From Bythopirellula goksoeyrii (lineage in GTDB: Bacteria; Planctomycetota; Planctomycetia; Pirellulales; Lacipirellulaceae): 64,000 nucleotides of DNA. Location of the stretch: assembly GCF_008065115.1 (NCBI RefSeq), contig NZ_CP042913.1, forward strand, positions 4,003,658 to 4,067,657, written 5' to 3'. The position numbers and the translations under genes were made by a program. Numbering within the stretch: the first letter of the stretch is position 1; every line of letters starts with the position of its first letter. Below are positions 1-64,000 of this stretch, piece by piece. The notes beneath the pieces are model-generated. The model was not told where the DNA came from. It did no database searches and saw only the letters and a list, made by a program, of their open reading frames with translations.

Positions 1-2
1 TG

Positions 3-344
3 TTCCAATTACATTATCCCGATCAAGAAGTTTTGGACTTTTCTGGTAAATTGGAGGAGCTCAATTCAATTTCAAAATACGACAACATCGTACTGTTGTA
101 CCCCGATCCGATTGGTCACGGGTTCGCGTTCTTGGAGCGTGCCCTCAGAAACAATAAGGCGAGTAATCAAGATATTTGGGCACTGAATGGACGCGGTCGC
201 AGCTTCCGCTTGACTCCAAAAATTGCCTCTCAATTGCGGATTCGTCGGATGTTGGAACTAGTTCCCCTCGCCGAATGCGTGCTTTTGACAGCATTAATTC
301 TACTCAGCCCATTAATTATGCTTTGGAATACTGGGCGTCGGTAA
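3..344 (+). CDS. C-terminal part of an unknown protein with a C-terminal membrane helix (5' end outside window)
   Basis: The reading frame is open from the first bases of the window and ends with TAA at 342-344, so only the last ~113 residues are visible. The middle is hydrophilic. Near the end is one strongly hydrophobic stretch (ECVLLTALILLSPLIML), which I read as a single membrane helix followed by a short basic tail. The methyltransferase gene starts 41 bp downstream on the same strand, so the two are probably co-transcribed in the polysaccharide locus. I do not recognise the family. Confidence 0.5.
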   Translation, partial: FQLHYPDQEVLDFSGKLEELNSISKYDNIVLLYPDPIGHGFAFLERALRNNKASNQDIWALNGRGRSFRLTPKIASQLRIRRMLELVPLAECVLLTALILLSPLIMLWNTGRR

Positions 345-385
345 GAAACTTCTTTGGATTTATGATGCTTTCAAGAGGCTAGAAA

Positions 386-1276
386 ATGATTCCAGGGCGC
401 GAGCCTCTCTTTAAGGCAGATGACGTATCAAAGTGGTGGAAGTCTAACCCCCAGACATATGCTTCCGACTTTCACGGAGGCATGCAGTTCGGCAACAAGA
501 AAGTTGAGTTCGGCACACGAGAGTATTTCGAATCTATTGATGCTGAGTTTTATGAATGGAATGTAGGCCACCACGGCGACAAGCCGTTTAGCAATCTGTT
601 TCCCTATGAACAATATCTTGGCAAGGACGTCTTGGAGGTAGGTTGTGGTCAAGGATATCAAGCCTCTAATTGGGCGAAGGCAGGCGCAAAGATCACGGCA
701 GTAGATCTGAATCCGCAAGCGGTTAAGATTACTACAGAACGTTTTCGGCAGTTTGATCTCACCGGTAATATCAAACTCTGCGACGCACGAGAGCTTCCAT
801 TTGACAACGAAACTTTCGACTATGTCTATTCCTGGGGAGTACTTCACCACTCGCCTGACATAGAAAAATCTCTTAGTGAAGTACTGCGAGTACTCAAGCC
901 GGGAGGAGGATTTGGGGTGTATCTATATTGCCGCAGGTCATTTTACTACTTATGGGGCATGAGGTACGTCGAGGGTTTTCTCCACTTTGAAAACCAATTC
1001 CTTTCACCATTGCAACTAGCTAGTCGTTACACTGACGGGTGGGAAAAAGACGGCAATCCCCACACCTGGCCTGTTACAGTGTCTGAGATGAAAAGTGTAT
1101 TCCAAGACAACTGCGACGATTTGAAAATGTCGTCGCTAGAGATCTTTCCCCCGACGCCAATGTGGGCCCATTTCATGCCGCCTGTTCTGAGAGATTTAGT
1201 TCCCTCCTTTGTCCAAAGAGCATGGATTCAAAACGTTTTCTGGAATCTCTGGATATCGGGGCGCAAAAAAACTTAG
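386..1276 (+). CDS. Class I SAM-dependent methyltransferase
   Basis: This 296-residue protein has a Rossmann methyltransferase fold (Methyltransf_11/25 type). Motif I is DVLEVGCGQGYQA at about residues 80-92, followed by the acidic end of strand beta2 (AVDLNP) and a motif IV/post-I segment (YSWGVLHHSPD) at about 150-160. That set is typical of small-molecule or sugar O/N-methyltransferases. The start is ATG, with AAGAGG about 8 bp upstream. The N-terminal ~75 residues before the fold probably contact substrate. Among glycosyltransferase genes, it most likely methylates a sugar or lipid-linked sugar of the exopolysaccharide. The family is certain; the substrate is inference. Confidence 0.8.
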   Translation: MIPGREPLFKADDVSKWWKSNPQTYASDFHGGMQFGNKKVEFGTREYFESIDAEFYEWNVGHHGDKPFSNLFPYEQYLGKDVLEVGCGQGYQASNWAKAGAKITAVDLNPQAVKITTERFRQFDLTGNIKLCDARELPFDNETFDYVYSWGVLHHSPDIEKSLSEVLRVLKPGGGFGVYLYCRRSFYYLWGMRYVEGFLHFENQFLSPLQLASRYTDGWEKDGNPHTWPVTVSEMKSVFQDNCDDLKMSSLEIFPPTPMWAHFMPPVLRDLVPSFVQRAWIQNVFWNLWISGRKKT

Positions 1277-1339
1277 AGTACTCTATCTCAGTCTGCTACT
1301 CCCGTGTCGCGCAAATGACACGCGTAATTAATATATAAT

Positions 1340-2854
1340 CTATGTGAATCGCCGCCAAATGATCGTTCGATGGATGAGTGGAAATGAAAAAAGGATTGCG
1401 GATCCCGTTCGCTCCAATCCTGCCTTTTCGATCCCCCTATGCGATGGTTTGTACTCGACCTTGGTTTTCATCAAAACCCGGCGTACTCCCTGGGATCGAG
1501 CAACTAGGATGAGGTTGCGTATTGCCATGCCGTAAATCCCCTGGCCGCGAAATTCTGGCAAAGTTTCGCAAGCGGTAATCTCAGCTTCGTCTGGCTGTGC
1601 TTTAATTACCTGCGGTGGATCCTTTTGCATGGCATTCGCTGGCAGTAGCCAAGATATGTGGGCGAGTTGATCATCAACATATACACCGTATGCGTAGCTC
1701 TTACCGAAGCGATCCAATCGACTGCATTGACGCGCGCGGAAAGAACTATCACTAACAGTGATACTTCGCAAGTCGTCTGGCGAGAGTGCCTGGAATGTGA
1801 GCCCGATTTGCACCTCTGGTGGCCGAACAGCTTCCGTATCTATTGCGTATATACTAAAACGCGAAACTTGGCCGAACAACAAGTACAGAAATACTTTTCT
1901 GTCAGCACTAAATAATCGGATCGCCCGTTTGAATTTGCGACCCCAACTGACTCCTAAGAAAAAAGTGGCTTCTGGTAAGAGCAATCGCGAGGCACCGAAT
2001 CCTTCCTTGAATCTTCCCAAGCCTGAATCTACGTCTGCCCCACCTAGATTCAATATTTCTTTGTTTTCAGCACTCAATTGGCTCGCAATACTATTGATCA
2101 AAAAATGCGATGCGCCAATCGCCATACCTTCCGGAGACGTTCCGGCGGATTGATAGTAACCCCCATTTGGTGAGATCAGCAATAACACGCTGGATAGCAC
2201 TGCAGTGTTATGGACCGCCTGGAACAGTTCACCCGCACCAGATTCCAGATACGCTATGTGCTCGGGCGATGGGCCTACCCCATGTACGTCTTCACCACGT
2301 GAACTCCGTCGCTCCAAGGATTGGTTCATCAATCTATTATGAAGGATTGCCGCCGCTGCAGTTCGGGTCCGACGAACAACGAGACCGGCCTTCTGAGCTT
2401 TCTTCACGTTTCTTTTGTGATTCGAACCCAACATAGACATAAGATCGCCTTTGAGGTCTAAAACGAATTCGCAACGGTCTCTCCTTGTGCAATCTCCAAA
2501 CGTAGGGATCTCAACTCCGGTCGGTGAACCAAACGTACCGATGAAAAGTTCCGAGACGCGTTGCTGGCGGCAAAACTCTCGTAGGCCATCCCAAAATAAA
2601 CTGTCTGCCCCAACGAGTGGCATTGAGGGAATTACTAGGTTCCAACAGAGACGGCTTCGATTTAGAAACGCACCGCATCCGGACACGAGCTCGCCAGTGC
2701 TTTGTCTCAGCCCCAACGTCCAAATCTCGCAACCAACTTCATCCATTGCACGGAAGTAATTCCAAGTAACGAAAGGGTTAGTGGGCGACAATGCGCTGAT
2801 GTCCTCGACGAGGCTTTCCTTCGCACGCACAGCAAAGAATTCGAGCGATGTCAC
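1340..2854 (-). CDS. Two-domain FemAB/GNAT-type acyltransferase
   Basis: This 504-residue protein has two N-acyltransferase folds. Residues ~1-300 resemble the FemAB/BioF2-like acetyltransferase group (Acetyltransf_6): a basic segment HKRNVKKAQKAGLVVRR near 145, then YYQSAGTSPEGMAIGASHFL with the typical small-residue turn. The C-terminal ~150 residues form a second GNAT domain with an acetyl-CoA loop of the FRGQGIYGMAIRNLI type near 435-455. Such proteins occur in exosortase/polysaccharide loci and probably transfer acyl or aminoacyl groups to amino-sugars. The start overlaps the stop of the upstream gene by 4 bp (ATGA), so the pair is translationally coupled. Family is fairly sure; substrate unknown. 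Confidence 0.65.
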   Translation of the reverse strand: MTSLEFFAVRAKESLVEDISALSPTNPFVTWNYFRAMDEVGCEIWTLGLRQSTGELVSGCGAFLNRSRLCWNLVIPSMPLVGADSLFWDGLREFCRQQRVSELFIGTFGSPTGVEIPTFGDCTRRDRCEFVLDLKGDLMSMLGSNHKRNVKKAQKAGLVVRRTRTAAAAILHNRLMNQSLERRSSRGEDVHGVGPSPEHIAYLESGAGELFQAVHNTAVLSSVLLLISPNGGYYQSAGTSPEGMAIGASHFLINSIASQLSAENKEILNLGGADVDSGLGRFKEGFGASRLLLPEATFFLGVSWGRKFKRAIRLFSADRKVFLYLLFGQVSRFSIYAIDTEAVRPPEVQIGLTFQALSPDDLRSITVSDSSFRARQCSRLDRFGKSYAYGVYVDDQLAHISWLLPANAMQKDPPQVIKAQPDEAEITACETLPEFRGQGIYGMAIRNLILVARSQGVRRVLMKTKVEYKPSHRGIEKAGLERTGSAILFSFPLIHRTIIWRRFT

Positions 2855-4011
2855 GCTGATATCCTTAACTCCAAAGCGAGCGCATCAACTAGGAACTTGG
2901 TGGCCCAGTTGAGAATACTTAGGCGACCATACTCGCCCCACACTGGATAAGAACCAGAAAGGCCACCGCGCAAGCGGAAGTCCGGATTGCGAATGTCATG
3001 CCGCGTCATTAGATATCGATTTACACGGAGCGCGGCTTCACGATATTTCTCCTGGCACGTAATGAGGAAGAGTTCACTCCATATGATTGAGGTTTGCGCT
3101 GATCCGGTAAGGCAACACCACTTAACTGCTGGTGAAAGATCGCTGCGCAGCCTCCCGGCAATAAATCCATCGTGATGCATGATCTTCAGCAGAGAGTCTG
3201 CGAGCCGTCTCGCTCCGTCGATCAGATCTTCGCGCCCCGTGACTTTCCCGATTCCGACCAATCCTTGCATGGCGTATGCAAGGGTATGCAATAGTGGTGC
3301 CCGCCGGTCGGTAAGGCAACAGTCAGGGAACCATCCGTTGGACATTTGACGTTTGAGGCAATATCCGGCGTTCCTCAAAGCCGCCTGTATGAATCGTTCC
3401 TCACCAAGCGCCAATCCTGCGGCGCAAAGCCCCCACGCTGCCTTGACGTTGTAGAGGGTCGATTCGGGGTTGCTAAACTTTGAATTCCCGCATATCCAGC
3501 TGCCATTAGTCTCTTGCATAGCAACAAGCCATTCAGAAGCCCGCCACGCAGCTTGCTTAAAACGTTCTTCATCGGTTAGTTGAATCAAAGCACTCCAACC
3601 AAGTAGTACCATTCCAGTGTTGAATATCGCTGGACTAGGCTGCGTGTTAACTCTGCCGCCCATCACAGCACCTTCCGGAAGCAGAATGTCGATCTCCCAA
3701 TCCCCCATAGCGATGGCTCGATTAAGAAGATCGGAATTGCTTGTCAATTGTGCTTGTTCCACAAAGGTCTGGCAGATGTAGCCAGTTGTCTCCGGGTAGC
3801 TGAGATCAAAATCCTGGCCGAAGAATACGCCATATGAGACGCCACGATCAGAGCCTACATCCTGCGCCCGCTTCAGCCAATTCATGGCCTCATGAAGGTG
3901 GCTTCTAACGTCAACGTTGCCTATGTCAGGATCGTAGAGCGGGGAAAGCAGAATTCGTTGCTTACGCTGTTCCAAAAGGTGAAGCAGTTTTCTCTTTAGT
4001 CGAGCAACCAT
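2851..4011 (-). CDS. Alpha/alpha-barrel (six-hairpin glycosidase-like) protein
   Basis: This 386-residue cytosolic protein (no signal peptide) has repeated helical hairpins with aromatic and glycine turns: WLVAMQETNGSW, LYNVKAAWGLCAAG, LHTLAYAMQGLVGIG, GFIAGRL, KWCCLTGSAQTSIIW, then SYPVWGEYGRLSILNWATKF. This pattern fits (alpha/alpha)6-barrel enzymes such as unsaturated glycuronyl hydrolases, the C-terminal domain of glucuronyl C5-epimerases, or squalene-cyclase-like folds. It is coupled to the downstream acyltransferase gene by a 4-bp overlap. In this locus a role in trimming or epimerising the polysaccharide is plausible. I cannot assign catalytic residues, so no activity is claimed. Confidence 0.55.
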   Translation of the reverse strand: MVARLKRKLLHLLEQRKQRILLSPLYDPDIGNVDVRSHLHEAMNWLKRAQDVGSDRGVSYGVFFGQDFDLSYPETTGYICQTFVEQAQLTSNSDLLNRAIAMGDWEIDILLPEGAVMGGRVNTQPSPAIFNTGMVLLGWSALIQLTDEERFKQAAWRASEWLVAMQETNGSWICGNSKFSNPESTLYNVKAAWGLCAAGLALGEERFIQAALRNAGYCLKRQMSNGWFPDCCLTDRRAPLLHTLAYAMQGLVGIGKVTGREDLIDGARRLADSLLKIMHHDGFIAGRLRSDLSPAVKWCCLTGSAQTSIIWSELFLITCQEKYREAALRVNRYLMTRHDIRNPDFRLRGGLSGSYPVWGEYGRLSILNWATKFLVDALALELRISA

Positions 4012-4461
4012 AGCTACAACTCACTCGTCTCCAAGAGTAAAAGCCTATGCAATCGGAATAATTGTCAATTAACAACAATAGCTTCTTTAGAACACTTATT
4101 TCTTGGTTTACATGAGAGCGCCTGGCCTGCCCCCAATGTTCTTGTTAACAGCATTCTTTCAAGGAATGATTCCCTTATTAATGCTATTACTCGGTGGGAA
4201 GTCCACAAAAGCTTTACCTACGATGGTAATTAGTATTTATCACCAAATCCGGTCAATATAGTTTACTTTTATGTCCGGTAGTTCGTCAACTGGCGGGACA
4301 CCGTACAGCCCACGGAAGCAAATAACTGACCTCAGACAAACCAAGCGCCTAATCCAATAACAACCCGTCAACGAATCACGCGATTGACTCTAAGTCGCTC
4401 GAGAACGGTTTTCCAAAGATCAAGATTACCAGACATTCAAAAGACCCGATTATTGAAAACT
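4012..4461. other. AT-rich intergenic stretch with an IS-end-like motif
   Basis: There is no credible ORF in these 450 bp. Positions 4123-4136 match the first 14 bases of the left end of the IS3-family element at 12175 exactly (TGGCCTGCCCCCAA). This suggests the scar of a lost related element. The remainder is presumably the promoter region for the minus-strand pair below and the 3' region of the asparagine synthase gene. Confidence 0.4.
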
Positions 4462-6360
4462 CTATTCAGATGGCCTAGATTGCTGACCATCATCTATCAT
4501 CATTCTCATCCATAATTCAAATTGCAATACATAAAAGAGCGGAAGACTAATATCGGTTGTGCCATTGCGATGATTAATGAGATCCGAAAGTATCTTGTCA
4601 GTCTTCCAAAACCCACGTTCGCGAGTACTCTTGTCGGAAAGCACTTGTTTGGCAGTTTCGAAGAGTGAAGTTGTAAACCACATCTGAGATGGGACGGGAA
4701 AACCCATCTTGTCCTTACGCAAGCGAACTGCTGGCGGAATGCGATGTTCCATAGCAGCTCGCAAAATGTACTTATTGTAACATCCACGCATTTTCAAATC
4801 ATTCTTTACTGAGAATAAGAATGAAATAAGTCGATAGTCGAGAAAGGGTAATCGAGCTTCAACCCCGTGTGCCATCGTATTTCGATCTTCAATTCTAAGG
4901 TAGAGTGGAAGTGGCCAGTTAGTGATTGACTGCCTCAGTTGTGAGTCCAGCGATAAGTCTAGACGTTGAGGAGTTCCTTTAAGGAGGTTGCTCTTAAATT
5001 CTGGCTCGAACCAATTGTTGGCCATATGTCGTCGATATTGCCTTTGGAGCTTTATTTTCTGATATGTGTGACTGCATGCAATTTGGGTCCAGAGTGCCTT
5101 TAGTAAAGTGTCTGTGAATAGACCCAACTGTGATCCTCCGAATGCGGACGTAAATGCTCGGATCTCGCTCCAAGCCTCTCGAACCGAAAGATTATAAAAG
5201 AGGCTATACCAATAGTTTAGGAAGTAACTAAAGTAACCTGCAGTTGATTCATCTGCACCTTGACCATTAAGGACAACTTTAATACCCGACTCAGCAGCCA
5301 TTCTGGAAAGTTCAAAGCCAATAAGTGCATTCATTGAATGAACAGGTTCATCGTGATGCCAAAGTGTCAGTGAAAGTGTATTCCATAGTTTCAGTGGATC
5401 AGTGGTGCAAAGCCGCAAATCAGCTTTTACCTGAGCAACGGTGTCCTTAATGTATTCGGATTCGTCAAGTTCCCCATGTACGAATGAGAAGGCGCTTATG
5501 GGAGAAGAGAGCCCATTCTCCTCAGATAATCGAGCCATTTCACAGATGATGGAGGTTGAATCCAAGCCGCCTGAGAGAAAAACACCCACCGGTACGTCGC
5601 TACGCATTCGAAGTCGCACCGAATCAGAAAACAAGGAAAAATACTCCTCGACAAGATCTGACGAATTCGACAAGTCCCCAGACGGTAACTCCCAGTAATT
5701 CCAAGATTTCAGCTTGCCGAAACGGTCAACCGAAAACGCTGTGCCTGGTGGAATTTTTTCGATGCCTGCAAAAAATGTTCGCTGGTTAAAGTCCAGCCTC
5801 TCTTGAAGAAGAAATTCAGCCGAGATACTCCAATCAACGCCACCACCATAATCTGGATGAACTCGAATGGACTTAATCTCGGAGCCAAAAAGTATCTTAG
5901 TATTGCAGCGATATATGAAAAGTGGTTTTATCCCGAAACGATCCCGGGAACCAAAGAGAGTTTTCTTGAGTTTATCATAGACCAAAAAAGACCACATTCC
6001 ATTTAGTTTGAGCAAACAGTCTACACCCCATTGAATGTAGGCACACAACAAGACTTCCGTATCCCCAGACGTACAAAAACAATAGCCAAGACACTCTAGC
6101 TCAGATCGCAATTCAACAAAGTTGTAAATCTCACCATTGAAGACAATTGTGTATCGTCCGTCAGGACTTGTCATAGGCTGATCGGCTGCATCAGTAAGAT
6201 CTAATATCGATAGTCGTTGAAATCCAAAACCGACGTTTTTGTCATACCAAATTCCAGAACTATCAGGGCCTCGATGCTGGATTGCCTTTGCCATCTTTTT
6301 AAGCTGATTGTAGTCAACAATAGCACCGTCGAATGAAACGATAGCCACTAAACCGCACAT
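4462..6360 (-). CDS. asnB: Asparagine synthase (glutamine-hydrolysing)-type amidotransferase
   Basis: This 632-residue class II amidotransferase starts at the ATG that places the catalytic cysteine at position 2 (MCGLVAIV). An upstream extension is possible in frame but would bury the nucleophile, so it is rejected. The N-terminal Ntn glutaminase domain (to ~215) has QHRGPDSSG and the NGEIYN loop. The C-terminal ATP-pyrophosphatase domain has the PP-loop SGGLDS at 263-268. Homologues in exosortase/EPS loci are thought to amidate uronic acids or other carboxyl groups of the polysaccharide or its precursors rather than supply free asparagine. A second, divergent copy lies at 16133-18022. Family certain, substrate inferred. 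Confidence 0.85.
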   Translation of the reverse strand: MCGLVAIVSFDGAIVDYNQLKKMAKAIQHRGPDSSGIWYDKNVGFGFQRLSILDLTDAADQPMTSPDGRYTIVFNGEIYNFVELRSELECLGYCFCTSGDTEVLLCAYIQWGVDCLLKLNGMWSFLVYDKLKKTLFGSRDRFGIKPLFIYRCNTKILFGSEIKSIRVHPDYGGGVDWSISAEFLLQERLDFNQRTFFAGIEKIPPGTAFSVDRFGKLKSWNYWELPSGDLSNSSDLVEEYFSLFSDSVRLRMRSDVPVGVFLSGGLDSTSIICEMARLSEENGLSSPISAFSFVHGELDESEYIKDTVAQVKADLRLCTTDPLKLWNTLSLTLWHHDEPVHSMNALIGFELSRMAAESGIKVVLNGQGADESTAGYFSYFLNYWYSLFYNLSVREAWSEIRAFTSAFGGSQLGLFTDTLLKALWTQIACSHTYQKIKLQRQYRRHMANNWFEPEFKSNLLKGTPQRLDLSLDSQLRQSITNWPLPLYLRIEDRNTMAHGVEARLPFLDYRLISFLFSVKNDLKMRGCYNKYILRAAMEHRIPPAVRLRKDKMGFPVPSQMWFTTSLFETAKQVLSDKSTRERGFWKTDKILSDLINHRNGTTDISLPLFYVLQFELWMRMMIDDGQQSRPSE

Positions 6361-6503
6361 TAGAATACACTTCCTGGCTTTAGCCAATGATGGATATTTA
6401 TTACGGAACGAATTATTTCGATCCAACTTCTTGCGAACTGCCTTACATTTCCCATCGCCCAACTGAAAGGACTATTAATACAGAATCTTTTCCAGTCTGA
6501 TTT

Positions 6504-7949
6504 TCAATTAGATGACTTGTGAGACATAAGAAATACAAAGCTAGTAAAAGTACTTCTATTAAAAACCAATTGAAGTAAGGCATATACCAGGGATCCAATT
6601 ATTATCGCACAAACAAGAAATAATATGCCATTAGAAATAAAACTGGGAAAGACTACCTTGATGAAGACTGCCGATCCGTAAACTATGGCAGAAAACATAC
6701 AGGGCTTAAAGAGTTGAAGAAAGTAATTGCCAAGTGTCAATTCTGTTATAGAAAGAGTGCGCGTTAAAGTGATAAGAAAGCAAATTGGATAGACGGTGAG
6801 CCATACAAGACACACTGTGACGATATTTCCCCAATAGCTGGCTGCGGCAAAACAAGGAACAAGTAAAGCAAGTGAGAAGAGATTATTGGTGGCCGCTTTG
6901 CCTGGTCGACCTAAACCAAACAACACTGTCGTGTTAATCGATTCAAGCAATCTCAGCGGCACGGGGATAGCCAACAGCCAGAGGGGCATTGCGACTGCTA
7001 CCCAGTCAGGTCCCAACAAAACTGAAACGATGTCAGAAGAAACTGATGCGATTCCGAAAAAAATCGGAAACGCAATAAATGAAATCATCCGAACGGCAAA
7101 AACGAACTTTCTAGTTGCTTCCTTAAGATCTAATTGAATTCTTGAGAATGCAGCAAATCCGACTTCGTTAAAGATTACAGTTACCTTTTGCATAGGTAGA
7201 GTGGCCAATTGCATAGCCACGGAATAGATACCAAGTTGTTCGTTGCCGAGAAACCTTCCGATAAAAAAAACATCGGCCTGAGTAGATAGATACCACAATA
7301 TTCTGTCCATTGACACTAAACCACCAAATTTCATCTCGGCTAAAAGCTTTCTTAACTCAAAGCTCGGACTATAGATTTTGCCAAGCACTATCCACAGTCC
7401 AATCATGTTAGCGATGGCAAAGCCTAGCGACCCGTAGACAAGTGCCCATACTCCCCACCCGGCAATAGCGAGTCCGAGGGTGGCAATGCTAGAGATGACT
7501 GCGCATAGAAACTCTACGACGGATTTTTTCTGAAATAGCATCTCCCGCTGAATTAAAGCTCGCGGAACGCTTGCTAAGGACGAGACAGGGAGTCTCAAAG
7601 CCAAACACTTCAATATTGCTGCCAAATCAGGCTCTTCAAAGAAGTTGGCAACCACGGATGAACACATATAGATTAGTAAATAGACAGTGATTCCGAATAC
7701 AATTACAAGTCCAAGGATGTTTTTTATATCAGAGTCAGCGAGTTGCCGCTTGTTTATAATAGCCGCCGAGAGTCCCATCTCCTCGAATAGTCCAAAAAAC
7801 CCTATGAACATTCCAGCAAGGGCCATCAACCCATAGTCGTTTGGTGATAGAATTCTAATTATGAATATCGTTGCTACCCATGTTACGAGTTGTGCCAACA
7901 GTCTAGCAGTGAGCAGCCAACGAAGTGAAGATAGGACTTCTGATCTCAT
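6504..7949 (-). CDS. wzx: Polysaccharide flippase (Wzx/WzxC-like, MOP superfamily)
   Basis: This 481-residue polytopic membrane protein has about 12-14 hydrophobic helices spread over its whole length. The N-terminus (RLLAQLVTWVATIFIIRILS, then PNDYGLMALAGMFIGFF) matches the opening signature of the oligosaccharide flippase family. It would move undecaprenyl-linked repeat units across the inner membrane. It is transcribed leftwards just upstream of asnB (143 bp apart), consistent with one EPS transcript. The ATG start is the first in frame. Family assignment is strong; the exact subtype (WzxC/colanic-acid-like versus others) is not. Confidence 0.8.
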   Translation of the reverse strand: MRSEVLSSLRWLLTARLLAQLVTWVATIFIIRILSPNDYGLMALAGMFIGFFGLFEEMGLSAAIINKRQLADSDIKNILGLVIVFGITVYLLIYMCSSVVANFFEEPDLAAILKCLALRLPVSSLASVPRALIQREMLFQKKSVVEFLCAVISSIATLGLAIAGWGVWALVYGSLGFAIANMIGLWIVLGKIYSPSFELRKLLAEMKFGGLVSMDRILWYLSTQADVFFIGRFLGNEQLGIYSVAMQLATLPMQKVTVIFNEVGFAAFSRIQLDLKEATRKFVFAVRMISFIAFPIFFGIASVSSDIVSVLLGPDWVAVAMPLWLLAIPVPLRLLESINTTVLFGLGRPGKAATNNLFSLALLVPCFAAASYWGNIVTVCLVWLTVYPICFLITLTRTLSITELTLGNYFLQLFKPCMFSAIVYGSAVFIKVVFPSFISNGILFLVCAIIIGSLVYALLQLVFNRSTFTSFVFLMSHKSSN

Positions 7950-8217
7950 TCTCGTCTATACCTTGCTTAGGAGATTCTGGAAAAACTGTTTTCAACGATG
8001 AGTGAGGCTACCCGAGGTGTTATTAAAAGCTCTGTTCTATTAAATCAGAAAAAGCGGCGTATAGTGTTGAGATTATTCACACTTCTATGGACTAATTTGG
8101 CTACAAGGATACGCTGTGGCCTGCCCCGAATAGAGACATCAGTATTTAAGTTACGTATTGTAGCGGTTGAATCTCACCCCAACTTGGTACCAGTTGTAAT
8201 GCTAGAAAACAAGATTT

Positions 8218-8241
8218 TCAGCCCAGGCAAGCCTGGGCTGA
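8218..8241. other. Strong perfect hairpin, 10-bp stem with 4-base loop
   Basis: The arms TCAGCCCAGG and CCTGGGCTGA are exact reverse complements around CAAG. It lies between the flippase promoter region and the IS5-type remnant. No clean T-tract follows on either strand, so a terminator role is doubtful. It may be the end of a mobile element or a protein-binding palindrome. The 7950-8217 stretch before it has no gene. It contains another IS-end-like motif (TGGCCTGCCCCGAA near 8118). Confidence 0.5.
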
Positions 8242-8249
8242 CAATTTGA

Positions 8250-8600
8250 AAAATTCTTTCGGTGTGCGGTGCCAATACGCACGAAGTGAAACTTCTGCAA
8301 GCGACCTTCGACAGTATTCCCATTAAACGCCCTCAACCTTCTTCTTCTCGGCATCACCACGTCTGTCTCGACAAAGGATACGATTCGCAGGACCTTCGCC
8401 AAATTCTTCACCGTCGCAACTATCGACCGCACATCACTTCCCGTGGGGAAGAACTGAAGCAGCTGAAAGCGAATCCTCGCTACAAAGCAAAGGGTTGGGT
8501 GGTAGAAAGCACACATTCTTGGACTAATCGTTTTAGTCGGCTCCTTATCCGCTGGGAGAAAAAGCCAAAAACTATCTGGCACTGAGACAACTATCATTTG
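8250..8600 (+). pseudogene. 5'-truncated IS5-family (DDE) transposase remnant
   Basis: An open frame of ~107 codons (from 8262, ending near 8585) matches the C-terminal third of IS5-group transposases. It shows GANTHEVKLLQATFD, then LDKGYDS with the second catalytic aspartate region, and the C-terminal signature WVVESTHSWTNRFSRLLIRW, which contains the catalytic glutamate. The N-terminal two thirds are missing: an in-frame TGA sits just before the remaining frame. It is therefore a dead fragment. It lies between divergent EPS genes and records past insertion. Family assignment is strong from the motif trio. Confidence 0.8.
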
Positions 8601-8933
8601 CTTGGACCAGTCTCAAGTGTGCCGGGGTACTGGGATAGACTGCAAAACTCGGCCTAAACAACCTTAGTTGCGTCTTCGAAAAATCCCAGATATCGCAGTA
8701 ATTCCGAATATAGCGACGAAAGCTTCTTAAAGGCCCTTCTTCGCGACATAGCAATCAAGTAGAAGGATATGCTAGGCTTCGTATGTGGCGTTAAAGTTGA
8801 CCTGACTTTCCCATCCACCCTCGTCTACCTATACTTTACGCCATGCTCTTCGGAACAGTTATTCGCACATCAATTGAACCAACCAAGCGCCGCACCTGCA
8901 TGGAGAGTGCTCGCGATTGGGGAGGCATCTTTC

Positions 8934-10691
8934 ATGTCAAGGCAGCCTAATAGGAAGCCACATTCCGGAGAACACTCCAGGCTCCAGTTTGAACTGCTGG
9001 AAACCCGGCACTTGTTCTCAGTCTCGCCCCTGGGTCCAGCACTCGTCCAGCCGGGTGGGATGATCGACGACGTTTCCATTATTCACATGAAGGAGCCCAC
9101 GGAAGGGGTTGTTGCTTCAGGCCCGACAGTCCAGCCCTTAGTGGATGTGCCACTGACCAACTTTCTCTTTCAGCCGATGATCTGGTCGCTAGAGAACACT
9201 TCGGTCAATGTGTTCACTTCTTTACAGCTCAACGGCGACTTCGAGGTGAACATCGATTCGGATTTGACGATCCAATGGACCAAGATCTCTGGTCCCGGTG
9301 ACGCGACATTTAACAACGCGTCTGCCGCCAATACGACGGTCCAGTTCGATCAGGTGGGCACCTACGAATTGCAACTTGAAGTGACTAACCACGGACAGAC
9401 ATCAGTTGCGTTCATGACAGTCGATGTTACTGCCCAAGTGCTGATACCTGAGCTCGACAGTTGGCTACAAAACATGATTAGCTATGGACAGCAACATGGC
9501 GATTCATTAGCAAACTATATTATAAGCAATAATCCAAGTGGAGCACTCGGTGCAACTTATTACGATGCTGCACGCGTGTTTTATCAAATCGCTGATCATA
9601 CGGGGGACTCTTCTTGGAATGCCTACGCCGAAATGGCGATCACGGTGTATCGAGACAACTACGTATTACCAAATGACGGCGGAGTCCCGGGTTACTGGAA
9701 TTTCTCACGGGGACTGGTAGAACACTTTGAGCGTACAGGTGACGATTTGTCAAGAGTGGCAGCGATTTCACTTTCTCACAATGCAGCATTCGCCGCTGAC
9801 GGGGTGCCACTATCATGGACGGAGAGTATAGATGCGAGTCGCGAGGTTGCCTATAGTATGATGAGCTATCTCGATGCGGAGCTCTTAGGTGAACCTCGCA
9901 GGGACCGATTGGGAGACTTATTCGAGCAGGCCTTGGGGCACTTAGATCAATGGTTTATTGAAGAAGCCGATCCAACTTATGCTCCTTTCATGTTTGCATT
10001 GACGGCAGACGCTCTTATGCAATATTACGAGCGTGTCGATCAAGATCCGCGCATCTTGGAAAAACTACTGTTGGGTGCTGAGTGGACCTGGAACCACGCT
10101 TGGAAACCTGAAGACGAAGCATTCTGGTATCGGCTTTCAGAGCAAGATAGTGCGCCAGACCTCAACCTCTTAATTGCCCCAGTCTACGAGTGGCTCTATC
10201 AAGAGACAGGGAACATGACTTTTCGTAATCAAGCCGACTCAATCTTCGCCGGTGGTGTCAAGCATTCGTACCTCAATGGGCCAAAGCAATTCAATCAAAA
10301 CTATCGAGTAAGTTTCGATTACGTAGCAATGCGACAGGCACAGACGTTACAACAAACAGATACTGAGCCATCATCCATAGTTTCTACACCGGAGAAAGAC
10401 CTTGGGTTCACATTAATTGGAATGAACCAGTTGGGTTATCCATTCGGACCAGATATTAGTGAAACATTCTTTGAGAGTGAAGAGGGGGAAGAAGTACCTC
10501 AGCACGCAGAGTTGGAGTCACAATTGACAGCAAAGAGCGACAATCTATTATCTCCATTTGTAAACGTAAATCAGGCCCCATTAAGAGCCTTCTCTGACTT
10601 GAGTATGGAAACTGAAGAAGACGAAGAGAACGAGTCTGATTTGACTTTTTCTCAGCTAGCTATGAATAGTGACTGGGCACTTAGGATTTAG
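8934..10691 (+). CDS. Secreted LEPR-XLL-like/PKD-like protein with an alpha/alpha-barrel domain
   Basis: The start at 8934 (585 residues) is chosen over an earlier in-frame ATG because GGGGAGG lies ~9 bp upstream. It also places the motif FELLETRHLFSVS near residue 28, which resembles the LEPR-XLL N-terminal export motif of planctomycetes. Residues ~70-170 look like a PKD/Ig-type beta domain (QWTKISGPGDATF ... VGTYELQLEVTN). Residues ~175-470 are a helical-hairpin barrel whose motifs (YYDAARVFYQIADHTGD, APDLNLLIAPVYEWLYQETG, FAGGVKHSYLNGPKQFNQNY) recur in the protein at 13565-14791. The C-terminal ~100 residues are acidic and low in complexity. It is probably an extracellular polysaccharide-modifying or -binding protein. 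Confidence 0.7.
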   Translation: MSRQPNRKPHSGEHSRLQFELLETRHLFSVSPLGPALVQPGGMIDDVSIIHMKEPTEGVVASGPTVQPLVDVPLTNFLFQPMIWSLENTSVNVFTSLQLNGDFEVNIDSDLTIQWTKISGPGDATFNNASAANTTVQFDQVGTYELQLEVTNHGQTSVAFMTVDVTAQVLIPELDSWLQNMISYGQQHGDSLANYIISNNPSGALGATYYDAARVFYQIADHTGDSSWNAYAEMAITVYRDNYVLPNDGGVPGYWNFSRGLVEHFERTGDDLSRVAAISLSHNAAFAADGVPLSWTESIDASREVAYSMMSYLDAELLGEPRRDRLGDLFEQALGHLDQWFIEEADPTYAPFMFALTADALMQYYERVDQDPRILEKLLLGAEWTWNHAWKPEDEAFWYRLSEQDSAPDLNLLIAPVYEWLYQETGNMTFRNQADSIFAGGVKHSYLNGPKQFNQNYRVSFDYVAMRQAQTLQQTDTEPSSIVSTPEKDLGFTLIGMNQLGYPFGPDISETFFESEEGEEVPQHAELESQLTAKSDNLLSPFVNVNQAPLRAFSDLSMETEEDEENESDLTFSQLAMNSDWALRI

Positions 10692-10737
10692 TTTCAAGGA
10701 CAATGATAATTATGGCTTGTAAAATACTGGAGACTTG

Positions 10738-11484
10738 CTATTTCTGACACCGAACCAAGAGAAGTGAGCCTGGTAGACTAAATGTATCGATAAGCAAGTC
10801 TAGAGACTGAAAAATGGGTTTTAGTAACGCTGGATAACAGGACTCAGTGTCTCCTCGGCGCGACAAGCTGAAAACATCTACTTTGGAAAACTCGCGAGTA
10901 AGTTTTCTAAGTTGTCGAGGCGAATTGCAGCGATAAAAAGTTGGATAGTTTTCATATCGATCGATTCCGCAAGAGCCATTGATCCAATTGAGATACTTCT
11001 CTTTCAATCGAATTTCCTGAAGTATTCGAGACGCCGTAGAAAAGTAATGACGTCGATCGACAGTAAACCCCCAGTAGGTTCCACCATCTCGTAGCACTTT
11101 ATGAATTGTGTCGAAGAAATCCTTAGGTTTGTTAATGTGTTCCATTACCATTACCGAATAAGCTACGTCAATCGAACATTTCTCAATAGGTGCTTTTTCC
11201 AGCGTCGTGCGGTGACAGTCTGCGAGTATATCGCTAACTTGAATGTCGCAATCTGGTTCGATGCCAATCAACACTGAGGCTTCATCAGCTATCTCTTTCT
11301 GAAATGACAATTCAAAATCAAAGCCATGTCCGCAGCCAATATCAAGAACCCTACAATCATTTTTAAAATTTCTGATCTCGGCGATGACAAGGTCGCAAAA
11401 TATACGCGATCGCCATTCTCCTTGGCGATAACGCTGTTGAAGTTGCAAAGCGTTGCCTCTATGGACTTGGAAGGTATTGCTCAT
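10738..11484 (-). CDS. Class I SAM-dependent methyltransferase
   Basis: This 248-residue protein has motif I CRVLDIGCGHGFDFEL at about residues 43-58, an acidic ribose-binding strand (IGIEPD) and the post-motif VAYSVMVMEHINKP near 108-121. That layout is typical of Methyltransf_11/23 enzymes of EPS and O-antigen loci. It is convergent with the secreted protein gene (46-bp gap), and 22 bp separate it from the broken YdcF-like gene upstream on the same strand. It is a distinct sequence from the methyltransferase at 386-1276. Substrate unknown; probably a sugar of the polymer. Confidence 0.75.
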   Translation of the reverse strand: MSNTFQVHRGNALQLQQRYRQGEWRSRIFCDLVIAEIRNFKNDCRVLDIGCGHGFDFELSFQKEIADEASVLIGIEPDCDIQVSDILADCHRTTLEKAPIEKCSIDVAYSVMVMEHINKPKDFFDTIHKVLRDGGTYWGFTVDRRHYFSTASRILQEIRLKEKYLNWINGSCGIDRYENYPTFYRCNSPRQLRKLTREFSKVDVFSLSRRGDTESCYPALLKPIFQSLDLLIDTFSLPGSLLLVRCQK

Positions 11485-11506
11485 CTATGCTTTTTTTGCT
11501 TGTATA

Positions 11507-11960
11507 TTAATTGACGGAATTTTTGAACTTCATCTGATACCGCATATTCCACAATAACTCGTCAAAATCATATTTAGAGCTTTCCAACGCGACTGGTGAT
11601 AGAGTAAACCATTCGGATAGGCTTGGCAGGTAAGTTGCTTGGAAATAAAATGGCGCTGGAGTTACTTCAATGCCGAACTCTCGTAGGCAAGCAATAACCC
11701 TGGGCAGAGCTGCAACAGTTACGAGGATAATTCGATCAATTCCGAGTAACCTGAAAAACTTTGATGACTCTAGACACTTCTCAAAAGTTGTTAGGGAACC
11801 CCATCTGACGTAACATTGCTTTCTACGAAGCCCAAAAGCACAACAATTCCTCCATTGCTGAAGCAATGGTAGGCTCAGAACTATCACTTAAGATTAGGTC
11901 CTGCCGAGAGAGTACACGAGGTTGACTCTATATATGATAAAGACTCGAAGCATCAATGCG
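11507..11960 (-). pseudogene. Decayed YdcF/DUF218 (ElyC/SanA-like) gene
   Basis: The longest open segment (11507-11887) encodes the C-terminal half of a DUF218 protein: TTFEKCLESSKFFRLLGIDR, IILVTVAALPRVIACLREFG, IEVTPAPFYF, YLPSLSEWFTLSP. Just upstream, another frame reads DSSEPTIASAMEELLCF, which fits the preceding part of the DUF218 fold, and this frame hits a stop before joining. At least one frameshift therefore separates them, and the N-terminal third is not recognisable. DUF218 proteins are membrane-anchored, often linked to envelope polysaccharide synthesis. Decay here is recent enough for the fold to be read. Confidence 0.6.
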
Positions 11961-12170
11961 GCGTTTCAGCGAAGATTCTCCAAGCCTCGCAATAATCTGT
12001 GCATTGGCCTTTTGGGAGTCATCGCACAAGTCAGCAGAGAACTGTAGCATAATCTTCGGGCCAATGCGTAAGTGAAGTCTTGTCTTCCAAGAAAGCTATT
12101 AGGCAATAGCTTAGGATAGGAGTGCTGGTCAACTATTGAAATCCCAATACGACGCCGGCAATCTTTTTCC

Positions 12171-12174
12171 ACAG
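12171..12174. repeat. Left copy of the IS target-site duplication (ACAG)
   Basis: ACAG directly abuts the left TGG end of the element. The same four bases abut the right end at 13451-13454. This marks a simple insertion with no later rearrangement at either end. Confidence 0.85.
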
Positions 12175-12203
12175 TGGCCTGCCCCCAAAAGTGGTACCAC
12201 TCT

Positions 12204-12971
12204 TTATGAGAGTAGGGGTTGGGTAATTCCGCTGCTGTTCTGGAGTGAGGGCGTAGCCCGAACGGAAGAACAGCAGCGGGCCGCGAACTCTACCGGGGTG
12301 GCATACCCCAGCGAGCTGTGCGGTCGGTAATGGTTATAATCTTCCTTCCAAGCCATGGTCAGCTTCCGTGCTGCGGCTAAACTCTCAAATTCTTCCAGGG
12401 CTAGTAGCTCCTCTCGAAATCGGCTGTGAAAGCTCTCGGCATAGCCGTTCTCCCAGGGACTGCCTGGCTCGATGTAGAGCGTCTCGATGCTCAATTGCTC
12501 AGTCCAACGACGGATCGCCTGGGCGATGAACTCTGGCCCGTTGTCCGAGCGAATATGTTGCGGCACGCCGCGCATCGCAAACAGTTCAGCCAGTGTGTCG
12601 ATCACATCCTCGCTGGTGATGCTGCGGTCTACCTTCAACGCTAAACACTCCCGTGTATATTCATCCACAATGGACAGCCACTTCAGCGCGCTGCCCGAAG
12701 TGGTCCGATCAAAGATAAAGTCCCACGTCCAGACGTGATCTGGATGCTCTGCCCGACGACAGTGACACGCATTCACGCTTGACCCCATACTACGCCGCTT
12801 TCTTCGCCTTTTCGGCACTTTTAAGTCCTCCTGACGCCACAGGCGGTAGATCCGTTTGGGATTCACTCGCCACCCTTCACGCTTCAACAACTCGGTTATC
12901 CGACGGTAACCAAATCGGGGACGCTGGCGCACCAATTCCCGGATTCGTTTTACCAACGCTGCTTCATCCAC
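12204..12971 (-). CDS. IS3-family transposase OrfB (DDE integrase)
   Basis: This catalytic subunit of the IS3 element is 255 residues from its own ATG. The frame is open upstream to ~13090, so the functional product is probably an OrfAB fusion made by programmed frameshifting. An HTH_21-like N-terminus (RPRFGYRRITELLKREGW) precedes the retroviral-type integrase core. The DDE triad is visible as the D in VWTWDFIFD, the D in RSDNGPEF and the E in ENGYAESFHSRF. The end (DYNHYRPHSSLGYATPVEFA) is canonical for IS3 transposases. No disruption is seen. Confidence 0.92.
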   Translation of the reverse strand: MDEAALVKRIRELVRQRPRFGYRRITELLKREGWRVNPKRIYRLWRQEDLKVPKRRRKRRSMGSSVNACHCRRAEHPDHVWTWDFIFDRTTSGSALKWLSIVDEYTRECLALKVDRSITSEDVIDTLAELFAMRGVPQHIRSDNGPEFIAQAIRRWTEQLSIETLYIEPGSPWENGYAESFHSRFREELLALEEFESLAAARKLTMAWKEDYNHYRPHSSLGYATPVEFAARCCSSVRATPSLQNSSGITQPLLS

Positions 12972-13093
12972 TTGCGGCTTACGCCGCCGTCGCTGACTCG
13001 ACCGTGGTTGTCCCAGGACGCGACAAGCCCTTCGCTCGGACGTCGCAAACTGGTCCTGCAGCTTGACGACGGCCTCTCGCTTCCGAGCAGGGC

Positions 13094-13378
13094 TTACCAG
13101 TTTCCCTCCGCGACCACCTTCAACATCTGGATATCCAACGCCTGATCGGCAACCAGTTGTTTCAGACGTTTGTTCTCGTCCTCCAGCTTCTTCAGTCGGA
13201 CTGCCTCTTCCGCCTTCATCCCGCCGTACTGACTACGCCAGCGGGTGTAAGTCCCTTCGCTCACTTCCAAGGCCTGCAATACCGCGGCCAAGTCTTTCCC
13301 AGCATTCAGCATCGCATCCGCATCTCGCAGCTTCCGCACGATCTGTTCCGGACTATGCCGCTTCCTTCGTTTCGTCAT
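13094..13378 (-). CDS. IS3-family OrfA (HTH and leucine-zipper subunit)
   Basis: This 94-residue protein starts at the ATG with GGAG about 8 bp upstream; a second in-frame ATG lies 7 codons further out. It has the Tnp_1 helix-turn-helix (HSPEQIVRKLRDADAML ... EGTYTRWRSQYGG) followed by the heptad-rich KKLEDENKRLKQLVADQALD used for dimerisation. It recognises the element ends and supplies the N-terminus of the OrfAB fusion. Confidence 0.9.
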   Translation of the reverse strand: MTKRRKRHSPEQIVRKLRDADAMLNAGKDLAAVLQALEVSEGTYTRWRSQYGGMKAEEAVRLKKLEDENKRLKQLVADQALDIQMLKVVAEGNW

Positions 13379-13450
13379 CCTGAGTCTCCTTGCCTTCATG
13401 GGCGCTTAAGACTCTCATAACATATGGATCACTTTTTGGGGAGCAGGCCA

Positions 13451-13454
13451 ACAG
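13451..13454. repeat. Right copy of the IS target-site duplication (ACAG)
   Basis: ACAG directly follows the CCA right end of the element and matches 12171-12174. Confidence 0.85.
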
Positions 13455-13564
13455 CTTTGCCGAGCTAAGCCGTTTTCCCATGACTAGCTGCGATGTTGCC
13501 AAACCGAGTAGCAGCAACAACTAAGGTTGGGTTAACAAGCGGATCATGTGAGACTAATGATATA

Positions 13565-14791
13565 TTAAGGATAAACTACTTTCTCCGAGTGATCGGGTCT
13601 GACCGTCTTGTTGTGCGTCCTAGCGGCTCTCCAATCGAAAGCTTTGAAAGAGAGTCGGTAGAGTTGGTTAAAGTGTTTTCCGCTCCACTCAGGTGAGCCA
13701 TACCTGACTCCGCCCGCAAACAACTGATCGCCAATCGACTTGAATTGCTCTTCTCCTGTTTGGTAAAATAGCCAATAGTAAACATGCGCCACCAAAAGAT
13801 TGAGGTCGGGTGCCGGTGTGGGGGCTCCTACTTCTGGTATTGTACGATCCATGTAACGAAAGGTGGCGTACCCTATTCGTTTCATAGGGACCCACATCCT
13901 GATAGTAATTTCATCCTCGCTGGAAATTACCATTGCCTCGTCATGTAACCATGTAAAAACAGCATACAGTGCCGACTGGATAGTAGGCCAATGCGTTTGA
14001 GGCCAGTACGCAGTTGGATCTCGATTGTTCTGCACCTCCCATTCATGGAACTCAATCAGCGCATATGCTGTTAATCCCATCATGAAGGGAGCTACACGAC
14101 TAATATCTGAATCGCTGAAATCTTGTGTACGCCATTGCCAGAGGTGATTTTCCATCATGGAAACTAACGGCTTAAGGCGTGGCGTGCCATCGGATTCATG
14201 GACTCGATTCAGCCCCGCTTTTTCAGCAAGGATGTTAGCTCCGACTGTATAAGCAACCTCACGCGAAAGCACTTCTGAGTAACCAGAGCGATGGTCGGGA
14301 CCACGTGTCAAACTATCGACAGTTGAAAAAGCTGGCATATCTCGGATCAAACGCAAAGATTCAATAGTTATCTTTCCGCCACGACGAAAATCTTGGTAAA
14401 GACCTTCTGGGAATCTTCGATAGCCCTGCGCCCGGAATTCGTTTGGGATAAGATACTCGTCAAAATAGATCTGCCTCGCATAGGAAGCATAGGTATACCA
14501 AGGCTCACGATTTCCGGTGTAGTCGGCAATCTGGTAGAAAACCCATTGAGAATCGTAATACTGCGCACCGAGTCTCTCGTCAACAGAGTGACCGTTTTCA
14601 GGATTAAGATATTCTCCCCACTTCTTTCCATTGTGAATCATTTTCGACTCCCAGCCTTGTAGCTCGGGGATTTCATCTCCTAATGCAGGCCAATGATGCA
14701 GCACAAGACAAAGTATGAGCAAGACGCTAAGACTATTTCTCGCACAATGTATAAATTGTGCTAGTGCAATATTATGCAGTTTTACCGACAT
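13565..14791 (-). CDS. Secreted alpha/alpha-barrel protein, paralogue of the 8934-10691 product
   Basis: The 408-residue start is the ATG after which a basic stretch and a long hydrophobic core (SLSVLLILCLVLHHWPALG) form a signal peptide. A longer in-frame reading would overlap the upstream glycosyltransferase gene. The mature part shares segment after segment with the product at 8934-10691: YYDSQWVFYQIADYTGN, SREVAYTVGANILAE, APFMMGLTAYALIEF, APDLNLLVAHVYYWLFYQTG, FAGGVRYGSPEWSGKHFNQL. It lacks the LEPR-like and PKD-like parts. The start is 36 bp after the glycosyltransferase stop, so it is in the same operon. It probably acts on the exported polymer; activity unknown. Confidence 0.7.
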   Translation of the reverse strand: MSVKLHNIALAQFIHCARNSLSVLLILCLVLHHWPALGDEIPELQGWESKMIHNGKKWGEYLNPENGHSVDERLGAQYYDSQWVFYQIADYTGNREPWYTYASYARQIYFDEYLIPNEFRAQGYRRFPEGLYQDFRRGGKITIESLRLIRDMPAFSTVDSLTRGPDHRSGYSEVLSREVAYTVGANILAEKAGLNRVHESDGTPRLKPLVSMMENHLWQWRTQDFSDSDISRVAPFMMGLTAYALIEFHEWEVQNNRDPTAYWPQTHWPTIQSALYAVFTWLHDEAMVISSEDEITIRMWVPMKRIGYATFRYMDRTIPEVGAPTPAPDLNLLVAHVYYWLFYQTGEEQFKSIGDQLFAGGVRYGSPEWSGKHFNQLYRLSFKAFDWRAARTHNKTVRPDHSEKVVYP

Positions 14792-14826
14792 TGAAGAATT
14801 CTCTTGTCTGATTGTCGAGGTCCGAT

Positions 14827-16035
14827 TTAATGTTGTAGATTTTCTTGGAGTGTTTCGCTTGGGGAAGGTACATAATCGACAGTCGTCCAACACTTGTGTT
14901 CTCGTCCTAGTATCCAGACCCAGAAGGCGAGCCAAGCGGCGTAGTTGAGTAGTAGAAACGCAACCGCTGCCGATAAGATGCGGCAACGAGATCCAGTGCC
15001 GGTCCACATTACTAATACTACCAAAGCGTAGCCAAAAACTTGTGCAAAAAACATACATCTGTATAAAGGCGTGGCAATCAAAGCACTTGAAATGAAGGCT
15101 CCCAACAGGGCCCAGGGGACAGCAAGCCGCAGAACTTTGTGCGAAATAAACTGCCAGCTAGTACGGTTTTTCCAAGGCAGCAAGATGACCGGAAGGCTGG
15201 TTAATATCTGGAAGTTGCCGCAAAGTGTGCGGATTTTTCTGCGAAGCTCATCGTGGGCACTGTGGGGGAGTTGGTCGAAGGCCACGGCGTTTGGCTCGTG
15301 CTTCACTCTATAACCGGACATTATGACTTTCATTGGCCAATACACATCGTCTAAAATAATGCCCTTGGGTATGCCCGCGAAGAGCTTTCTACGCACTGCG
15401 CATATCGCTCCAGTAACTCCAATCACCGAATCGAACTGAGACTCCTGAAGACGCAGCCACTTTTCGTATCTCCAATAGAGACCAACTCCATCAGCACCAC
15501 CCCCAGAATCATTTAGCACAAGATCTCCACTCACGGCACCAACTTGAGGGTCTCGGAAGGCTTCAACTAGTCGAGATAATGCATGACTATCCCACGTCTG
15601 ACGCACATCGGCAAAAACTAATATCTCTTGTTGTGCGTATTTTACCCCTTCGGAAAGTGCTACAGCCTTGCCACAATTACACGGAAGTTCTACTAGCTGT
15701 ACTTCGGATTCTTGAAATGCTCCCTGTAATTCCTTGGAATATTCATTTGTATGTGAATCAATTCCATCGAGTACTACTATGATTTCACCAATTACACCCG
15801 TTTGGTTAACCTGTCGGACCAGATTACGGATCTTTGTAAGTATCTTTTCACCTTCTCGATGTGCAACCAAGACCAGCGATACACTACTCACCAGAGAAGA
15901 GTCGATTGCCTGCTCGTGTACCCGAAAACGAGCGCAGCACCAAATTATCGCAGGATAAAACAAGTACGTATAAGCAATCAATACAATGCAGACACAAAAG
16001 TAAATCTTAAGGGCTAGTTCAATCCAATCAAGCAT
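14827..16035 (-). CDS. Membrane glycosyltransferase, family GT2
   Basis: This 402-residue protein has an N-terminal helix (FCVCIVLIAYTYLFYPAII), a GT-A domain and a C-terminal cluster of about three helices after residue 300. GT2 landmarks are SLVLVAHREGEKI with EIIVVLDGID, the metal-binding region VFADVRQTW, and the acceptor-side motif GIILDDVYWPMKV. A final RRKIRTLCGNFQ resembles the (Q/R)xxRW-like segment of processive enzymes. It likely adds a sugar to the lipid-linked repeat unit at the inner membrane face. It is transcribed with the secreted protein gene downstream. Confidence 0.8.
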   Translation of the reverse strand: MLDWIELALKIYFCVCIVLIAYTYLFYPAIIWCCARFRVHEQAIDSSLVSSVSLVLVAHREGEKILTKIRNLVRQVNQTGVIGEIIVVLDGIDSHTNEYSKELQGAFQESEVQLVELPCNCGKAVALSEGVKYAQQEILVFADVRQTWDSHALSRLVEAFRDPQVGAVSGDLVLNDSGGGADGVGLYWRYEKWLRLQESQFDSVIGVTGAICAVRRKLFAGIPKGIILDDVYWPMKVIMSGYRVKHEPNAVAFDQLPHSAHDELRRKIRTLCGNFQILTSLPVILLPWKNRTSWQFISHKVLRLAVPWALLGAFISSALIATPLYRCMFFAQVFGYALVVLVMWTGTGSRCRILSAAVAFLLLNYAAWLAFWVWILGREHKCWTTVDYVPSPSETLQENLQH

Positions 16036-16132
16036 TAGTTGACAAACCTATCTTCTATGGCTATTTGTGTCTCAACCGAGGCGAATGATATCATTTCTGT
16101 ACCAAGTAAAATTGAGGCTGGAGATAAAAACA

Positions 16133-18022
16133 ATGTGTGGCATCGCAGGAGTCTTTCAAAGTGATCGTAGCAAGATTGACACCGAAATGCTGCGTCGAAT
16201 GAATGATTCGCTTGCCCACCGTGGTCCTGATGATTCTGGCTATCACATTGATAACGGCATTGGATTAGCTCACCGTCGGTTGTCGATCATCGATCTGTCA
16301 ACAGGCAAACAACCAATTTACAATGAAAACAAGTCAGTGGTTGTAGTATTCAACGGAGAAATCTACAATTTCCGAGAACTCCGATCTGATCTCAAAAAAT
16401 TGGGACATCGCTTCAGAACCTTGACTGATACAGAGGTGATAGTTCATGCTTGGGAAGAATGGGGAGAAAAGTGCGTAAAACACCTTCGAGGAATGTTCGC
16501 ATTTGCCCTTTGGGATTTGCCTCAAGAAACACTTTTCTTGGCACGAGATCGGCTTGGTATAAAGCCTCTGTATTACAGTGTGCTCCAAGAAAACAGTTTC
16601 GTATTTGCTTCTGAGCTCAAAGCGATCCGACTTCATAAAGCTTTTCGTCCCGACATCAACCCACATGCAGTTGAAGAATACTTTGCCTATGGATACGTAC
16701 CGGATCCGCGCACTATCTATAGTGGTGTAAAGAAACTTCCTCCCGGTCACACACTTCGAGTCACGAGAAACTTGTCTGACATATCCCCTACAATGTACTG
16801 GGATGTTCCCTTCAAAATCTGCAATAAATATTCCTCAGAAAATGAAGTGGCTAAAGAACTTCTGGAGCGTCTCCGGGAAGCCGTCAATATTCGGTTAATA
16901 TCTGATGTACCCTTAGGTGCGTTTCTGTCTGGAGGAGTGGATTCAAGTGCTATTGTTTCCTTGATGGCAGAGTTACAGCCTGACCAAATTACAACTTGTT
17001 CTATTGCTTTTGAGCACGAGGAATTCAATGAATCTTCCTATTCCACGGAAGTAGCAGGCCAATATCGCACTGACCATCATGTTCGACAGGTAAAAGTAGA
17101 TGACTTTGCTCTGGTCAATAAACTTGCTCACATCTACGATGAACCCTACGCCGACAGCTCAGCATTGCCAACGTATCGACTTTGTGAAATGGCAAGAGAA
17201 TGGGTTACAGTTGCACTTTCTGGCGATGGAGGTGACGAAAACTTTGCAGGTTATCGTGATCACCTAATGCATTACAATAAAGATCGCATTAGAAGAGTCA
17301 TTCCGACATTATTTCGGCGCTTTTTGTTTGGGAGCCTGGGGCGAGTCTATCCAAGGCTATATCGCGCACCTCAATATTTGCGAGCTCGAACGACTTTTGA
17401 AAGCCTAGCTCTCGATGCTGTGGAAAGCTTTGCTCGGGGAAGGATGATTACCACCCCAGAGGATCGACATGCGTTGTTCAGCTCCCGATTCAAGTCGAAC
17501 CTTCAAGGTTATGATGCAAAAGAAGTGATGTGCGTTCACGCAGAGAATGCTCCAACCCAACATCCGCTCAGCTTGGCGCAATACCTCGACATGAAGGTCT
17601 ATCTACCTGGTGACATTCTCACGAAGGTTGATCGTGCAAGCATGGCACATTCTTTGGAAGTACGTGTCCCCATGCTAGATCATTTGTTCGTAGAATGGGT
17701 TTCGTCACTACCGCCTGACCTAAAGTTGCGGGCAGGGATAAGTAAATATATACTCAAGAAGGCATACCAGTCGCGCCTTTCGGAGCAAATCTTGTTTCGT
17801 CCAAAGATGGGTTTTTCCATCCCACTATCCTCTTGGCTGAGAGGCCCATTGCGAAATCGCCTAAAGAGATGCGTTTTCGAATCACGTTTACTCGAAACTG
17901 GCATCTTTGATCAAGAAACTCTCCAAACCTTTGTCTTGGAGCATTTAAGTAGACGACGGGATCATGGCCCTCTCTTGTGGGCATTGATCATGTTCGACAA
18001 TTTCCTCAATGTAGAATCCTAG
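16133..18022 (+). CDS. asnB: Asparagine synthase (glutamine-hydrolysing)-type amidotransferase, second copy
   Basis: This 629-residue protein starts at the ATG giving MCGIAGVF, so Cys2 is the glutaminase nucleophile. Further motifs are AHRGPDDSG, the NGEIYNF loop at about 74-80, the PP-loop SGGVDS at 266-271 and GDGGDENFAGY downstream. It is closer to the classic EPS-locus amidotransferase pattern than the copy at 4462-6360. The two share layout but differ widely in sequence, so they probably amidate different acceptors. It is transcribed rightwards, convergent with a GT4 gene with only 5 bp between stops. Confidence 0.87.
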   Translation: MCGIAGVFQSDRSKIDTEMLRRMNDSLAHRGPDDSGYHIDNGIGLAHRRLSIIDLSTGKQPIYNENKSVVVVFNGEIYNFRELRSDLKKLGHRFRTLTDTEVIVHAWEEWGEKCVKHLRGMFAFALWDLPQETLFLARDRLGIKPLYYSVLQENSFVFASELKAIRLHKAFRPDINPHAVEEYFAYGYVPDPRTIYSGVKKLPPGHTLRVTRNLSDISPTMYWDVPFKICNKYSSENEVAKELLERLREAVNIRLISDVPLGAFLSGGVDSSAIVSLMAELQPDQITTCSIAFEHEEFNESSYSTEVAGQYRTDHHVRQVKVDDFALVNKLAHIYDEPYADSSALPTYRLCEMAREWVTVALSGDGGDENFAGYRDHLMHYNKDRIRRVIPTLFRRFLFGSLGRVYPRLYRAPQYLRARTTFESLALDAVESFARGRMITTPEDRHALFSSRFKSNLQGYDAKEVMCVHAENAPTQHPLSLAQYLDMKVYLPGDILTKVDRASMAHSLEVRVPMLDHLFVEWVSSLPPDLKLRAGISKYILKKAYQSRLSEQILFRPKMGFSIPLSSWLRGPLRNRLKRCVFESRLLETGIFDQETLQTFVLEHLSRRRDHGPLLWALIMFDNFLNVES

Positions 18023-18027
18023 TCGTT

Positions 18028-19194
18028 TCACTCGGAAGGATTATCCTTCGCAAGAGAGTTGCCAAGTAGCAACTCATCATAGATTAACTCAAATTGTTTG
18101 GCTCGGGTAGCAGGCGAAAACCGTGGGTGCAATGATGCTCGTGCAGAAGAAGCGACTTTCTGTCTAAGCTCAGGGTTCAAGATAACTTCTCTAAGTTGAT
18201 CTGCCAAACAATGAGAATCGCCTGGCAAAACAAGCCAACCTGTTTCACCATGTCGAATCACATCCGGAATTGCACCTACTCTTGTGCAGACAGCCGGTAC
18301 TTCCAAAGACATGGCTTCTAAAAGAACGTTTGGAAGACCTTCAGACAGGGAAGGAATTACGAGTATATCGATTGCATCGTAAAAGTCTCGCATATCGCTT
18401 TGGTAACCCGCGAATTTCACTTGGCTTTCTAGTCCCAGCTCTGCCACTCTACTTTTCAGAGGTGTGGCCAACTTGCCGTTGCCAACGAAAAGTAAAGTGA
18501 CATTCTTCACTCCTGAGTACACTGAATGAAAGGCAACAAGCACCTCTGCAACTCCCTTTTCTGGACTCAACCGGCCAAAGACTCCAAGAAGGACGTGGTC
18601 GGATGGAATGTCATATTCCTCTCTAACTGCATGTCCCCCCAGGTGACCTTGAATCTCGTCGGCGTCCACTGCATTTGGAATTAGCCTAGAACGCAGCTGA
18701 GCTCCACGAATCTTTTCCAATTCTTTTAGGAGTGGCGGAGAAACGGCAGCTGCAATGTCAGCCTGCTTGAGCAATACACGTTCCAACTGATTGTAGACCC
18801 GAACCTTCCAGTTTTCCCAAGTCCATCCATGCGTCAGAGCAAGCCAAGGTAGACGCTTTCGCATCGAAATAACAAACGCGACCACGTGGGCCTTATAACC
18901 GTGAGACTGTACTAAATCTATATGTTCGGTACGAACTATATCAAACGCTTTGAACAACGCGGCAGGGTCAAAACGGTATCTTTGGGGCAGCAATCGCAAC
19001 TCGTGACCTGCAGAACGTACCGCATCAATGAACTCTATGCTTTTTGGCTTACGATATTCGAAGGTGCAAATTACGAAGTTATATCGTTCTGACCGCTGAT
19101 ACTTTAACATTTGGAGTAGCCCCTTCCCAGGCCCTCCAATATACGCCGTATCAATTATGATCATTACTTTCAAGGATGGATTAATTGAACTCAT
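18028..19194 (-). CDS. Glycosyltransferase, family GT4 (GT-B fold)
   Basis: This 388-residue protein has the GT4 landmarks. An N-terminal loop YIGGPGKGLLQML leads the acceptor domain. Then come LGVFGRLSPEKGV at the start of the donor domain, and EGLPNVLLEAMSLEVPAVC, the EX7E donor-sugar motif, near residue 300. It would transfer an activated sugar to the growing lipid-linked oligosaccharide in the cytoplasm. Its ATG overlaps the stop of the upstream GT2 gene by one base (TAATG), so translation is coupled. Linkage and sugar cannot be told from sequence alone. Confidence 0.85.
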   Translation of the reverse strand: MSSINPSLKVMIIIDTAYIGGPGKGLLQMLKYQRSERYNFVICTFEYRKPKSIEFIDAVRSAGHELRLLPQRYRFDPAALFKAFDIVRTEHIDLVQSHGYKAHVVAFVISMRKRLPWLALTHGWTWENWKVRVYNQLERVLLKQADIAAAVSPPLLKELEKIRGAQLRSRLIPNAVDADEIQGHLGGHAVREEYDIPSDHVLLGVFGRLSPEKGVAEVLVAFHSVYSGVKNVTLLFVGNGKLATPLKSRVAELGLESQVKFAGYQSDMRDFYDAIDILVIPSLSEGLPNVLLEAMSLEVPAVCTRVGAIPDVIRHGETGWLVLPGDSHCLADQLREVILNPELRQKVASSARASLHPRFSPATRAKQFELIYDELLLGNSLAKDNPSE

Positions 19195-20246
19195 TAGGCA
19201 TCAACAGCATTCGTCTTTCCTTGTCCTGAATGTAGTTTACAGGACACTCTCCAGCTTCTATCCGTGCGAACTATCCCTAAAACCTTCGCCAATCGTGCGA
19301 TGCCGAATACAAAATAGACGACGCAAAGAGGGAGCAATTGGCGTGGTTTTTGTGCTCGAAAACTAGTTCTAGTTGCAAGAAGTAGTAAGAAGGTGGGCAA
19401 TAAAAAAATAAAGGGAAGAAAAATAATTTCCGTCGAAACACAAAACATCGTAATTGACATCGCAAATACTAATAACAAAACTCCGAATAGACATGTAAAC
19501 AACAAAGCATTGAGTCCCCTGGGGACCTTGAACCCCTGGATCGCGGTATTATATGCAGACAAGTTCATATGCCATGTTTGCTGCCGATAAAACGCTTTTA
19601 GAGTAGCAGGCTCTCCGTGGTGAATAACTCCCATTTGTGGAAGACCGAGTACATTTACTTTAGCATTGCTTGCACGAATAGCAAAATCAGAATCTTCACC
19701 TGTGTGTAATGATATATCGAAGCCTCCGAGCATATCTGAAACAGCGCGAGAAAAAGCCATGTTATTAGTGCATATCAATCGATAAGCATCGTGTGCCACC
19801 ACTTGGCGATCATATTGCATTTCAACCAGATTCGTTTTCTGAGACCAATGCGTTTGCCACGCTCTTTGTACCCAGGTAGCCGGAGAAGGGGGCCTAACAG
19901 GCCATCCGATCAGAATAGCAGAATCGAGTTGCAGAAAAGGCTCCATCGAAAGCAGCCAGTCTTTGTCGATCTCACAGTCAGCGTCAATAAAAGCAAGCCA
20001 ATCCCCGCTCGAAGACTCTATGCCGACATTGCGACAGGAAGCTAGATTTAAATTCGGAGCTGAAGCCAGTACGTGATATCCATGCTTGCAGGCAATTCTC
20101 ACAGTTTCATCTTGACTACCATTATCAACGAGCACAGTCTCGACAGAAATCCCATCGGGTATAACCAACGAGTCGATAGATTGTTTTAATCGCGGAATAT
20201 TTTTGGCTTCATTTAGCGCAACAGTAATTATACTTAATATTCGCAT
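19194..20246 (-). CDS. Glycosyltransferase, family GT2, with C-terminal membrane helices
   Basis: This 350-residue protein opens with a GT2 start (LSIITVALNEAKNIPRL). VETVLVDNGSQDETV and WLAFIDADCEIDKDW follow, the latter holding the DxD-like metal site. A TGEDSDFAIRA motif lies near residue 185. After about residue 240 there are two long hydrophobic segments, so the protein is membrane-attached. It is coupled to the GT4 gene downstream. The 237 bp upstream (20247-20483) are non-coding and separate it from the rightward GT4 gene, so this gap probably holds divergent promoters. Confidence 0.83.
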   Translation of the reverse strand: MRILSIITVALNEAKNIPRLKQSIDSLVIPDGISVETVLVDNGSQDETVRIACKHGYHVLASAPNLNLASCRNVGIESSSGDWLAFIDADCEIDKDWLLSMEPFLQLDSAILIGWPVRPPSPATWVQRAWQTHWSQKTNLVEMQYDRQVVAHDAYRLICTNNMAFSRAVSDMLGGFDISLHTGEDSDFAIRASNAKVNVLGLPQMGVIHHGEPATLKAFYRQQTWHMNLSAYNTAIQGFKVPRGLNALLFTCLFGVLLLVFAMSITMFCVSTEIIFLPFIFLLPTFLLLLATRTSFRAQKPRQLLPLCVVYFVFGIARLAKVLGIVRTDRSWRVSCKLHSGQGKTNAVDA

Positions 20247-20528
20247 ATGCGTTTTAATAGTGATTGAAAAAATTAGGTAGACTACGAAACCTTAGATCAC
20301 AAGTGAAATCATTCTTGCGCAGGCTGATTACCTTCAACTTCCATGCTTTTTTATTCCTAATCCCACTTTAGGCTGTGTTGATTTGAATATCGCCATATAG
20401 GTTAGAACTGCTATTGAGCCCAACTCTTTGCTTGATTCTAAAACATTAGAAGTACATGAGATTTCTGATTACTCATGTCGTAATTGTATTTGAATCACTG
20501 TAGTTCATACAACAAGGTTATTATCAAA

Positions 20529-21668
20529 ATGTCCACAGATTCGTCTGAAAGTTCCTGCCCAGAAGAAGTATATCGTTCAAAGGCGACAATTTGTGTGGCA
20601 CTATATTCATTTGATGTTGGTGGTTCTGAACGCCTTGGTTTGGATTTGGTAAAGTACTATGCCGAACATGGTGCCAATGTCGTATGTTGTGCTACGCGAA
20701 GAGGGTTGGGGCCACTAGTATCGATAGTAAAAAGTCTTCGGATCCCTTATTTAGCCCTAGATCTGGAGAATCGCACGCGATTTGGTCGAGCTTTATCACG
20801 CTTTCTCCTTATGCGATGGTTGGTCAATCATCGGGTGACATGCATACATGCGCAACACTTCAGCGTTTATGCAGACGTACATGCTCCTGCAGTAGCTGCT
20901 GGAATCAAAAATCGAATTGTTACTGAACATACTGCCGAACCACTCTTGAATGATCGAAAATATGCCAAATTAACTGCTCGGTTTGCACACAAGGCTACGT
21001 CAGTTGTCGCTATCAACCAAGTCGTAAAGGATGCGTTGTGTCATGTGAGTGGAATTCCAGCTAGTGATGTCTTGCTTATCGAAAATGGCATTGACACAAG
21101 ACGATTTACTCCAGGTGACATTCGTTCATCCGGCCAAATTCGGATTGTCTGGATGGGTCGGTTGCATCCCGATAAAGATATTTTGACTGCACTGAGTGCT
21201 TTTCAAGAAGCGACAATTGCTACAAATCTTGAATTGCGGTTGTTCATTGTTGGCGATGGACAGGAACGGAAGAAAGCTGAAAAGTTTGTAGATATAAATA
21301 ATCTCGGAACAAAAGTCGTTTTTGAGGGCGAGCTAAACGATCCATTACCAATCCTTCAACAAGCCGACTTTTTTCTTATGAGTTCTCGCACAGAAGGTAC
21401 GCCGCTTGTAATCTTAGAAGCATTAAGCTGCGGTTTACCGGTTGTCGCTACCGCAGTGGGAGGCATTCCCAATACAATAACCGAGGAAGTAGGCCTATTG
21501 GCGCCGGCAGAAAATCCAAGTGCTTTGGCTAGGTGCATATTAATCCTTGCAAAAGATCGTGAGTTAAGACTGAAAATGGGTAAGAAAGCAAGAGAAATCG
21601 CGGAATTTACTTTCTCTGTCGAACGAATGGCCAAAACATACACCAAGCTCTACGCTAATCTGGAGTAA
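20529..21668 (+). CDS. Glycosyltransferase, family GT4
   Basis: This is 379 residues from the ATG at 20529; a TTG 15 codons earlier is in frame but less likely. The N-terminal acceptor domain has LYSFDVGGSERLGLDLVKYY. The donor domain begins IRIVWMGRLHPDKDI, and EGTPLVILEALSCGLPVVAT near residue 300 is the EX7E motif. Canonical GT4 length. Its stop is followed three bases later by the start of the acyltransferase gene, so the two are co-transcribed and probably act on the same repeat unit. Confidence 0.85.
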   Translation: MSTDSSESSCPEEVYRSKATICVALYSFDVGGSERLGLDLVKYYAEHGANVVCCATRRGLGPLVSIVKSLRIPYLALDLENRTRFGRALSRFLLMRWLVNHRVTCIHAQHFSVYADVHAPAVAAGIKNRIVTEHTAEPLLNDRKYAKLTARFAHKATSVVAINQVVKDALCHVSGIPASDVLLIENGIDTRRFTPGDIRSSGQIRIVWMGRLHPDKDILTALSAFQEATIATNLELRLFIVGDGQERKKAEKFVDINNLGTKVVFEGELNDPLPILQQADFFLMSSRTEGTPLVILEALSCGLPVVATAVGGIPNTITEEVGLLAPAENPSALARCILILAKDRELRLKMGKKAREIAEFTFSVERMAKTYTKLYANLE

Positions 21669-21671
21669 TGA

Positions 21672-22262
21672 ATGAGAGAAGCGATTAAGTCAATTATCTA
21701 CGTCATCTGTAAAGCTCTTGTTAGCCCGCTGGCCATTCCAGTCAGGCTATTGGAAAGATGGGACCGACAGGAAAATCTATTTCAGTTTGCTAGCCAGTTT
21801 ATGAGCATATTTCCTGGCATCCCAGGAGAATATCTCCGTCGAGCGTTTTATATATGGGTTCTTGATTGCCTCACACCTGGACCTACAATTGGTTTTGGCA
21901 CAATTTTCGCGCAAAGGAATACTGCTATCGGCAAAAACGTTTACATAGGTCCCTTTTGCAATATTGGATCCTCAGCGATTGGCGACGATGTTCTCATCGG
22001 TAGCAATGTCAGCATAGCGAGCCCAAGAATTCATGGAATCGACAGTCTAGACGTGCCTATTCGATTGCAAGATGGCAAAGTAGAGAAGATATCTATCGGA
22101 AATGGATCATGGATTGGGAATGGTGCAATCATTCTTAGTGACGTCGGCGCTGAATGCGTTATAGGCGCGGGAACCGTAGTCGCGAAGGCATGTGAGCAGA
22201 ACGGTATCTATGTCGGAAATACTGCTCGCCTGGTTCGTTTTCGCTCCAATTCTAAACAATGA
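21672..22262 (+). CDS. Left-handed beta-helix acyltransferase (hexapeptide repeats)
   Basis: This 196-residue protein has an N-terminal amphipathic/hydrophobic lead (~60 residues). Hexapeptide repeats of the [LIV]-G-x4 type follow: IGKNVYIGPFCNIGSSAIGD, VLIGSNVSIASP, KISIGNGSWIGNGAIIL, CVIGAGTVVAKA. This is the LbH O-acetyltransferase fold of the serine-acetyltransferase/WcaF type. It probably O-acetylates a sugar of the polymer. It follows the GT4 gene by 3 bp. Donor and acceptor are inferred from family only. Confidence 0.78.
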   Translation: MREAIKSIIYVICKALVSPLAIPVRLLERWDRQENLFQFASQFMSIFPGIPGEYLRRAFYIWVLDCLTPGPTIGFGTIFAQRNTAIGKNVYIGPFCNIGSSAIGDDVLIGSNVSIASPRIHGIDSLDVPIRLQDGKVEKISIGNGSWIGNGAIILSDVGAECVIGAGTVVAKACEQNGIYVGNTARLVRFRSNSKQ

Positions 22263-22308
22263 AGAATGTCAATGTGTTAAATATGACTCAATCTGGATCA
22301 GTCAACTT

Positions 22309-23043
22309 TCAGTCGTCATGACAGCTAGTCTTTTCGCTAGCGCCCATCTTTTTGACAATCCGAGCTGGATTGCCAGCGACAATAGAATCGGGTGGCACGT
22401 CTTTCGTGACTACAGAACTTGCGGCAACTATTGAACGGTTGCCTATACTTGTACCCTTCAGTATGACCGCACGCGCACCGATCCAAACATCATCACCAAT
22501 AGATACGGTTTTTATTGACGATTTGAGAATCGGCATTCCGTTTCGTCGGGACAGATAGTCGAGAGGGTGACCGTCATAATCTCGAATTATTACTCCACCT
22601 GCGATTAAACAATTGCGCCCTATATGAACTGACTGCGCAACGTAAATTGAACAATCGTGGCCCAAAAAAGTAGAGTTCCCGATCTCTAGAACAGGGCGTT
22701 CAAAAACGCTATTGCAAAATCCGATGTTGGATTTTCCGGATAAGTGCACATCAGAGCCAATGATAATTCGTCCTAATCCTTGTAGAAATACAAGCTGCTC
22801 CATTCGAAAGTTTGGTCCAACGGCCACGCATTGGCTACTGAAAAGTGGCTGGAACCATACCACTCGAAGTATGTTGAGAACTAAAAACCGGATGCCAACG
22901 TGAATAAGATAAAGAACACTAAAGATCGGCTTGTTCAATGGTACAACGGGAACATGTAATCGCACTATGGATTTCGCAAATTGCTTCACCATACTCCAGA
23001 AACGACCTTCTCCTCTGCGGATCTTCATGAGGATATCGAACAC
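22309..23043 (-). CDS. Left-handed beta-helix acyltransferase (WcaF/WbbJ-like)
   Basis: I place the start at GTG 23043, because GGAGG lies 7 bp upstream; a TTG one codon earlier is also in frame. The 244 residues carry an N-terminal hydrophobic segment (residues ~30-65) and then hexapeptide repeats: GLGRIIIGSDVHLSGKSNIG, LEIGNSTFLGHDCSIYVAQS, VHIGRNCLIAGGVIIRD. Near 175-225 is the acetyl-CoA-binding end VSIGDDVWIGARAVILKG. A D-x-D-x-H-P-style loop (RDYDGHPLDYL) is typical of sugar O-acetyltransferases. It is convergent with the other LbH enzyme gene 46 bp away. Likely a second O-acetylation of the polymer. Confidence 0.78.
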   Translation of the reverse strand: MFDILMKIRRGEGRFWSMVKQFAKSIVRLHVPVVPLNKPIFSVLYLIHVGIRFLVLNILRVVWFQPLFSSQCVAVGPNFRMEQLVFLQGLGRIIIGSDVHLSGKSNIGFCNSVFERPVLEIGNSTFLGHDCSIYVAQSVHIGRNCLIAGGVIIRDYDGHPLDYLSRRNGMPILKSSIKTVSIGDDVWIGARAVILKGTSIGNRSIVAASSVVTKDVPPDSIVAGNPARIVKKMGASEKTSCHDD

Positions 23044-23077
23044 CAATGCACCTCCAGACTGAGCTTTTCGTTCAGTA

Positions 23078-24322
23078 TCACCTGATTGTATTCTTGTGAA
23101 GCATAACGGATTTTAAGGCGTGTGACAATTTTTGGGCATTGGATTCACGGGTCAGGCTATTTAGAAAAGAATTATCTTTCGCAGGTCGCATAGCGGTCGT
23201 TTCTTCGGCAAGGTTTTTGATCACTTCACTTAGGTGTTCGATGTCAAGAAAATCAGACACGACTCGATGTGCTACTCCACTCTTCTGTAAGACCAATGCG
23301 GAGTCACTATTTTTTTCTGAAAGTGCCAGGATAGGCCTACACGATCCTAAATATTCGTATAGCTTAGCCGGAACACCTATTCGACGCCCAGGAGAGTCAA
23401 GAAGCACAAGCATATCGGATAGCCGAGCCTCCTTTGCAGCCTCCAAGTAAGACACCGAATCAGCGAATTCAACCCATCGCAGCAATCCGAGTCGTTCAAG
23501 ATCTATTCTCAATGAATCGTCAAAACACTTTCCGAGTAGGCGAAGAACGGGAGTTTTACCATGAATGCCACCTTTCATTGTAAGCTGGCGTAGTGCTTCT
23601 ACAATTGGCTGAGGATTGCGACCAGCATAGATCATCCCAGTATGCAGAAGCGTGAAACGTTCATGATGCTTTCGTTCGGGTGCGATCGGCTCCATTCCCA
23701 TTGGATCGTAGCCATTGGGTACCGCGACTATCCGGTCAGCAACGCCCGGAAACAACTCCTTAAACATTCTTGCAGTATTTTCTGTGTTCGCAACGATCAT
23801 ACTTGCGCGCTGGAAAACGGATCGCTCCCAAAAATGTTCTAGGAGAAAGTGATTGTTGAAATACGGAGTTTCATTGCCCCAAGAACACCATGGATCCCTG
23901 AAATCCGCGACCCAAGGAAGACTGTATTGTCTCTGTAGTGATCGACCTATTAAATGCACATTGTGCGGCGGGCCGGAAGTGAGGACCACATCTGTTCTAT
24001 CTTTTTCGATTGCAATCCGACACTCCTTCAATGCAGGGCGATTCCATACATCGGTACATCCCTTTATACGGAACCGCTGCAATACCTGGTGCCACAAAAG
24101 TCGCGCTCGTTCCAGTGGAAAGTCGACGTAGCGGACAGACGTTTGTGGGGGAATCTGATTTATAAGCTCTGGGTCGTTAGCTTCCCAAGGACGTGAGCCG
24201 CTGGAAACAACTGTTACATCCCAACCGAATTTTGGTAGGTGCTTTGCAAAACCAAGTATGCGAAAAGATCCGCTGGCAGCAGATGGAGGAAAGAAAGGAG
24301 TGACAATTAGCAATTTAGCCAT
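23078..24322 (-). CDS. Glycosyltransferase, family GT4 (WcaI/WbuB-like)
   Basis: This is 414 residues from the ATG at 24322. That start is chosen because the next residues AKLLIVTPFFPPSAASGSFR are the canonical N-terminus of this GT4 subgroup. ADFRDPWCSW near 140 and FTLLHTGMIYAGRNPQPI near 230 are shared with exosortase-locus and colanic-acid-type transferases. The donor site RIGVPAKLYEYLGSCRPILA near 330 is the EX7E region. It transfers a sugar to the lipid-linked intermediate in the cytoplasm. The 208 bp upstream (24323-24530) are non-coding. Confidence 0.83.
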   Translation of the reverse strand: MAKLLIVTPFFPPSAASGSFRILGFAKHLPKFGWDVTVVSSGSRPWEANDPELINQIPPQTSVRYVDFPLERARLLWHQVLQRFRIKGCTDVWNRPALKECRIAIEKDRTDVVLTSGPPHNVHLIGRSLQRQYSLPWVADFRDPWCSWGNETPYFNNHFLLEHFWERSVFQRASMIVANTENTARMFKELFPGVADRIVAVPNGYDPMGMEPIAPERKHHERFTLLHTGMIYAGRNPQPIVEALRQLTMKGGIHGKTPVLRLLGKCFDDSLRIDLERLGLLRWVEFADSVSYLEAAKEARLSDMLVLLDSPGRRIGVPAKLYEYLGSCRPILALSEKNSDSALVLQKSGVAHRVVSDFLDIEHLSEVIKNLAEETTAMRPAKDNSFLNSLTRESNAQKLSHALKSVMLHKNTIR

Positions 24323-24530
24323 AATATACTGCCCAAGAGCAACTTTGATAACTAACCCCTGAGATTTGTGAGGGCGGCTTACCTTCAAAATTAGTAAGAG
24401 GTCTTATAAGAGTAAGGTTTATCGTTCTCCTGTGTCTCCTACCGCACTTGGGCGATAAGACTCACAAAACATTCGGATTAGTTAGAATAGGCTTAAACCC
24501 GTTCTGAAAATATTGTTGGGACAATTGAAA

Positions 24531-25805
24531 CTACCATCGAACAAAGACTAAGCAAATTACATACATCATAACAATAAAAACGCAAGTCGTTTTTCCCAAC
24601 GAAGCGATCAAGCTAGCTCTATATGGAGTTTGTGCTTCTCCGTCGAATAATCCAAACACAGATGCTGCTATAGTACTCAGGCCTAGGATTAAGTAAGTAT
24701 GACATGCATAGACTTGGTTCAAAGTGGAGATTGACGTGATATATGCGATAATCAAGGCGGGTATTATGAATATAGCAGAGGGCACTTGTGTATCTGCTAG
24801 CTCGTCATTTGTATATTTTCTTCTTGTTAGGTAAGACAATTTTACAGACGAGAAGAAGGCCACTACGAATAATGCACCTCCCAAACACCCTAGCTCTGCA
24901 TAAGCTTGAATAAATGAGTTATGACAGGCTTTTCCTATTTGGTTCTCATATTCTCCTGGCCCAACACCCACGATCGGATTATTGAAAAAAAGTGACAGGC
25001 CGATTGACCAGAATTGAAGGCGGCTCTGACCCGTCCCAGTTTTGATGGCGGATAAATCGACCATTCTATCGGTCGCAATCACCGCCGCTCCTAAAGGGAC
25101 AAGTAGGACACCCCATTTCAGCCCCTTATTACCCCAACGTATCCATAAGTAAGATCCTATGCCAATCAATAGAGCAATAAAGCCTGCTCGCGAATTTGCG
25201 AGCTGCATCCCGTGACACGCAATAGCCATAGTGACAATCCAAAGAACCCGCATCACGATGGATTGAGCGTCAATAGCATTGGCAAGGAATATTATTATGG
25301 CCAACACAAGCAATGCCGAAGTATCGTTGGCATCAAAATTCTTTCCTCCCAATGCTTCCGCCCTGAACTCTTGGCCTCCTCCTTCAGGCCTCACGGTTCC
25401 GAAGAGTGACGTATGGTAATCAAGAACCATTAGGAGACCGACAAAAAAAATAGAGATTGCTATTCCATTTAAGAATGTAGACACTTTCGGTGGCGAGTCG
25501 ACTAGAGATACAGCAAGAAGGTAGAGCACACAAGCCTTCAGAAAATCGATCGTGATTTCAAAGGAACTTGTTGGATTTGCCAAACTGGAAACTAGAACCA
25601 TTCCGAAGAGAAATAAAACACAGATAGTGACGGGAGTCTTCTCGGCGGAAACTGACCGCAAGTAATTTGTGCATTTACCCCAAGAAGAGGCTAGGCATGC
25701 AATGATCGCAATCTGGAAAAGTGGCAACCCAGTAAGAATAGGGTGCCAATCTCCTGGGCGATTAAAGAGGAGTGCTATCGCAATAAGGAGAGCAAAAAAA
25801 CCCAT
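24531..25805 (-). CDS. O-antigen ligase/polymerase-like membrane protein (Wzy_C family)
   Basis: This 424-residue polytopic protein (~11 helices) starts at ATG 25805. Within its second half is the Wzy_C signature: NSRAGFIALLIGIGSYLW, then RLQFWSIGLSLFFNNPIVG and VGPGEYENQIGKACHNSFIQ with the histidine of the large periplasmic loop. It is the only polymerase/ligase candidate in the locus, so it probably joins repeat units (Wzy role). A decayed second copy of the N-terminal region lies upstream at 26611-26949. The family is sure; polymerase versus ligase is not. Confidence 0.8.
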   Translation of the reverse strand: MGFFALLIAIALLFNRPGDWHPILTGLPLFQIAIIACLASSWGKCTNYLRSVSAEKTPVTICVLFLFGMVLVSSLANPTSSFEITIDFLKACVLYLLAVSLVDSPPKVSTFLNGIAISIFFVGLLMVLDYHTSLFGTVRPEGGGQEFRAEALGGKNFDANDTSALLVLAIIIFLANAIDAQSIVMRVLWIVTMAIACHGMQLANSRAGFIALLIGIGSYLWIRWGNKGLKWGVLLVPLGAAVIATDRMVDLSAIKTGTGQSRLQFWSIGLSLFFNNPIVGVGPGEYENQIGKACHNSFIQAYAELGCLGGALFVVAFFSSVKLSYLTRRKYTNDELADTQVPSAIFIIPALIIAYITSISTLNQVYACHTYLILGLSTIAASVFGLFDGEAQTPYRASLIASLGKTTCVFIVMMYVICLVFVRW

Positions 25806-26610
25806 CAAAGTTCCATTAACCGTACGCGATGAGTTGACAACAACGAGCTTGTCGCCATTCTTAATCTTCTCTCCACACTTAGATGATTTCCTGGATATCC
25901 TTAGGGGCCAAGAACTAAGACTGTTTCAGACATTCTTAACAACTTTAGCCTTCACAACATCGTCTGAGGGCTTAGCTTGACAAGGCGGCTAAGGCCGATC
26001 TTGATACACTTTAACTCAGTATGCTGCAAAACGAATAATTTGGAAAGAGACTCTGCTGCGGAGACTAAAAGAATCGCTTGGAAATCTCCCTGCACCACCG
26101 CTATCTGTTCTCGCACACATTTCGCCGCTGTTACAATTTTGTTGCTCGTTGGCCAAGAAAACGCCTAGGCTTTCACTACGAAGTTCATCGACTATCGATA
26201 AAACGTGAAAACATGATTTTGGGCAAAACTACTGTAGGCCGACCGGCATTTCCATTCTTCAAATCACACTAGACTTCCTGGCCTTAAGTTGCTCTAGGCC
26301 TCATGGGCAACCTTTGAGACGCAGAGTAAGTTCAAACGAGAACTACTTGCAGAACAGTAAAACTCTCAGTGGCATACGTACTTACATATATACTCCAAGG
26401 GATTGGAGCTCTATCACTTTCTGAGCTCATTCTTTCTTGAGCTGCGCACATTAGGAGTTTAACCAACATATACAGTTCACCTTGGCCTGTTTGATAATGG
26501 CTTAATAGTCTGGCATATTTTCCAAGAATCTACCGCTAAGTGTTAATAATTAATTTTGAATCGTGCGAGAAGGACATAACGTGTAAGGGAGCACAGGCAT
26601 CCTTGCGGCG
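25806..26610. other. Non-coding stretch between the ligase gene and its pseudogene copy
   Basis: No frame here has convincing protein character. One plus-strand reading of about 60 codons near 26028-26210 (KRIIWKETLLRRLKESLG) looks helical and could be a fragment of an old gene, but I cannot place it. The stretch probably contains decayed material left by the duplication of the ligase gene, plus the promoter of the intact copy. Confidence 0.35.
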
Positions 26611-26949
26611 TCAAGCGATTGATCCAACTTGCTGAATAACTGAGATGCGACGTGCTGTAGTTTTGCTTTTCTTAACGATGGCCTTCGCCAAGTTGGTCAA
26701 AATGTCGAACGGGGTTCGATTAGATAGTGTCGAAGCAAGAATTACACACAGCAGCCAAATAGTGCAAATGGAGATGGGAGTCCGAGCTACTCACATTGAA
26801 CTAGGGTGACTCACACACTGACTTGTGGAAAGTGTCAAACATGCCAATATCGCAATTTGAAAGAGTGGTAATCCTGCCAGTGAAGGAATCCAGTCTCCTG
26901 GTCGATTTAAGACAAGAGCTGTGGCTACAAGGAGGAGTGCAATATGCAT
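26611..26949 (-). pseudogene. Decayed duplicate of the O-antigen ligase-like gene (N-terminal quarter)
   Basis: Starting at ATG 26949, the frame reads HIALLLVATALVLNRPGDW, then PSLAGLPLFQIAILACL. This matches the start of the intact protein (FFALLIAIALLFNRPGDW ... TGLPLFQIAIIACL). An in-frame TGA occurs at codon 53. Reading through it in the same frame continues the match (TPISICTIWLLCVILASTLS against TPVTICVLFLFGMVLVSSLA) up to about codon 92. The match then ends and a stop follows at 26611. The copy lacks the remaining three quarters. It is a tandem-duplication relic. Confidence 0.8.
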
Positions 26950-27024
26950 ACATTAACCCCACGCGATTCAATCTCAGCGAGGCCTAGCAAGGGTGATCAA
27001 AGTAGAAGCCCGACAACTAGCCGC

Positions 27025-27948
27025 TTAACGAGGGTAGCGAGGCAATGAGATTGGGCTATCATTCCTCTCAGGACGAGATCTTTTCAGTAGCTTTTCCGAA
27101 TTCAAATCAGCACCCAAATTATCTTCATCTGCAGTTGCAAAAGCGTACGACAGAACCTTACGACCGTGAACATTGGAGGAAGTCTCCTCTTCGCAACCAT
27201 TTCCCAAGATCCACTTCGAGGCTTGGCCAAGCTCGACTGAGCGATTTAGGTGAAAAAACTTAGCAGCATGACCATGCCGGATGCCGGCCATCCTCAGAAA
27301 AGTGCATAACAAAATTCGCAAGTCAAGCCACATATTGGCCGTCGTGATATATTCACGATCTAATTTCACCTTCGGGATTACACACTCGGCGGAGACGTCC
27401 GCGGACAAATTGATCTGAGCCAGGCCGGTCACTCCCGGCAGTACCTTGGTCCTCTCAGCAAACCCTGGCACCTTCTCCAGAAGTTGGTGCTTCTCAATAA
27501 TTTCCGGCCTTTCGGGACGGGGGCCGATGAGGCACATTTCCCCACGAGCCACGTTGATCAGCTGTGGCAATTCGTCCAGATGCAGAAACCGCAAGACTTT
27601 TCCAACGGGTGTGATTCGAGAGTCACGTGGCTGACACAACACGGGACCGGCCAAGTGTTCGGCGTTGCGATACATGGACCGAATCTTCAAGATCTCAAAG
27701 GGTTGATCATCTTTGCCCAAGCGTGTTTGTCGCAGTAACGCTGGTCCTGCCGAAGTGAGTTTCACCAGCAGCATACACAGCAAGATCAGAGGCGAAAACA
27801 GCACCAACAAGCACGCGCCCAACAGACGCATCCAGAGTACCTTCTTCGTAAAATAAGCGGGCACCGTGAGCTCCTGGCATGCCCAGGTCTCGGCAGGTTT
27901 TTTTTCTGTTTGTCTCTTAGAATGAGTAGCTTCCATTACGGATGACAT
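27025..27948 (-). CDS. Initiating sugar-phosphate transferase (undecaprenyl-phosphate, WcaJ/PssY type)
   Basis: This is 307 residues from ATG 27948, with GGAGAG 7-9 bp upstream; a TTG five codons earlier is unlikely. It is a bacterial sugar transferase (monotopic phosphoglycosyl transferase). The reentrant hydrophobic helix LLGACLLVLFSPLILLCML is followed by RQTRLGKDDQPFEILKIRSM, VGKVLRFLHLDELPQLIN with the catalytic Asp-Glu pair, and ECLIGPRPERP-like MCLIGPRPERPE. It moves the first sugar-1-phosphate onto undecaprenyl phosphate and so starts each repeat unit. The ~60 residues after the conserved core are non-conserved and polar. Confidence 0.88.
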   Translation of the reverse strand: MSSVMEATHSKRQTEKKPAETWACQELTVPAYFTKKVLWMRLLGACLLVLFSPLILLCMLLVKLTSAGPALLRQTRLGKDDQPFEILKIRSMYRNAEHLAGPVLCQPRDSRITPVGKVLRFLHLDELPQLINVARGEMCLIGPRPERPEIIEKHQLLEKVPGFAERTKVLPGVTGLAQINLSADVSAECVIPKVKLDREYITTANMWLDLRILLCTFLRMAGIRHGHAAKFFHLNRSVELGQASKWILGNGCEEETSSNVHGRKVLSYAFATADEDNLGADLNSEKLLKRSRPERNDSPISLPRYPR

Positions 27949-28056
27949 GGGACTTCTCTCCAATTGCTTTTCTTTAAAATCCTAGTTGACGATTCAATGA
28001 ATAGATAAATTCAATAGTTAAACAACGCTTTGTCATCTCTGTCCCGAGAGATGTGT

Positions 28057-28743
28057 TCAATTGGGTGCAAACTTCCAATCCGATTTCGATAGTTCAGTAA
28101 GGAACTCGCGACCAGCATCCGAGTCTCCTGGATCTAATTGGGGCGGCAGGGCCGTGGCGAGTTGGAGTTTATAAAGCTGCGGCGATGCCGCAAACTCGTA
28201 GCGCGGAGATTCGGAAGCTTCCCAACGATCACCCAGTCCCCAGGCATAATAAATGCGCAATCCTTCGGCTAGGACGTTCTTGGTCGTGAAGTCGAGACTC
28301 CAAAATTCGTCCCTCTGGCCTGCACGCTCCTCAAGTTCCACGCTCCGCCGTGTTCCTTGCTGGTCATAGGCACGGCTTGAAAAACAGATCTCCGGCGTAT
28401 GGACCGCAGTGGGCCCTGGAGGGCCGACAATCACGGCCAGATTCACCACGTGGCCAGTCTCTTGATGGACGTAGCGGCGATTGACATACCCTGCGCACTC
28501 CAACATTGCAACAGAGGACTCTTCCATGGGCATTTCTTCTGCCAACTGCCAGTTCCCGAATTGCTTGGGCATTTTCTCTAGTTGCTGAGCTGCTGCCAAG
28601 AGATCAGGGGGTGGTCCCCAGCGCTGGGAGTAATTTCCGTAGAGCACCCCACCGATGAGTGTTACCCCCAAAGCTACTGCCAGGGCCAGCCACCGTTGGG
28701 CTTGGCCAGAGAAACCTGGTGATTCGTTTGGAATCTTTGTCAT
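28057..28743 (-). CDS. epsI: Exosortase-associated EpsI-family protein
   Basis: This 228-residue protein has an N-terminal membrane anchor (ALAVALGVTLIGGVLYG) and the EpsI fold: PKQFGNWQLAEEMPM, then LECAGYVNRRYVH, VVNLAVIVGPPGPTAVHTPE with the conserved HxPE/CF region ICFSSRAYD. The PTAVHTPEICF block is the hallmark of the family that accompanies exosortases in EPS loci. Its start overlaps the stop of the TPR gene by 4 bp. It is probably a periplasm-facing accessory for polymer or protein export. Confidence 0.87.
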   Translation of the reverse strand: MTKIPNESPGFSGQAQRWLALAVALGVTLIGGVLYGNYSQRWGPPPDLLAAAQQLEKMPKQFGNWQLAEEMPMEESSVAMLECAGYVNRRYVHQETGHVVNLAVIVGPPGPTAVHTPEICFSSRAYDQQGTRRSVELEERAGQRDEFWSLDFTTKNVLAEGLRIYYAWGLGDRWEASESPRYEFAASPQLYKLQLATALPPQLDPGDSDAGREFLTELSKSDWKFAPN

Positions 28744-31700
28744 AGTTGTGCCCCTGTGGAAACCGGTTCTGAGACAAGCGACGTATTGAGCTCCTCGAGA
28801 ATCATGCGATCATCTTCGGTCAGCAGGAATTTCTCGATTCCAAACGCCTGCGCTTCGCTGAGCATGCGTTGGGCATCTTCCTCTCGCCCGGCCAGATGAT
28901 AAGCGGCTGCCAAGTGTAAATAATATCGAGCGTCAGCCACTCCCCCCGCCGTGGCCTCTTCCAAGCTGGCGATTGCCTCATCAGCCTGGCCAACTTTCAG
29001 ATAAATCGTCCCCTGGGTGTCCAGCAAAGAAGCCTGCCGCCCGGCCAAATCGATGGCACGTTGAATCACCTCCAACGCCTCTGACCGCCGGTTGGGCTTT
29101 TCCGCTAAGAGAGTCGCTAGATTGTTCAGGGCCAGACTGTTTTCTGGTGCCAGCTGGACAATGCGGGTGAAGGCCGCAATCGCCTCATCATATTCGCCGT
29201 TACTCGCCAGCCTGACGGCATCTGCCTGCAGGAGCTCGATGTTATCTTGATGATCCCCAAGGGCCAGGCGGAGGGCCTCGTCAGCTTGGGGAAGTTCTGC
29301 TGCAGTGGTTTCGTCCATCGAAGTCATGATATTGGCGAGGGTGGCGGCGACCTCGGACGACATGTTACCTGCTGACAAATCGATACAGACCTGCGCGGCT
29401 TCCGCTCGTTTGTCCTGCTGGAGAAGGGATTGAACGACTAACACATACGCCTTGGGATTGACCTCCATCAAGCGGCGATACCAGGTCTCGGCCTCGGCAT
29501 GGTCGCCCAGCAGGGTGTAAAGCCGGCCGATAGTCAAGTATTGCTGGGGGGAGCTCGAGGCAGCCTCGTCGCGAGTTTGTTGTGCCACAAACCGGTCCAC
29601 GACAGCCTTCGCTTCAGCCGTGTCTCCCTGAGCTTTCATGACCTGAGCCGTCAGGGCCACGATGAGCGTTTCGAGCCCGACATCCCCTTCCAGTTGTAAG
29701 CGACGCAAGTCGATCAGACGCGCCTCGGCGTCTGCGAGAAACTTCGCCTGGAGGCTCTCAGGGGCCACGCTGCCGGTCGATTCTGATGCTTGGGTTGCCT
29801 TGTCTGCTGCGGCTGTCGGTTGAGACTTGTTCACCTGCCGCAACAGAAATTCGATGTAGTTGGAAAGTCGCTCGGCTGAAGGTGGACTGCCCTCCAGCAC
29901 AGCACGAAACTGTTCTTGCGCTAACAAGAGCAGTGACTCCTCTTCGCTCAGTGACGCTTCTTGTTCCAGGATCTGAGCCACTAAGAGGCGACTTAAATCC
30001 GCTTCTTCGCCGGTTGTCGCCGCAATTTGTTTTTCCAAAATCTTCCGCGCTGCCTGGCAGTTGGCGATTCGTTCCGACCGCGTGCGTCCCCGTTGGGCAA
30101 GGAGCATGGCCCGTAACCGGTCATTGGTTTTCGTATTACTGGTAGCAGTCCCTTCGATCGCTTTGAGCAGCTCGTTTGCGCGAGCCCAGTCGGCTGACTC
30201 TCCCGAAGATGCCAGGAGGACCGCAAACTCGCGACGAGCTTCATCGCTTGTTGGATCAAGCTTGAGGACCTGTTCATATTCGCCCTGTGCAGTTCGCGGG
30301 CTGCTTCGTGCCAGCAGTCTCGCGTAGCGCAGACGAATCTCAGCATTGGTGGGATCTGTTTCCAAAGCAAGCAGATACTGTCGGGTGGCGGCCTGCGGAT
30401 CGCCGATTGCTTCCCATCCTTGTGCAGCAAGGTAATGGCGTTCTTGGAGCTGGTTGGACTTGTCGCTAGCCAGCTTCTCCAGGATCTGACGGGCCTCCTC
30501 TACCTGGTTATTCTGGGCGAGGATTGAAACCATTCCCATCCAGACTCGGTAGTCATCCGGCAGGTCTTGGATCGCCTCCCGCAGAACGGACTCTGCTTCA
30601 CTCGGTTGTCCGTACCTTAACAGCAAGTTCGCTAAGTAGAGTCTGCGCGATGCATCCTCAGGGAATAGCTTGACACTTTGCCGGGCAAGATCGAGGGCCT
30701 CATCACTACGATTCTGCTTGACCGCCAGTTCCATGTTCATGGCATTCACAAAAGAGGCCGCCGACTGGTCTGCTGAGAGCATGGCCAGGAAATTCTCTGC
30801 CTCCTGAATCCGATTGAGCTGATACAGATTGGTCACCAGCTGCTGTAAGGTAAAGGCGCGCGTGTCACCGAGGTCGACTGCCAAGCGGTAATCTTCGGCC
30901 GCCTGGAGCGTATCGCCTGTGAGTTCCGCATAGCGAGCGGCTAAGGCCACCACCGGATACCACTTGGGTCGGGTAGCTCGCAGCGAAGCGATTGTCTGCT
31001 TGAGTTCTTGGCGATCTTTCGGAGAGAGCGCTTCGTAATTCTGCAATAGGCGACGGATCTTCAGATACTGCGCGTCAGTGCCCTGATTGGTGAGGCGGGC
31101 CAATTGCTCTTCCCAGACTTGCGCGGTTTCCACCTCCTCAGCAGCCAGCGAGATCTCTGCTCCGAGGGCCAGGAGTGTGGTATCTTCGGGATACTCTTCG
31201 ATCAGTTCTTTCGCATTCTGCCAGGCCTTTTTCAGATCGCCATCTGCCACCATGATCTCTAATCTGCGGCGCAGAAGCGGCAGTCGGTCGATCGGCGAGA
31301 GTTTTTGGGCTGAACTCTCCAGCAAAGCTTCGGCCTCTGAGAACTTTTTCTCCGACGCGAGCAGGAATGCTTCGAGCAAGACGGGTTCCGTTGATGTCTC
31401 CGCCAGCTCGCCGTACCTGGCTAAGGCATTTTGTTGATCTTGTTCAGCACCGAGTTGGTGATAGCGGACGGCCGCATTTCGCCAAAAGAGTTCGTTCTCC
31501 GCAAACTTGTCTTCAGCCTCACGCAGGAGCGCTACGATCGTCCGCGAGTCCGCTCCGCTGGCCTGGAGATAATCAATTTCCGCGAACAACAATTCCCAAC
31601 GCTCCGCTACTAGAGATTTGGCCTTGTCCAAAGCTTCCTGGAACTCAGTCCAATTGCGCTGGGTCGGCGGGCGCTGTAGCTGTAACAGCAGCAGGGCCTG

Positions 31701-33221
31701 CGCTCGCTGTACGAGCAGATTGTCACTCGGACTTGCCAGGCGGAGGAAGCGGTCGATGTGGTCTAAGGCCACCTGAGCATTCCCAGCGCTCAAAGCACTC
31801 TGGGAGGCAGCCTCCACAACCCCGACTTGGTCTGGCAGGACCCGCAAGAGAGAGTCCCAATATTGGGCCGCTTGATCCCGCTGCCCCAAGCGACTGTGAT
31901 GCGCCGCCAAGAGCTGCGCCGCTTCGATCCATTCTGCGGAAGTTTGCCCGGCGGATTCTTCGGTCAGGTAAATGGTCTTAAGCTCGGCAAGGGCCTTGGC
32001 TGGCTCCTCTTGGGCGAGGTCCAAACGGGCCGACAAGAGCCGCAGGCGATTCTCCAATTGATTGCGTCTCTCCGACGATAAGCGGGCCAAAAAAGTCGAA
32101 CTCTCTCTCCTGAGTTGCTTCAGCGTGGCTGCCGCTTGTTCCAGCTGGTTGGTCTGCAGCTGGAGCATGCCCAGTGCCAATCCGAGTTCGAAACTGTTGG
32201 GGGTGGCCTTCATGCCGCCACGTAATAAGTTCACTGCAGCGTCCGTTTTTTCTTGCTGCTGGAGCAGACTTGCCAGTGCCAGGTAGCCCCGCGAATCCTC
32301 GGGGGCGAGCTCAATCACGTGGCGCAGCTGGGCGTCGGCCTCTTCGAGTTGCTCGGGGGAGTTCTCTCCAGCGAGTCTTCTCAGAGCAGAAGCCAGAAGA
32401 CCTTCGACATGCTCTGGATCGAGTTGAAGCGTGGCCTGGAGATCTTCCTCCGCTCCCGGCAGGGAATAGCGCTGCCGGTACTGATACCGGGCCATGCGGG
32501 CTTCGACATCGTCGGATTTGGCTGCGACGAGCTGGTCCATGAGTTTGTCGGCCCGAGTGGCCGGGTCACCCTCTGCCGGTGGGAGCTCTGCCGAATGCGT
32601 CCGGAGGCTGCTAGCGGTTACTGCGATGAGCTCCACGTCCTCAGGAGATTCGTCGGCTGCGGCAAGCAATTTTTGCAGCGATTCGGGAATGGAGAGGCTG
32701 CGATCTACGTCTGCTCGCACGATCTGGGAGATCGCCATGACTTTGCGAGCGCTGCGAGCTGTTTCCGGAGTCCCGTCGAGAAGCTGTTGAGCTTCCTTGT
32801 TGGCTTCTTCCAGGGCTCCAACCTTCAACAGATTCTCAGCGAGCATTTGTCTTAGATCGTCGCGCTCGGGAGCACGTCCCAACACGCGATAAAGTAAGCT
32901 GTTGAGCCTGAACAGGCGGTTCGGATCGGGCTCCCCTTGGGCATAAGCCTGCACCAGTCGGACCAACACCTCGGTATTATCAGGCTCGACTAGCAGGTAG
33001 CGCTGGTAATAGGAGGTCGCCTCATTCCAATCGCCTTCTGCTTCCAATTGCTCGGCACGGGTCAACAGAGCATTGGCCGTCTGGCCGAGACGATACTGAT
33101 ACCAGAAATACCCTGCGACCGCGAGTAAGACGACAACGATCACACTCACCAGTAAGAGGCGCAGATTGACCGTGTAAACACGGTTCTCGGTTCTGGATGG
33201 TGTCGAAACTACTTGAGCCAT
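28740..33221 (-). CDS. Giant membrane-anchored TPR-repeat protein of the exosortase/EPS system
   Basis: This 1,493-residue protein has one N-terminal helix (LLLVSVIVVVLLAVAGYFWY) and then almost continuous 34-residue TPR units with the A/G/Y/A/P pattern: GDWNEATSYYQRYLLVEPDN, AETWYRRLMEVNPKAYVLVV, YDEAIAAFTRIVQLAPENSL and many more. This architecture matches the TPR proteins paired with exosortases and Wzc-like kinases (PrsT/EpsK-type scaffolds). It likely organises the envelope-spanning secretion complex on the periplasmic side. Placement between the kinase and EpsI genes, with a 4-bp overlap to the latter, supports one operon. Confidence 0.85.
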   Translation of the reverse strand: MAQVVSTPSRTENRVYTVNLRLLLVSVIVVVLLAVAGYFWYQYRLGQTANALLTRAEQLEAEGDWNEATSYYQRYLLVEPDNTEVLVRLVQAYAQGEPDPNRLFRLNSLLYRVLGRAPERDDLRQMLAENLLKVGALEEANKEAQQLLDGTPETARSARKVMAISQIVRADVDRSLSIPESLQKLLAAADESPEDVELIAVTASSLRTHSAELPPAEGDPATRADKLMDQLVAAKSDDVEARMARYQYRQRYSLPGAEEDLQATLQLDPEHVEGLLASALRRLAGENSPEQLEEADAQLRHVIELAPEDSRGYLALASLLQQQEKTDAAVNLLRGGMKATPNSFELGLALGMLQLQTNQLEQAAATLKQLRRESSTFLARLSSERRNQLENRLRLLSARLDLAQEEPAKALAELKTIYLTEESAGQTSAEWIEAAQLLAAHHSRLGQRDQAAQYWDSLLRVLPDQVGVVEAASQSALSAGNAQVALDHIDRFLRLASPSDNLLVQRAQALLLLQLQRPPTQRNWTEFQEALDKAKSLVAERWELLFAEIDYLQASGADSRTIVALLREAEDKFAENELFWRNAAVRYHQLGAEQDQQNALARYGELAETSTEPVLLEAFLLASEKKFSEAEALLESSAQKLSPIDRLPLLRRRLEIMVADGDLKKAWQNAKELIEEYPEDTTLLALGAEISLAAEEVETAQVWEEQLARLTNQGTDAQYLKIRRLLQNYEALSPKDRQELKQTIASLRATRPKWYPVVALAARYAELTGDTLQAAEDYRLAVDLGDTRAFTLQQLVTNLYQLNRIQEAENFLAMLSADQSAASFVNAMNMELAVKQNRSDEALDLARQSVKLFPEDASRRLYLANLLLRYGQPSEAESVLREAIQDLPDDYRVWMGMVSILAQNNQVEEARQILEKLASDKSNQLQERHYLAAQGWEAIGDPQAATRQYLLALETDPTNAEIRLRYARLLARSSPRTAQGEYEQVLKLDPTSDEARREFAVLLASSGESADWARANELLKAIEGTATSNTKTNDRLRAMLLAQRGRTRSERIANCQAARKILEKQIAATTGEEADLSRLLVAQILEQEASLSEEESLLLLAQEQFRAVLEGSPPSAERLSNYIEFLLRQVNKSQPTAAADKATQASESTGSVAPESLQAKFLADAEARLIDLRRLQLEGDVGLETLIVALTAQVMKAQGDTAEAKAVVDRFVAQQTRDEAASSSPQQYLTIGRLYTLLGDHAEAETWYRRLMEVNPKAYVLVVQSLLQQDKRAEAAQVCIDLSAGNMSSEVAATLANIMTSMDETTAAELPQADEALRLALGDHQDNIELLQADAVRLASNGEYDEAIAAFTRIVQLAPENSLALNNLATLLAEKPNRRSEALEVIQRAIDLAGRQASLLDTQGTIYLKVGQADEAIASLEEATAGGVADARYYLHLAAAYHLAGREEDAQRMLSEAQAFGIEKFLLTEDDRMILEELNTSLVSEPVSTGAQL

Positions 33222-33296
33222 AATTCAGGTCACCGGGTGGAACCTTCCGAAAAAACGAGTTTGATTATTTTTGTTAGGCAGTGCACTGGAATGTTC

Positions 33297-35567
33297 TTAT
33301 TCGTGTTGCCCATACGACCCGTAGTGGTACACGTAACGATTCACTGAAACTCCGCTCAGGACGACACCGGCGAGGTTGGCACCAGTCGTCTGCAATCGCT
33401 CCACAGCACATCGAACTTGCTTGGCCCGACTGATATCCGCCAGGGAACTAAACAACACCAGATCCGCGGCCTTGGCGTAGATCAAGGAGTCACTTGCCGA
33501 GAGTACGGGCGGGGTATCAATGAGGATCGTATCGAAACTACCACGTAGCTTATCCAGCAGTTTCTCGATCTTGGCTTGGTCGATAAGATGGTGGGGATTG
33601 CCTTTGAGTACTCCTGCGGGAAGTACGTAGGCTTGGGTTTTGCCAACCCGATGGATGGCCTTTTCCAAGGCGACCTCGCCACCGAGTAATTCGACGATTC
33701 CCGGCTGACTGGGCACCTCCAGGAACGAGGAGACATCGGGAGAGCGTAGATCCGCGTCGATTAGCAGTGTCGGCTTCTTGCTCGCTTTGGCGATGCTCAA
33801 CGTTAATGCGGCTGCGAGGCTCGACTTCCCTTCTCCGCTGGCAGCGCTGCAAATCGCAATAATCTTATCGACTCCCGGTTGTCCTACTTGTTCTGTCAGC
33901 ATGAGCTGCGTGCGGAGGCTATCGATCGACTCGGTATAAACAAACATTTGTCGCTGTTGGGGGGCGGCGATCTGGGCCTGCGTAGTAGCCACACGCTGGC
34001 GTGGAAATTGTGCAACTTCACCCAAAAGAGGCAGTGAGGACTCATTCGTGAGTTGCTCAGGCGTGCTGATCCGCTTCGCCAGAAACTCGTAAGCGATGGC
34101 AAGTCCTAAGGGAGTGACCAGCGACACAAGACTGGCAAGCAATAGATATTTGTAGGGGATGGGCTCGATTGCAATATGTGGAGGAGAGGCACTTTGCATG
34201 AGCGTGACGCGTGTCGGTGCCCGTTGTTCAGTCTGCAAAGCCAGTTTTCGGGCCGCGATCAACTCGAAGACGCTCTCTTCACGTTCCAGTTCCGCCTTGG
34301 CAAATTCCAGTTCTGCGCTCTGGGCCCCCCCCGACTTGAGCTCGTTCATCTGTTCTGCGAGCTTGGCTGAGAGCATCTCTCGTTTCTTGCTCAGCAGGCC
34401 TAGCTCTTGCTGTTTGGCTCCCACGAGTGCTTCTTGTTCGGCTTTACGTTCTTCACGACGCAACGCAATCAGCTCCCTCTTGACCAGCTCCTTGAGTTCC
34501 TTTAGTTCTGCCTCGACATTTTTGGCTTGTTCTTGCAGCTGAATGTATTGAGGATCCTCTTCCCAAGTGACATCTTTCTTTAGCCGTGGCTGAGACTTGA
34601 TCTCTGCCATCTGCTGATGGATGAAATCGCCACGTTCCTCCAGGCGTCGTACATCTGCACGGTTCGAGATCTCAAGTTCCAACAATCCGGAGGCAACCGC
34701 TCTGTCCTCGCCGAGCATCGGGGAATTGTTGATCGCCTGCAGTTCCGCTTTAAGGACTTCGAATTCGACATCCGTCTCGGTGAGGCTCTGATAGAGACTC
34801 CCGGCCGGCGAAAAAGCTACGGCGTCGGTGACAACACCTTGACCGAATGGATCTTTACCGGTCAGGTCTTTCGCCAATTCCACGACGCGCTTGCGGAGCT
34901 GATCCACTTTGGTGCCGCGTTCGAGTCTTTCCTTCTCCAAGACTTCAATGACCATTTGGGAGCGCTGCCGTTCTTCACGATTCTGCAGCGCAAGGTATTC
35001 TGCCACCACAACGTTCGCCACGCTGGCCGCATCCTGAGAGGAAGGGCTTACGAAGGAGACCTCGTAGAGTTCCGATTTGCCAATCTGGCGAACCGTCAGT
35101 TGTTTCTGTAGATACTTGAGGGGATCGGGCGACCGTTTGATTTCTGGGATGGAAGCAATCTCAGGGCGACCGAGCACAGGGGTAAGCACGACGGGACCGC
35201 GGAGTAATTCTATCTGCGTTTGGACGTAACGCTCGGAGTCTTTATTGAGTGCCCCTTGCTGAAAAGCAATGAAAGGGGTCTCCGCCTCAATCTTCACTAG
35301 CGCAGAGGCTTCATACTTGGGAACATAAAACATCAAGACTATCGCGCCAGCGCCTGCCGCAAGTATGAGTCCTAGGGGGACCACCCATTTCCACCAACCG
35401 GTGAAGACCCGCCAGACGAAAGCAGGGGTGATTCCTTGCTCATTCGGAGTGGAATTTTGCCGAGCGGCTGCTGGCATAGGTCGACGCAAGGCGTGGGCCA
35501 CGGGAATCCGAGCGGGCAGTCCGCTACCGGTAGATTCATGCTCAGGAGGGTTGGGTGAATTGTTCAT
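33297..35567 (-). CDS. wzc: Polysaccharide co-polymerase fused to a tyrosine autokinase (Wzc/BY-kinase)
   Basis: This 756-residue protein contains in order: a first membrane helix (62-82, VVPLGLILAAGAGAIVLMF), a Wzz chain-length domain, a long coiled coil (200-445), a second helix (472-493) and a cytoplasmic BY-kinase. Kinase motifs are Walker A SAASGEGKSS (574-583), Walker A' LLIDADLRSPD (601-611) and Walker B ILIDTPP (681-687). Four tyrosines near the end (745, 747, 749, 752) form the autophosphorylation tail. It sets polymer length through cycles of phosphorylation. The unusually long coiled coil is typical of exosortase-linked members. Confidence 0.9.
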   Translation of the reverse strand: MNNSPNPPEHESTGSGLPARIPVAHALRRPMPAAARQNSTPNEQGITPAFVWRVFTGWWKWVVPLGLILAAGAGAIVLMFYVPKYEASALVKIEAETPFIAFQQGALNKDSERYVQTQIELLRGPVVLTPVLGRPEIASIPEIKRSPDPLKYLQKQLTVRQIGKSELYEVSFVSPSSQDAASVANVVVAEYLALQNREERQRSQMVIEVLEKERLERGTKVDQLRKRVVELAKDLTGKDPFGQGVVTDAVAFSPAGSLYQSLTETDVEFEVLKAELQAINNSPMLGEDRAVASGLLELEISNRADVRRLEERGDFIHQQMAEIKSQPRLKKDVTWEEDPQYIQLQEQAKNVEAELKELKELVKRELIALRREERKAEQEALVGAKQQELGLLSKKREMLSAKLAEQMNELKSGGAQSAELEFAKAELEREESVFELIAARKLALQTEQRAPTRVTLMQSASPPHIAIEPIPYKYLLLASLVSLVTPLGLAIAYEFLAKRISTPEQLTNESSLPLLGEVAQFPRQRVATTQAQIAAPQQRQMFVYTESIDSLRTQLMLTEQVGQPGVDKIIAICSAASGEGKSSLAAALTLSIAKASKKPTLLIDADLRSPDVSSFLEVPSQPGIVELLGGEVALEKAIHRVGKTQAYVLPAGVLKGNPHHLIDQAKIEKLLDKLRGSFDTILIDTPPVLSASDSLIYAKAADLVLFSSLADISRAKQVRCAVERLQTTGANLAGVVLSGVSVNRYVYHYGSYGQHE

Positions 35568-35640
35568 CTTTCAGTCTCAATCAGCATCAAGTTGCGACTT
35601 CCATGTTTCTAATCTTTTTTTAGAGCCTCTTGCCTAACGT

Positions 35641-36636
35641 CTAATTTGCCGCTGGGGGTGCATTGCCGAAAATCTTACCTGTCGGGCGAAGCTCTTCTAC
35701 TTGGGGAAACAGTCGATCCAAGTAGATCAAGAACAACCACAGTAATACGGCGGCTAAAGGGATCATTACAAAGCCGGCGATGTCATGACTAAACTTCTGT
35801 CCAGCGTCGCTGGATACATGCTGGTAAAGTAACCCTGTCACGACGATCCGCGTGACATTGGCCACAATGGCCACTGGCAGTGTGGCCAACAAGACCAAGG
35901 CTTTTTGCCAATAACTCCAGCGGGAAAACAAGACAAAGGCGAAGGCCAAGGCGAAGATGCCCACAAATATCCGCATCCCCGAACAGGCTTCCTCCACAAA
36001 TAAAGTATGATCGCCCAGCAAGATGACATTCCCCTCAGCAATGGCGGGCTGGCCCAACATCATGAGTACCGCGGTCCCAAGTTTGGTCGCAATCGCCTGG
36101 AGGGGGACCCGCAGCCACCGTTCTGCCGAGAAGGGAATCGGCACCATGAACCACAAAAAAACTAGGGCTGGCCAACTCCATTTCGCCACGGGGGTTCCAT
36201 AAAGGAGCCACACCACGCCGGCCACGGTGAGTGGCAAGGTCCAGCCATCTAAGGGGAGTAGGTAAAACCTGCCGGCGAGCACACGCAAGCCAACAGCCGC
36301 CGCCAGGAGACCTAAGCCCCACCAACTTGCACCGACGTTTTCAGTAGGGAAGGAAGAACGACGACTCCAGAGGAACACCAGGGCAATAGGAATCACCAAA
36401 TAACCATGAGAATAGTCCGGCTGGCTCTCCCATTTATGGACCATTTCAGTCAGTGTCGGCCAGTAGGCCCACACGATGGCGGCCAGTGCTAAAGCGCCAC
36501 TGAGTCCATACCACAGGGGACTGCTTGGCAACGAAGGGGAAGCGCTTGAGAGTGAGCTGTCACTGGGTGCAGCTCTCCCTGAATGGCTGCTTGCCTTCGC
36601 TTTCATTGACAATTTGTCTTGTTTTTTCTTTTTCAT
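35641..36636 (-). CDS. Exosortase (PEP-CTERM sorting transpeptidase)
   Basis: This 331-residue protein has about eight membrane helices after a polar 40-residue N-terminus. The catalytic triad is visible: Cys218 in FVEEACSGMRIF, Arg263 in ANVTRIVVTG and His284 in SHDIAGFVM. The N-terminal signature PDYSHGYLVIPIALVFLW and PLDGWTLPLT are also family hallmarks. It should cleave and anchor proteins with PEP-CTERM signals. Two such proteins are encoded at 43577-44215 and 44618-45370. It heads the minus-strand series exosortase, wzc, TPR, epsI, sugar transferase. The exact exosortase subclass is not determined. Confidence 0.92.
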   Translation of the reverse strand: MKKKKQDKLSMKAKASSHSGRAAPSDSSLSSASPSLPSSPLWYGLSGALALAAIVWAYWPTLTEMVHKWESQPDYSHGYLVIPIALVFLWSRRSSFPTENVGASWWGLGLLAAAVGLRVLAGRFYLLPLDGWTLPLTVAGVVWLLYGTPVAKWSWPALVFLWFMVPIPFSAERWLRVPLQAIATKLGTAVLMMLGQPAIAEGNVILLGDHTLFVEEACSGMRIFVGIFALAFAFVLFSRWSYWQKALVLLATLPVAIVANVTRIVVTGLLYQHVSSDAGQKFSHDIAGFVMIPLAAVLLWLFLIYLDRLFPQVEELRPTGKIFGNAPPAAN

Positions 36637-36896
36637 TTGCTGCTTGGCTGAATCCTCAAGCCAGACGAACTAGGCTTCTTCGCTACCGATTTGAGAGGCA
36701 GCTAAGAATCGTCAATCGTCTGCAGGAATTCCTTGTCTCTCTAGTTAAGCATGTCAGCACATGGCGGTTATCATCAATGTGCGACATGGTAATCTTCTCC
36801 TAGTATCAAGTGGCCTCAGCGCGGACTCCGTCCCCGTCGTTTACGCCCCTTCAAAAACGATTCTCTTCAAACTTCGAAATGTCACGGCAAAAGCAC

Positions 36897-36913
36897 TGAC
36901 ATGGCCCATGTCA
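36897..36913. promoter_or_regulatory. 17-bp perfect palindrome upstream of the exosortase operon
   Basis: TGACATGG-C-CCATGTCA is exact over 8-bp arms, 261 bp upstream of the exosortase start and between it and the NusG-like gene. The size and symmetry suit a dimeric repressor or activator. The rest of 36637-37103 has no gene. Confidence 0.45.
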
Positions 36914-37103
36914 AAAAACTCTTGCGGCTACTCTCGGTTTCAAAGGTTGAATTTGCCAAAAGCACGATTCAACCAGCATAACATCGCCTGAAAAGAGAGC
37001 GAACACCCTACCTTCCAGGATACTCAAGCACATCTGGGGTAGTATACCCAAATACATGGACATTATCCATAAATACGGTGATTACAACGCATAACCCAAA
37101 TAT

Positions 37104-37826
37104 TCATAATAAATTCACATAATGCTGTTCAATTTCTAGCGACACTCCCCCCAAGATTTCGGCAATCATCAGGAATAAACGTGTCTTTCCACCTCGCTTA
37201 ATCACAGTGCCACGTTTGCCTTTTAATAGTCCCGCTATGATCTCGACTTCTTGCCCAGCGACCAGTCGCTCTTCAATTCTCAGTGGCACATCTTTTTCAA
37301 TAAGGTCTGCCAAGTCCGATAGGTTGCGATCAAGAGATTCTTGATCCACGACCAGATGAGTTGCCACGATCCGATTCGTCTTCAGTGCTAGTAGCCGCTG
37401 CTCATTGGTGGCCTTAAGAAACAGGTAGCTGGGAAAAAGGGGCAGCCAGGCATAACGTGAACGCCCTCGTGTCACAGACTTGCAGTGGGTGACCGGCAAA
37501 TAATGCGGCACTCCCAGTTTCCGCAATTCTTCCGCAAGTTTCTTTTCCTGACGCGGCTTGGTGTGGACTAAAAACCACTGCCCAGGCTCCGCCCTCACGA
37601 CAGCCGCACAATTTCCGCTGGGACCGGCAACTTCAGAAGTTTCATCTGAAGTTGAAAGTGAGTTGAGTAAACCATCTGGGAAGAGATAAGGATTTTTCGT
37701 TTCCATCGATCCAGGGGGATGTCGCGAAACAGAAACATCCGAACTGGCAAGATGGCCAGAAGCAGCAGGCGGCGATGATTCAATTAACATCTGAACTTCA
37801 CGATCAGAAATTACCCGCGTGACCAT
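37104..37826 (-). CDS. NusG-like transcription antiterminator (RfaH/UpxY type)
   Basis: From ATG 37826 the protein has 240 residues. A TTG start at 37913 would add 29, and ATG 37790 is another option. After a polar lead of ~80 residues comes the NGN domain: GQWFLVHTKPRQEKKLAEEL, GVPHYLPVTH, RYAWLPLFPSYLFLK. A KOW motif near the end follows: VAGQEVEIIAGLLKGKRGTV. NusG paralogues at the front of polysaccharide operons travel with RNA polymerase and prevent early termination and polarity. Here it precedes, on the same strand, ~10 kb of long EPS genes. No ops-like element was recognised. Confidence 0.85.
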   Translation of the reverse strand: MVTRVISDREVQMLIESSPPAASGHLASSDVSVSRHPPGSMETKNPYLFPDGLLNSLSTSDETSEVAGPSGNCAAVVRAEPGQWFLVHTKPRQEKKLAEELRKLGVPHYLPVTHCKSVTRGRSRYAWLPLFPSYLFLKATNEQRLLALKTNRIVATHLVVDQESLDRNLSDLADLIEKDVPLRIEERLVAGQEVEIIAGLLKGKRGTVIKRGGKTRLFLMIAEILGGVSLEIEQHYVNLL

Positions 37827-38828
37827 GCGGCTATGTGGGTTTCTCTGTCCTGTGAGAAACTCTAGGGTAATACAATAAGGTATCTGAAATTCAGTCTTGG
37901 GTGCCGTGGCCAAATACCACGAAGGATGCCACTACATCACAAGGAAAAGTTCCCTCCACTTGGACTAAACAGTAACTACACTTGGACGAATCGGTTGTTT
38001 AACCGCCAGTATGTTCAATAAGACGAAAGTGTCAAGTTGTCGCCCTCCTTGCAAGAAAATCTTGGCCCACGGCTAGTTAAGGTGGGAAGTTCTACAGGTT
38101 GTAGGAATCTAAACACCGAGCACAACATCAGCCTGTTCTAGTGTGTTCTACCAGCCTGCCCTGGTGGATTCCACCAGCTTGAAGTTAGCTCATTCTGATA
38201 AATCAAATAGTAGGAATTGTAACATATCTGCGGTTCGCATCGTCGTATCCTGGGTGAGATTGGGAATCTCTCCCCCATTGAAGGATGCGGAATTCCTCAG
38301 GGTGTACCGCCCAATGTACGAAAAAACGCAAACTCCTAATTGCCAGAAAGACGATTTGCAAAGCCTTCGAGGTGACGCTTGAGCCATTTTTCGGCAGATC
38401 GTGCCGGAGGTAATGTCAAAAGTCGTCCCATCCATTCGATAGATAGGTACGACAAAAACCTAGCGCTCTTGCAGCATTGTTGACCTAAATGTGGATACCC
38501 GCAATTTCAAGGACTCATGCGAACGCAAGTCAAATTGCACTACTTCCTTTGGGGGGATTCGAGATTACCGTCCAAGCGGGAAATAGCTTGGGGACTCATC
38601 ACACACTCAGAGAGCCGGACTCATGCTTTGGCAGATAGGAGGCAATCGGTTTTTCCGTAGCTGGATTCGGATTCAGGGCCCTCATGCCTTCCACCCAAAT
38701 TGCCAAGTACTAAAAGAAATCGCATTAGCCATGGATCAAGAAGCGGGAACAGGTCAATTCCTCCCATCCCCCTTGCGTCCACATTTCCGTTTTCTGAATG
38801 GGATAGATGATCGTCAAGCGGAGAAATC
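37827..38828. other. Non-coding region upstream of the NusG-like gene
   Basis: About 1 kb without a credible gene. It holds the second 17-bp palindrome (38161-38177) and is presumably the main promoter and leader region of the EPS operon. No sigma-54 motif or riboswitch was recognised by eye. Confidence 0.4.
38161..38177. promoter_or_regulatory. 17-bp perfect palindrome upstream of the NusG-like gene
   Basis: CTGGTGGA-T-TCCACCAG has exact 8-bp arms around one base. It lies ~335 bp upstream of the NusG-like ATG. It could be an operator or an RNA hairpin in the leader. Its sequence differs from the palindrome at 36897. Confidence 0.4.
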
Positions 38829-39017
38829 TTAGGTTTGATAACGAACCTCGTGAGCAAGACATACTCTATCGGTGCCGAGTTTTTCCATGGCAGCTGCTTG
38901 GTGATGGGTCACAGCGATACGAGATATGCCGAGAATGGCGGCAATCTCAGTGACCAAACAGCCGAGACTCGTTAGTCTTACAACCTCAAACTGTCGGGGC
39001 GATAGCTGCGAGTTCAT
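38829..39017 (-). CDS. Stand-alone LuxR-type HTH protein (mini GerE domain)
   Basis: This 62-residue protein is essentially only a LuxR/GerE helix-turn-helix: LSPRQFEVVRLTSLGCLVTE, then IAAILGISRIAVTHHQAAAM and EKLGTDRVCLAHEVRY. There is no receiver or sensor domain. The start is the ATG directly before the domain; the longer frame upstream has no domain character. A close relative lies at 42466-42729. Such one-domain proteins are common in planctomycetes and may act as DNA-binding partners of other regulators. Target unknown. Confidence 0.7.
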   Translation of the reverse strand: MNSQLSPRQFEVVRLTSLGCLVTEIAAILGISRIAVTHHQAAAMEKLGTDRVCLAHEVRYQT

Positions 39018-40016
39018 GACTGGAGAGCCAATTAAGCCGCGTGTGGCAGTAGGGGCCCTCCGGCTGGTTAATAACCCGCGGGGCGTTTCCGAGCTGAACG
39101 GCAAGTCGATCGTGCCACACGATCTCTTTGCACCAGCTCAAATGGTGAAAGGTTCCGGCACGCGTTGTTCGGTTGACTATCCGCAACTGCCATTATTGGC
39201 CACCCGATACGTTCACTTTGGAATGGAGGGTTGAACATTGTCACCATCAAGAGTTACTCGTCTATCTAGCCGAGCGCTCCGACTGCGACTTGCATCGAGA
39301 AGTTTTCTAGGCGACCACGATGTTCACGTTCCTGGCATACGACCTAACGTCAATGACCGACATCAATTTTTTGCCGGGACCTTTTCCAACTCTGAGCACT
39401 TATTGCAATTCGATGGTTTCACTCTTTCAGGGGACCATCAATCATGCAAGGCTTTCTTGCCGCGACGGACTTGGCAGAGGCTAACGACTTGAACCTTGAG
39501 GGGATTCGACGGCGGCTAATCGGCCGGGGATGCCTATCCGATGGGTGGTTGGTGGTGAGTGACAAGGGGCGAGCGATAAATCCCGGGGCTGGGATCTGGG
39601 GACTGGGGACTGGTTTGGGTTGGGCACTCGGTGCCATTTTTTTGGCGTTGGCCAAAGAGGAGATTGGGGGGAGCTCATGCGGCTCAAATGTTTTGGGAGA
39701 GCCAGAATTTCGACTCTGGGGTGCCTTTCCTGAGCTTGCCGGGATATCGGCTGAGTCAAAAAAGGCTTTAAAATAAGGCCCACTCATCTAAAAAGGCTCT
39801 TTTTTACTTACCCCGGTAATCGGCGTTGACAGTTTTTGCAAATTCTTCGTCTAATGCGCCTCGATGCCTGCTAGCGTTGCTAGTCCTTGAACGGGGAAAC
39901 AAGGAAGTCACGAAGGGGAAGTGATAGGTGTTGTGTTGGAGTCTCCTGGGACTCCGGCTGAGCCCATGTTTGGCACGGTTTTTATCACAACCATTATCAT
40001 CAAAGGAAACTTCCTC
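39018..40016. other. Non-coding region with G-rich simple repeats
   Basis: No supported gene. Around 39580-39620 a G-rich run repeats GGGGACTGGGGACTGG-like units. The open frames that cross it (for example 39444-39776) have no domain-like composition. The end of the region holds the promoter of the acidic protein gene at 40017. Confidence 0.35.
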
Positions 40017-41246
40017 ATGAACCTTCAGCCTCCCCAAACCCAGTCTTCGTATTCTCGCCCCAGTTCCAATGGGGATTCCTCGGCTGCAAGCCTCGACGAG
40101 AATGACTGCGAACTAGACGAGTATGAATACCGTTCCCTGGAAGACCTCCAAGGGATATGGAATGATGGTCTGAAATATGCGCGATCTTCTTGCCCCGAGC
40201 AACTTTTGCTCTTACAACGCAAGTACGTAGAAGAACGCGAATACTACTCCGACCAATTCAAGCAGGAAGCTCAAGGCGATGAGCCTAATAGTGCTGCCGC
40301 TGAGCCACTGCCAGAACTCGACCTGGCAGTAGAAGCTGTCGCCCAATTCAGGGCTAACGAGGCTCGCGAGAAAGCCCTTTCCGACAACGAAGATCCTGTG
40401 GATCGACCCGCAAACGATCCACCACGAAATGGGTATTCCCCATCCGCAGCCAGCAACGCTGAGGTCGAAAAGTATGCGTCGGGACCTAAAGGGCAATTGT
40501 CCTGCACCGATGGCGAAGCTGAGCTTGAGCCAGACCCGCTGGGCCCGGCTGCTCCCCTAACCCCCGAGGAGTCTCTTGAAGAAGTTTTCTTATCCGAGCA
40601 AGGGTGCGGAGCACCTTCGGGATCCAACAGCGACAGCGGCTTGGAGGATGATTTACCCCAGGAGCCGGCGCCAGAGAATCCTGCAGCCACCGATCCCGAA
40701 CAGGAAGACGAAAGATCCTCTGACGAAATGGTAGCTGAAAAATGGGAGAAAGTAATTCGAGAAGCAGCAGGTGTCAAAAGTACGCTGTTTTTGGAACAGG
40801 TTGACACTGAGATCGCCGAGCAGGCGGAACAAGAACGATACATGAACAAGTGTCGGGGACTCGGACTGCAAAACCAATTGAATAAACTTCCTTGGAGGCC
40901 CGCGAACGTATGTGTTAGCTTGTTACCCGCTGAACTACAACAGGCTTTGATTGATATTCAACCCCTGTATGAGGAGTTAGTCAAGCAAACTGGTCTTTCA
41001 GCCCTGGAAAGGACCTTCGGGACCACCATGGTTTATCTGGCGTGGGACGAAGCTGTCGAGCACCAGGATCTTGGTTCGCAATGCCCTCAGAGAGAATACC
41101 CCGGAAAAACTTCGAGCACCACCAAGAGTGGGCGAAGGCTTAATCAGCTCCTAAAGATCGCTCAGACTAAAATCAACACAGCGGAGTTGCTCCTGAAAAT
41201 CAAAGAATTCCGTAATAAATACAAACCTTATAGTCTCTACAAATAA
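40017..41246 (+). CDS. Unknown acidic protein
   Basis: This is 409 residues from ATG 40017, with AAAGGA about 9 bp upstream; an earlier start at 39921 is weak. The first ~250 residues are strongly acidic and disordered-looking, rich in Glu, Asp, Ser and Pro (for example PAPENPAATDPEQEDE). The last ~150 are mixed and helical (LPAELQQALIDIQPLYEELV, then LNQLLKIAQTKINTAELLLK). The C-terminal helical part may be the functional domain with the acidic part as a tether. No family recognised. It is probably transcribed with the next gene (96 bp apart). Confidence 0.55.
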   Translation: MNLQPPQTQSSYSRPSSNGDSSAASLDENDCELDEYEYRSLEDLQGIWNDGLKYARSSCPEQLLLLQRKYVEEREYYSDQFKQEAQGDEPNSAAAEPLPELDLAVEAVAQFRANEAREKALSDNEDPVDRPANDPPRNGYSPSAASNAEVEKYASGPKGQLSCTDGEAELEPDPLGPAAPLTPEESLEEVFLSEQGCGAPSGSNSDSGLEDDLPQEPAPENPAATDPEQEDERSSDEMVAEKWEKVIREAAGVKSTLFLEQVDTEIAEQAEQERYMNKCRGLGLQNQLNKLPWRPANVCVSLLPAELQQALIDIQPLYEELVKQTGLSALERTFGTTMVYLAWDEAVEHQDLGSQCPQREYPGKTSSTTKSGRRLNQLLKIAQTKINTAELLLKIKEFRNKYKPYSLYK

Positions 41247-41342
41247 AACGGGACTTCGTCTCTGCACCGAGCAACCACGAAAGAGTGTTACCCAATTTCA
41301 GCCCTACCTGTCGTTGTCCTCAGTGAAGTAAGGGACCCCGGC

Positions 41343-41759
41343 GTGAGAAACATGGAAAAACTCAAAAACGTTGACCAAATCCCCCCAGATTCACACGAAG
41401 CGGATTCGTGGTGGTGCTCCGTGAAGAAGCTTCTATGGGAGAAACAAGGTTCTCTGGTGGCAAGCTATCGAACTACAGGCGGAGTCAAACGAGGACCGTA
41501 TTACGCCTATCGCTACCGCGATAAGGGTAGACAACGATCTCATTATCTAGGCAGTTCACGCGAAGTAGTTGACCTTGTCCAGACGGAACTGACTAAAAAA
41601 AGCGCAGCCGATAACCAGCGGCGTTATTTGGATGGTCTGAAGACCCAGGCCCGTAAACAAGTGAAGGAATCCAAAAAACAAATGGAGGAAGAACTCGCCA
41701 AAATCGGACTCACCATGAAAGGTTGGGAAGTCCACGGCTGGCGGAAACTGCGGGAATAG
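41343..41759 (+). CDS. Small basic protein resembling DUF6788-type proteins
   Basis: This 138-residue protein starts at GTG with AGGGA upstream. The core KRGPYYAYRYRDKGRQRSHY with following LGSSREVVDLVQTEL has the G-P-Y-Y-x-Y-x-W/Y-R pattern of DUF6788, a small domain often encoded near mobile or plasmid genes. A long charged helix follows (KTQARKQVKESKKQMEEELA). It is likely nucleic-acid associated, to judge from charge. The assignment is by pattern only. The downstream 41760-42237 region shows no gene. Confidence 0.5.
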   Translation: MRNMEKLKNVDQIPPDSHEADSWWCSVKKLLWEKQGSLVASYRTTGGVKRGPYYAYRYRDKGRQRSHYLGSSREVVDLVQTELTKKSAADNQRRYLDGLKTQARKQVKESKKQMEEELAKIGLTMKGWEVHGWRKLRE

Positions 41760-42237
41760 AAAAATAGGATTCGGGAGCTGGTGGCTGCTAATTCGGAATT
41801 TCGAATTTGACCTGCCTCTTTCACCCGATCCCACCAACGAGCGGGCCCCTCGGATCACGTAGCCGAGCTTCGCACCTTTGCTCGAGAAGCACGCAGGTTG
41901 AGCATTTGCACCCAGAGTGAAAATGCCATCGGGGAGTAGATGTAGCCTTAACCGATTTTCCCCAATAAATTGAGCCCGAAATCGCTCCAAGCTCTGGATG
42001 CCACCCTTCTTAGGGAACTGCAGCTCTCCACCCCAATCGCTGCCTATTCTTTTTTGAAATTACCTGGCCCGTCCGGTTAGGGCGGCGGAGGCGAAACGGA
42101 CCGCCGCTAGCTAGGGTGGATGGCTGTCACGTGCTTTGAAATGCTTAGCTCGTTTGCGGGCTTCGCGCAAGCGTTTGAAGTGGTGGCACCTGGAAGCCAA
42201 TGATCGATCTTGTCTTCGCTAGGAAGTAGGGCATATC

Positions 42238-42447
42238 ATGCCCGCATTCTGCAAACAATCAAATTATTCCCAGGCAAGCATGGAAGATTCTGAAAAGCGA
42301 TGGTGTCCCGATTGCGGCTACCATCTCGAACGACTGAGAAACGAAACGCCGGATGTGAAAGAATTTTACTGCAATAAATGCCCACAACATTGGCGCGAGC
42401 AAGGGACGGGAGAAAAGAGACAATTGGTGAAGGGGGGGTACCCTTGA
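42238..42447 (+). CDS. Small zinc-ribbon protein
   Basis: This 69-residue protein (or 55 from the internal ATG at 42280) has two CxxC knuckles: RWCPDCGYHLERL and KEFYCNKCPQHW, spaced 22 residues apart, as in rubredoxin-like or zinc-ribbon folds. It is not a known enzyme. Its stop is 18 bp from the stop of the convergent LuxR-type gene. The function may be RNA, DNA or protein binding. Confidence 0.55.
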   Translation: MPAFCKQSNYSQASMEDSEKRWCPDCGYHLERLRNETPDVKEFYCNKCPQHWREQGTGEKRQLVKGGYP

Positions 42448-42465
42448 CTCCACGCAATGCTTTGC

Positions 42466-42729
42466 TCAGTTCCAACCGTCGTTTTTCCGTCCGCTCTTGC
42501 GTTTTTCTGCGGCGGAAAGTTTATCCTTCAAAGACGATATCCGGTATTTGATGGCAAGTCTTGTGAGCAATGCGGCCTTGTCGGTTCCCAGACGTTGCAT
42601 CGCCGCTGCTTTGTGATTGTCAGCGGTGGAAACCGCGAGGCCAAGAATGGCAGCCGTTTCCTCGGTTGAACAACCGAGACTTGTGAGCCGGACAACTTGT
42701 CGTTGTCGTTCTGTAAGATGTATTGACAT
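42466..42729 (-). CDS. Stand-alone LuxR-type HTH protein, paralogue of 38829-39017
   Basis: This is 87 residues from ATG 42729. The HTH reads LTERQRQVVRLTSLGCSTEE, then TAAILGLAVSTADNHKAAAM and QRLGTDKAALLTRLAIKYRI. It shares the core RLTSLGC...AAILG...H.AAAM..LGTD with the copy at 38829-39017 and adds a basic 20-residue tail (KLSAAEKRKSGRK). No sensor domain is present. It probably binds DNA as a dimer. The partner or signal is unknown. Confidence 0.7.
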   Translation of the reverse strand: MSIHLTERQRQVVRLTSLGCSTEETAAILGLAVSTADNHKAAAMQRLGTDKAALLTRLAIKYRISSLKDKLSAAEKRKSGRKNDGWN

Positions 42730-43576
42730 TTTTTTTACCGCGTACAGATGAGCAGAAAAGCGACTCAACCCTCTAGGATGAATGCACCCAAGGGTATTCT
42801 ACCCACATTGGATTTGGAATGCAAGCATCCGAAATTCGCGTTTTTGGTTGACCGTAAAAAGTGTGGCAAACTGTTTAGGACTTTGCTCAAGAGTTTGAAG
42901 TGAGGACATCCAGCCCAATATTTCAGCGAGAGAATAAAGGGGGGGGCTTTGCGGAAGAGGACACTACGACCACAAAGCCCCAAAGCCCGGGAAAATCTGC
43001 GGGCTAGCAGGACACGCCCGAGCTCCTTACCGAGAATACACCAAAATACCAAAAAATCAATAATTCGGCATAGAAAGTGGCGGTACACCGTCTCGGGGGC
43101 AAGATCAACCAAGGATGGCACCCCTACTTGATAGGGTACGTCAATTAGCATGCTCTCGGGCAAGAATAACGACTTGCCATGATGCCAAACGACCAACCGG
43201 AGACCCCAAGAGGAGAATCAGTAGCAGACCGACCAACAGGCATTGCAGGAGTTGTAAAGGGGGTTAATTGTCCGGGGGGCGGGGAGGAACTGTTTCGGGA
43301 TTAGGGGGCATCCCTCGGGTGTTCGTCTTCCAATCCCCGGGGCTTCCCCAATAATAATGAGAAAGTAATTACCCCCACGAATTGGCAAGTTAGCAGAGTG
43401 ACTATGAGGTAAGTCTCTAATTGCAGGTGACTTAGCGATTGCCTGGATTCCAACCGTGGTTCACTGCGGGTTCCCACAAGGGCAACTCATTTCGAAAAAA
43501 ATACTTGTTTCTCGATTCGATGTAGACCACACTATGGGGAATGTTCGACGGCCCCTCAGCAAAGGCTTCTATTATT
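42730..43576. other. Non-coding region before the first PEP-CTERM gene
   Basis: About 850 bp with no gene I can support. It includes G-runs near 42940 and 43260-43320. A minus-strand open frame (42765-43196) has an unusual composition and no domain. The last ~100 bp are presumably the promoter of the LTD/PEP-CTERM gene. Confidence 0.35.
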
Positions 43577-44215
43577 ATGATTCGATACGTTCAGCTTGTT
43601 GCTTTCCTTGTTGTCCTTCTTGTACCCCTCCAATCGCGGGGCTCCATTGTTATCAACGAGATACATGCCGATCCGGCTGCGGATTTGTCCGGTGATGCCA
43701 ATGGGGATGGTGTGAGATCTGCCACCCATGATGAATTTATTGAGCTGTTGAACACGGGTTTAAGCTCCGTAGACATCGGCGGATGGACATTAAGTGACGA
43801 TGATACCAGCAGTGTCTTTTCCTTTCCTTTCGCTACTATGATCGCGCCGGGCGAGTTTGTGGTTTTATTCGGTGGAGGTACACCGACAGGGTTTGGTTCG
43901 ATCCAGGTTTTTACGGATGACGGCTCTATAGGTACTGGCCTGTCAAACTCAGGGGATACGGTACAACTGTTTGATGATTCAAGTACCCCTGTGCTAATTG
44001 CTTCTTACACTTACGGATCGGAGGGAGGTGATGACCAATCACTCACTCGATCCCCTGATGGTACTGGAGGGTTCGTGAAACATAGTACGATTCCACCCGG
44101 CAACCTCTTCTCTCCAGGAACTGCTGCGTCCGCCATAGTTCCCGAATTAACGTCGTTTGCTGTATGGTCTGTGCTCGGACTAGTCACGTACGTCGGCGGT
44201 CGAAGACGTTTGTAG
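43577..44215 (+). CDS. Exported lamin-tail-domain protein with PEP-CTERM sorting signal
   Basis: This is 212 residues from ATG 43577, where the signal peptide starts (IRYVQLVAFLVVLLVPLQSRGS). The mature part is a lamin-tail domain: IVINEIHADPA, DEFIELLNTGLSSVDIGGWT, FATMIAPGEFVVLF. A beta-rich tail follows (QLFDDSSTPVLIASYTYGS). The C-terminus is the sorting signal VPELTSFAVWSVLGLVTYVG, then a G-R-R-R-L end: VPE motif, helix, basic cluster. It is a likely substrate of the exosortase at 35641-36636. Followed by a strong terminator. Confidence 0.85.
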   Translation: MIRYVQLVAFLVVLLVPLQSRGSIVINEIHADPAADLSGDANGDGVRSATHDEFIELLNTGLSSVDIGGWTLSDDDTSSVFSFPFATMIAPGEFVVLFGGGTPTGFGSIQVFTDDGSIGTGLSNSGDTVQLFDDSSTPVLIASYTYGSEGGDDQSLTRSPDGTGGFVKHSTIPPGNLFSPGTAASAIVPELTSFAVWSVLGLVTYVGGRRRL

Positions 44216-44378
44216 TCAAGTTACTCCAGCAACAAAAGAACAATTTGACAAGTCCCGCCAATCTGGCGGGACTTGTTTTTTGGGCGAACTCTGAACCGTC
44301 GCTCACTCTGGAAGCCTGGTGGTCGTTTGCCGAGTAAACCTCCTGTACAATCGATGCTTGTGGCTATGGTGCGGACGA
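44137..44378 (+). repeat. First copy of a ~240-bp direct repeat (sorting signal, terminator and flank)
   Basis: This spans the last ~25 codons of the first PEP-CTERM gene, its terminator and about 100 bp beyond. It is matched by 45290-45533 with scattered substitutions. The non-coding flank (GCGAACTCTGAACCGTCGCT and onward) is more conserved than the coding part. Confidence 0.8.
44249..44281 (+). terminator. Rho-independent terminator after the first PEP-CTERM gene
   Basis: An 11-bp perfect stem CAAGTCCCGCC / GGCGGGACTTG around a 5-base loop is followed by a T-run. Confidence 0.9.
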
Positions 44379-44617
44379 CTGGTTGATGAGGGAATCGATA
44401 GGTCTAGAATCCATACTCTGTTCGCTACCAAAGGGTATGGGTTCCCAGCGGTTCTAGTATCAACGCATTAAGAAGGGAGATCTTTTGCTCCAGATCTTTT
44501 GAGGGAGACACGAATTTTCGACTGCGAAATGCTTGACCATGCCTTCTTCGCTAGTTAGGATGGCCCCAGTTAAACACCTTTGATTAACTCGTACCTAATT
44601 TTACTTCAGGAGGCATG

Positions 44618-45370
44618 ATGGCATTTCGTTCTCAGATCAGTCTAGTTTTACTGTTGGCACTTTCCGCTTCTCAAGCTTGGGCTAGTATTACTATCGACAG
44701 CTATAATTTTGACCTCGCTCAGTTCACAGGAGCTGCGGTCACTTACTCTGAAGGGCCTGGTCATAACGTCACATTCGACGGGAAGCGTTGGGACCAAGCG
44801 GCTGGCGTGGATGGGTTTACCACGGGTGAACTCGCCGCTGTTCAAGCTGGAGGTGATCCAGGTGATCAACTCTCATTCAATAGCACCAACCCCCTCGATT
44901 GGTTCCAATTGACCTACGGTGGTCCCGGGCTGATTATCGGTGGCCCTGGCAATAATACCTTCGTCATCTATGAAATTACCAGTCCTTCTGGGCCTTCGAA
45001 CACACCGACAGGCATTGATCCTGAAGGAACGAATTGGACCATTAGTTTCAATGGCAACACTCCTATCGATGCGGCTTCCGGTGCTACCAAGTGGCTCAAA
45101 TTTGACGACGTGCCTGCTGACGGTGGTTTCGCTGAGAATGTCAATCAGATAGCGTTTGATTTATCGTTGTTTGGTTTCAGCCCCGGAGATGTACTGAGTA
45201 CGGTTCGGATTGAAAACAAGTCAACTGGTCCCTCAGGCGCAACTGATCCAGACTTTATCTTTACTGCCTTGGAGTCAACTCCTGGTGTGGTACCGGAATT
45301 GACCTCGTTTGCTGTCTGGTCAGTGCTCGGTTTGGTCACGTTTGCCGGTAGTCGACGACGGTCTTCTTAA
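44618..45370 (+). CDS. Exported protein with PEP-CTERM sorting signal
   Basis: This is 250 residues from the second of two adjacent ATGs, which has better spacing to AGGAGG. Signal peptide: SLVLLLALSASQAWAS. The mature part is a beta-rich exported domain without clear family (WFQLTYGGPGLIIGGPGNNT, TNWTISFNGNTPID). It ends in VPELTSFAVWSVLGLVTFAG followed by S-R-R-R-S-S, almost identical to the signal of the preceding PEP-CTERM protein although the rest is unrelated. Probably sorted by the same exosortase. Preceded by ~400 non-coding bp and followed by its own terminator. Confidence 0.82.
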   Translation: MAFRSQISLVLLLALSASQAWASITIDSYNFDLAQFTGAAVTYSEGPGHNVTFDGKRWDQAAGVDGFTTGELAAVQAGGDPGDQLSFNSTNPLDWFQLTYGGPGLIIGGPGNNTFVIYEITSPSGPSNTPTGIDPEGTNWTISFNGNTPIDAASGATKWLKFDDVPADGGFAENVNQIAFDLSLFGFSPGDVLSTVRIENKSTGPSGATDPDFIFTALESTPGVVPELTSFAVWSVLGLVTFAGSRRRSS

Positions 45371-45533
45371 GACTAATCGAAGAACTGAATAAGAACAATT
45401 TGACAAGGCCCGCCTTTTTGGTGGGCCTTGTTTTTTTGGCGAACTCTGAACCGTCGCTCACTCTGGAAGCCTGGCGGTCGTTTGCTGAGTAAACCTCCTG
45501 TACAATTGAGGCTTCTTGCAATGGTACGGGCGA
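45290..45533 (+). repeat. Second copy of the ~240-bp direct repeat
   Basis: This matches 44137-44378 from the sorting-signal codons through the terminator to the flank ending near a GG(C/T)TTC block. It implies duplication or conversion of the 3' cassette rather than of the whole gene. Confidence 0.8.
45404..45437 (+). terminator. Rho-independent terminator after the second PEP-CTERM gene
   Basis: The stem CAAGGCCCGCC / GGTGGGCCTTG (one G-U pair) has a T5 loop and a trailing run of seven Ts. Confidence 0.9.
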
Positions 45534-45582
45534 AGCAGGGAACACTAGCCCTAATTGGCTTCGAAGCGGAAACTGGATGACT

Positions 45583-45906
45583 TCAGAGGTACTCGAAGTT
45601 TCCTTGCATCTCACTCGCTTCCAGGCAATCGTGCATCAGGCACAGGTGTCGTATGATTTGCCCGATACTTTTTGATTGCGGTGGGCAATAGAAAACTCCT
45701 GCATGAATCGTGCCTTTGGGATGAATTCGCAAACAATCCTGGTCATGGGTGAAGATGACACGATTCTCTTTTTCAGCCAATGCCACAAGTGATCCATCGG
45801 GAGCGGAAAGGAGTTCAGCACCCGCAGTCGTCGTTACGTCGAATCCGCCTTGACGCAGTCCCGCAGCAATTGCCGGATCCACTTGCTCATCCCGATGAAA
45901 CCGCAC
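45583..45906 (-). CDS. DUF5615-family PIN-like toxin (orphan)
   Basis: This is 107 residues from GTG 45906, with GGAG ~8 bp upstream; a TTG at 45939 would add 11 residues. The pattern VRFHRDEQVDPAIAAGLRQG, DVTTTAGAELLSAPDGSLVA, RVIFTHDQDCLRIHPKG and HAGVFYC, then SIGQIIRHL, is that of the Mut7-C/DUF5615 PIN-like proteins. Acidic residues sit in RDE and HDQD at the PIN active-site positions. These are usually the toxin partner of a DUF433 antitoxin. Here the antitoxin gene directly upstream is broken. Likely an RNase-type toxin now free of its partner, or itself inactive. Confidence 0.72.
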   Translation of the reverse strand: MRFHRDEQVDPAIAAGLRQGGFDVTTTAGAELLSAPDGSLVALAEKENRVIFTHDQDCLRIHPKGTIHAGVFYCPPQSKSIGQIIRHLCLMHDCLEASEMQGNFEYL

Positions 45907-45959
45907 CGTCTGCTCCGAGACTTTGAAGTTTTTGCTCAAGTGGCCCAGGACCAGTGTTT

Positions 45960-46229
45960 CCCTTCATCAAGGCGACAAACTCCTCGTGCTGATCTGAGTT
46001 CATCCAGAAACGCCCCACGATGGTCAAAATAGCAAGCAAAGCCTCATGCAATTGAGCCAGGGAAAACTGTGGAAAGGACGCGACAATTTAATCTGGTGAT
46101 TTGCCATGGACTTCCGACTGGGCAAAGGTCCTGAACACGGATGCGCGTATCGGTGATGTAGGCACTCAGTTGTCCCTCACGGTTTTTACGATACTCGATG
46201 TGCTGGATGGGAGTGCGAATAGTTTGGAT
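45960..46229 (-). pseudogene. Broken DUF433 antitoxin gene
   Basis: Three frames together spell a DUF433 protein. The first reads HIEYRKNREGQLSAYITDTR, then IRVQDL. After a shift and an in-frame TAA come GKSPD and IVASFPQFSLAQLHEALLA. After another shift comes YFDHRGAFLDELRS. The order and spacing fit the DUF433 winged-helix pattern (GTRIRV ... GxSPdEI ... fPhLslaqvhaAl.Yy.dHr). It lies immediately upstream of the DUF5615 toxin gene on the same strand, the standard module order. At least two frameshifts and one stop make it non-functional. Confidence 0.7.
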
Positions 46230-46234
46230 TGGTT

Positions 46235-46654
46235 TTATTCTTTTTCGACGTAGCCAAGTTGCCTAAGTGCCAGCCGGATTCCCAGGTCGGCAATTTCTTG
46301 TTCGTTAGCAGGTTCTCCTACTCTCAATTGCCCATGCCGCTCTTTTCGTTTCTGTCCATCGGCAGCGTCTCGTAAGCTGATACTCGTCGCATCTCTAAGG
46401 CCAATCGTATGCCTCACCCAAATGGGTTTGACACTTGCTACAAAACCAGTTGACTGCTCGATGCTTAGAGAAGCTGAAGCAACGCCTTCGTGCTGCGAGT
46501 TGCCCGCTATTGGATTTTGTAAACTGTTTGGTGAATTAATGAATTTCAAGTGGGAGTCAGAATATGGTGGCTGAGTAGAGTGAGTTGCAATAAGATTCTT
46601 GCGCAATTCTTTAGCAGCAGAGAGTGCCTCGTCCATTGACCGTTTCTGTTTCAT
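46235..46654 (-). CDS. Small ParA-partner protein, family unknown
   Basis: This 139-residue protein has AAGGAGG just upstream of its ATG. It starts 11 bp after the parA stop, so it is co-transcribed. The N-terminus is a charged helix (RSMDEALSAAKELRKNLIAT), the middle is polar, and the C-terminus is helical (GEPANEQEIADLGIRLALRQ). Position and size suggest a DNA-binding or adaptor partner of ParA (ParB/ParG role). No ParB motif is visible, so this rests on context only. Confidence 0.5.
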   Translation of the reverse strand: MKQKRSMDEALSAAKELRKNLIATHSTQPPYSDSHLKFINSPNSLQNPIAGNSQHEGVASASLSIEQSTGFVASVKPIWVRHTIGLRDATSISLRDAADGQKRKERHGQLRVGEPANEQEIADLGIRLALRQLGYVEKE

Positions 46655-46665
46655 TCTGTCCCTCC

Positions 46666-47376
46666 TTAGCTATACGCAGTAGTTGCCAATTTTTGACTAA
46701 GCCGACTGATGGCGGCGATCATGTCGCTCAATAGCTCAGCAAACAGTGAATTCAAATCTTCCTGGGCCGGGGACCGGCCTCCCTGGACAACGACCGAACC
46801 ATTGATTCTGGCTGTTTGGAAAGCAGAACTATCTATCCGAACTTTTTGATTCATGATCTTCAGATTTGGAGTAATCGCATGAATCATGTCCACAATACTT
46901 TGGGGATCGCGTCCAGTACGGGTCCGACCATCAAGACAATTGATAATCACGCGGGCTTGGAGTAAGGGATTCTCTAGCCGGGCTACTTCAATAATCTGCT
47001 CAACGACAGACAGGGGCTCAATCGCATCAAACTCAGGTTTGACTGGAATAAGCACAAAATCGCTGTGTTTCAAGAGTTCAACGTTGGTTTGTGTGGTACT
47101 CTGAAAACCACCCGGTGCATCGGCGACTGTAAACTGAAACTGTTCGGCCAGTTGTGGCAGCAAGTCGCGTAGCTCTGCCGCGTCTGCCGGCTGATAGATG
47201 GGAATCTCTGGTGCCGCTTGCCCCACGCTCGTAGTAAGTGATTTATTGCCATATTCTCCGGCATCCAGGTCAATGGCTGCCACGTTATGGCCTTTTTGGT
47301 GGAGCCAGACACATAGATTGCTGGCGAGGGCTGATTTGGTGACGCCACCCTTAGTGTGTGCGAAGGTAATATTCAT
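46666..47376 (-). CDS. parA: ParA-family partition ATPase
   Basis: This 236-residue deviant Walker ATPase has the P-loop HTKGGVTKSALASNL at residues 7-21 (KGGVTKS), Walker A' AAIDLDAGEYGN near 34-45 and Walker B FTVADAPGGFQS near 80-91. Its short length without an N-terminal HTH is that of type Ib plasmid ParA or orphan ParA proteins. It positions plasmid copies by dynamic binding to the nucleoid. A palindrome cluster lies 60-100 bp upstream. The partner gene follows. Confidence 0.87.
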   Translation of the reverse strand: MNITFAHTKGGVTKSALASNLCVWLHQKGHNVAAIDLDAGEYGNKSLTTSVGQAAPEIPIYQPADAAELRDLLPQLAEQFQFTVADAPGGFQSTTQTNVELLKHSDFVLIPVKPEFDAIEPLSVVEQIIEVARLENPLLQARVIINCLDGRTRTGRDPQSIVDMIHAITPNLKIMNQKVRIDSSAFQTARINGSVVVQGGRSPAQEDLNSLFAELLSDMIAAISRLSQKLATTAYS

Positions 47377-47438
47377 GACTACACCCTGACACAGAAATGT
47401 CGGATCTCACAAGAGGCTTTTTGAACGCTAACTCGTCC

Positions 47439-47477
47439 GGTCGCGCGACCGCGTGACCGAATGCACGGTCGCAGGAG
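47439..47477. promoter_or_regulatory. GGTCGC palindrome cluster upstream of parA
   Basis: The perfect 12-bp palindrome GGTCGCGCGACC (47439-47450) is followed by GTGACCG and ACGGTCGC within 30 bp, giving several half-sites in both orientations. It lies 63 bp upstream of the parA start. It could be the parA operator, the centromere (parS-like) or both. The remaining 47478-47957 has no gene. Confidence 0.45.
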
Positions 47478-47957
47478 AGCGCGTGCGAACCGTTTAGCGG
47501 ATGCAGCCTCGCTCACGCGCTTCATGGTTTCAGCGAATCAGCTATTTCTCGCTGCAGCATTCGATAGAACGATGCAATCCAGAAACGATGCATCGACAAT
47601 TCATCGGAAAGCTCGAACGACTGCTCGTAAAGTCGCGGTTTCGCCAACTCGCGAGAGCAGGCAATAGAAGGCTAAGGCGGTAGAAAGTTGGCCGTCCTCC
47701 GTGCATGAACGCTTGTTGGATTTGTCGTTGTGTCGACGAACCAATAATTGGGGAGCTATTAGAGTTGAACAGGTGCCATCAGTATCGATAGCTAAGCCGA
47801 GGGGGAATTGAATCTGAAAGCTCTTCCAAGTAGATGAATGGGCAATCTGACCAGTTTTGTAGGAGTTTGGGGCAATGTTTGGATTCTCAAAAGACATGTG
47901 GAGTCTGGAATAAGGCTGAGGTGGAATAAGCCATTTCAATCGAGGCCCACCTAGCTC

Positions 47958-49634
47958 TCATTCTTTTCGCCCAGCAGTTTGAGAGAGGGCACGTTTGACT
48001 TCTATGGGAGGTATTTTTCCAAGTAGATCGCGCAGGTCTTCAGCATCCAGTAGATCAAGCTGATGTATTAATGCTTTTGATGATGAGCGTTGTTTGGATT
48101 GGCCATTCGTCGCGCGCTCGGTCTGAACCGCTTTGATGCTTTTTTTCCAGGCAGATTCATGCACATCGAGTGATTTACGATTACGAACAACGACTTCGAT
48201 AAGTTCCGTAAGTGCGTCGGTAAACCTGCGGTCACCGTCATAGCCAAAGATATGTGCGTGTTCGTGAAGATAAACCGCCAATGCCAGTGGAAAATCGGAC
48301 TCGAAAACGCTTTCTGCAAAAAAGAGATCACGGGATTTATACTCGCGGCTTTGTTTGAGCTCCCCCAGGACAACCTCTGTTTTTGCCACAGTATAGTGCG
48401 TACGTTGACTTTCAAAATGAGTGCTGATACTAGGGGAGAGTTCACGCAAAACTTCGGCTAATGCGGCAAGACAATCCCGTTCCACGTCAGTGGGCGCACG
48501 AGAATTCTTGCGGTGGGTATCTTTCCTGGCTCGCTCACGAATTTTACGAAGATGCTTTTCTGCGGAAGTTGCCCCGAGAATCGAAAAATAGGCCGGCAGC
48601 CTCTTCTTGCCCTCCTGCTCCCACTCTTTTTCCAGCCGCCGGTACTCAATGGTGTCGGAGTCATTGTGCGGCTTCGAAGTGGCATAGTATTCGTCAAACA
48701 GCTCATTGTCAGTGGATGGGTACCGTTGTAGGTTTGCCAGAGTGGCCAGTAGAGGAACGCCACGTTCCCAGCGAGCTTTCGTTGCGAGCAGCAGATAGTC
48801 CATTACCTCGGAACGTGCATAACCTAATCCACCGACAAAGCGCCGATAAAACTCATCCATCAGCTTGCCACCAAAGGCCTTGCGATCGCGGTCTTTTTCG
48901 ATGAGTTTTTCGATGTTCTTGTACTGTTTGTTGATGACTAAGACCACAGGAATGTCTTCAATTACCCCCCGGCGAAGATTGCGATAGAATACGTAGCCAT
49001 CTCGTTTTTCTGACTCATAGAGTGCGAAGTCTTCATTATAAGATGTCCAGACACATCTCCCCAATAGTTCGTTTCCTTCGTAGAGGAAGTGAGTCAGACC
49101 TAGTCGCATGGCATCGATAAGTGGCCTTTGACAACCTGAAAGAATCAACCGGGTTCCTGGGATAGATTCCTCGATCTCAAAAAAGTCATAGACCACAGGG
49201 TATAAATTACTGTCTTTCACGGCAGGAGTATCAGCAATACGAAGTACGACTGCACTTTTTTCAGAGACTGCTACAGGAGTTACGTTGTGGTCACGTAGCA
49301 GGCACGTCGCTGCCGCCTTAAATCCTTCGCCGTACTGCCCAACGTCCTCTTCCCCCTTTTCGCTGCCCAAATAGAAGAGGCGTTCTAGTTCGTATGCAGT
49401 GGGAGCGGAAATCACAACAACGGTTCTGTTTTGTAGGGATACTTCAATTTGGTCCACGGCTTCCCGGTTGGCATCGAAGAAATTCTGCAAGATATCCCGG
49501 GCGATGAGATCTTCATCCCAGTTAACTCCCCAGGCTGTCGTAACTGCGCTCTCGACCGAGCGAACATGCTTCGCACGACCCGTAATACCAACCTTACGGA
49601 GAAACCCTGCACTGCCTTTGTCTGATCTTGCCAT
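47958..49634 (-). CDS. GHKL (Hsp90-like) ATPase fused to a C-terminal HExxH zinc-peptidase domain
   Basis: This is 558 residues from ATG 49634; a GTG three codons earlier is also in frame. Residues ~25-170 form a Bergerat-type ATPase: ARDILQNFFDANREAVDQ carries the Mg-binding Asn (N51), and EEDVGQYGEGFKAAAT (95-110) is the G-box/lid glycine motif. A middle region (180-400) is helical and charged. Near the end, LAVYLHEHAHIFGYDGDRRF contains HEHAH (457-461), a HExxH zinc site, with an acidic residue ~20 further (E477 in ALTELIE) as a candidate third ligand. It stands alone on its strand between parA and the replication origin. I know of no named family with this exact pairing. The role may be a stress- or phage-triggered protease. 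Confidence 0.7.
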   Translation of the reverse strand: MARSDKGSAGFLRKVGITGRAKHVRSVESAVTTAWGVNWDEDLIARDILQNFFDANREAVDQIEVSLQNRTVVVISAPTAYELERLFYLGSEKGEEDVGQYGEGFKAAATCLLRDHNVTPVAVSEKSAVVLRIADTPAVKDSNLYPVVYDFFEIEESIPGTRLILSGCQRPLIDAMRLGLTHFLYEGNELLGRCVWTSYNEDFALYESEKRDGYVFYRNLRRGVIEDIPVVLVINKQYKNIEKLIEKDRDRKAFGGKLMDEFYRRFVGGLGYARSEVMDYLLLATKARWERGVPLLATLANLQRYPSTDNELFDEYYATSKPHNDSDTIEYRRLEKEWEQEGKKRLPAYFSILGATSAEKHLRKIRERARKDTHRKNSRAPTDVERDCLAALAEVLRELSPSISTHFESQRTHYTVAKTEVVLGELKQSREYKSRDLFFAESVFESDFPLALAVYLHEHAHIFGYDGDRRFTDALTELIEVVVRNRKSLDVHESAWKKSIKAVQTERATNGQSKQRSSSKALIHQLDLLDAEDLRDLLGKIPPIEVKRALSQTAGRKE

Positions 49635-49643
49635 GTCTGCCAC

Positions 49644-50174
49644 CCCGGATTGAGTTACATCATGAGTATATCTGCTCAGAGAACCGTAGCCAAACTAGCA
49701 CTTGAGGAATGTCTCGTTTTGTCCCGTTTAGACATCTGGGAATGGCAATCGAAAAATCAGTTCGGTCTCAACTCACTCGAAGCGGCCAAGGCTCCTTAGG
49801 AGGTACCGTCTCTGAATTCAGAATGGCAAGGGAGAGAAGAATGCTTTTTTTGTTTCTGCAACTGCCTCGATATTTTCTCTTGCCAAAACAGACCGAACCG
49901 AGCTAGCGTTACTTCAAGTTGCTTGAAATAGCAAGGCAGAAATGACTCTTGGGGAAAGCTGCCTAAGCTTCAGGCATAATAGCTCCGCTTGGTGGAGCGG
50001 GAGTTTTTCGAAATGTGGCAGTGGTCCTTGCGAGCAAACCGAACATGCCAGGAGTTGTGTGGTGCTTCTCTGGTAGCCTGCTTGCGTGTAGTTCGTCAAG
50101 TAGTTTTTGTTGTCGCCACAGAGGAATATGTGTTTTTTCTGAATCCATTTCTGCCTCGAATAGCATCACACCAA
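49644..50174. other. Non-coding region left of the iterons
   Basis: It separates the divergent ATPase-peptidase gene and repA. No credible ORF. It is probably part of the replication origin. Confidence 0.4.
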
Positions 50175-50285
50175 CTACCGGAAGTCTGTACAGCACTTAC
50201 CGTAATCCCGTACAGGGAACTACCGTAATGCCATACAGGATCTACCGTAATTTGATACAGCAGCTACCGTAATCTGGTACAGGAT
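50175..50285 (+). repeat. Five iterons of a plasmid replication origin
   Basis: Five tandem units begin at 50175, 50197, 50220, 50242 and 50264 (period 22, once 23). Consensus: CTACCGTAAT, four variable bases, TACAGGA/CA. The first unit is degenerate (CTACCGGAAG), the others nearly exact at both ends. They lie 110 bp upstream of a replication initiator gene, with an A-rich stretch (50330-50365) between. This is the standard layout of an iteron-controlled origin: initiator binding sites plus a candidate melting region. No DnaA box was recognised. Confidence 0.85.
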
Positions 50286-50393
50286 TGTCGGTGGATTGCC
50301 AATGTGATCGGGGAGTTATGAGGAGACAATCTTGTTAAATAGATCAATCAAAACAACAACAAGGAATTCTGTGGTTGCTTTTTCCTTTTAGAG

Positions 50394-51827
50394 ATGGTGA
50401 TGGGAAAGGCAAAACACAAGCAGTCTCACGTGGAAGCGACTACCTCTGGTGTAGATGGCCTGAATCTCGTTGAGTTTCCTCTCTCAGTTCTTTCCACCAC
50501 GGCTCCTAAAGGAGTGAAGACTCTTGAGTTCAACGAAACTAAATGGGTCAACGGTGAGCCGCTCCACCAAAAACTCACCATCACAGGTTCCGACAAATAT
50601 GGCCTACCCACAATTACCCATCATAAGCTTCTTGTTGCTCTTTTGCAGTTATTCAATGAGCGGGGCAACTACGAAAATCCCCGGATCGAGTTCACCAGAT
50701 ATCAACTCTTGAAAAAACTCGGTTGGCCCGATGATGCCCACTATTACCGCCTGGCGAGAGAGTCCCTCAAGATCTGGAAGGGAGTCAACCTGTTCTATGA
50801 AAACGCCTGGTGGGTGGACGGCAAATTCAAAACCAAAGGGTTTTCGCTGATTGACGATTTTGAGTTGTTTGAAAAGAAGAGTCGGACTGGCAGACGAACG
50901 AAGCTTGAGCAGTCCGAAGACCCGTCTTATGTGGTGTTAGGGAGTGTCGTGGTGGAAGAGTTTCGCAAAGAACGCACGAAGGGCCTAGATTACCAGTTTT
51001 ATCTGCGACTCAAGTACCCGGTGTCAAAACAGCTCTATCGCTATCTGGATAAGTGGTTCTGGTATTCCCCTAGATTCAGGCATCCTGACGTATTGGTCTT
51101 TGCTCGCGAGAAAATCGGTCTGAGTCGCAACTACGATGCGGCCAACTTGAAGCGTTTGCTCGACAAAGGGATCAAAGAATTGACTGCTCAAGGCTACTTG
51201 CGTAAAGACGTGTTTTCAAAAAGGTATACCGACACGGGTGGCATCGAACTTAGAAGGAGCGCTACTAAGCCACCTCAGCAGGAAGTAAAGCCAGCGACTT
51301 TTCTCGAAGCAGAACTGCAAAAACGGGGGGTGACTACAGGTAGATTCAAGCCGACTTGTGCCGGCAGTCTGGTGGATTCGTTTCCAGAGCCACTCATCAC
51401 TGAAAAAATAGCGGTCCATGATTGGCTCCTGAAAAACTCGGATCCCAAAAACAAACAGAATCCAGCCGGCTATCTGGTAGATTCTATTCGCTACGGATGG
51501 CCAAATCCTGCCGGGTATAAGTCACAAGAAGAAAGTCAGGCAGAAGCCTTAGCGAGGCAAGGTGCGAAACAAAAGTTTGCTCAGCGACAACGCAAGCAAG
51601 AATTGGCGGAACAGGAACGCCAGCGAGCAGAGGAGGCAGCTTTCCAGGAATTTGTCGCAAAGTTGCGAGCGGAAGGAAACTACGATGATTTTGCCGACCG
51701 GTCTGTTCGCTCTGGACTTTTTAAGCACTATTATGACCAGAGTCTAAGAGATGGGAACTCCGCAGAAGCTCGCAAGTGGCAACTAAGGGCCATGAAAGCT
51801 CGCTGGCACAAGATTCGTGCAGCTTGA
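50394..51827 (+). CDS. repA: Plasmid replication initiator (RPA/RepA family)
   Basis: This 477-residue protein has the RPA-type winged-helix region: RNxxR-like start KTLEFNETKWVNG, IEFTRYQLLKKLGWPDDAHY, RLARESLKIWKGVNLFYENA, GLDYQFYLRLKYPVSKQLYR, and LSRNYDAANLKRLLDKGIKE. It resembles the pfam replication initiator protein A group found on plasmids. The last ~120 residues are a charged helix (KQKFAQRQRKQELAEQERQR) and a small tail domain. It would bind the iterons just upstream and open the origin. A second in-frame ATG lies at 50400. Confidence 0.82.
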   Translation: MVMGKAKHKQSHVEATTSGVDGLNLVEFPLSVLSTTAPKGVKTLEFNETKWVNGEPLHQKLTITGSDKYGLPTITHHKLLVALLQLFNERGNYENPRIEFTRYQLLKKLGWPDDAHYYRLARESLKIWKGVNLFYENAWWVDGKFKTKGFSLIDDFELFEKKSRTGRRTKLEQSEDPSYVVLGSVVVEEFRKERTKGLDYQFYLRLKYPVSKQLYRYLDKWFWYSPRFRHPDVLVFAREKIGLSRNYDAANLKRLLDKGIKELTAQGYLRKDVFSKRYTDTGGIELRRSATKPPQQEVKPATFLEAELQKRGVTTGRFKPTCAGSLVDSFPEPLITEKIAVHDWLLKNSDPKNKQNPAGYLVDSIRYGWPNPAGYKSQEESQAEALARQGAKQKFAQRQRKQELAEQERQRAEEAAFQEFVAKLRAEGNYDDFADRSVRSGLFKHYYDQSLRDGNSAEARKWQLRAMKARWHKIRAA

Positions 51828-51844
51828 CAGACATGGTACTGCGG

Positions 51845-51891
51845 CAAAAAAAGGTCTAGCTGGAGTGAGAGCGGCTAGAGCATAGACCTTT
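51845..51891 (-). terminator. Terminator of the small minus-strand gene (possibly bidirectional)
   Basis: A 9-bp stem AAAGGTCTA / TAGACCTTT encloses a GC-rich inner part. On the minus strand it ends in a run of Ts. It sits between the convergent repA and 51899-52219 genes. Confidence 0.75.
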
Positions 51892-51898
51892 ACTTTGG

Positions 51899-52219
51899 TT
51901 AGAAGTTGTCCGATTCAGTCGCAGCAGCTCCCACAGGGAGCTGAGATTCCGAATCACCATTAGCTGAGCGAGCTGCGTAGTCAACTTGCATCTGCTCGTA
52001 CGCTTTTGTCTCCAGTTCTCGAAGAACGGCGATAACACGGGGGATATCGTCGAGCGAGAGATGGAGCACTTCGTTTTGCCATTTGTCATTCTGGTCTCTG
52101 TAAGACCGGGTAACACTTGGCGCATAAAACGCATTACCATTACCATCGAAATTTTGCCAGAGGGCTCCCTGGATATTTCGGCGGCGTGTTGCTTCTGTGA
52201 AGGGTCGTTTCTTAGCCAT
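51899..52219 (-). CDS. Small protein of the PC4-like/plasmid-accessory type
   Basis: This 106-residue protein starts at ATG with GAGG upstream. The core IQGALWQNFDGNGNAFYAPS, VTRSYRDQNDKWQNEVLHLS, then DDIPRVIAVLRELETKA follows the small beta-sheet plus helix layout (IW.N...g..f..v..sR.Y.D...W.....l..dDl..v..vl..A) seen in many short plasmid-encoded proteins, sometimes compared with PC4. A similar layout occurs at 61395-61679. Possibly single-strand nucleic-acid binding. The function is not established. Confidence 0.5.
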   Translation of the reverse strand: MAKKRPFTEATRRRNIQGALWQNFDGNGNAFYAPSVTRSYRDQNDKWQNEVLHLSLDDIPRVIAVLRELETKAYEQMQVDYAARSANGDSESQLPVGAAATESDNF

Positions 52220-52769
52220 TGTAGAACCTCACTTTCAATTAAAAAAGAGAAAACACCTTGGCCCTTAAACCGCTCATTCACTCCGCTAGCCTGATCAGGA
52301 TAATGGCACGTAGTTTCACACTAAGCAAATCTTTTCAACTCCTGTTTGATTTTAGGTGCCGTGGTCTGCTATGTTCCCCCTCGTCAGAGCGGCCATTGAT
52401 CAGGAGTGGTTTGCTCGTGTTGTCAAGAACTGCAGAGAGGGCAATTCCCCCTCTCGACAGAAGATTGCACATCATCCAGACCGCGAACACGACCCGGTAA
52501 ACTGGTCTTACCAGCCAGCTAAGGGGATGAGGGGAGTAATGACCCCAGAAACTGTGTTCATGGTGGAGCGGCGTGCTCCGAGAGGGGCTTGCGCCAGGGC
52601 GGTGAATCAAAGCATTGAAGCTTTGCCTTTTCACCCGTTTCAGCAAAAGGAGTAGGCAGGATGCTTGCTCGTGAAATGTGGACCCTACAGTAGCTCACTT
52701 TTTGCCGGAAAGGATTCCAGCAACGATTTGAGTTCAGCTCGAAGGAGGCTTGCGTGAAGTAATCCTTAA
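52220..52769. other. Non-coding lead-in to the structured RNA region
   Basis: No supported gene. Open frames exist on both strands (52335-52655) but mirror one another and lack domain character. A few hairpins (CTGGT/ACCAG near 52503, GGAGC/GCTCC near 52566) suggest that the structured transcript may begin here. Confidence 0.35.
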
Positions 52770-54150
52770 AGAGCAGCGACTTCCTCTGTTTCGAAGTCGC
52801 TGAAGTTTGAGAGTAATCTCCGCATTCGATCCTGTGAATCAAGGGACCAAGGCTTGTTTTAGTAAAAAGGTCCTTTGGGGATGTACGGCGACCGTGAAAT
52901 GTTGCTTGCACTATCTACCAATCATGGTGCAAGTGGTCGTTACAGTGAGTCTTTGGAGAACAAAGGCTCAAACAACAAGGAAGTTGTTCCAAAGCAGGTA
53001 CCATTGCCAAAGCGGCGTGAATCCTGCACACGGGGTTCGCTGTACTGAGTCTTGTTTCTCAGTATGGCCTTGTGGACCATCCAATGGGATGGCCTGTTCA
53101 ACGTGTCACCCAATGCGGAGTTGTCATGGTGGGTTAGGCCCTCTTTGGGGCTGAACACCAGGCATCGCGTACCGAACTGTACGCGGGGGTTGCCAGAAAA
53201 GGGCAATCGGCAGAAGAGCTGAAGCATTACATGGGAGTAATCCCTATGGGTGTGGAACCTGGCAGAGCTGGGCAGTCAAACTGGGACCATTCAAGTGCGT
53301 GGGGTAAGCGGAGCCTACTACTCCGTATGCTGAAAGGTTTATCAGGTCGAAAGACCTGGACAGAGAGAGTCTCTGGTCGCAACTATGACCTGGGTTTAAC
53401 CAGGCACATAGCGCATTTGAACCGTGGGTCATACCACTTACCGACAGGACTGCCAGGTAGGGCGAAGAGAGAGTTTCGCTCGCAATCTGGCTGTAACTAA
53501 ACGGGGAAGCTTAAGCCGTAGTGTGTCGAGTTCATCACTCGGACTACTTGGGGGCTGGATACCTCTCTTCATGGAGGTCCAGTCGGTTACTACTCAAGTT
53601 GGAAGCTGCGGTACGGGAGTGTGGGTCAAGTAGAGGTTGCTAACGGGAAGCGATGGCTTTAACCCATCGTGGACTCGGCAAGAGGCAGTGAAGTTTCTTG
53701 AGCAAGGAGCGGGCCGGGAGAGATACCCGGGCACTGGAAGTTGGAATCTTCTCGTGTGGCGACAGTCCAAGGCTCTTGGCAGGTAACGCGTGGTGGCGAC
53801 CAATTAAATGCCTACTCGAAAGACCCGACCATGAGAGTGCATGCCTTCCGGGGTATGTCCTCTGCAAAATTGGTCTGGATGATGGCTCTTTTCCCGGACA
53901 AGTGACGGCCAAAGGATTGGCGTCACTTGGAAGGGGAGGGGATTCGGTTTAACGGATGCTTCGCTATCGGACGAGATTTTCGGGTTTAACCGGGAATGTT
54001 TTCTGACGGTGACGAGACAGCATACAGGGGAGTTGCGCCTTGCGCCCGACAAATCTGTGGCTGGAGGTTTTGAGATGTTTTTTCAAACGACCCGTCATTA
54101 CATGCCGGGGCGTATTTCTGGAGTAGACGCACCGGCATAAATCGGTGCTC
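52770..54150 (+). ncRNA. Candidate large structured (ornate) non-coding RNA
   Basis: About 1.4 kb without a plausible ORF but dense in perfect stems. Examples: AGCGACTTC/GAAGTCGCT (52775-52801); CTTGCAC/GTGCAAG (52905-52933); CGCGTAC/GTACGCG (53166-53185); CAGGTC-GAAA-GACCTG (53343-53358), a GNRA-capped helix on the plus strand; CGAGT/ACTCG (53527-53541); AAGTGAC/GTCACTT enclosing GCCA/TGGC (53900-53928); GCACCG/CGGTGC (54129-54148). The plus strand is purine-rich. It lies upstream of, and in line with, a 252-residue protein gene. No group I or II intron core or domain V was found. The limits are approximate. Confidence 0.5.
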
Positions 54151-54368
54151 TGAGGCTCTACAATAAGGCTGATGCAAAGGTTTAAACGGTTTGGTCAACA
54201 AGTGGCCAGAGGTTAAATCGTGGTGCCCGCGTTCAATAGGACGCTTCAGAAGGGGAAGAACGTTTACAAGAGGTTTACAGGGAAGGAGTGTGGCTTTTTT
54301 GGCAGTGGTTTGAGCCCAGTAATCAAACCGCTGCATCTTTCTTGAGTTGAAGTGAGGAGTAGTTCAAT

Positions 54369-55127
54369 ATGGCAAGAGAAGAGTATCGGTACCTGATTGA
54401 TAATTTGGCGGGCTTGGTTCGCATCATCGAAAAAACCATCCACTACAAGCCGTGGTATGCCACAGGAGTTGTTTCAGAGCGATTTCGGGATTGTCCTTTG
54501 GAGCACGACCGGCGGATGATCAAGCTCTATGATACTGCTGCCCCCAAGTGGGACACCTGGCGGCGAAAAAAGCAGGGAATGGCTCGCTACAAGTATCTGC
54601 GATTTGAAAACACATGGTGGTTGTTTGCCAGTTCTGGGGAGCGATCCTTGATGGAAGAGCGTAATCAGGTGCATCACATTCGAGACGTTCCCATCAAGTT
54701 CGAGGGCTACTCGATTCGCCTGAGGCAGGGGGGCTTTGAGCGGAGAAGCCGGGAAGAGAGAATTCGTGTGAACCGTGAATGGGACACCTACAAAGAGGCC
54801 AAGGCGCGGGGTAAACATGCGGCCAAGCCTGCCAGAGCCAAGCGTCATCAGCGGCAAGTTGCTAGTGTGCGGATTGAACGCGGGGCACTGGAAGGGTTAG
54901 AGATGGAGGTCGTAAAACTGGCCCGCAAGGGAAAGCGTCATCAGGTAGCCACCTGGTTTTTTCAACTGGAATTCAGCCCCTACCGGCCTGTCTATGAACA
55001 GCAAAAAACGATCCTCCGCAAAGTCAACAAGGTGCTGGGAGCCCGGGGTATCGAAAAACTTCCTACCAGTATCATTCGCTGGAAACGGGAAAACACCCAG
55101 GCTTATGCTCGGATTGAGACAGTTTGA
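54369..55127 (+). CDS. Unknown protein downstream of the candidate giant RNA
   Basis: This 252-residue basic protein has GAGGAG ~10 bp before its ATG. Visible blocks are KYLRFENTWWLFASSGE, RDVPIKFEGYSIRLRQGGF, a Lys/Arg/Ala-rich linker (residues ~145-165), VASVRIERGALEGLEMEVVK, and FFQLEFSPYRPVYEQQKTIL followed by RKVNKVLGARGIEKLP. Conserved-looking aromatic and Gly-Tyr motifs suggest a folded nucleic-acid-binding domain. I have a vague sense of related unannotated proteins but cannot name the family. Co-orientation with the hairpin-rich region suggests an RNA-protein pair. Confidence 0.6.
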   Translation: MAREEYRYLIDNLAGLVRIIEKTIHYKPWYATGVVSERFRDCPLEHDRRMIKLYDTAAPKWDTWRRKKQGMARYKYLRFENTWWLFASSGERSLMEERNQVHHIRDVPIKFEGYSIRLRQGGFERRSREERIRVNREWDTYKEAKARGKHAAKPARAKRHQRQVASVRIERGALEGLEMEVVKLARKGKRHQVATWFFQLEFSPYRPVYEQQKTILRKVNKVLGARGIEKLPTSIIRWKRENTQAYARIETV

Positions 55128-55129
55128 CA

Positions 55130-55405
55130 TGATATCCAATGTGCCGCATGTAGGCTTCCACGGTGTTGCCGCGTTTAAAGCGATGGATAGGGCCGTCGAT
55201 GTCGTCTGGGATGCGGTCCAGGATGATGGGGTCTCGGTCGGGGAGTTCTCGTGAATTCGGCCAAGCGAAGAGCGTATTTGCCTCTTCGTACACGATTTGC
55301 CAGTCAGACCGGATGAGCGGCGGGGGGGGTAGCAAGGTCTCGGTCGCTACTGGCTCCGGTTCTGGCTGGTTTGCCGGAGCGGGATCGAAGTCTCAGGTCT
55401 TTTGA
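55130..55405 (-). pseudogene. Fragment paralogous to the N-terminal part of the 59666-60580 protein
   Basis: The minus strand reads DFDPAPANQPEPEPVATETL, then PPPPLIRSDWQIVYEEAN, LFAWPNSRELPDRDPI, ILDRIPDDIDGPIHRF. The intact protein has IDFEATG ... VATETSLPPPP, RPDRQIVYENRDPEFWPSAD, DTITVDRIHEDIEGPSHRL. An in-frame TGA replaces the Ile before DFD, and the match ends near 55130, so ~2/3 of the gene is missing. A 3'-truncated, dead copy. Confidence 0.65.
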
Positions 55406-55546
55406 GTTTGCCTGGTTTTCTCCCGTGGCCCTGTTATGGGGCGGGGGAACCCTCTGTTACCTTTGGCCAGAACGCCCGTTTTGGCCGGAGTATTTTCCGC
55501 TGGACATTCACGAGCATGTATCGTAATATTACGATAGGAGCAAGGC

Positions 55547-55945
55547 ATGCCAAGGACGACAATCATTTTTTTCCGAACTGCCGATGGTGAGGTTCCTTTT
55601 TTGACGTGGCTTGATGAGCTTCGCGATACGAACGATCGGGCATTTACCAAGTGCCTCTACATGGTCGATTTGCTGAGGCAGTTTGGCCATGAGCTTCGCA
55701 GGCCACAGGCCGACTCCCTCCGCGATGGGGTGTATGAGTTGCGGACCAAGGTCGGACGAGTGAACTACCGGGTGCTCTACGGTTTCGTAGGAAAGGATGT
55801 GGTTCTCGTCTCTCATGGCATCACGAAAGAGAAAGAAGTTCCTGATAAGGAAATAGACACGGCAGTGGCTCGGCTGGCGTTGTTTGAACAGAACCCAAAG
55901 CGGCACACGGCTGTTGACCAGCAAGCCGAGGATAAGGAGGAATAG
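55547..55945 (+). CDS. HigB/RelE-type toxin (phage Gp49 family)
   Basis: This is 132 residues; the core of the Gp49-like toxin family is IFFRTADGEVPFLTWLDEL, FTKCLYMVDLLRQFGHELRR, DGVYELRTKVGRVNYRVLYG, then FVGKDVVLVSHGITKEKEV with the terminal Lys/Glu-rich helix. Such toxins cleave mRNA at the ribosome. The antitoxin gene follows 4 bp after, in the toxin-first order typical of HigBA. GGAGC lies upstream of the ATG. The tail after residue 115 is longer than usual. Confidence 0.85.
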   Translation: MPRTTIIFFRTADGEVPFLTWLDELRDTNDRAFTKCLYMVDLLRQFGHELRRPQADSLRDGVYELRTKVGRVNYRVLYGFVGKDVVLVSHGITKEKEVPDKEIDTAVARLALFEQNPKRHTAVDQQAEDKEE

Positions 55946-55949
55946 AGGC

Positions 55950-56273
55950 ATGGCAAAAAAAACCAATAAATCGACCGATGGTGTAAGCATTCTCAGAAGT
56001 CGCTACGACATTGATATCAGTTCCGACGAATCGGTTCAGCAGTGGGCCGAACCGTTCCGTGTGGCCCAGCTCCTTTTTGACGCCCGCACGGCGGCGGGCC
56101 TTACGCAAGGCGAGATAGCCGAGAAGGTCGGCACGACTCAGAGCGTGATTTCTCAGCTTGAGTCCGCTGATTACGAAGGGCACTCACTTTCGATGCTTCG
56201 CCGAATTGCGGCGGCTCTTGGCAGTCACGTAGAGATTCGCCTCGTGCCCGGTAGCAAAGAACCTGCGGCCTGA
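55950..56273 (+). CDS. HigA-like XRE antitoxin
   Basis: This is 107 residues from ATG 55950, with AAGGAGG at 55934-55940; an earlier in-frame start lies inside the toxin gene. It has a classic XRE helix-turn-helix near 45-95: LFDARTAAGLTQGEIAEKVG, TTQSVISQLESADYEGHSLS, MLRRIAAALGSHVEIRLVP. It should neutralise the toxin and repress the pair. The module appears intact. Confidence 0.87.
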   Translation: MAKKTNKSTDGVSILRSRYDIDISSDESVQQWAEPFRVAQLLFDARTAAGLTQGEIAEKVGTTQSVISQLESADYEGHSLSMLRRIAAALGSHVEIRLVPGSKEPAA

Positions 56274-56406
56274 TTCCAAGTGGAATCAAAATAGCAGTTC
56301 ACCTTCACCACAGCTCGGGCAATGCAACCGGCATTGTTGCTCAAGGAAGCGGGGCTTATAGCTCTCCTGCGTCGCGATCTCGCTTTTGCAACGTATCTCT
56401 AGCTGA

Positions 56407-56640
56407 TCAATTGGAGGGTGAAAATACCGTACCGTCAGGGAGCAACACGTCTCCCAGACTCAGCCCAAAGGCATTTTCCCAATCGGAGGTGAATTCGGCA
56501 TTACCGGCTTGGCTTAGAAAGCCATAGGCATCGATGTCGGCCTGTACCTTGATACGAGCTTCCTTTAATGAGATCGCCTCAATCTCCACCGTGCCGTGGG
56601 CCGGCACATTGACGGTCACGGGAACACTCTGTTTTGGCAT
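56407..56640 (-). CDS. Small unknown protein
   Basis: This 77-residue protein has AAGGAG upstream of its ATG. The sequence is beta-rich and then helical: PVTVNVPAHGTVEIEAISLK, EARIKVQADIDAYG, then WENAFGLSLGDVLLPDG. It starts 21 bp after the stop of the preceding gene on the same strand, so it is in the same operon. No family recognised. Confidence 0.55.
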   Translation of the reverse strand: MPKQSVPVTVNVPAHGTVEIEAISLKEARIKVQADIDAYGFLSQAGNAEFTSDWENAFGLSLGDVLLPDGTVFSPSN

Positions 56641-56661
56641 GGATCAATTACTCCTTGAAGG

Positions 56662-57072
56662 TTAGTAGTCGTTGGGATCCGGATAAGGTTTGGGTGGTGG
56701 GGATTGTCGGCGAGATTTGGAACAAGCCTGTTCATTGCCACGAATTATAACTTTCTCCTCTCGTGTCGGCTGCGGTAAGCTACGGGTTGCTTGATTCACA
56801 TACTCCACCACAGTTGGCTCTGCTTGGAAAAAGTCAGCCGTGAGTTTCTCCAGGTGCTTTTTCGCCGCTTGCCGGGCACGAGTCTGCTCTTCGTAGTTCC
56901 AAAGGTCCATTTCAGGGATGATCACCGCTTGCCCAGTGCGAGGATTGACCCAATAGACCCCTAGTCGAACAGAAAGTTTTTGCCTTCCACCAACAATCGC
57001 TGAAAATATCTGATAAGCGGTCCGTTGGCCGATTTTTACCATAGGGCTTACTGGAGTGCGTTGTTTTGTCAT
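56662..57072 (-). CDS. Small unknown basic protein
   Basis: This is 136 residues from ATG 57072 (GAGAGG ~9 bp upstream). It has one folded-looking part (RTAYQIFSAIVGGRQKLSVR, LGVYWVNPRTGQAVIIPEMD) and a basic Pro-rich tail ending KPYPDPNDY. A helix RARQAAKKHLEKLTADFFQA lies between them. Possibly a DNA-binding accessory of the plasmid. No family recognised. Confidence 0.5.
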   Translation of the reverse strand: MTKQRTPVSPMVKIGQRTAYQIFSAIVGGRQKLSVRLGVYWVNPRTGQAVIIPEMDLWNYEEQTRARQAAKKHLEKLTADFFQAEPTVVEYVNQATRSLPQPTREEKVIIRGNEQACSKSRRQSPPPKPYPDPNDY

Positions 57073-57227
57073 ATTGACTTCCTCTCTTGGTTTCTTTGCT
57101 AGATCTTGCGACATGCCTCTCCGCTAGTCAAATCTATCTGCGTCAATTCCCTGAGTTACTCAGTCTGTACTTTCACAATCGAAAAAGAGCGTTGCTTGGG
57201 GTGACAAGAGGGAGGTAAAATTGAGGC

Positions 57228-57422
57228 ATGAGTCTACAAGTCAACCACCCTGACGAGTTTGCCAAAATGGTCCTAGAACGATCCGAGGCTAAGGGTACTT
57301 CACCAGAGGCTGTTGTGATTTCTGCGGTGCGAGAAATACTCGCCGGTGAGGAAAGACTCAGTGATGAGCTTGCACCAGTGGCAGAAGCGTTTACCAAGAA
57401 GGAGATGACAGAAGCTGAGTGA
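57228..57422 (+). CDS. Antitoxin-like small helical protein
   Basis: This 64-residue protein reads PDEFAKMVLERSEAKGTSPE, then AVVISAVREILAGEERLSDE. It shares the layout of the antitoxin at 63071-63328 (PDPLAAKVTEAARTQGTSPAE IVLEAV), so it is probably a VapB/RHH-type antitoxin. No toxin gene follows, so it is an orphan or the remnant of a pair. The start has GAGG ~5 bp upstream. Confidence 0.5.
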   Translation: MSLQVNHPDEFAKMVLERSEAKGTSPEAVVISAVREILAGEERLSDELAPVAEAFTKKEMTEAE

Positions 57423-57492
57423 TCCGATTTGCTTGAGAAAGAAAAACACGACATGCGTCAAGGCAGGTGATTCGCGTGGCCTTTGACTAGCT

Positions 57493-58215
57493 TTAGTTGG
57501 CCATCTCTCTTACCACAGCGTTGATTGCCCGATTCAGAATGTTGCGGAGTGACAGGCCAGTGACTCCTGAGAGGTGGTCTAGATACAGCCGTTGATTGGC
57601 AGTGAGTGCCAGAATTTGGCTCTTGAGCACCCGGTAGAGTTCAATCGTCGCTCGAATATCGTTCATTGCCGTGTGGTCTGGCGTAGTCCGTACCCCAAAA
57701 TACTCAGCCAGCGTGCCAAGCTTATAGTCCGCAGGAGGGGTGAGCGAGTGGTCTTCTTGAAACAGCCAGAGGGCACGCTGCAAAGTACAAAGTGCTTGGC
57801 GAGCAGCAGGCAAATACTTGTAGTGCTGACGATACCAGCCGTGCAAAAATCCCACATCAAATGCCGCATTGTGGGCCACAAGTTTGGCGACGCGAAAATG
57901 GCTACCATCTTTCTTGCGCAGATCCACGGTGGCGTGCCGCCTCAAGTAGTCCGCAAAATAGATCGTGACAAGTTCCGAGGGGATCGACGTCATCGCCCAG
58001 ACATCCGGGTCGAATTTCTTGATGCCGAGTGCCTTGGGGTCACACCTAGCAGGATCGAATTCGACATTCATCTCAAACGATTCAATCTCAGAGAGTGATT
58101 CGGCATCCACGGCAATGGCGGCGATCTGGATGACTGGATGGCACGCTTCGACATGGAGCCCGCCCGTTTCGAGGTCGACAAAGACGAGCCGTTCCGCCGT
58201 GAGTGCAGCAGTCAT
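57493..58215 (-). CDS. DEDDh 3'-5' exonuclease (DnaQ/RNase T-like)
   Basis: This 240-residue protein has all DEDDh motifs: ExoI LVFVDLETGG (D14, E16), ExoII KLVAHNAAFDVGFL near 110-123, and ExoIII with HTAMNDIRATIELY (His and Asp) near 196-209. Stand-alone epsilon-like exonucleases on plasmids serve DNA repair or replication. It overlaps the upstream small gene by 4 bp, so the two are coupled. The tail (NQRLYLDHLSGVTGLSLRNI) is helical, like other plasmid-borne members. Confidence 0.82.
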   Translation of the reverse strand: MTAALTAERLVFVDLETGGLHVEACHPVIQIAAIAVDAESLSEIESFEMNVEFDPARCDPKALGIKKFDPDVWAMTSIPSELVTIYFADYLRRHATVDLRKKDGSHFRVAKLVAHNAAFDVGFLHGWYRQHYKYLPAARQALCTLQRALWLFQEDHSLTPPADYKLGTLAEYFGVRTTPDHTAMNDIRATIELYRVLKSQILALTANQRLYLDHLSGVTGLSLRNILNRAINAVVREMAN

Positions 58216-58523
58216 CGGGCAGTCTCAGCATGATTGGCGACGGTGACCATCTGGTCACGTGTCCGCTTAAGGCACTCTGCTGCGGCAATTTCCGCGACGC
58301 GGACGCTTGCCTCATGGTGCCGCGGAAGCAGTTTATCTGTGCGAAGTCTCTTCTTCCCGAACGGGTACTCTCTTACGACTCGGTAGTAGTGGTATTCAAT
58401 CTCCGGGTCCCCGTAAGTCGTTCCCTGCCAGACTTCTGCGACAATATCGCTATCCTCCTGGTCGGCAATCCGCTTAAGTAGTTGGTCTTTGGGTTTGGAT
58501 GCCTGTTTGCGTTTTGTTTCCAT
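58212..58523 (-). CDS. Small unknown protein coupled to the exonuclease
   Basis: This 103-residue protein has AGGAG before its ATG. The sequence AEVWQGTTYGDPEIEYHYYR, VVREYPFGKKRLRTDKLLPR, then HHEASVRVAEIAAAECLKRT suggests a small beta-sheet followed by a helix. It overlaps the exonuclease start by 4 bp. It may be a partner of the nuclease. No family recognised. The 58524-58718 stretch upstream is non-coding. Confidence 0.55.
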   Translation of the reverse strand: METKRKQASKPKDQLLKRIADQEDSDIVAEVWQGTTYGDPEIEYHYYRVVREYPFGKKRLRTDKLLPRHHEASVRVAEIAAAECLKRTRDQMVTVANHAETAR

Positions 58524-58718
58524 AGTGTACTTCTCCTACGAAGGTAATCAACACAATATAAAGCTTACCCAGAGGTAAGCAACTTTTTCTCAATGCAGTT
58601 CGCCACCTCACCTTCTGGACGAGTTGCCGACTCAGGTTGAAATCTTTCGCCATCCGTTGGTGGATGCAGCAAGCAACTCCCAGTCGAGTTATTCCCGGTA
58701 GGTATCGTGGTAAGAATC

Positions 58719-58982
58719 TCACACTCCACGGATCAAGCAACGAATCGCTGGAGCACTCAATGGAGAGGTCAGGCAGCATGGCGCGGCTGGCAACTCAACC
58801 TCTCGTAACGTTGGGGGATGATGGTCCCAGGCACACGTTGCGGAGCAAAAAAACTCTCCCTACGCTTCCAGTACCCGGTCTCTCACCGAGAGCGGCATCC
58901 CACACCACTGGCAAGTTGTTGCCAACTGCCACTGCGTAATGCGATACCACTGGGCTGCTGCTGCTTTGGGAAGTGAGTTCAT
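58719..58982 (-). pseudogene. TRASH/MYM-type zinc-finger gene with in-frame TAG
   Basis: The frame starts at ATG 58982 (overlapping the preceding stop as ATGA) with NSLPKAAAAQWYRITQWQLA, then TTCQWCGMPL. TAG occurs at codon 41. Beyond it the same frame continues GEFFCSATCAWDHHPP, which supplies the second CxxC-like pair of a C-x2-C ... FCSxxC zinc finger. It then runs to TGA at 58719. The stop splits the zinc site, so the gene is probably dead, though very recently. Confidence 0.5.
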
Positions 58983-59209
58983 GGTGTCACCTCCTCGTCA
59001 CCCAGACAAACCACGTACTGCGGACCAACTCCTGAAAAACTAATCCGTTCTTCGAGAGGCCCCCCGGTGGCGTCATTGGCAAAAACTTCGTGTTCTAGCA
59101 CCTCGACCATTGCTTGAGAATGGTCCTGCTCAGGTGTTTCAGGGTAGTAGTAGTAAATCGTGCTGCCATCTCGGTAATGGAGTACGACACGATATTCTGT
59201 CTTGGGCAT
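58979..59209 (-). CDS. Small unknown protein
   Basis: This is 76 residues from ATG 59209, with GGAGGTG just upstream, which decides this start over longer readings. A beta-hairpin start KTEYRVVLHYRDGSTIYYYY and a helical middle (SQAMVEVLEHEVFAND) end with ISFSGVGPQYVVCLGDEE. Its stop overlaps the next start (ATGA). It is part of a compact minus-strand set of small plasmid genes. No family recognised. Confidence 0.6.
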   Translation of the reverse strand: MPKTEYRVVLHYRDGSTIYYYYPETPEQDHSQAMVEVLEHEVFANDATGGPLEERISFSGVGPQYVVCLGDEEVTP

Positions 59210-59462
59210 CGCCCACCTCCTTTCGTGTAAGTGAAAGCACAGTGATCGGCACACCGAAAGACGTGGCGGCGAGTCGTCTCGCCAACTTGCCACGCTGAGC
59301 AGCAACCGAGTATTCGGTCCCGGCAGGGACGACAAGGTCCCCATCGAGTCCCCTGATGACTGGTTCTGGGTAAATCAGAAACCGACCTTGTTGGTCCCGA
59401 TCCGCACGAGCCGTGTGTAAGACGTGCTCGAGTGCTGCGGGACTTCCCATCCAACCCGACAT
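59139..59462 (-). CDS. Small unknown protein
   Basis: This is 107 residues from ATG 59462, with AAAGGAGG ~8 bp upstream. The sequence reads SPAALEHVLHTARADRDQQG, RFLIYPEPVIRGLDGDLVVP. The frame runs 71 bp into the next gene, and its C-terminus (RTPLPRWQHDLLLLP) is translated from that gene's coding sequence, so the true end may once have been earlier. Moderately sure it is expressed because of the ribosome-binding site. Family unknown. Confidence 0.5.
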   Translation of the reverse strand: MSGWMGSPAALEHVLHTARADRDQQGRFLIYPEPVIRGLDGDLVVPAGTEYSVAAQRGKLARRLAATSFGVPITVLSLTRKEVGDAQDRISCRTPLPRWQHDLLLLP

Positions 59463-59665
59463 CACCAACCTCCTTTGATCTAAAAAGTAAAACCCATAAT
59501 GCGCGCAATGCTCCTGGCCTCACGCACCAGCCAAGGGCTGCTCCGCGAGACCACCGCCTACGATGAGTCCGTCTACGCCACCAAAGATGTGAAAGAACAA
59601 CCACCGAGCTCCCGAGGACCTGGCTACTCGCCTCGGTCGTGGATGCATCTAGCAATCGGCGGGTC

Positions 59666-60580
59666 TCAGGGAGTCAGGATGGCTTCCAGCCAGTCATACA
59701 CCACGTGTGGGTCAGCTAGTCCTCGGTCAAAGACTTCTCGTACATGCTTCTGCGTAAATCCCCACCGCAGAGCAAACTCGGCAATCTGCTGGCCATGTTT
59801 GCGCAACAGATAGCGAATCTCAGCTCCAGAAAGTGATTGCGGGCAATGACCGAGCGTCAGTTCAGCGGCCAAGTCAGGCAGAGCCAGCACTGCAAAGCGT
59901 GGTTCCCCAAAGCGGGTTTCCGTGACGTGAATACGTCCTTTGTCACGCAATTCTTTTAGTGCGGTGTGTACAGGATTGGCAAGCGGCTTACCCGAGTCAA
60001 ACTCAGTCACGGAAAAATGACGGCGAAGCTCACTGGGTGTAAACTCCGTGCCAGGTGAGGCGGCCAAAAAGGCGAGCAGCTTTTTGCTCGATAGATGAGG
60101 GTCTTGACTAGCCGCATTGCCAGAGGAGTCCGCAACGCAAGGTACAGCAGAGTCAGCGACTGGATAGAGCAAGCCCACTGCCAACCATTGGGGAGACTCA
60201 TCTCCGAAATCCAGGAGAACTTCTTGGCGGGCGTGGTTGATGTCGACGACTGTTCCACGTTGGAGGTTGTTTGGACCACACCTGGCTTCGACAATATCCT
60301 CTCGCTGGATGACCAATCGATGGGAGGGTCCCTCGATGTCCTCATGGATGCGGTCGACCGTGATGGTGTCGAGGTTGTGGAGCGAATCAGCGGAGGGCCA
60401 GAATTCTGGATCGCGGTTCTCGTAGACAATCTGCCGGTCTGGCCTCACCAGGGGAGGTGTTGAGGTAGGCGGCGGTGGTAGCGAGGTCTCAGTAGCCACC
60501 TGAACGGATTCTCGCTGGGGAGCTTCAGCCTTTGACGTATTCCCCGTGGCCTCAAAATCTATGGTTCGTTGTTGTTGCAT
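59666..60580 (-). CDS. Unknown protein with winged-helix-like domain
   Basis: This is 304 residues from ATG 60580; upstream in-frame codons lack a start signal. The N-terminus is Pro-rich (VATETSLPPPPTSTPPLVRP). A conserved block RQIVYENRDPEFWPSADSLH and DTITVDRIHEDIEGPSHRLV follows, then an SH3-like TVVDINHARQEVLLDFGDES. The C-terminal half looks like a winged helix: LSSKKLLAFLAASPGTEFTP, SELRRHFSVTEFDSG, TALKELRDKGRIHVTETRFG. A truncated copy of its N-terminal part lies at 55130-55405. Possibly a plasmid regulator or replication accessory; no family assigned. Confidence 0.6.
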   Translation of the reverse strand: MQQQRTIDFEATGNTSKAEAPQRESVQVATETSLPPPPTSTPPLVRPDRQIVYENRDPEFWPSADSLHNLDTITVDRIHEDIEGPSHRLVIQREDIVEARCGPNNLQRGTVVDINHARQEVLLDFGDESPQWLAVGLLYPVADSAVPCVADSSGNAASQDPHLSSKKLLAFLAASPGTEFTPSELRRHFSVTEFDSGKPLANPVHTALKELRDKGRIHVTETRFGEPRFAVLALPDLAAELTLGHCPQSLSGAEIRYLLRKHGQQIAEFALRWGFTQKHVREVFDRGLADPHVVYDWLEAILTP

Positions 60581-61394
60581 GTTGATAATTGTTTTTCGGG
60601 TGTTATGTCGCCTCATGAAGAAAGTGTGATTTAAGAGATTCTTGCGCACCTGGTGCCGACGGCCATCAACGGCAGAAATTCCTGAGAGAAGCACTCTACT
60701 GGACTTCTGTTGCCCAATCCTCACGTGAAATCAAACTGAAGTAAAACACTAGCAGTGGACTAGTCAGTGGCTCTTGACCTGAGTGATCCAATCAGAAGGC
60801 ACAGCGAGCATGCCCCCGAGTCAGTCTGCTGCCCAAAAAAAACATCGGACCAGAACGGCAGTTGAGCGCAATATCGAAGGGAGCGAACCGACAATAAAAG
60901 CCCGCTGCCACCGAGTCTCCTACTGGTGGCAACGGGCCGAGCAAGGAATCGGCGATGTTAGTTCCGCCGGTGGCATTGTCGAGTGCAGGTGGCGACGAAG
61001 CTTTTCGGTGATCTACGGAGGCGCGTGACGTGCCTTTTTAATCTCAGAACTTCTTTCAGAGTGTTGCCCGGATACGATACAAGTCCTGGATCAGTTGAAG
61101 AGGGGGAGCCCAACATCTTGATCACTACACCCTCCGCGATGCTCAAGGATCATTGATACCTTGTTGTAAGTGGTTTCGGCCAACGAAGTCCCTAGGGAAG
61201 TGCCAACGAGGAAACAAGAAAGAAGCAGAGCAGGTTCATTTGCTTAGCGTTTCAAAAAAGATATTATCAGGGGTACTGCTTCTCTGAACTTGCGACCCCC
61301 TCTGATAGGGGTGGTGGCAAGCCCACTGCGATGCACGCAGGCTAAGGGTTCGTTGAAATGGTATGCGTGTGAGGTTGTAAGAAAGGAGCCAATC
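60581..61394. other. Non-coding region with a strong hairpin
   Basis: There is no supported gene in ~800 bp, apart from the hairpin at 60900-60937. The end holds the promoter of the plus-strand gene at 61395. Readings such as 60783-61028 lack domain character. Confidence 0.35.
60893..60937 (-). terminator. Rho-independent terminator on the minus strand
   Basis: The stem GCCCG-TGCCACC / GGTGGCA-CGGGC (60900-60937, one internal mismatch) is followed on the minus strand by CTTTTATTG. It would stop transcription coming from the right. Confidence 0.6.
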
Positions 61395-61679
61395 ATGGCT
61401 GCTCTAGCGAAGCAACAAGAGAGTAGTGCGAGTGAGAATGGACGGAAGCAACGCCCCGTGTGGACGAAGACAGGCTTTTCCCTGACGATTGCTTTGTTTG
61501 AGTTTCCCTCAGAGAATGGAGCTCCCAACTTCAGCGTGAAGTTGACGAGGACTTTCAAACGGGATGAAGAATCTCCATGGGAAAACAGCGAGCACTTAGG
61601 AGGCGGCGATTTCAACAGGGCCAGTCAGCTCTATGAGTACGCTGATGCGTTTGTTCAGTCCCGTCTGCAAGTGTTCTAG
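61395..61679 (+). CDS. Small protein with PC4-like layout
   Basis: This is 94 residues from ATG 61395 with GAAAGGAG 7 bp upstream. The core PVWTKTGFSLTIALFEFPSE, FSVKLTRTFKRDEESPWENS, then DFNRASQLYEYADAFVQSRL has the W-strand, R-x-x-K, W...D...A layout of the protein at 51899-52219 at low identity. Two distant relatives in one replicon suggest a common plasmid function, perhaps ssDNA binding. It is followed 88 bp later by the primase-polymerase gene. Confidence 0.5.
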   Translation: MAALAKQQESSASENGRKQRPVWTKTGFSLTIALFEFPSENGAPNFSVKLTRTFKRDEESPWENSEHLGGGDFNRASQLYEYADAFVQSRLQVF

Positions 61680-61766
61680 GATTCGCGAAAAGAGAACGAA
61701 AAGTTCTAGAATGTTTTTGCCCCTCGACACAACGTGCATCGCAGGGGCTTCCCCTTTTGAATTGTT

Positions 61767-62576
61767 ATGGCTGACCAGTTAAATCAACACACAACCATAG
61801 TGAAAGAACAGAAAACACTTGGTGACGCCACGCGGGAGTATTTGACTCTAGGCTGGTCGGTGATTCCGCTACTCGGAAAGCTTCCTGCAATTCCTTGGAA
61901 AGTATATCAGGCAAGATGTGCCACGCCTGAAGAAGTCGAGGCATGGTTTTCTTCAGAAACAAAACCAACGGGAGTTGGCATTGTCACAGGAATTCTCTCC
62001 GGCCTGGTGGTCGTCGATTGCGACGCCCCAGACGATGCCGAGTTTTGGCAAGCAAGCTTTCCCAGCTCGCCGCTTACCGTCTCGACGGGGGGTGGTGGAG
62101 TTCATGTGTATTACCGGATGCCAAAAGATAACGATGTCAGAAACCGCATAAAGATTCTTGGCCGGCGGATTGATGTTCGTGGGGAAGGGGGGTATGCAAC
62201 GTCTCCACCGTCGCTGCATCCAAGTGGCAAGCAGTACGCTTGGCTCAGCTTTGATACCAATACGATGCTCCCAGAATTTGATGCCGATTGGCTCATCGAC
62301 AAGTCACAGCCAGCACGCCTTTCAAACAGTAAGCAAACCTCCCCCGTGCGAAACGCAGTCGCTTACATTCGCCGCATTCAGGCCAGGGCAGGGGAGGGGG
62401 GCCACAATGCCACTTTTAGGGCGGCGTGTAAGCTGCGTGATGCAGGCCTTTCAGCAGAGGAAGCTCTGATAGTGCTTAGCGATTGGAATGAAACCAACGC
62501 GACTCCCCCTTGGAGTCTAAAAGACCTGCGACACAAGGTTTGTTCGGCATTTGATTCGGCAGTGCATCGTCGTTAG
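61767..62576 (+). CDS. Primase-polymerase (bifunctional DNA primase/polymerase, Prim-Pol)
   Basis: This 269-residue protein has an archaeo-eukaryotic primase fold of the bifunctional Prim-Pol group. The N-terminal motif GWSVIPLLGKLPAIPW is followed by the catalytic DxD in LVVVDCDAPDDAEF (D84, D86), the nucleotide-binding STGGGGVHVYYRMP with H113, and IDVRGEGGYATSPPS. The C-terminal ~80 residues (NATFRAACKLRDAGLSAEEA) resemble the PriCT primase-associated domain. No helicase is attached. It likely primes plasmid replication and fits with the initiator and iterons. Confidence 0.87.
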   Translation: MADQLNQHTTIVKEQKTLGDATREYLTLGWSVIPLLGKLPAIPWKVYQARCATPEEVEAWFSSETKPTGVGIVTGILSGLVVVDCDAPDDAEFWQASFPSSPLTVSTGGGGVHVYYRMPKDNDVRNRIKILGRRIDVRGEGGYATSPPSLHPSGKQYAWLSFDTNTMLPEFDADWLIDKSQPARLSNSKQTSPVRNAVAYIRRIQARAGEGGHNATFRAACKLRDAGLSAEEALIVLSDWNETNATPPWSLKDLRHKVCSAFDSAVHRR

Positions 62577-63062
62577 TCAGTGGGACAACGTATTCAGCAA
62601 GGGGAGGCGACGCGAAGAGCTTCAAGGCTTCCGGTGGGGTGAGGATTTGCAAGAGGGGAAAGCGGCTCAAGAAGTCCTGTCCATCAGTCGTTGCGGGGTC
62701 CCGGAATGACAACAAATCCTTATCGCGGGAGACGATCAGCGAAGCCTTCGCGGCGACGGCTAGGTCGTCGTAGGGGGCGTCTTTGGGGTCGCGTGGAAAA
62801 TCGAAGACGTGGGGAACGTCGTCAAGCTTCTCTGCGAATGCGTGCAGCCGGGTGATGAAGCGATCGACAACTTCTGAGGGGATGCGGTATTTGGCGGCAA
62901 ATTCAGCGTTGCTGGTGACGCGACGTAATTCGTCAAAGCCGTAGTCGGAGATAACCAGCGGAATTTTCTTTGCAGCACCAAGTCGAGCAGGTGGGCGGCT
63001 GGGCCGCGAGAAGACATCAGCGATTGCAGGTAGACGTTGCAGTCAAATCCGACGCGCTGCAT
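62476..63062 (-). pseudogene. Frameshifted PIN-domain toxin
   Basis: The first frame opens QRVGFDCNVYLQSLMSSRG with the first PIN aspartate and reads to LLDLVLQRK. A one-base shift in an A-run near 62970 then moves the frame to IPLVISDYGFDELRRV, which continues to LIVSRDKDLLSFRDPATTDG with the last PIN acidic residues. Together they make a full PIN protein (putative toxin). The antitoxin gene lies 8 bp upstream and is intact. Either a recent pseudogene or a sequencing error in a homopolymer. The 3' end overlaps the Prim-Pol gene on the other strand. Confidence 0.75.
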
Positions 63063-63070
63063 GATTTGGT

Positions 63071-63328
63071 TCAGGACCTGGCCGTTTTACGTTCATAACG
63101 TAACTCGTGCTTGATACGTTCGAAATCTTCGACCGCTTCGTCTTCAGTGATGCCAAGCTTTTCCATGCGTGGGTAAACCGGAGCCATGAGTTCCCGCAGG
63201 TCGGCTAGCGGGTCGAGTGTGCGGGTCACGGCTTCGAGGACGATTTCTGCGGGAGAAGTTCCTTGGGTCCTGGCGGCCTCGGTGACCTTGGCGGCTAACG
63301 GGTCGGGGATTTCAACGTGGATGGTCAT
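63071..63328 (-). CDS. Antitoxin of the PIN module
   Basis: This 85-residue protein starts IHVEIPDPLAAKVTEAARTQ, then GTSPAEIVLEAVTRTLDPLA: a beta strand plus two helices as in VapB/RHH antitoxins. A C-terminal acidic helix (EDEAVEDFERIKHELRYER) should mask the toxin. AGGAG precedes the ATG. The toxin gene follows after 8 bp. Confidence 0.72.
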   Translation of the reverse strand: MTIHVEIPDPLAAKVTEAARTQGTSPAEIVLEAVTRTLDPLADLRELMAPVYPRMEKLGITEDEAVEDFERIKHELRYERKTARS

Positions 63329-63401
63329 ACTTTTCTCCTCTCTCTGTGGTGTACCCCACGGCCTGAGCCGTGGTCAAGTTTTCTCTGCAAGGGTGGAATG
63401 C

Positions 63402-63653
63402 TCATTTGGCGTCCTCCTGGTTGTCACCCAGGACACCCAGAAGAAGTCGAGTGCAACGCAGAGAGGCCTCGGCGTCGTTGAGTTCGTCGGCGAGGAATCT
63501 CTCGATGTGGGTGGCCGCGAGCAGATTTCCAAAGGCCAGGAGGTTGGTTTCGTACTCAGCAAGCATCGCGTACATTTCGTAGGTTAGCTGCTCAGCGTTG
63601 TCGTCGCTCATGAGATAATAAAACTCTTTGGCGAGAATAAATAACCAATCCAC
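63402..63653 (-). CDS. Small helical unknown protein
   Basis: This is 83 residues from GTG 63653 (or 69 from ATG 63611). It is highly helical: AEQLTYEMYAMLAEYETNLL, AFGNLLAATHIERFLADELN, DAEASLRCTRLLLGVLG. It may be an antitoxin-like or structural protein. It overlaps the end of the preceding reading frame. No family recognised. Confidence 0.5.
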   Translation of the reverse strand: MDWLFILAKEFYYLMSDDNAEQLTYEMYAMLAEYETNLLAFGNLLAATHIERFLADELNDAEASLRCTRLLLGVLGDNQEDAK

Positions 63654-63930
63654 GAGTCATAGTTTCATCAGGGCCTCCTGGGGGATTGGTCGCGAGCGAT
63701 TTCGGTAATTCGCCGGTCCACGTCGTCCCAATCGGCTGGCTGGCATCGTGGAGGATGGATTCTAGCAAGCTGATGTCCGGTTCCGGTAAGTTGTCGTGAA
63801 ACTCTTGCTCCAGTGAAGAGGTTAATCTACCTGCCGGCAAGCATTCTGCTTTGCCTTGCCAGGCAAATAGCCATGCTCGTTCTCCTGTCAGCCAGTTCAG
63901 AATGCAAGAAGTAGCCAAGTTGGTTGTCAT
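63592..63930 (-). CDS. Small unknown protein, probably frameshifted near its end
   Basis: ATG 63930 gives TTNLATSCILNWLTGERAWL, then a helix EQEFHDNLPEPDISLLESIL. Near 63735 another frame reads ADWDDVDRRITEIARDQSPR, then RP and stop. That is a more natural ending, since the present frame runs ~60 bp into the next gene. A one-base shift is suspected. No family recognised. Confidence 0.4.
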   Translation of the reverse strand: MTTNLATSCILNWLTGERAWLFAWQGKAECLPAGRLTSSLEQEFHDNLPEPDISLLESILHDASQPIGTTWTGELPKSLATNPPGGPDETMTRGLVIYSRQRVLLSHERRQR

Positions 63931-63960
63931 GAATTCCTGCAAGTTGTGTTAGACGTTAAG

Positions 63961-63983
63961 AGCCGAACGTCGGCTCTTTTTTG
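63961..63983 (+). terminator. Hairpin terminator near the window end
   Basis: The stem AGCCGA / TCGGCT around ACG is followed by CTTTTTT on the plus strand. No plus-strand gene precedes it closely, so it may serve a longer rightward transcript. Confidence 0.65.
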
Positions 63984-64000
63984 ATTCCTGCCAATCGTAG

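Follow-up and report, generated by a model that had tools for sequence, protein, structure and literature searches.

A zincin domain and a GHKL-type module are joined in a single polypeptide of Bythopirellula goksoeyrii, and, as judged from predicted structures and sequence conservation, this pairing holds as an architecture found repeatedly, in bacterial, archaeal and phage sequences alike. The DNA analysed, referred to here as the window, is a stretch of 64,000 nucleotides corresponding to bases 4003658-4067657 of NZ_CP042913.1 (GCF_008065115.1), a single contig of 6,473,141 bases. The gene, which we call GHKL-zincin, lies on the minus strand at positions 47958-49634 and encodes a protein of 558 aa from an ATG start at 49634, with GTG at 49643 as an alternative start. 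We located QNFFDAN (including N51), GQYGEGFK and HEHAHIFGYD (including E458) in this one chain, which bears out the original prediction that a single protein carries an N box, a GQYGEGFK lid motif and a C-terminal HEHAH. The protein matched no Pfam family, had no notable PADLOC match and, searched as a single sequence, had no match in the PDB. AlphaFold modelling with a 43-row family alignment gave a mean pLDDT of 90.1 and a pTM of 0.77.

AlphaFold and VIA structure alignment assigned residues 26-292 (48759-49559, minus strand) to a GHKL (Bergerat) fold with its transducer domain. VIA of residues 28-292 returned MORC2 (Z 11.1), MutL (10.5), GyrB (10.4) and Hsp90 (10.3), and as these scores all fall within 1 unit we counted them as tied. 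Foldseek ranked TRAP1 first for the window model, where VIA placed Hsp90 level with the three other families. The earlier description as 'Hsp90-type' was thus too specific, and a canonical Hsp90 was rejected because the structural matches tie across GHKL branches; none of the 43 members scanned matched the Pfam HSP90 family. In the N box, RDILQNFFDA at residues 46-55 (49470-49499, minus strand), Q50, N51, F52 and D54 were each present in 43/43 rows and the acidic D47 in 41/43. Canonical GHKL proteins have Glu at the position matching D47. The G2 box or ATP-lid motif, GQYGEGFK (residues 99-106; 49317-49340, minus strand), had G99, G102, E103 and G104 in every row, giving GxxGEG in 43/43, and K106 in 42/43. 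A DRDR sequence at residues 248-251 (48882-48893, minus strand), with R249 and R251 invariant in 43/43 rows, is a candidate for the transducer loop that would reach the nucleotide.

The features of the GHKL superfamily are therefore present as regards the fold with its transducer, an N box with acid and Asn, and GxxGxG, but the Asp of the G1 box is absent. This Asp makes the adenine contact in Hsp90 and MutL. The G1-box position reads ISAPTAY in the window protein (residues 75-81; 49392-49412, minus strand), sequences typical of this position across the 43 rows are [GA]Pxx[FY] or GKSTY, and the Asp of DxGxG occurred in 0/43 aligned rows. Since it is missing throughout, we filed the protein as a GHKL-fold protein and not as a proven ATPase. 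Of the 'ATP-gated' opening proposed originally, the GHKL-type module stands, with ATP as a putative ligand. The same loss means that the ligand of a switch may not be ATP, or that the module may bind no nucleotide. Two members from Myxococcota (L077 and L078), of a more divergent GHKL-HExxH type, end in HELAHE(A/V)GDEHDFGF; their N box has a Glu and their G1 box reads EDD, so that they may connect the family to canonical GHKL proteins.

Residues 380-512 (48099-48497, minus strand) form a predicted zincin domain, modelled by AlphaFold on its own with a pLDDT of 93.3. Its best VIA match was Wss1 (5xbn; Z 7.4, rmsd 3.1, 101 aligned). The first 11 VIA rows (Z 7.4-5.2; Wss1, BepA, selecase, abylysin, 3c37 and 1oz9) were all zincins, some of them by title and the others by their known identity, and unrelated bromodomains came below them. 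Foldseek matches to the domain were weak alone, the best being to the metallopeptidase abylysin (E 0.36) and the next to Wss1, and when a profile of the domain was run against the PDB its top match was again Wss1 (E 0.0055). The WLM family (PF08325) gave weak matches below its gathering score in 4/43 members, with a best E of 0.01, and none in the window protein. The zinc motif HEHAHIFGYD spans residues 457-466 (48237-48266, minus strand), with HEHAH at codons 457-461 and a conserved acid at 466. H457-H461 fall within a helix at 448-460 in the full model and 448-463 in the domain model. HEHAH is thus placed in the active-site helix of the predicted zincin fold, which removes the structural objection that the original prediction had raised against itself, namely a motif in a non-catalytic helix.

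An HExxH arose by chance in 133/5000 shuffles of the window protein, so the motif alone is weak evidence and it is the conservation that carries weight. H457, E458 and H461 occurred together in 34/43 rows, kept across phyla at about 20% identity, and all 34 rows also had an acidic residue (Asp or Glu) at 466 together with a Phe at position 471; the conservation on which the earlier claim of a zinc site depended was thereby found. The sequences make D466 the best candidate for a third zinc ligand, and where Wss1 has its third-ligand His the family shows no conserved His. The metzincin motif HExxHxxGxxH/D was rejected, as the conserved acid stands one residue early (HExxHxxGxD).

Relatives with both motifs, a search for which had been proposed with the original prediction, were found across phyla. 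A genome scan yielded 44 loci from many phyla, and the two modules recurred together down to about 20% identity; a one-off fusion was rejected because the architecture is widely conserved. The 43-row alignment comprised the window protein and 42 of 47 homologue stretches, leaving out fragments, a near copy and a fused pair (L010, L031, L045, L047 and L049). L008 was omitted because it is a copy of L007, L042 is without its N-terminus, and L089 was not counted, since its contig is probably that of L022 (27,020 bases). The nine rows without a full HExxH were three truncated or frame-broken genes (L011, L014 and L018), L017, in which the domain is missing, four dead tandem partners, and L044, with H461Y. 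L017 (9995-11182), from a Hodarchaeota MAG, has no zincin domain and keeps the conserved C-terminal tail, and may be a natural variant or an assembly error. Three close relatives of the window gene, L010, L011 and L018, are split, truncated or frame-broken, in L018 just before HEHAH, reflecting either decay or MAG error.

The spread over genome sets was patchy (2/59, 3/392, 3/294, 27/79 for Gastranaerophilales, 2/146 and 5/146, with L077 and L078 two of the last five). The chromosomal copies in 27/79 Gastranaerophilales genomes, together with the Hsp90 family being among the tied structural matches, would suit a general quality-control chaperone-protease that combines an Hsp90-like client clamp with a protease. 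We consider such a role very unlikely, since the gene is patchy and not core even in Gastranaerophilales, MORC, MutL and GyrB match equally well, and the family extends to phages.

Two modules were found together in 16 pairs from several unrelated lineages, each pair with exactly one complete HExxH. In 10/10 fused two-module ORFs (L045, L051 and L081-L088) the first module had HExxH and the second had lost it, and 6/6 neighbouring pairs (L020, L021, L022, L028, L025 and L044) combined an active with a dead zincin; GHKL motifs were recognisable in both copies of all 16. L081-L088 represent all eight genomes of the 79-genome Gastranaerophilales scan with two matches in one ORF, G496 (two contigs) being left out, and the second copy in L036 is cut by a contig end. 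Several of the fused pairs are close relatives (L084/L087 and L051/L086), so the number of independent events is below 16. The dead zincin state requires at least five changes on a tree of the N-terminal domain, a count that gene conversion in L045 and L051 could inflate. This natural pairing of active and dead copies suggests that the working unit is a dimer in which one active zincin is enough, and fits the dimeric habit of GHKL proteins.

The retention of dead zincins in 16/16 pairs could also be read as showing that the domain is structural or DNA-binding, with proteolysis not the point. ArdC provides a parallel, as its E229A variant retains conjugation function according to part of the report on it (PMC7213743). 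As the protease residue of ArdC is dispensable, ArdC stands as a caution for any protease reading. We nevertheless give a non-proteolytic zincin the lowest probability of the explanations weighed here, in view of the complete HExxH in one copy of every pair and in 34/43 rows at about 20% identity.

The gene was originally placed between partition and replication genes, and its flanks agree with this. Downstream on the same strand lies a ParA-type ATPase gene (46666-47376, minus strand; PF13614 E 2.1e-11, PF01656 E 1.6e-10), followed by a small ORF without a Pfam match (46235-46654, minus strand) whose position makes it a possible ParA partner. The divergent neighbour (50394-51827, plus strand) is a replication initiator gene (PF10134, E 8.2e-12). 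The segment also carries RNase_T-type exonuclease and Prim-Pol genes and a Gp49/RelE-type and HTH gene pair (55547-56273, plus strand) that is probably a toxin-antitoxin module. The earlier description of the segment as plasmid-like is apt for its gene content but not as a separate plasmid; a free plasmid was rejected because the window lies within a single 6.47-Mb contig. Since there are also metabolic genes to the right of the window, where the genes look chromosomal by eye, the segment appears to be plasmid-derived and integrated in the chromosome. The contig holds four PF10134 Rep genes (at 3.79, 4.05, 4.25 and 6.08 Mb), which suggests several integrated plasmid-like elements, and only one GHKL-zincin gene. 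Promoter and terminator scans of the window gave signals at the level of shuffled sequence, and neither a tRNA scan of the window nor an Rfam scan of 38000-64000 found any match.

In the wider clade to which the window gene belongs, a PF10134 Rep gene lies beside or near the GHKL-zincin gene at three loci (window, L002 and L012), ParA accompanies it at three (window, L008 and L009), and in L016 its direct neighbour is an ArdC gene. The same Rep family near the gene in three diverged loci would be expected of a plasmid-maintenance protease that activates, remodels or degrades the adjacent Rep and thereby sets copy number. Rep proteins of other plasmids are acted on by chaperones and proteases, which we counted in favour of such a role. 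It is, however, distinctly unlikely to be the right explanation, as the orientation of the gene relative to rep differs between the window and L002, in most homologue loci no relative of the window Rep was found, and the three other PF10134 genes in the genome are accompanied by no second GHKL-zincin copy. The Gastranaerophilales, cyanobacterial and Myxococcota copies have chromosomal-looking surroundings with no clear mobile genes.

Several individual loci in the wider clade of the window gene contain defence-type genes. In L011 (1990-4734) and L014 (1471-4065), which are near-identical loci, a tyrosine recombinase (by eye), AbiEi and AbiEii lie directly upstream of the GHKL-zincin gene, and in L012 (1557-5538) the PF10134 Rep gene has a class II pAgo gene (PADLOC E 2.8e-218) next to it. 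These neighbours, the RelE-type/HTH pair of the window and the patchy distribution would all be consistent with an abortive-infection or stress effector, in which the GHKL module would sense infection and release the zincin to cut essential host proteins. A precedent is VcSduA, where a GHKL module controls a C-terminal effector in phage defence (PMC12137116, in the part considered). The location in defence islands raised by the original prediction was seen as defence-type neighbours in single loci, but these are anecdotal and vary from locus to locus, and the best PADLOC matches of the 43 members were 0.0014 or weaker, to unrelated models and at chance level. Phages moreover encode the same architecture, and this suits a mobile-element factor no less well than it would an effector of abortive infection in the host. 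Taken together, these points leave the abortive-infection explanation unlikely.

A profile built from two phage relatives identified 18 viral contigs in IMG/VR, 17 of which had a C-terminal HExxH. Among phage records, 2/91 matches to L056 covered at least 80% (L056 itself and Exiguobacterium phage vB_EalM-132), and the others listed matched the GHKL part. The vB_EalM-132 protein ends in HETIHRVTGAND and is flanked by replication genes; the phage copy L109 lies amid replication genes. The neighbours of viral copies (ten chosen proteins) included SprT-like, SNF2, DUF932, GmrSD_N and D12 methylase genes. At G1, DDGPG is retained in two phage relatives, L056 and L053, and the short phage relatives L054, L055, L057 and L058 have no HExxH. 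The phage family phrog_6077 (366 positions) matched 42/43 members, its match to the window protein covering the GHKL part. Phage tblastn with the window protein found no homologue, two viral-contig scans gave nothing, and tblastn of 72,556 plasmid records found none for the window protein or L009 and one short match only for L030.

Judged by its occurrence in phages and beside Rep, ParA, ArdC and recombinase genes, the protein would be a factor that mobile elements use in conflict or for their maintenance. We tentatively favour, as the leading possibility and not as a probable conclusion, a dimeric nucleotide-switched zinc protease of mobile elements that serves as a conflict or early-establishment factor. 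By analogy with GHKL relatives, the GHKL-fold N-terminus and transducer would close as a clamp on nucleotide binding, and closure would join or unlock the Wss1-like zincin domains at the two C-termini. A dimer would probably need no more than one active zincin, as the active/dead natural pairs suggest, and the single gene of the window would give a homodimer. From the genomic context, its most likely job would be the cleavage or removal of proteins standing in the way of the element or of its DNA, like rIIA or ArdC. We counted in favour of this explanation the confident predicted folds, the conservation of HExxH and the acid, the pairs, the phage copies, the Rep/ParA/ArdC neighbours and the patchy spread, and against it the missing G1 Asp, the unconserved third-ligand His of Wss1, the chromosomal-looking copies and the near-absence from plasmid records. 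A bolder and more doubtful possibility is that these proteins belong to a large unnamed superfamily of GHKL-gated zincins of phages, plasmids, bacteria and archaea, acting as dimers that in many lineages are asymmetric, with a dead protease as one protomer. Its members would have given up the standard adenine contact and might sense a non-ATP nucleotide or ligand, such as one whose level rises by synthesis or is run down when a phage infects or a plasmid enters.

The nearest known systems share parts of this design. Vibrio cholerae Shedu, VcSduA, combines GHKL and nuclease domains that are both required for defence, and resembles GHKL-zincin in its N-terminal GHKL, its clamp-like middle domain, its modelling as a dimer and its C-terminal effector on the same chain (PMC12137116, in part). 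It differs in that its effector is a DUF4263 PD-(D/E)xK nuclease, absent from GHKL-zincin, and its GHKL motifs I-IV are canonical, whereas GHKL-zincin is without the G1 Asp (same source, same part). Pfam and PADLOC scans of the 43 members gave no match to DUF4263 (Shedu). T4-type rIIA, described as counter-defence, has an N-terminal GHKL and a variable C-terminus, with no zincin described in the part of that source considered (PMC7824862). It is likewise a phage protein, and RIIA appeared in the Foldseek viral list from rank 10 (E 1.5e-7); however, the RIIA proteins listed are about 600-1050 aa, and the rIIA model phrog_2979 matched 1/43 members, weakly (0.006). Wss1/Spartan-type minigluzincin proteases (PMC4559962) share the zincin fold and an HExxH followed by an F..L helix. 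They differ at the third-ligand His position, which is not conserved in GHKL-zincin, and in the GHKL fusion found here instead. In Wss1 the zincin is fused to SUMO-targeting parts. ArdC and polyvalent MPTases resemble GHKL-zincin as mobile-element zincins fused to another functional domain (PMC5512222 and PMC7213743, each in part), but GHKL-zincins are without the ArdC-N domain, and the Pfam scan of the 43 members found no match to ArdC-N or PF18818.

The portions of the open-licence literature searched describe no GHKL-zincin family. The relevant part of Iyer 2008 (PMC2292703) makes no mention of peptidase, protease, rIIA, plasmid or zincin, that of the DefensePredictor paper (PMC13092281) has a HATPase domain in a figure key only, and that of a conflict-systems paper (PMC7159879) leaves GHKL and Hsp90 unmentioned. 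The separate parts are of known kinds. What is apparently new, as far as we found, is that they are stably combined, that the G1 Asp is lost and that active copies are paired with dead ones. Clamps of the GHKL type power changes in DNA topology, the repair of mismatches and the work of chaperones, and in VcSduA one serves phage defence by way of a nuclease. If a GHKL clamp with a Wss1-like protease as its output is widespread, it would add a new type of effector, phages and plasmids would gain a protein-cleaving tool, and from the recurrent pairing of active with dead copies a concrete prediction follows for the dimer mechanism.

Three further features were noted by eye. An exosortase-type polysaccharide cluster occupies 28057-36636 of the window, and at 43541-45370, beside the plasmid-type genes, two secreted proteins have near-identical PEP-CTERM-like tails. 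The Gastranaerophilales members L033, L039 and L046 are extended at the N-terminus by a long stretch that includes a hydrophobic segment and precedes the GHKL module, and are possibly membrane-anchored.

What the first reader, a model, noticed from the sequence alone, without database searches (positions are those of the whole stretch)
52770..54150. Candidate large ornate RNA on a plasmid-like region
A 1.4-kb gene-free stretch holds at least seven perfect 5- to 9-bp stems with short loops, including CAGGTC-GAAA-GACCTG with a GNRA tetraloop that sets the plus strand as the RNA. Purine bias on that strand and lack of protein-like frames support a structured transcript. I see no group II domain V, no group I P7 and no rRNA/tRNA match. 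Size and density are like the known giant RNAs (GOLLD, ROOL, OLE), but I recognise no motif of any of them.
Basis: partly seen in the sequence, partly recalled or inferred. Interest (0 to 1): 0.88.

Follow-up and report, generated by a model that had tools for sequence, protein, structure and literature searches.

The report
Permuted group II ribozyme with dead maturase
The gene-free stretch encodes a large self-processing RNA, a group II intron whose parts are in shuffled order and which probably cuts out a small RNA circle, and the unexplained protein gene beside it looks like the worn-down remains of an intron reverse transcriptase, so its role as the RNA's helper can now be tested.

Summary
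[quoted passage not shown] 2021): P1-P2-D5-D6-D1..D4, window about 52485-54010. Relatives upstream of the same neighbour protein hit Rfam's group II intron model near their 5' ends. A D5-D6 covariance model built from them finds this copy and the published CP RNAs of pPNAP05 and, weakly, pTT8. Covariation is overwhelming (50 of the top 50 column pairs are base pairs). This lineage is unusual: a 141-nt insert splits D5, and the first and penultimate intron nucleotides changed together (G/A to C/G). The downstream gene is an AcpG homologue, the protein of unknown function described with CP RNAs. Two confident AlphaFold models of AcpG match group II intron reverse transcriptases, and its profile aligns to theirs with the catalytic YADD lost. 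AcpG is therefore most likely a dead RT kept as a maturase. Side finding: ordinary group II introns sit inside D5 of four relatives, twice with junctions that would restore D5. Splicing, binding and expression are untested here.

The parts
52485..52558 (+). P1 and P2 region upstream of D5: stem 52485-52491/52551-52558 around hairpins 52493-52525 and 52526-52548
   Evidence: covarying stems in 44 relatives; the outer stem is only partly paired in the window copy; P1 and P2 are CP-specific elements in Roth 2021
52559..52564 (+). helix strand just before D5, pairs with 53828-53833
   Evidence: 96% canonical over 44 sequences
52566..52595 (+). D5, first part: AGC triad 52567-52569, GAGA tetraloop 52580-52583, bulge 52589-52591
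   Evidence: 14 of 14 D5 pairs canonical, 4 compensatory double changes between the two genomic copies; R1 hit 52563-52611, 18.6 bits
52596..52736 (+). 141-nt insert splitting the 3' strand of D5
   Evidence: absent in nearly all relatives; shared with copy 2 and, at about 82 nt, with the copy at G000:6.08 Mb; 75% identical between copies 1 and 2
52737..52740 (+). D5, last four nt (GCUC) pairing with G52566-C52569
   Evidence: consensus structure
52743..52833 (+). D6 with conserved GUAAUC internal-loop strands and bulged branch-point A52829
   Evidence: R1 42 bits, E 1e-7; nhmmer E 3.5e-8; A invariant in 44 of 44
52836..52885 (+). predicted excised circle, 50 nt, between 3' splice site (..CCUGU|) and 5' splice site (|CGGCGA)
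   Evidence: splice sites by alignment; least conserved part between copies, 55%
52886..53504 (+). D1 (basal helix 52892-52895/53501-53504 and about 15 further helices)
   Evidence: covariation; 96% identical between copies
53513..53614 (+). D2-like domain
   Evidence: 10-pair covarying basal helix 53513-53522/53605-53614; assignment by order after D1
53623..53826 (+). D3-like domain
   Evidence: basal helix 53623-53627/53822-53826, 100% canonical over 44 sequences; assignment by order
53947..54007 (+). D4-like 3' stem-loop (tentative: poorly paired in the window copy)
   Evidence: 16-pair consensus helix
54369..55127 (+). acpG homologue, 252 aa; predicted group II RT-like fold without catalytic aspartates
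50394..51827 (+). replication initiator RepA (Pfam RPA), upstream in the same module
   Evidence: PF10134 E 8e-12
46666..47376 (-). ParA-type partition ATPase of the same plasmid-like module

Best explanation
The RNA is a circularly permuted group II ribozyme (CP group II RNA) of a planctomycete plasmid-type module. D5 and D6 come first, then the splice sites in reverse order, then D1-D4. By the chemistry shown for published members, the D6 bulged adenosine (A52829) would attack the 5' splice site at 52885/52886. The freed 3' end would then attack the 3' splice site at 52835/52836, releasing a 50-nt RNA circle and a T-shaped branched RNA joining D5-D6 to D1-D4. The gene directly downstream, acpG, most likely encodes a reverse-transcriptase-fold protein descended from a group II intron-encoded protein, with the catalytic aspartates lost. 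It would bind the permuted ribozyme and hold its domains together, as maturases do for introns and Prp8 does for the spliceosome. Shown here: class membership, covariation, the acpG link, the RT-like fold prediction, and loss of the aspartates. Inferred: splicing, AcpG binding, and any benefit to the plasmid. Whether this diverged copy still splices is open.
For: RNA identity: RF00029 hits above gathering near the 5' end of four relatives' RNAs. CM R1 finds the window (42 bits), pPNAP05 (31.8 bits, E 6e-6, followed by GGGCGACGCAGAAA) and pTT8 (16.5 bits, E 1e-3, divergent from TTHC007 as published). Splice-site motifs GGGCGA and NU in the relatives. Covariation: 50 of the top 50 and 99 of the top 100 pairs canonical, background 7%. 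AcpG: hhalign E 1.2e-6 to Thermus AcpG over 171 columns; a Paraburkholderia relative hits the pPNAP05 protein at E 2e-19. RNA and protein occur together in 8 of 9 strong-hit genomes. RT fold: models with pLDDT 93.9 and 97.0; the ten best structural matches of the second are all group II or group II-like RTs, up to 190 of 200 residues, Z 9.6. Profile match to 10 intron RTs: score 37.8, 0 of 200 shuffles reach it, maximum 27.5.
Against: The window copy departs at both splice-site ends (G1 to C, penultimate A to G) and carries a 141-nt D5 insert. Only 76% of consensus pairs form in it, against 91-98% in relatives. Z 9-10 and Foldseek E about 2e-3 are moderate. The Thermus AcpG profile alone does not match the RTs. 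Pfam RT models do not hit AcpG. No expression or splicing data.
Confidence: 0.8

Rival explanations
1. This lineage (window copy and copy 2) has lost splicing; the RNA is kept for its structure, for example as an AcpG-bound scaffold or an antisense or replication-control RNA.
For: G1 to C and penultimate A to G, D5 insert, lower pairing; the predicted circle is only 55% identical between copies while the core is 96%.
Against: AGC triad, tetraloop, branch A and GGCGA are kept; D5 pairs are maintained by 4 compensatory changes. The two splice-site changes hit exactly the two nucleotides that contact each other in step 2 (PMC3669008), which could be compensatory. A variable circle is expected of a neutral exon.
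Confidence: 0.35
2. The CP RNA acts in plasmid replication or copy-number control, and the circle is a by-product.
For: RepA or ParA genes lie within 6 kb in 26 of 48 loci with full flanks; the same module lies in this window.
Against: pTT8 replicates without most of its CP RNA gene (Roth 2021, citing Aoki and Itoh 2007; a chromosomal copy may complement). Many plasmid genes would show the same neighbourhood.
Confidence: 0.25
3. AcpG only shares a palm/thumb-like arrangement by convergence and is not derived from a group II RT.
For: Moderate Z and E-values; no Pfam RT hit.
Against: Full-length co-linear match; YLRxxRxF falls on YVRYADDF and GYSI on FLGY; all 50 best entries for the second model are RT/RdRp-type polymerases or Prp8; the RNA partner is itself a group II ribozyme.
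Confidence: 0.15
4. A new giant RNA class unrelated to group II introns.
For: No Rfam gathering hit in the window.
Against: RF00029 hits in relatives; R1 hits on published CP RNAs.
Confidence: 0.02

Closest known systems
CP group II RNA ('T-large'), Roth et al. 2021, PMC8637638
   Same: Domain order D5-D6-D1-D2-D3-D4; splice sites reversed and internal; P1/P2 before D5; branch A; AcpG neighbour; plasmid setting.
   Different: About 1.5 kb against about 0.9 kb; 141-nt D5 insert; C1/G(-2) in place of G1/A(-2); acpG co-oriented directly downstream in nearly all loci here; found here in Planctomycetota, Cyanobacteriota, Acidobacteriota and others, phyla the passages of the paper that I read do not name.
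Canonical bacterial group II intron with RT (e.g. LtrA or GsI-IIC type)
   Same: D5, D6 and D1 elements; branch-point chemistry expected.
   Different: Domain order permuted; no RT ORF inside the RNA; product would be a circle plus a T-shaped branch.
Group II intron-encoded RT/maturase
   Same: Predicted palm plus thumb fold of AcpG; profile alignment.
   Different: Half the size; catalytic aspartates replaced by R81 and F/T82; no endonuclease domain.
Prp8 (spliceosome)
   Same: A dead RT-fold protein beside a group II-derived RNA; structural match Z 7.7-7.9.
   Different: Far larger, eukaryotic; a parallel, not a family.
OLE, GOLLD, ROOL
   Same: Size and density of stems.
   Different: No Rfam match; no shared motif found.

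Membership tests
CP group II RNA | D5 and D6 located 5' of D1-D4 | tested here: met
   R1 and nhmmer place D5-D6 at 52563-52835; D1-D4 covarying helices follow
CP group II RNA | Detectable similarity to published members | tested here: met
   one model, R1, hits the window, pPNAP05 and (weakly) pTT8
CP group II RNA | AGC triad and bulge in D5, bulged A in D6 | tested here: met
   A52567-C52569, 52589-52591, A52829; D5 interrupted by an insert
CP group II RNA | Splice-site consensus GGGCG (5') and NU (3') | tested here: inconclusive
   42 of 44 aligned sequences conform; the window and its second copy have CGGCGA and GU (NU holds; G1 differs)
CP group II RNA | P2 loop - D2 loop pseudoknot | tested here: inconclusive
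   columns 169-171/1630-1632 covary in relatives; the D2 loop columns are gaps in the window
[quoted passage not shown]
   needs in vitro transcription or RNA-seq
AcpG | Homology to TTHC007 and location next to a CP RNA | tested here: met
   hhalign E 1.2e-6; 54369 directly downstream of the RNA
Group II intron RT (active) | YxDD catalytic aspartates | tested here: not met
   position 81 is R in 57 and position 82 is F or T in 48 of 71 members; no member has DD
Group II intron RT (fold) | palm plus thumb fold | tested here: met
   predicted structures only
Canonical group II intron | order D1..D6 with D5-D6 at the 3' end | tested here: not met
GOLLD / ROOL / OLE | Rfam covariance model match | tested here: not met
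   no gathering hit; none among the hits with E up to 5

The most novel reading that the evidence does not exclude
AcpG is a catalytically dead reverse transcriptase of group II origin, cut down to palm and thumb and kept as the dedicated maturase of a permuted group II ribozyme: a bacterial parallel to Prp8. In this genome the ribozyme also carries a split D5 and a switched first/penultimate nucleotide pair (G/A to C/G).
Probability: 0.7. Interest if true: 0.85.

Novelty: new variant of a known kind. Interest (0 to 1): 0.77.

Why it matters
CP group II RNAs are among the few known large natural ribozymes without a known role, and Roth et al. found no homology for AcpG and no intron protein with these RNAs. 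If AcpG is a worn-down intron RT, the missing intron protein has been beside the RNA all along, and a maturase hypothesis can be tested with one purified protein. It would give a bacterial case of a dead RT serving a group II-derived RNA, the arrangement thought to have led to Prp8 and the spliceosome. The split D5 and the nested introns show what the most conserved ribozyme domain can tolerate.

Tried and rejected
Rfam on the window at gathering and at E up to 5: nothing credible. Plasmid blastn of the region: no match. Viral contigs with the protein: no relative. First idea that D5 was 52690-52735 ('UAGCUCAC..UUGAGUU') was dropped: copy 2 has GACUC there and the hairpin is part of the insert; D5 starts at 52566. 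A fuzzy-motif scan gave only noise in the Thermus and Polaromonas plasmids and timed out. A search for IBS1-EBS1 covariation gave no clear partner. Pfam, NCBIfam and PDB sequence searches of AcpG found nothing. Under hhalign -M first the AcpG-RT score was not above column-shuffle nulls (25.9 against a maximum of 26.1 in 40); under -M 50 on matched columns it was clearly above (37.8 against 27.5 in 200). Weak R1 hits of 30-45 bits in other planctomycetes look like ordinary group II introns and were not counted (not checked one by one). The viral structure library gave no clear match. Promoter and terminator scans gave no more than chance.

Full report
Observation. The stretch 52770-54150 does hold more stem-loops than chance: 12 perfect hairpins of 6 bp or more against 3.1 +/- 2.2 in shuffles, none of 200 reaching 12. 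Local folding energies reach z = -5 on the plus strand, mostly stronger than on the minus strand. ORFs there are short and overlapping, and Rfam gives no gathering hit anywhere in the window.

Copies and relatives. The same genome has a second copy, 90% identical, and two more diverged ones. The two near-identical copies are both followed by the same protein gene (window 54369-55127), which had no Pfam or NCBIfam match. That protein led to relatives in 8 of 392 genomes of the phylum and to 80 loci in GTDB genomes, mostly Planctomycetota, with Acidobacteriota, Hydrogenedentota, Omnitrophota, Verrucomicrobiota, a Thermoleophilia MAG, a Bdellovibrionales MAG and the gammaproteobacterium Thiocystis; plasmids of Cyanobacteriota add more. 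Upstream of it lies about 1.0-1.7 kb of conserved non-coding DNA.

Identity of the RNA. Rfam's group II intron model (RF00029, D5-D6) hits four of these upstream RNAs above the gathering score, 44-48 bits, and all hits lie near the 5' end, about 1.2-1.4 kb before the protein. D5-D6 in front is the mark of circularly permuted group II RNAs (Roth et al. 2021, PMC8637638). The alignment shows D5, D6, a 3' splice site ..GAU, a short linker, then GGGCGA, the published CP splice-site motifs. A covariance model of 42 D5-D6 sequences (R1) finds the window (52727-52835, 42 bits, E 1e-7; and 52563-52611 for the first half of D5), copy 2 (44 bits), the published CP RNA of plasmid pPNAP05 (31.8 bits, E 6e-6) and, with filters off in a 2-kb stretch, that of pTT8 (16.5 bits, E 1e-3) in the published divergent orientation. 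In both plasmids GGGCGA follows.

Covariation. In 44 aligned sequences (1106 columns) the 50 best APC-corrected G pairs are all at least 80% canonical, and 99 of the best 100; background is 6.9%. They form long-range helices of D1, D2 and D3, and a P2 loop - D2 loop pseudoknot as in the published model. The consensus structure has 221 pairs; the window forms 76% of them, against 35-42% with partners shifted, but relatives form 91-98%. This is my own statistic, not R-scape; sequences were weighted for similarity but no tree-based null was run.

What is special in this copy. D5 is split: strand 52566-52579, GAGA loop, strand 52584-52595, then 141 nt of insert, then GCUC 52737-52740 closing the AGC stem. 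All 14 D5 pairs are canonical, and four change on both sides between the two copies. The copy at 6.08 Mb has an insert of about 82 nt at the same place that begins with the same AGGGCGGU but normal splice sites. In the window and copy 2 the first intron nucleotide is C instead of G and the penultimate is G instead of A; 42 of 44 sequences have G and A. These two nucleotides interact in the second splicing step of group II introns (PMC3669008), so the double change may be compensatory; it rests on one lineage. The predicted circle is 50 nt (family median 24, range 12-142). Between copies 1 and 2 the core is 96% identical, D6 92%, the D5 insert 75%, the circle 55%, acpG third codon positions 74% and repA third positions 45%: selection acts on the ribozyme body, not on the circle.

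The protein. The neighbour is an AcpG homologue: profile comparison with five Thermus AcpGs gives E 1.2e-6 over 171 columns, and a Paraburkholderia relative hits the protein of pPNAP05 at E 2e-19. RNA and protein go together: of nine genomes with a strong RNA hit, eight have the protein. AlphaFold models of the window AcpG (pLDDT 93.9) and the Thiocystis AcpG (97.0) both have group II intron RTs as best matches. For the second, the ten best entries are group II or group II-like RTs with up to 190 of 200 residues aligned (Z up to 9.6, rmsd 3.1-4.1), Prp8 is at Z 7.9, and all 50 listed entries are RT or RNA-polymerase type. The tool warns that Z under 8 may be a common arrangement; the best ones are above that and stand in one family. 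Independently, the AcpG profile aligns with ten intron RTs over 138 columns (score 37.8; 0 of 200 column shuffles reach it, maximum 27.5; reversed 13.7), with AcpG's YLRxxRxF on YVRYADDF and GYSI on FLGY. The catalytic DD is R81 and F/T82 in most AcpGs. A run with another column rule was not above its nulls, so I weight the sequence evidence as moderate and the combination as strong. No paper in the library besides Roth 2021 mentions AcpG in this sense.

Mechanism. By the published chemistry, A52829 would attack the 5' splice site, then the linker would circularise, leaving a T-shaped branch. AcpG would act as maturase. Neither step was tested. RepA or ParA genes lie near in 26 of 48 fully flanked loci, so a role in plasmid upkeep remains possible.

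Side finding. In four loci (L040, L060, L064, L069) an ordinary group II intron sits inside D5 of the CP RNA (Rfam 51-60 bits). In the two complete cases it encodes an RT with maturase and HNH domains, starts GUGCGCC and lies at the same place just after the tetraloop; joining the flanks restores the D5 hairpin (TGCACGGAGACG|TGCTTGTCC; TGCCGCGAGAGT|GGCTTGTCC). Roth et al. state that intron-protein ORFs are never found within or near CP RNAs.

Noticed in passing
L064:196-2641, L069:2524-4949; truncated in L040 (544-640) and L060 (7-133): Ordinary group II introns inserted in D5 of the CP RNA at one site, RT-maturase-HNH ORF in the two complete cases; removing them would restore the D5 hairpin.
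   Followed up: partly
L008 (G000:C1:3952000-3968000) 7739-9194: Another copy in the own genome has an undivided D5 but is followed by an IS110-type transposase and no acpG.
   Followed up: partly
L140 (E. coli plasmid pSCU-171-2) 2567-4579: About ten E. coli plasmids of about 30 kb carry an AcpG relative with a 1.3-kb gene-free gap before it; model R1 did not hit there.
   Followed up: partly
L036 (Calothrix plasmid5) 2636-2740 and 4787-4882: Two CP RNAs 2.1 kb apart on one cyanobacterial plasmid, one AcpG gene found.
   Followed up: no
L009 15660-16184: A second, partial AcpG copy on Lacipirellula limnantheis plasmid pI41_1, 5 kb after the first.
   Followed up: no
L038, L142, L033/L139: In these betaproteobacterial plasmids the CP RNA lies on the opposite strand from acpG, as in Thermus, unlike the planctomycete arrangement.
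   Followed up: partly
window 51899-52219 (-) and L007 8627-8947: Conserved 106-aa protein of unknown family between repA and the CP RNA in both copies.
   Followed up: no
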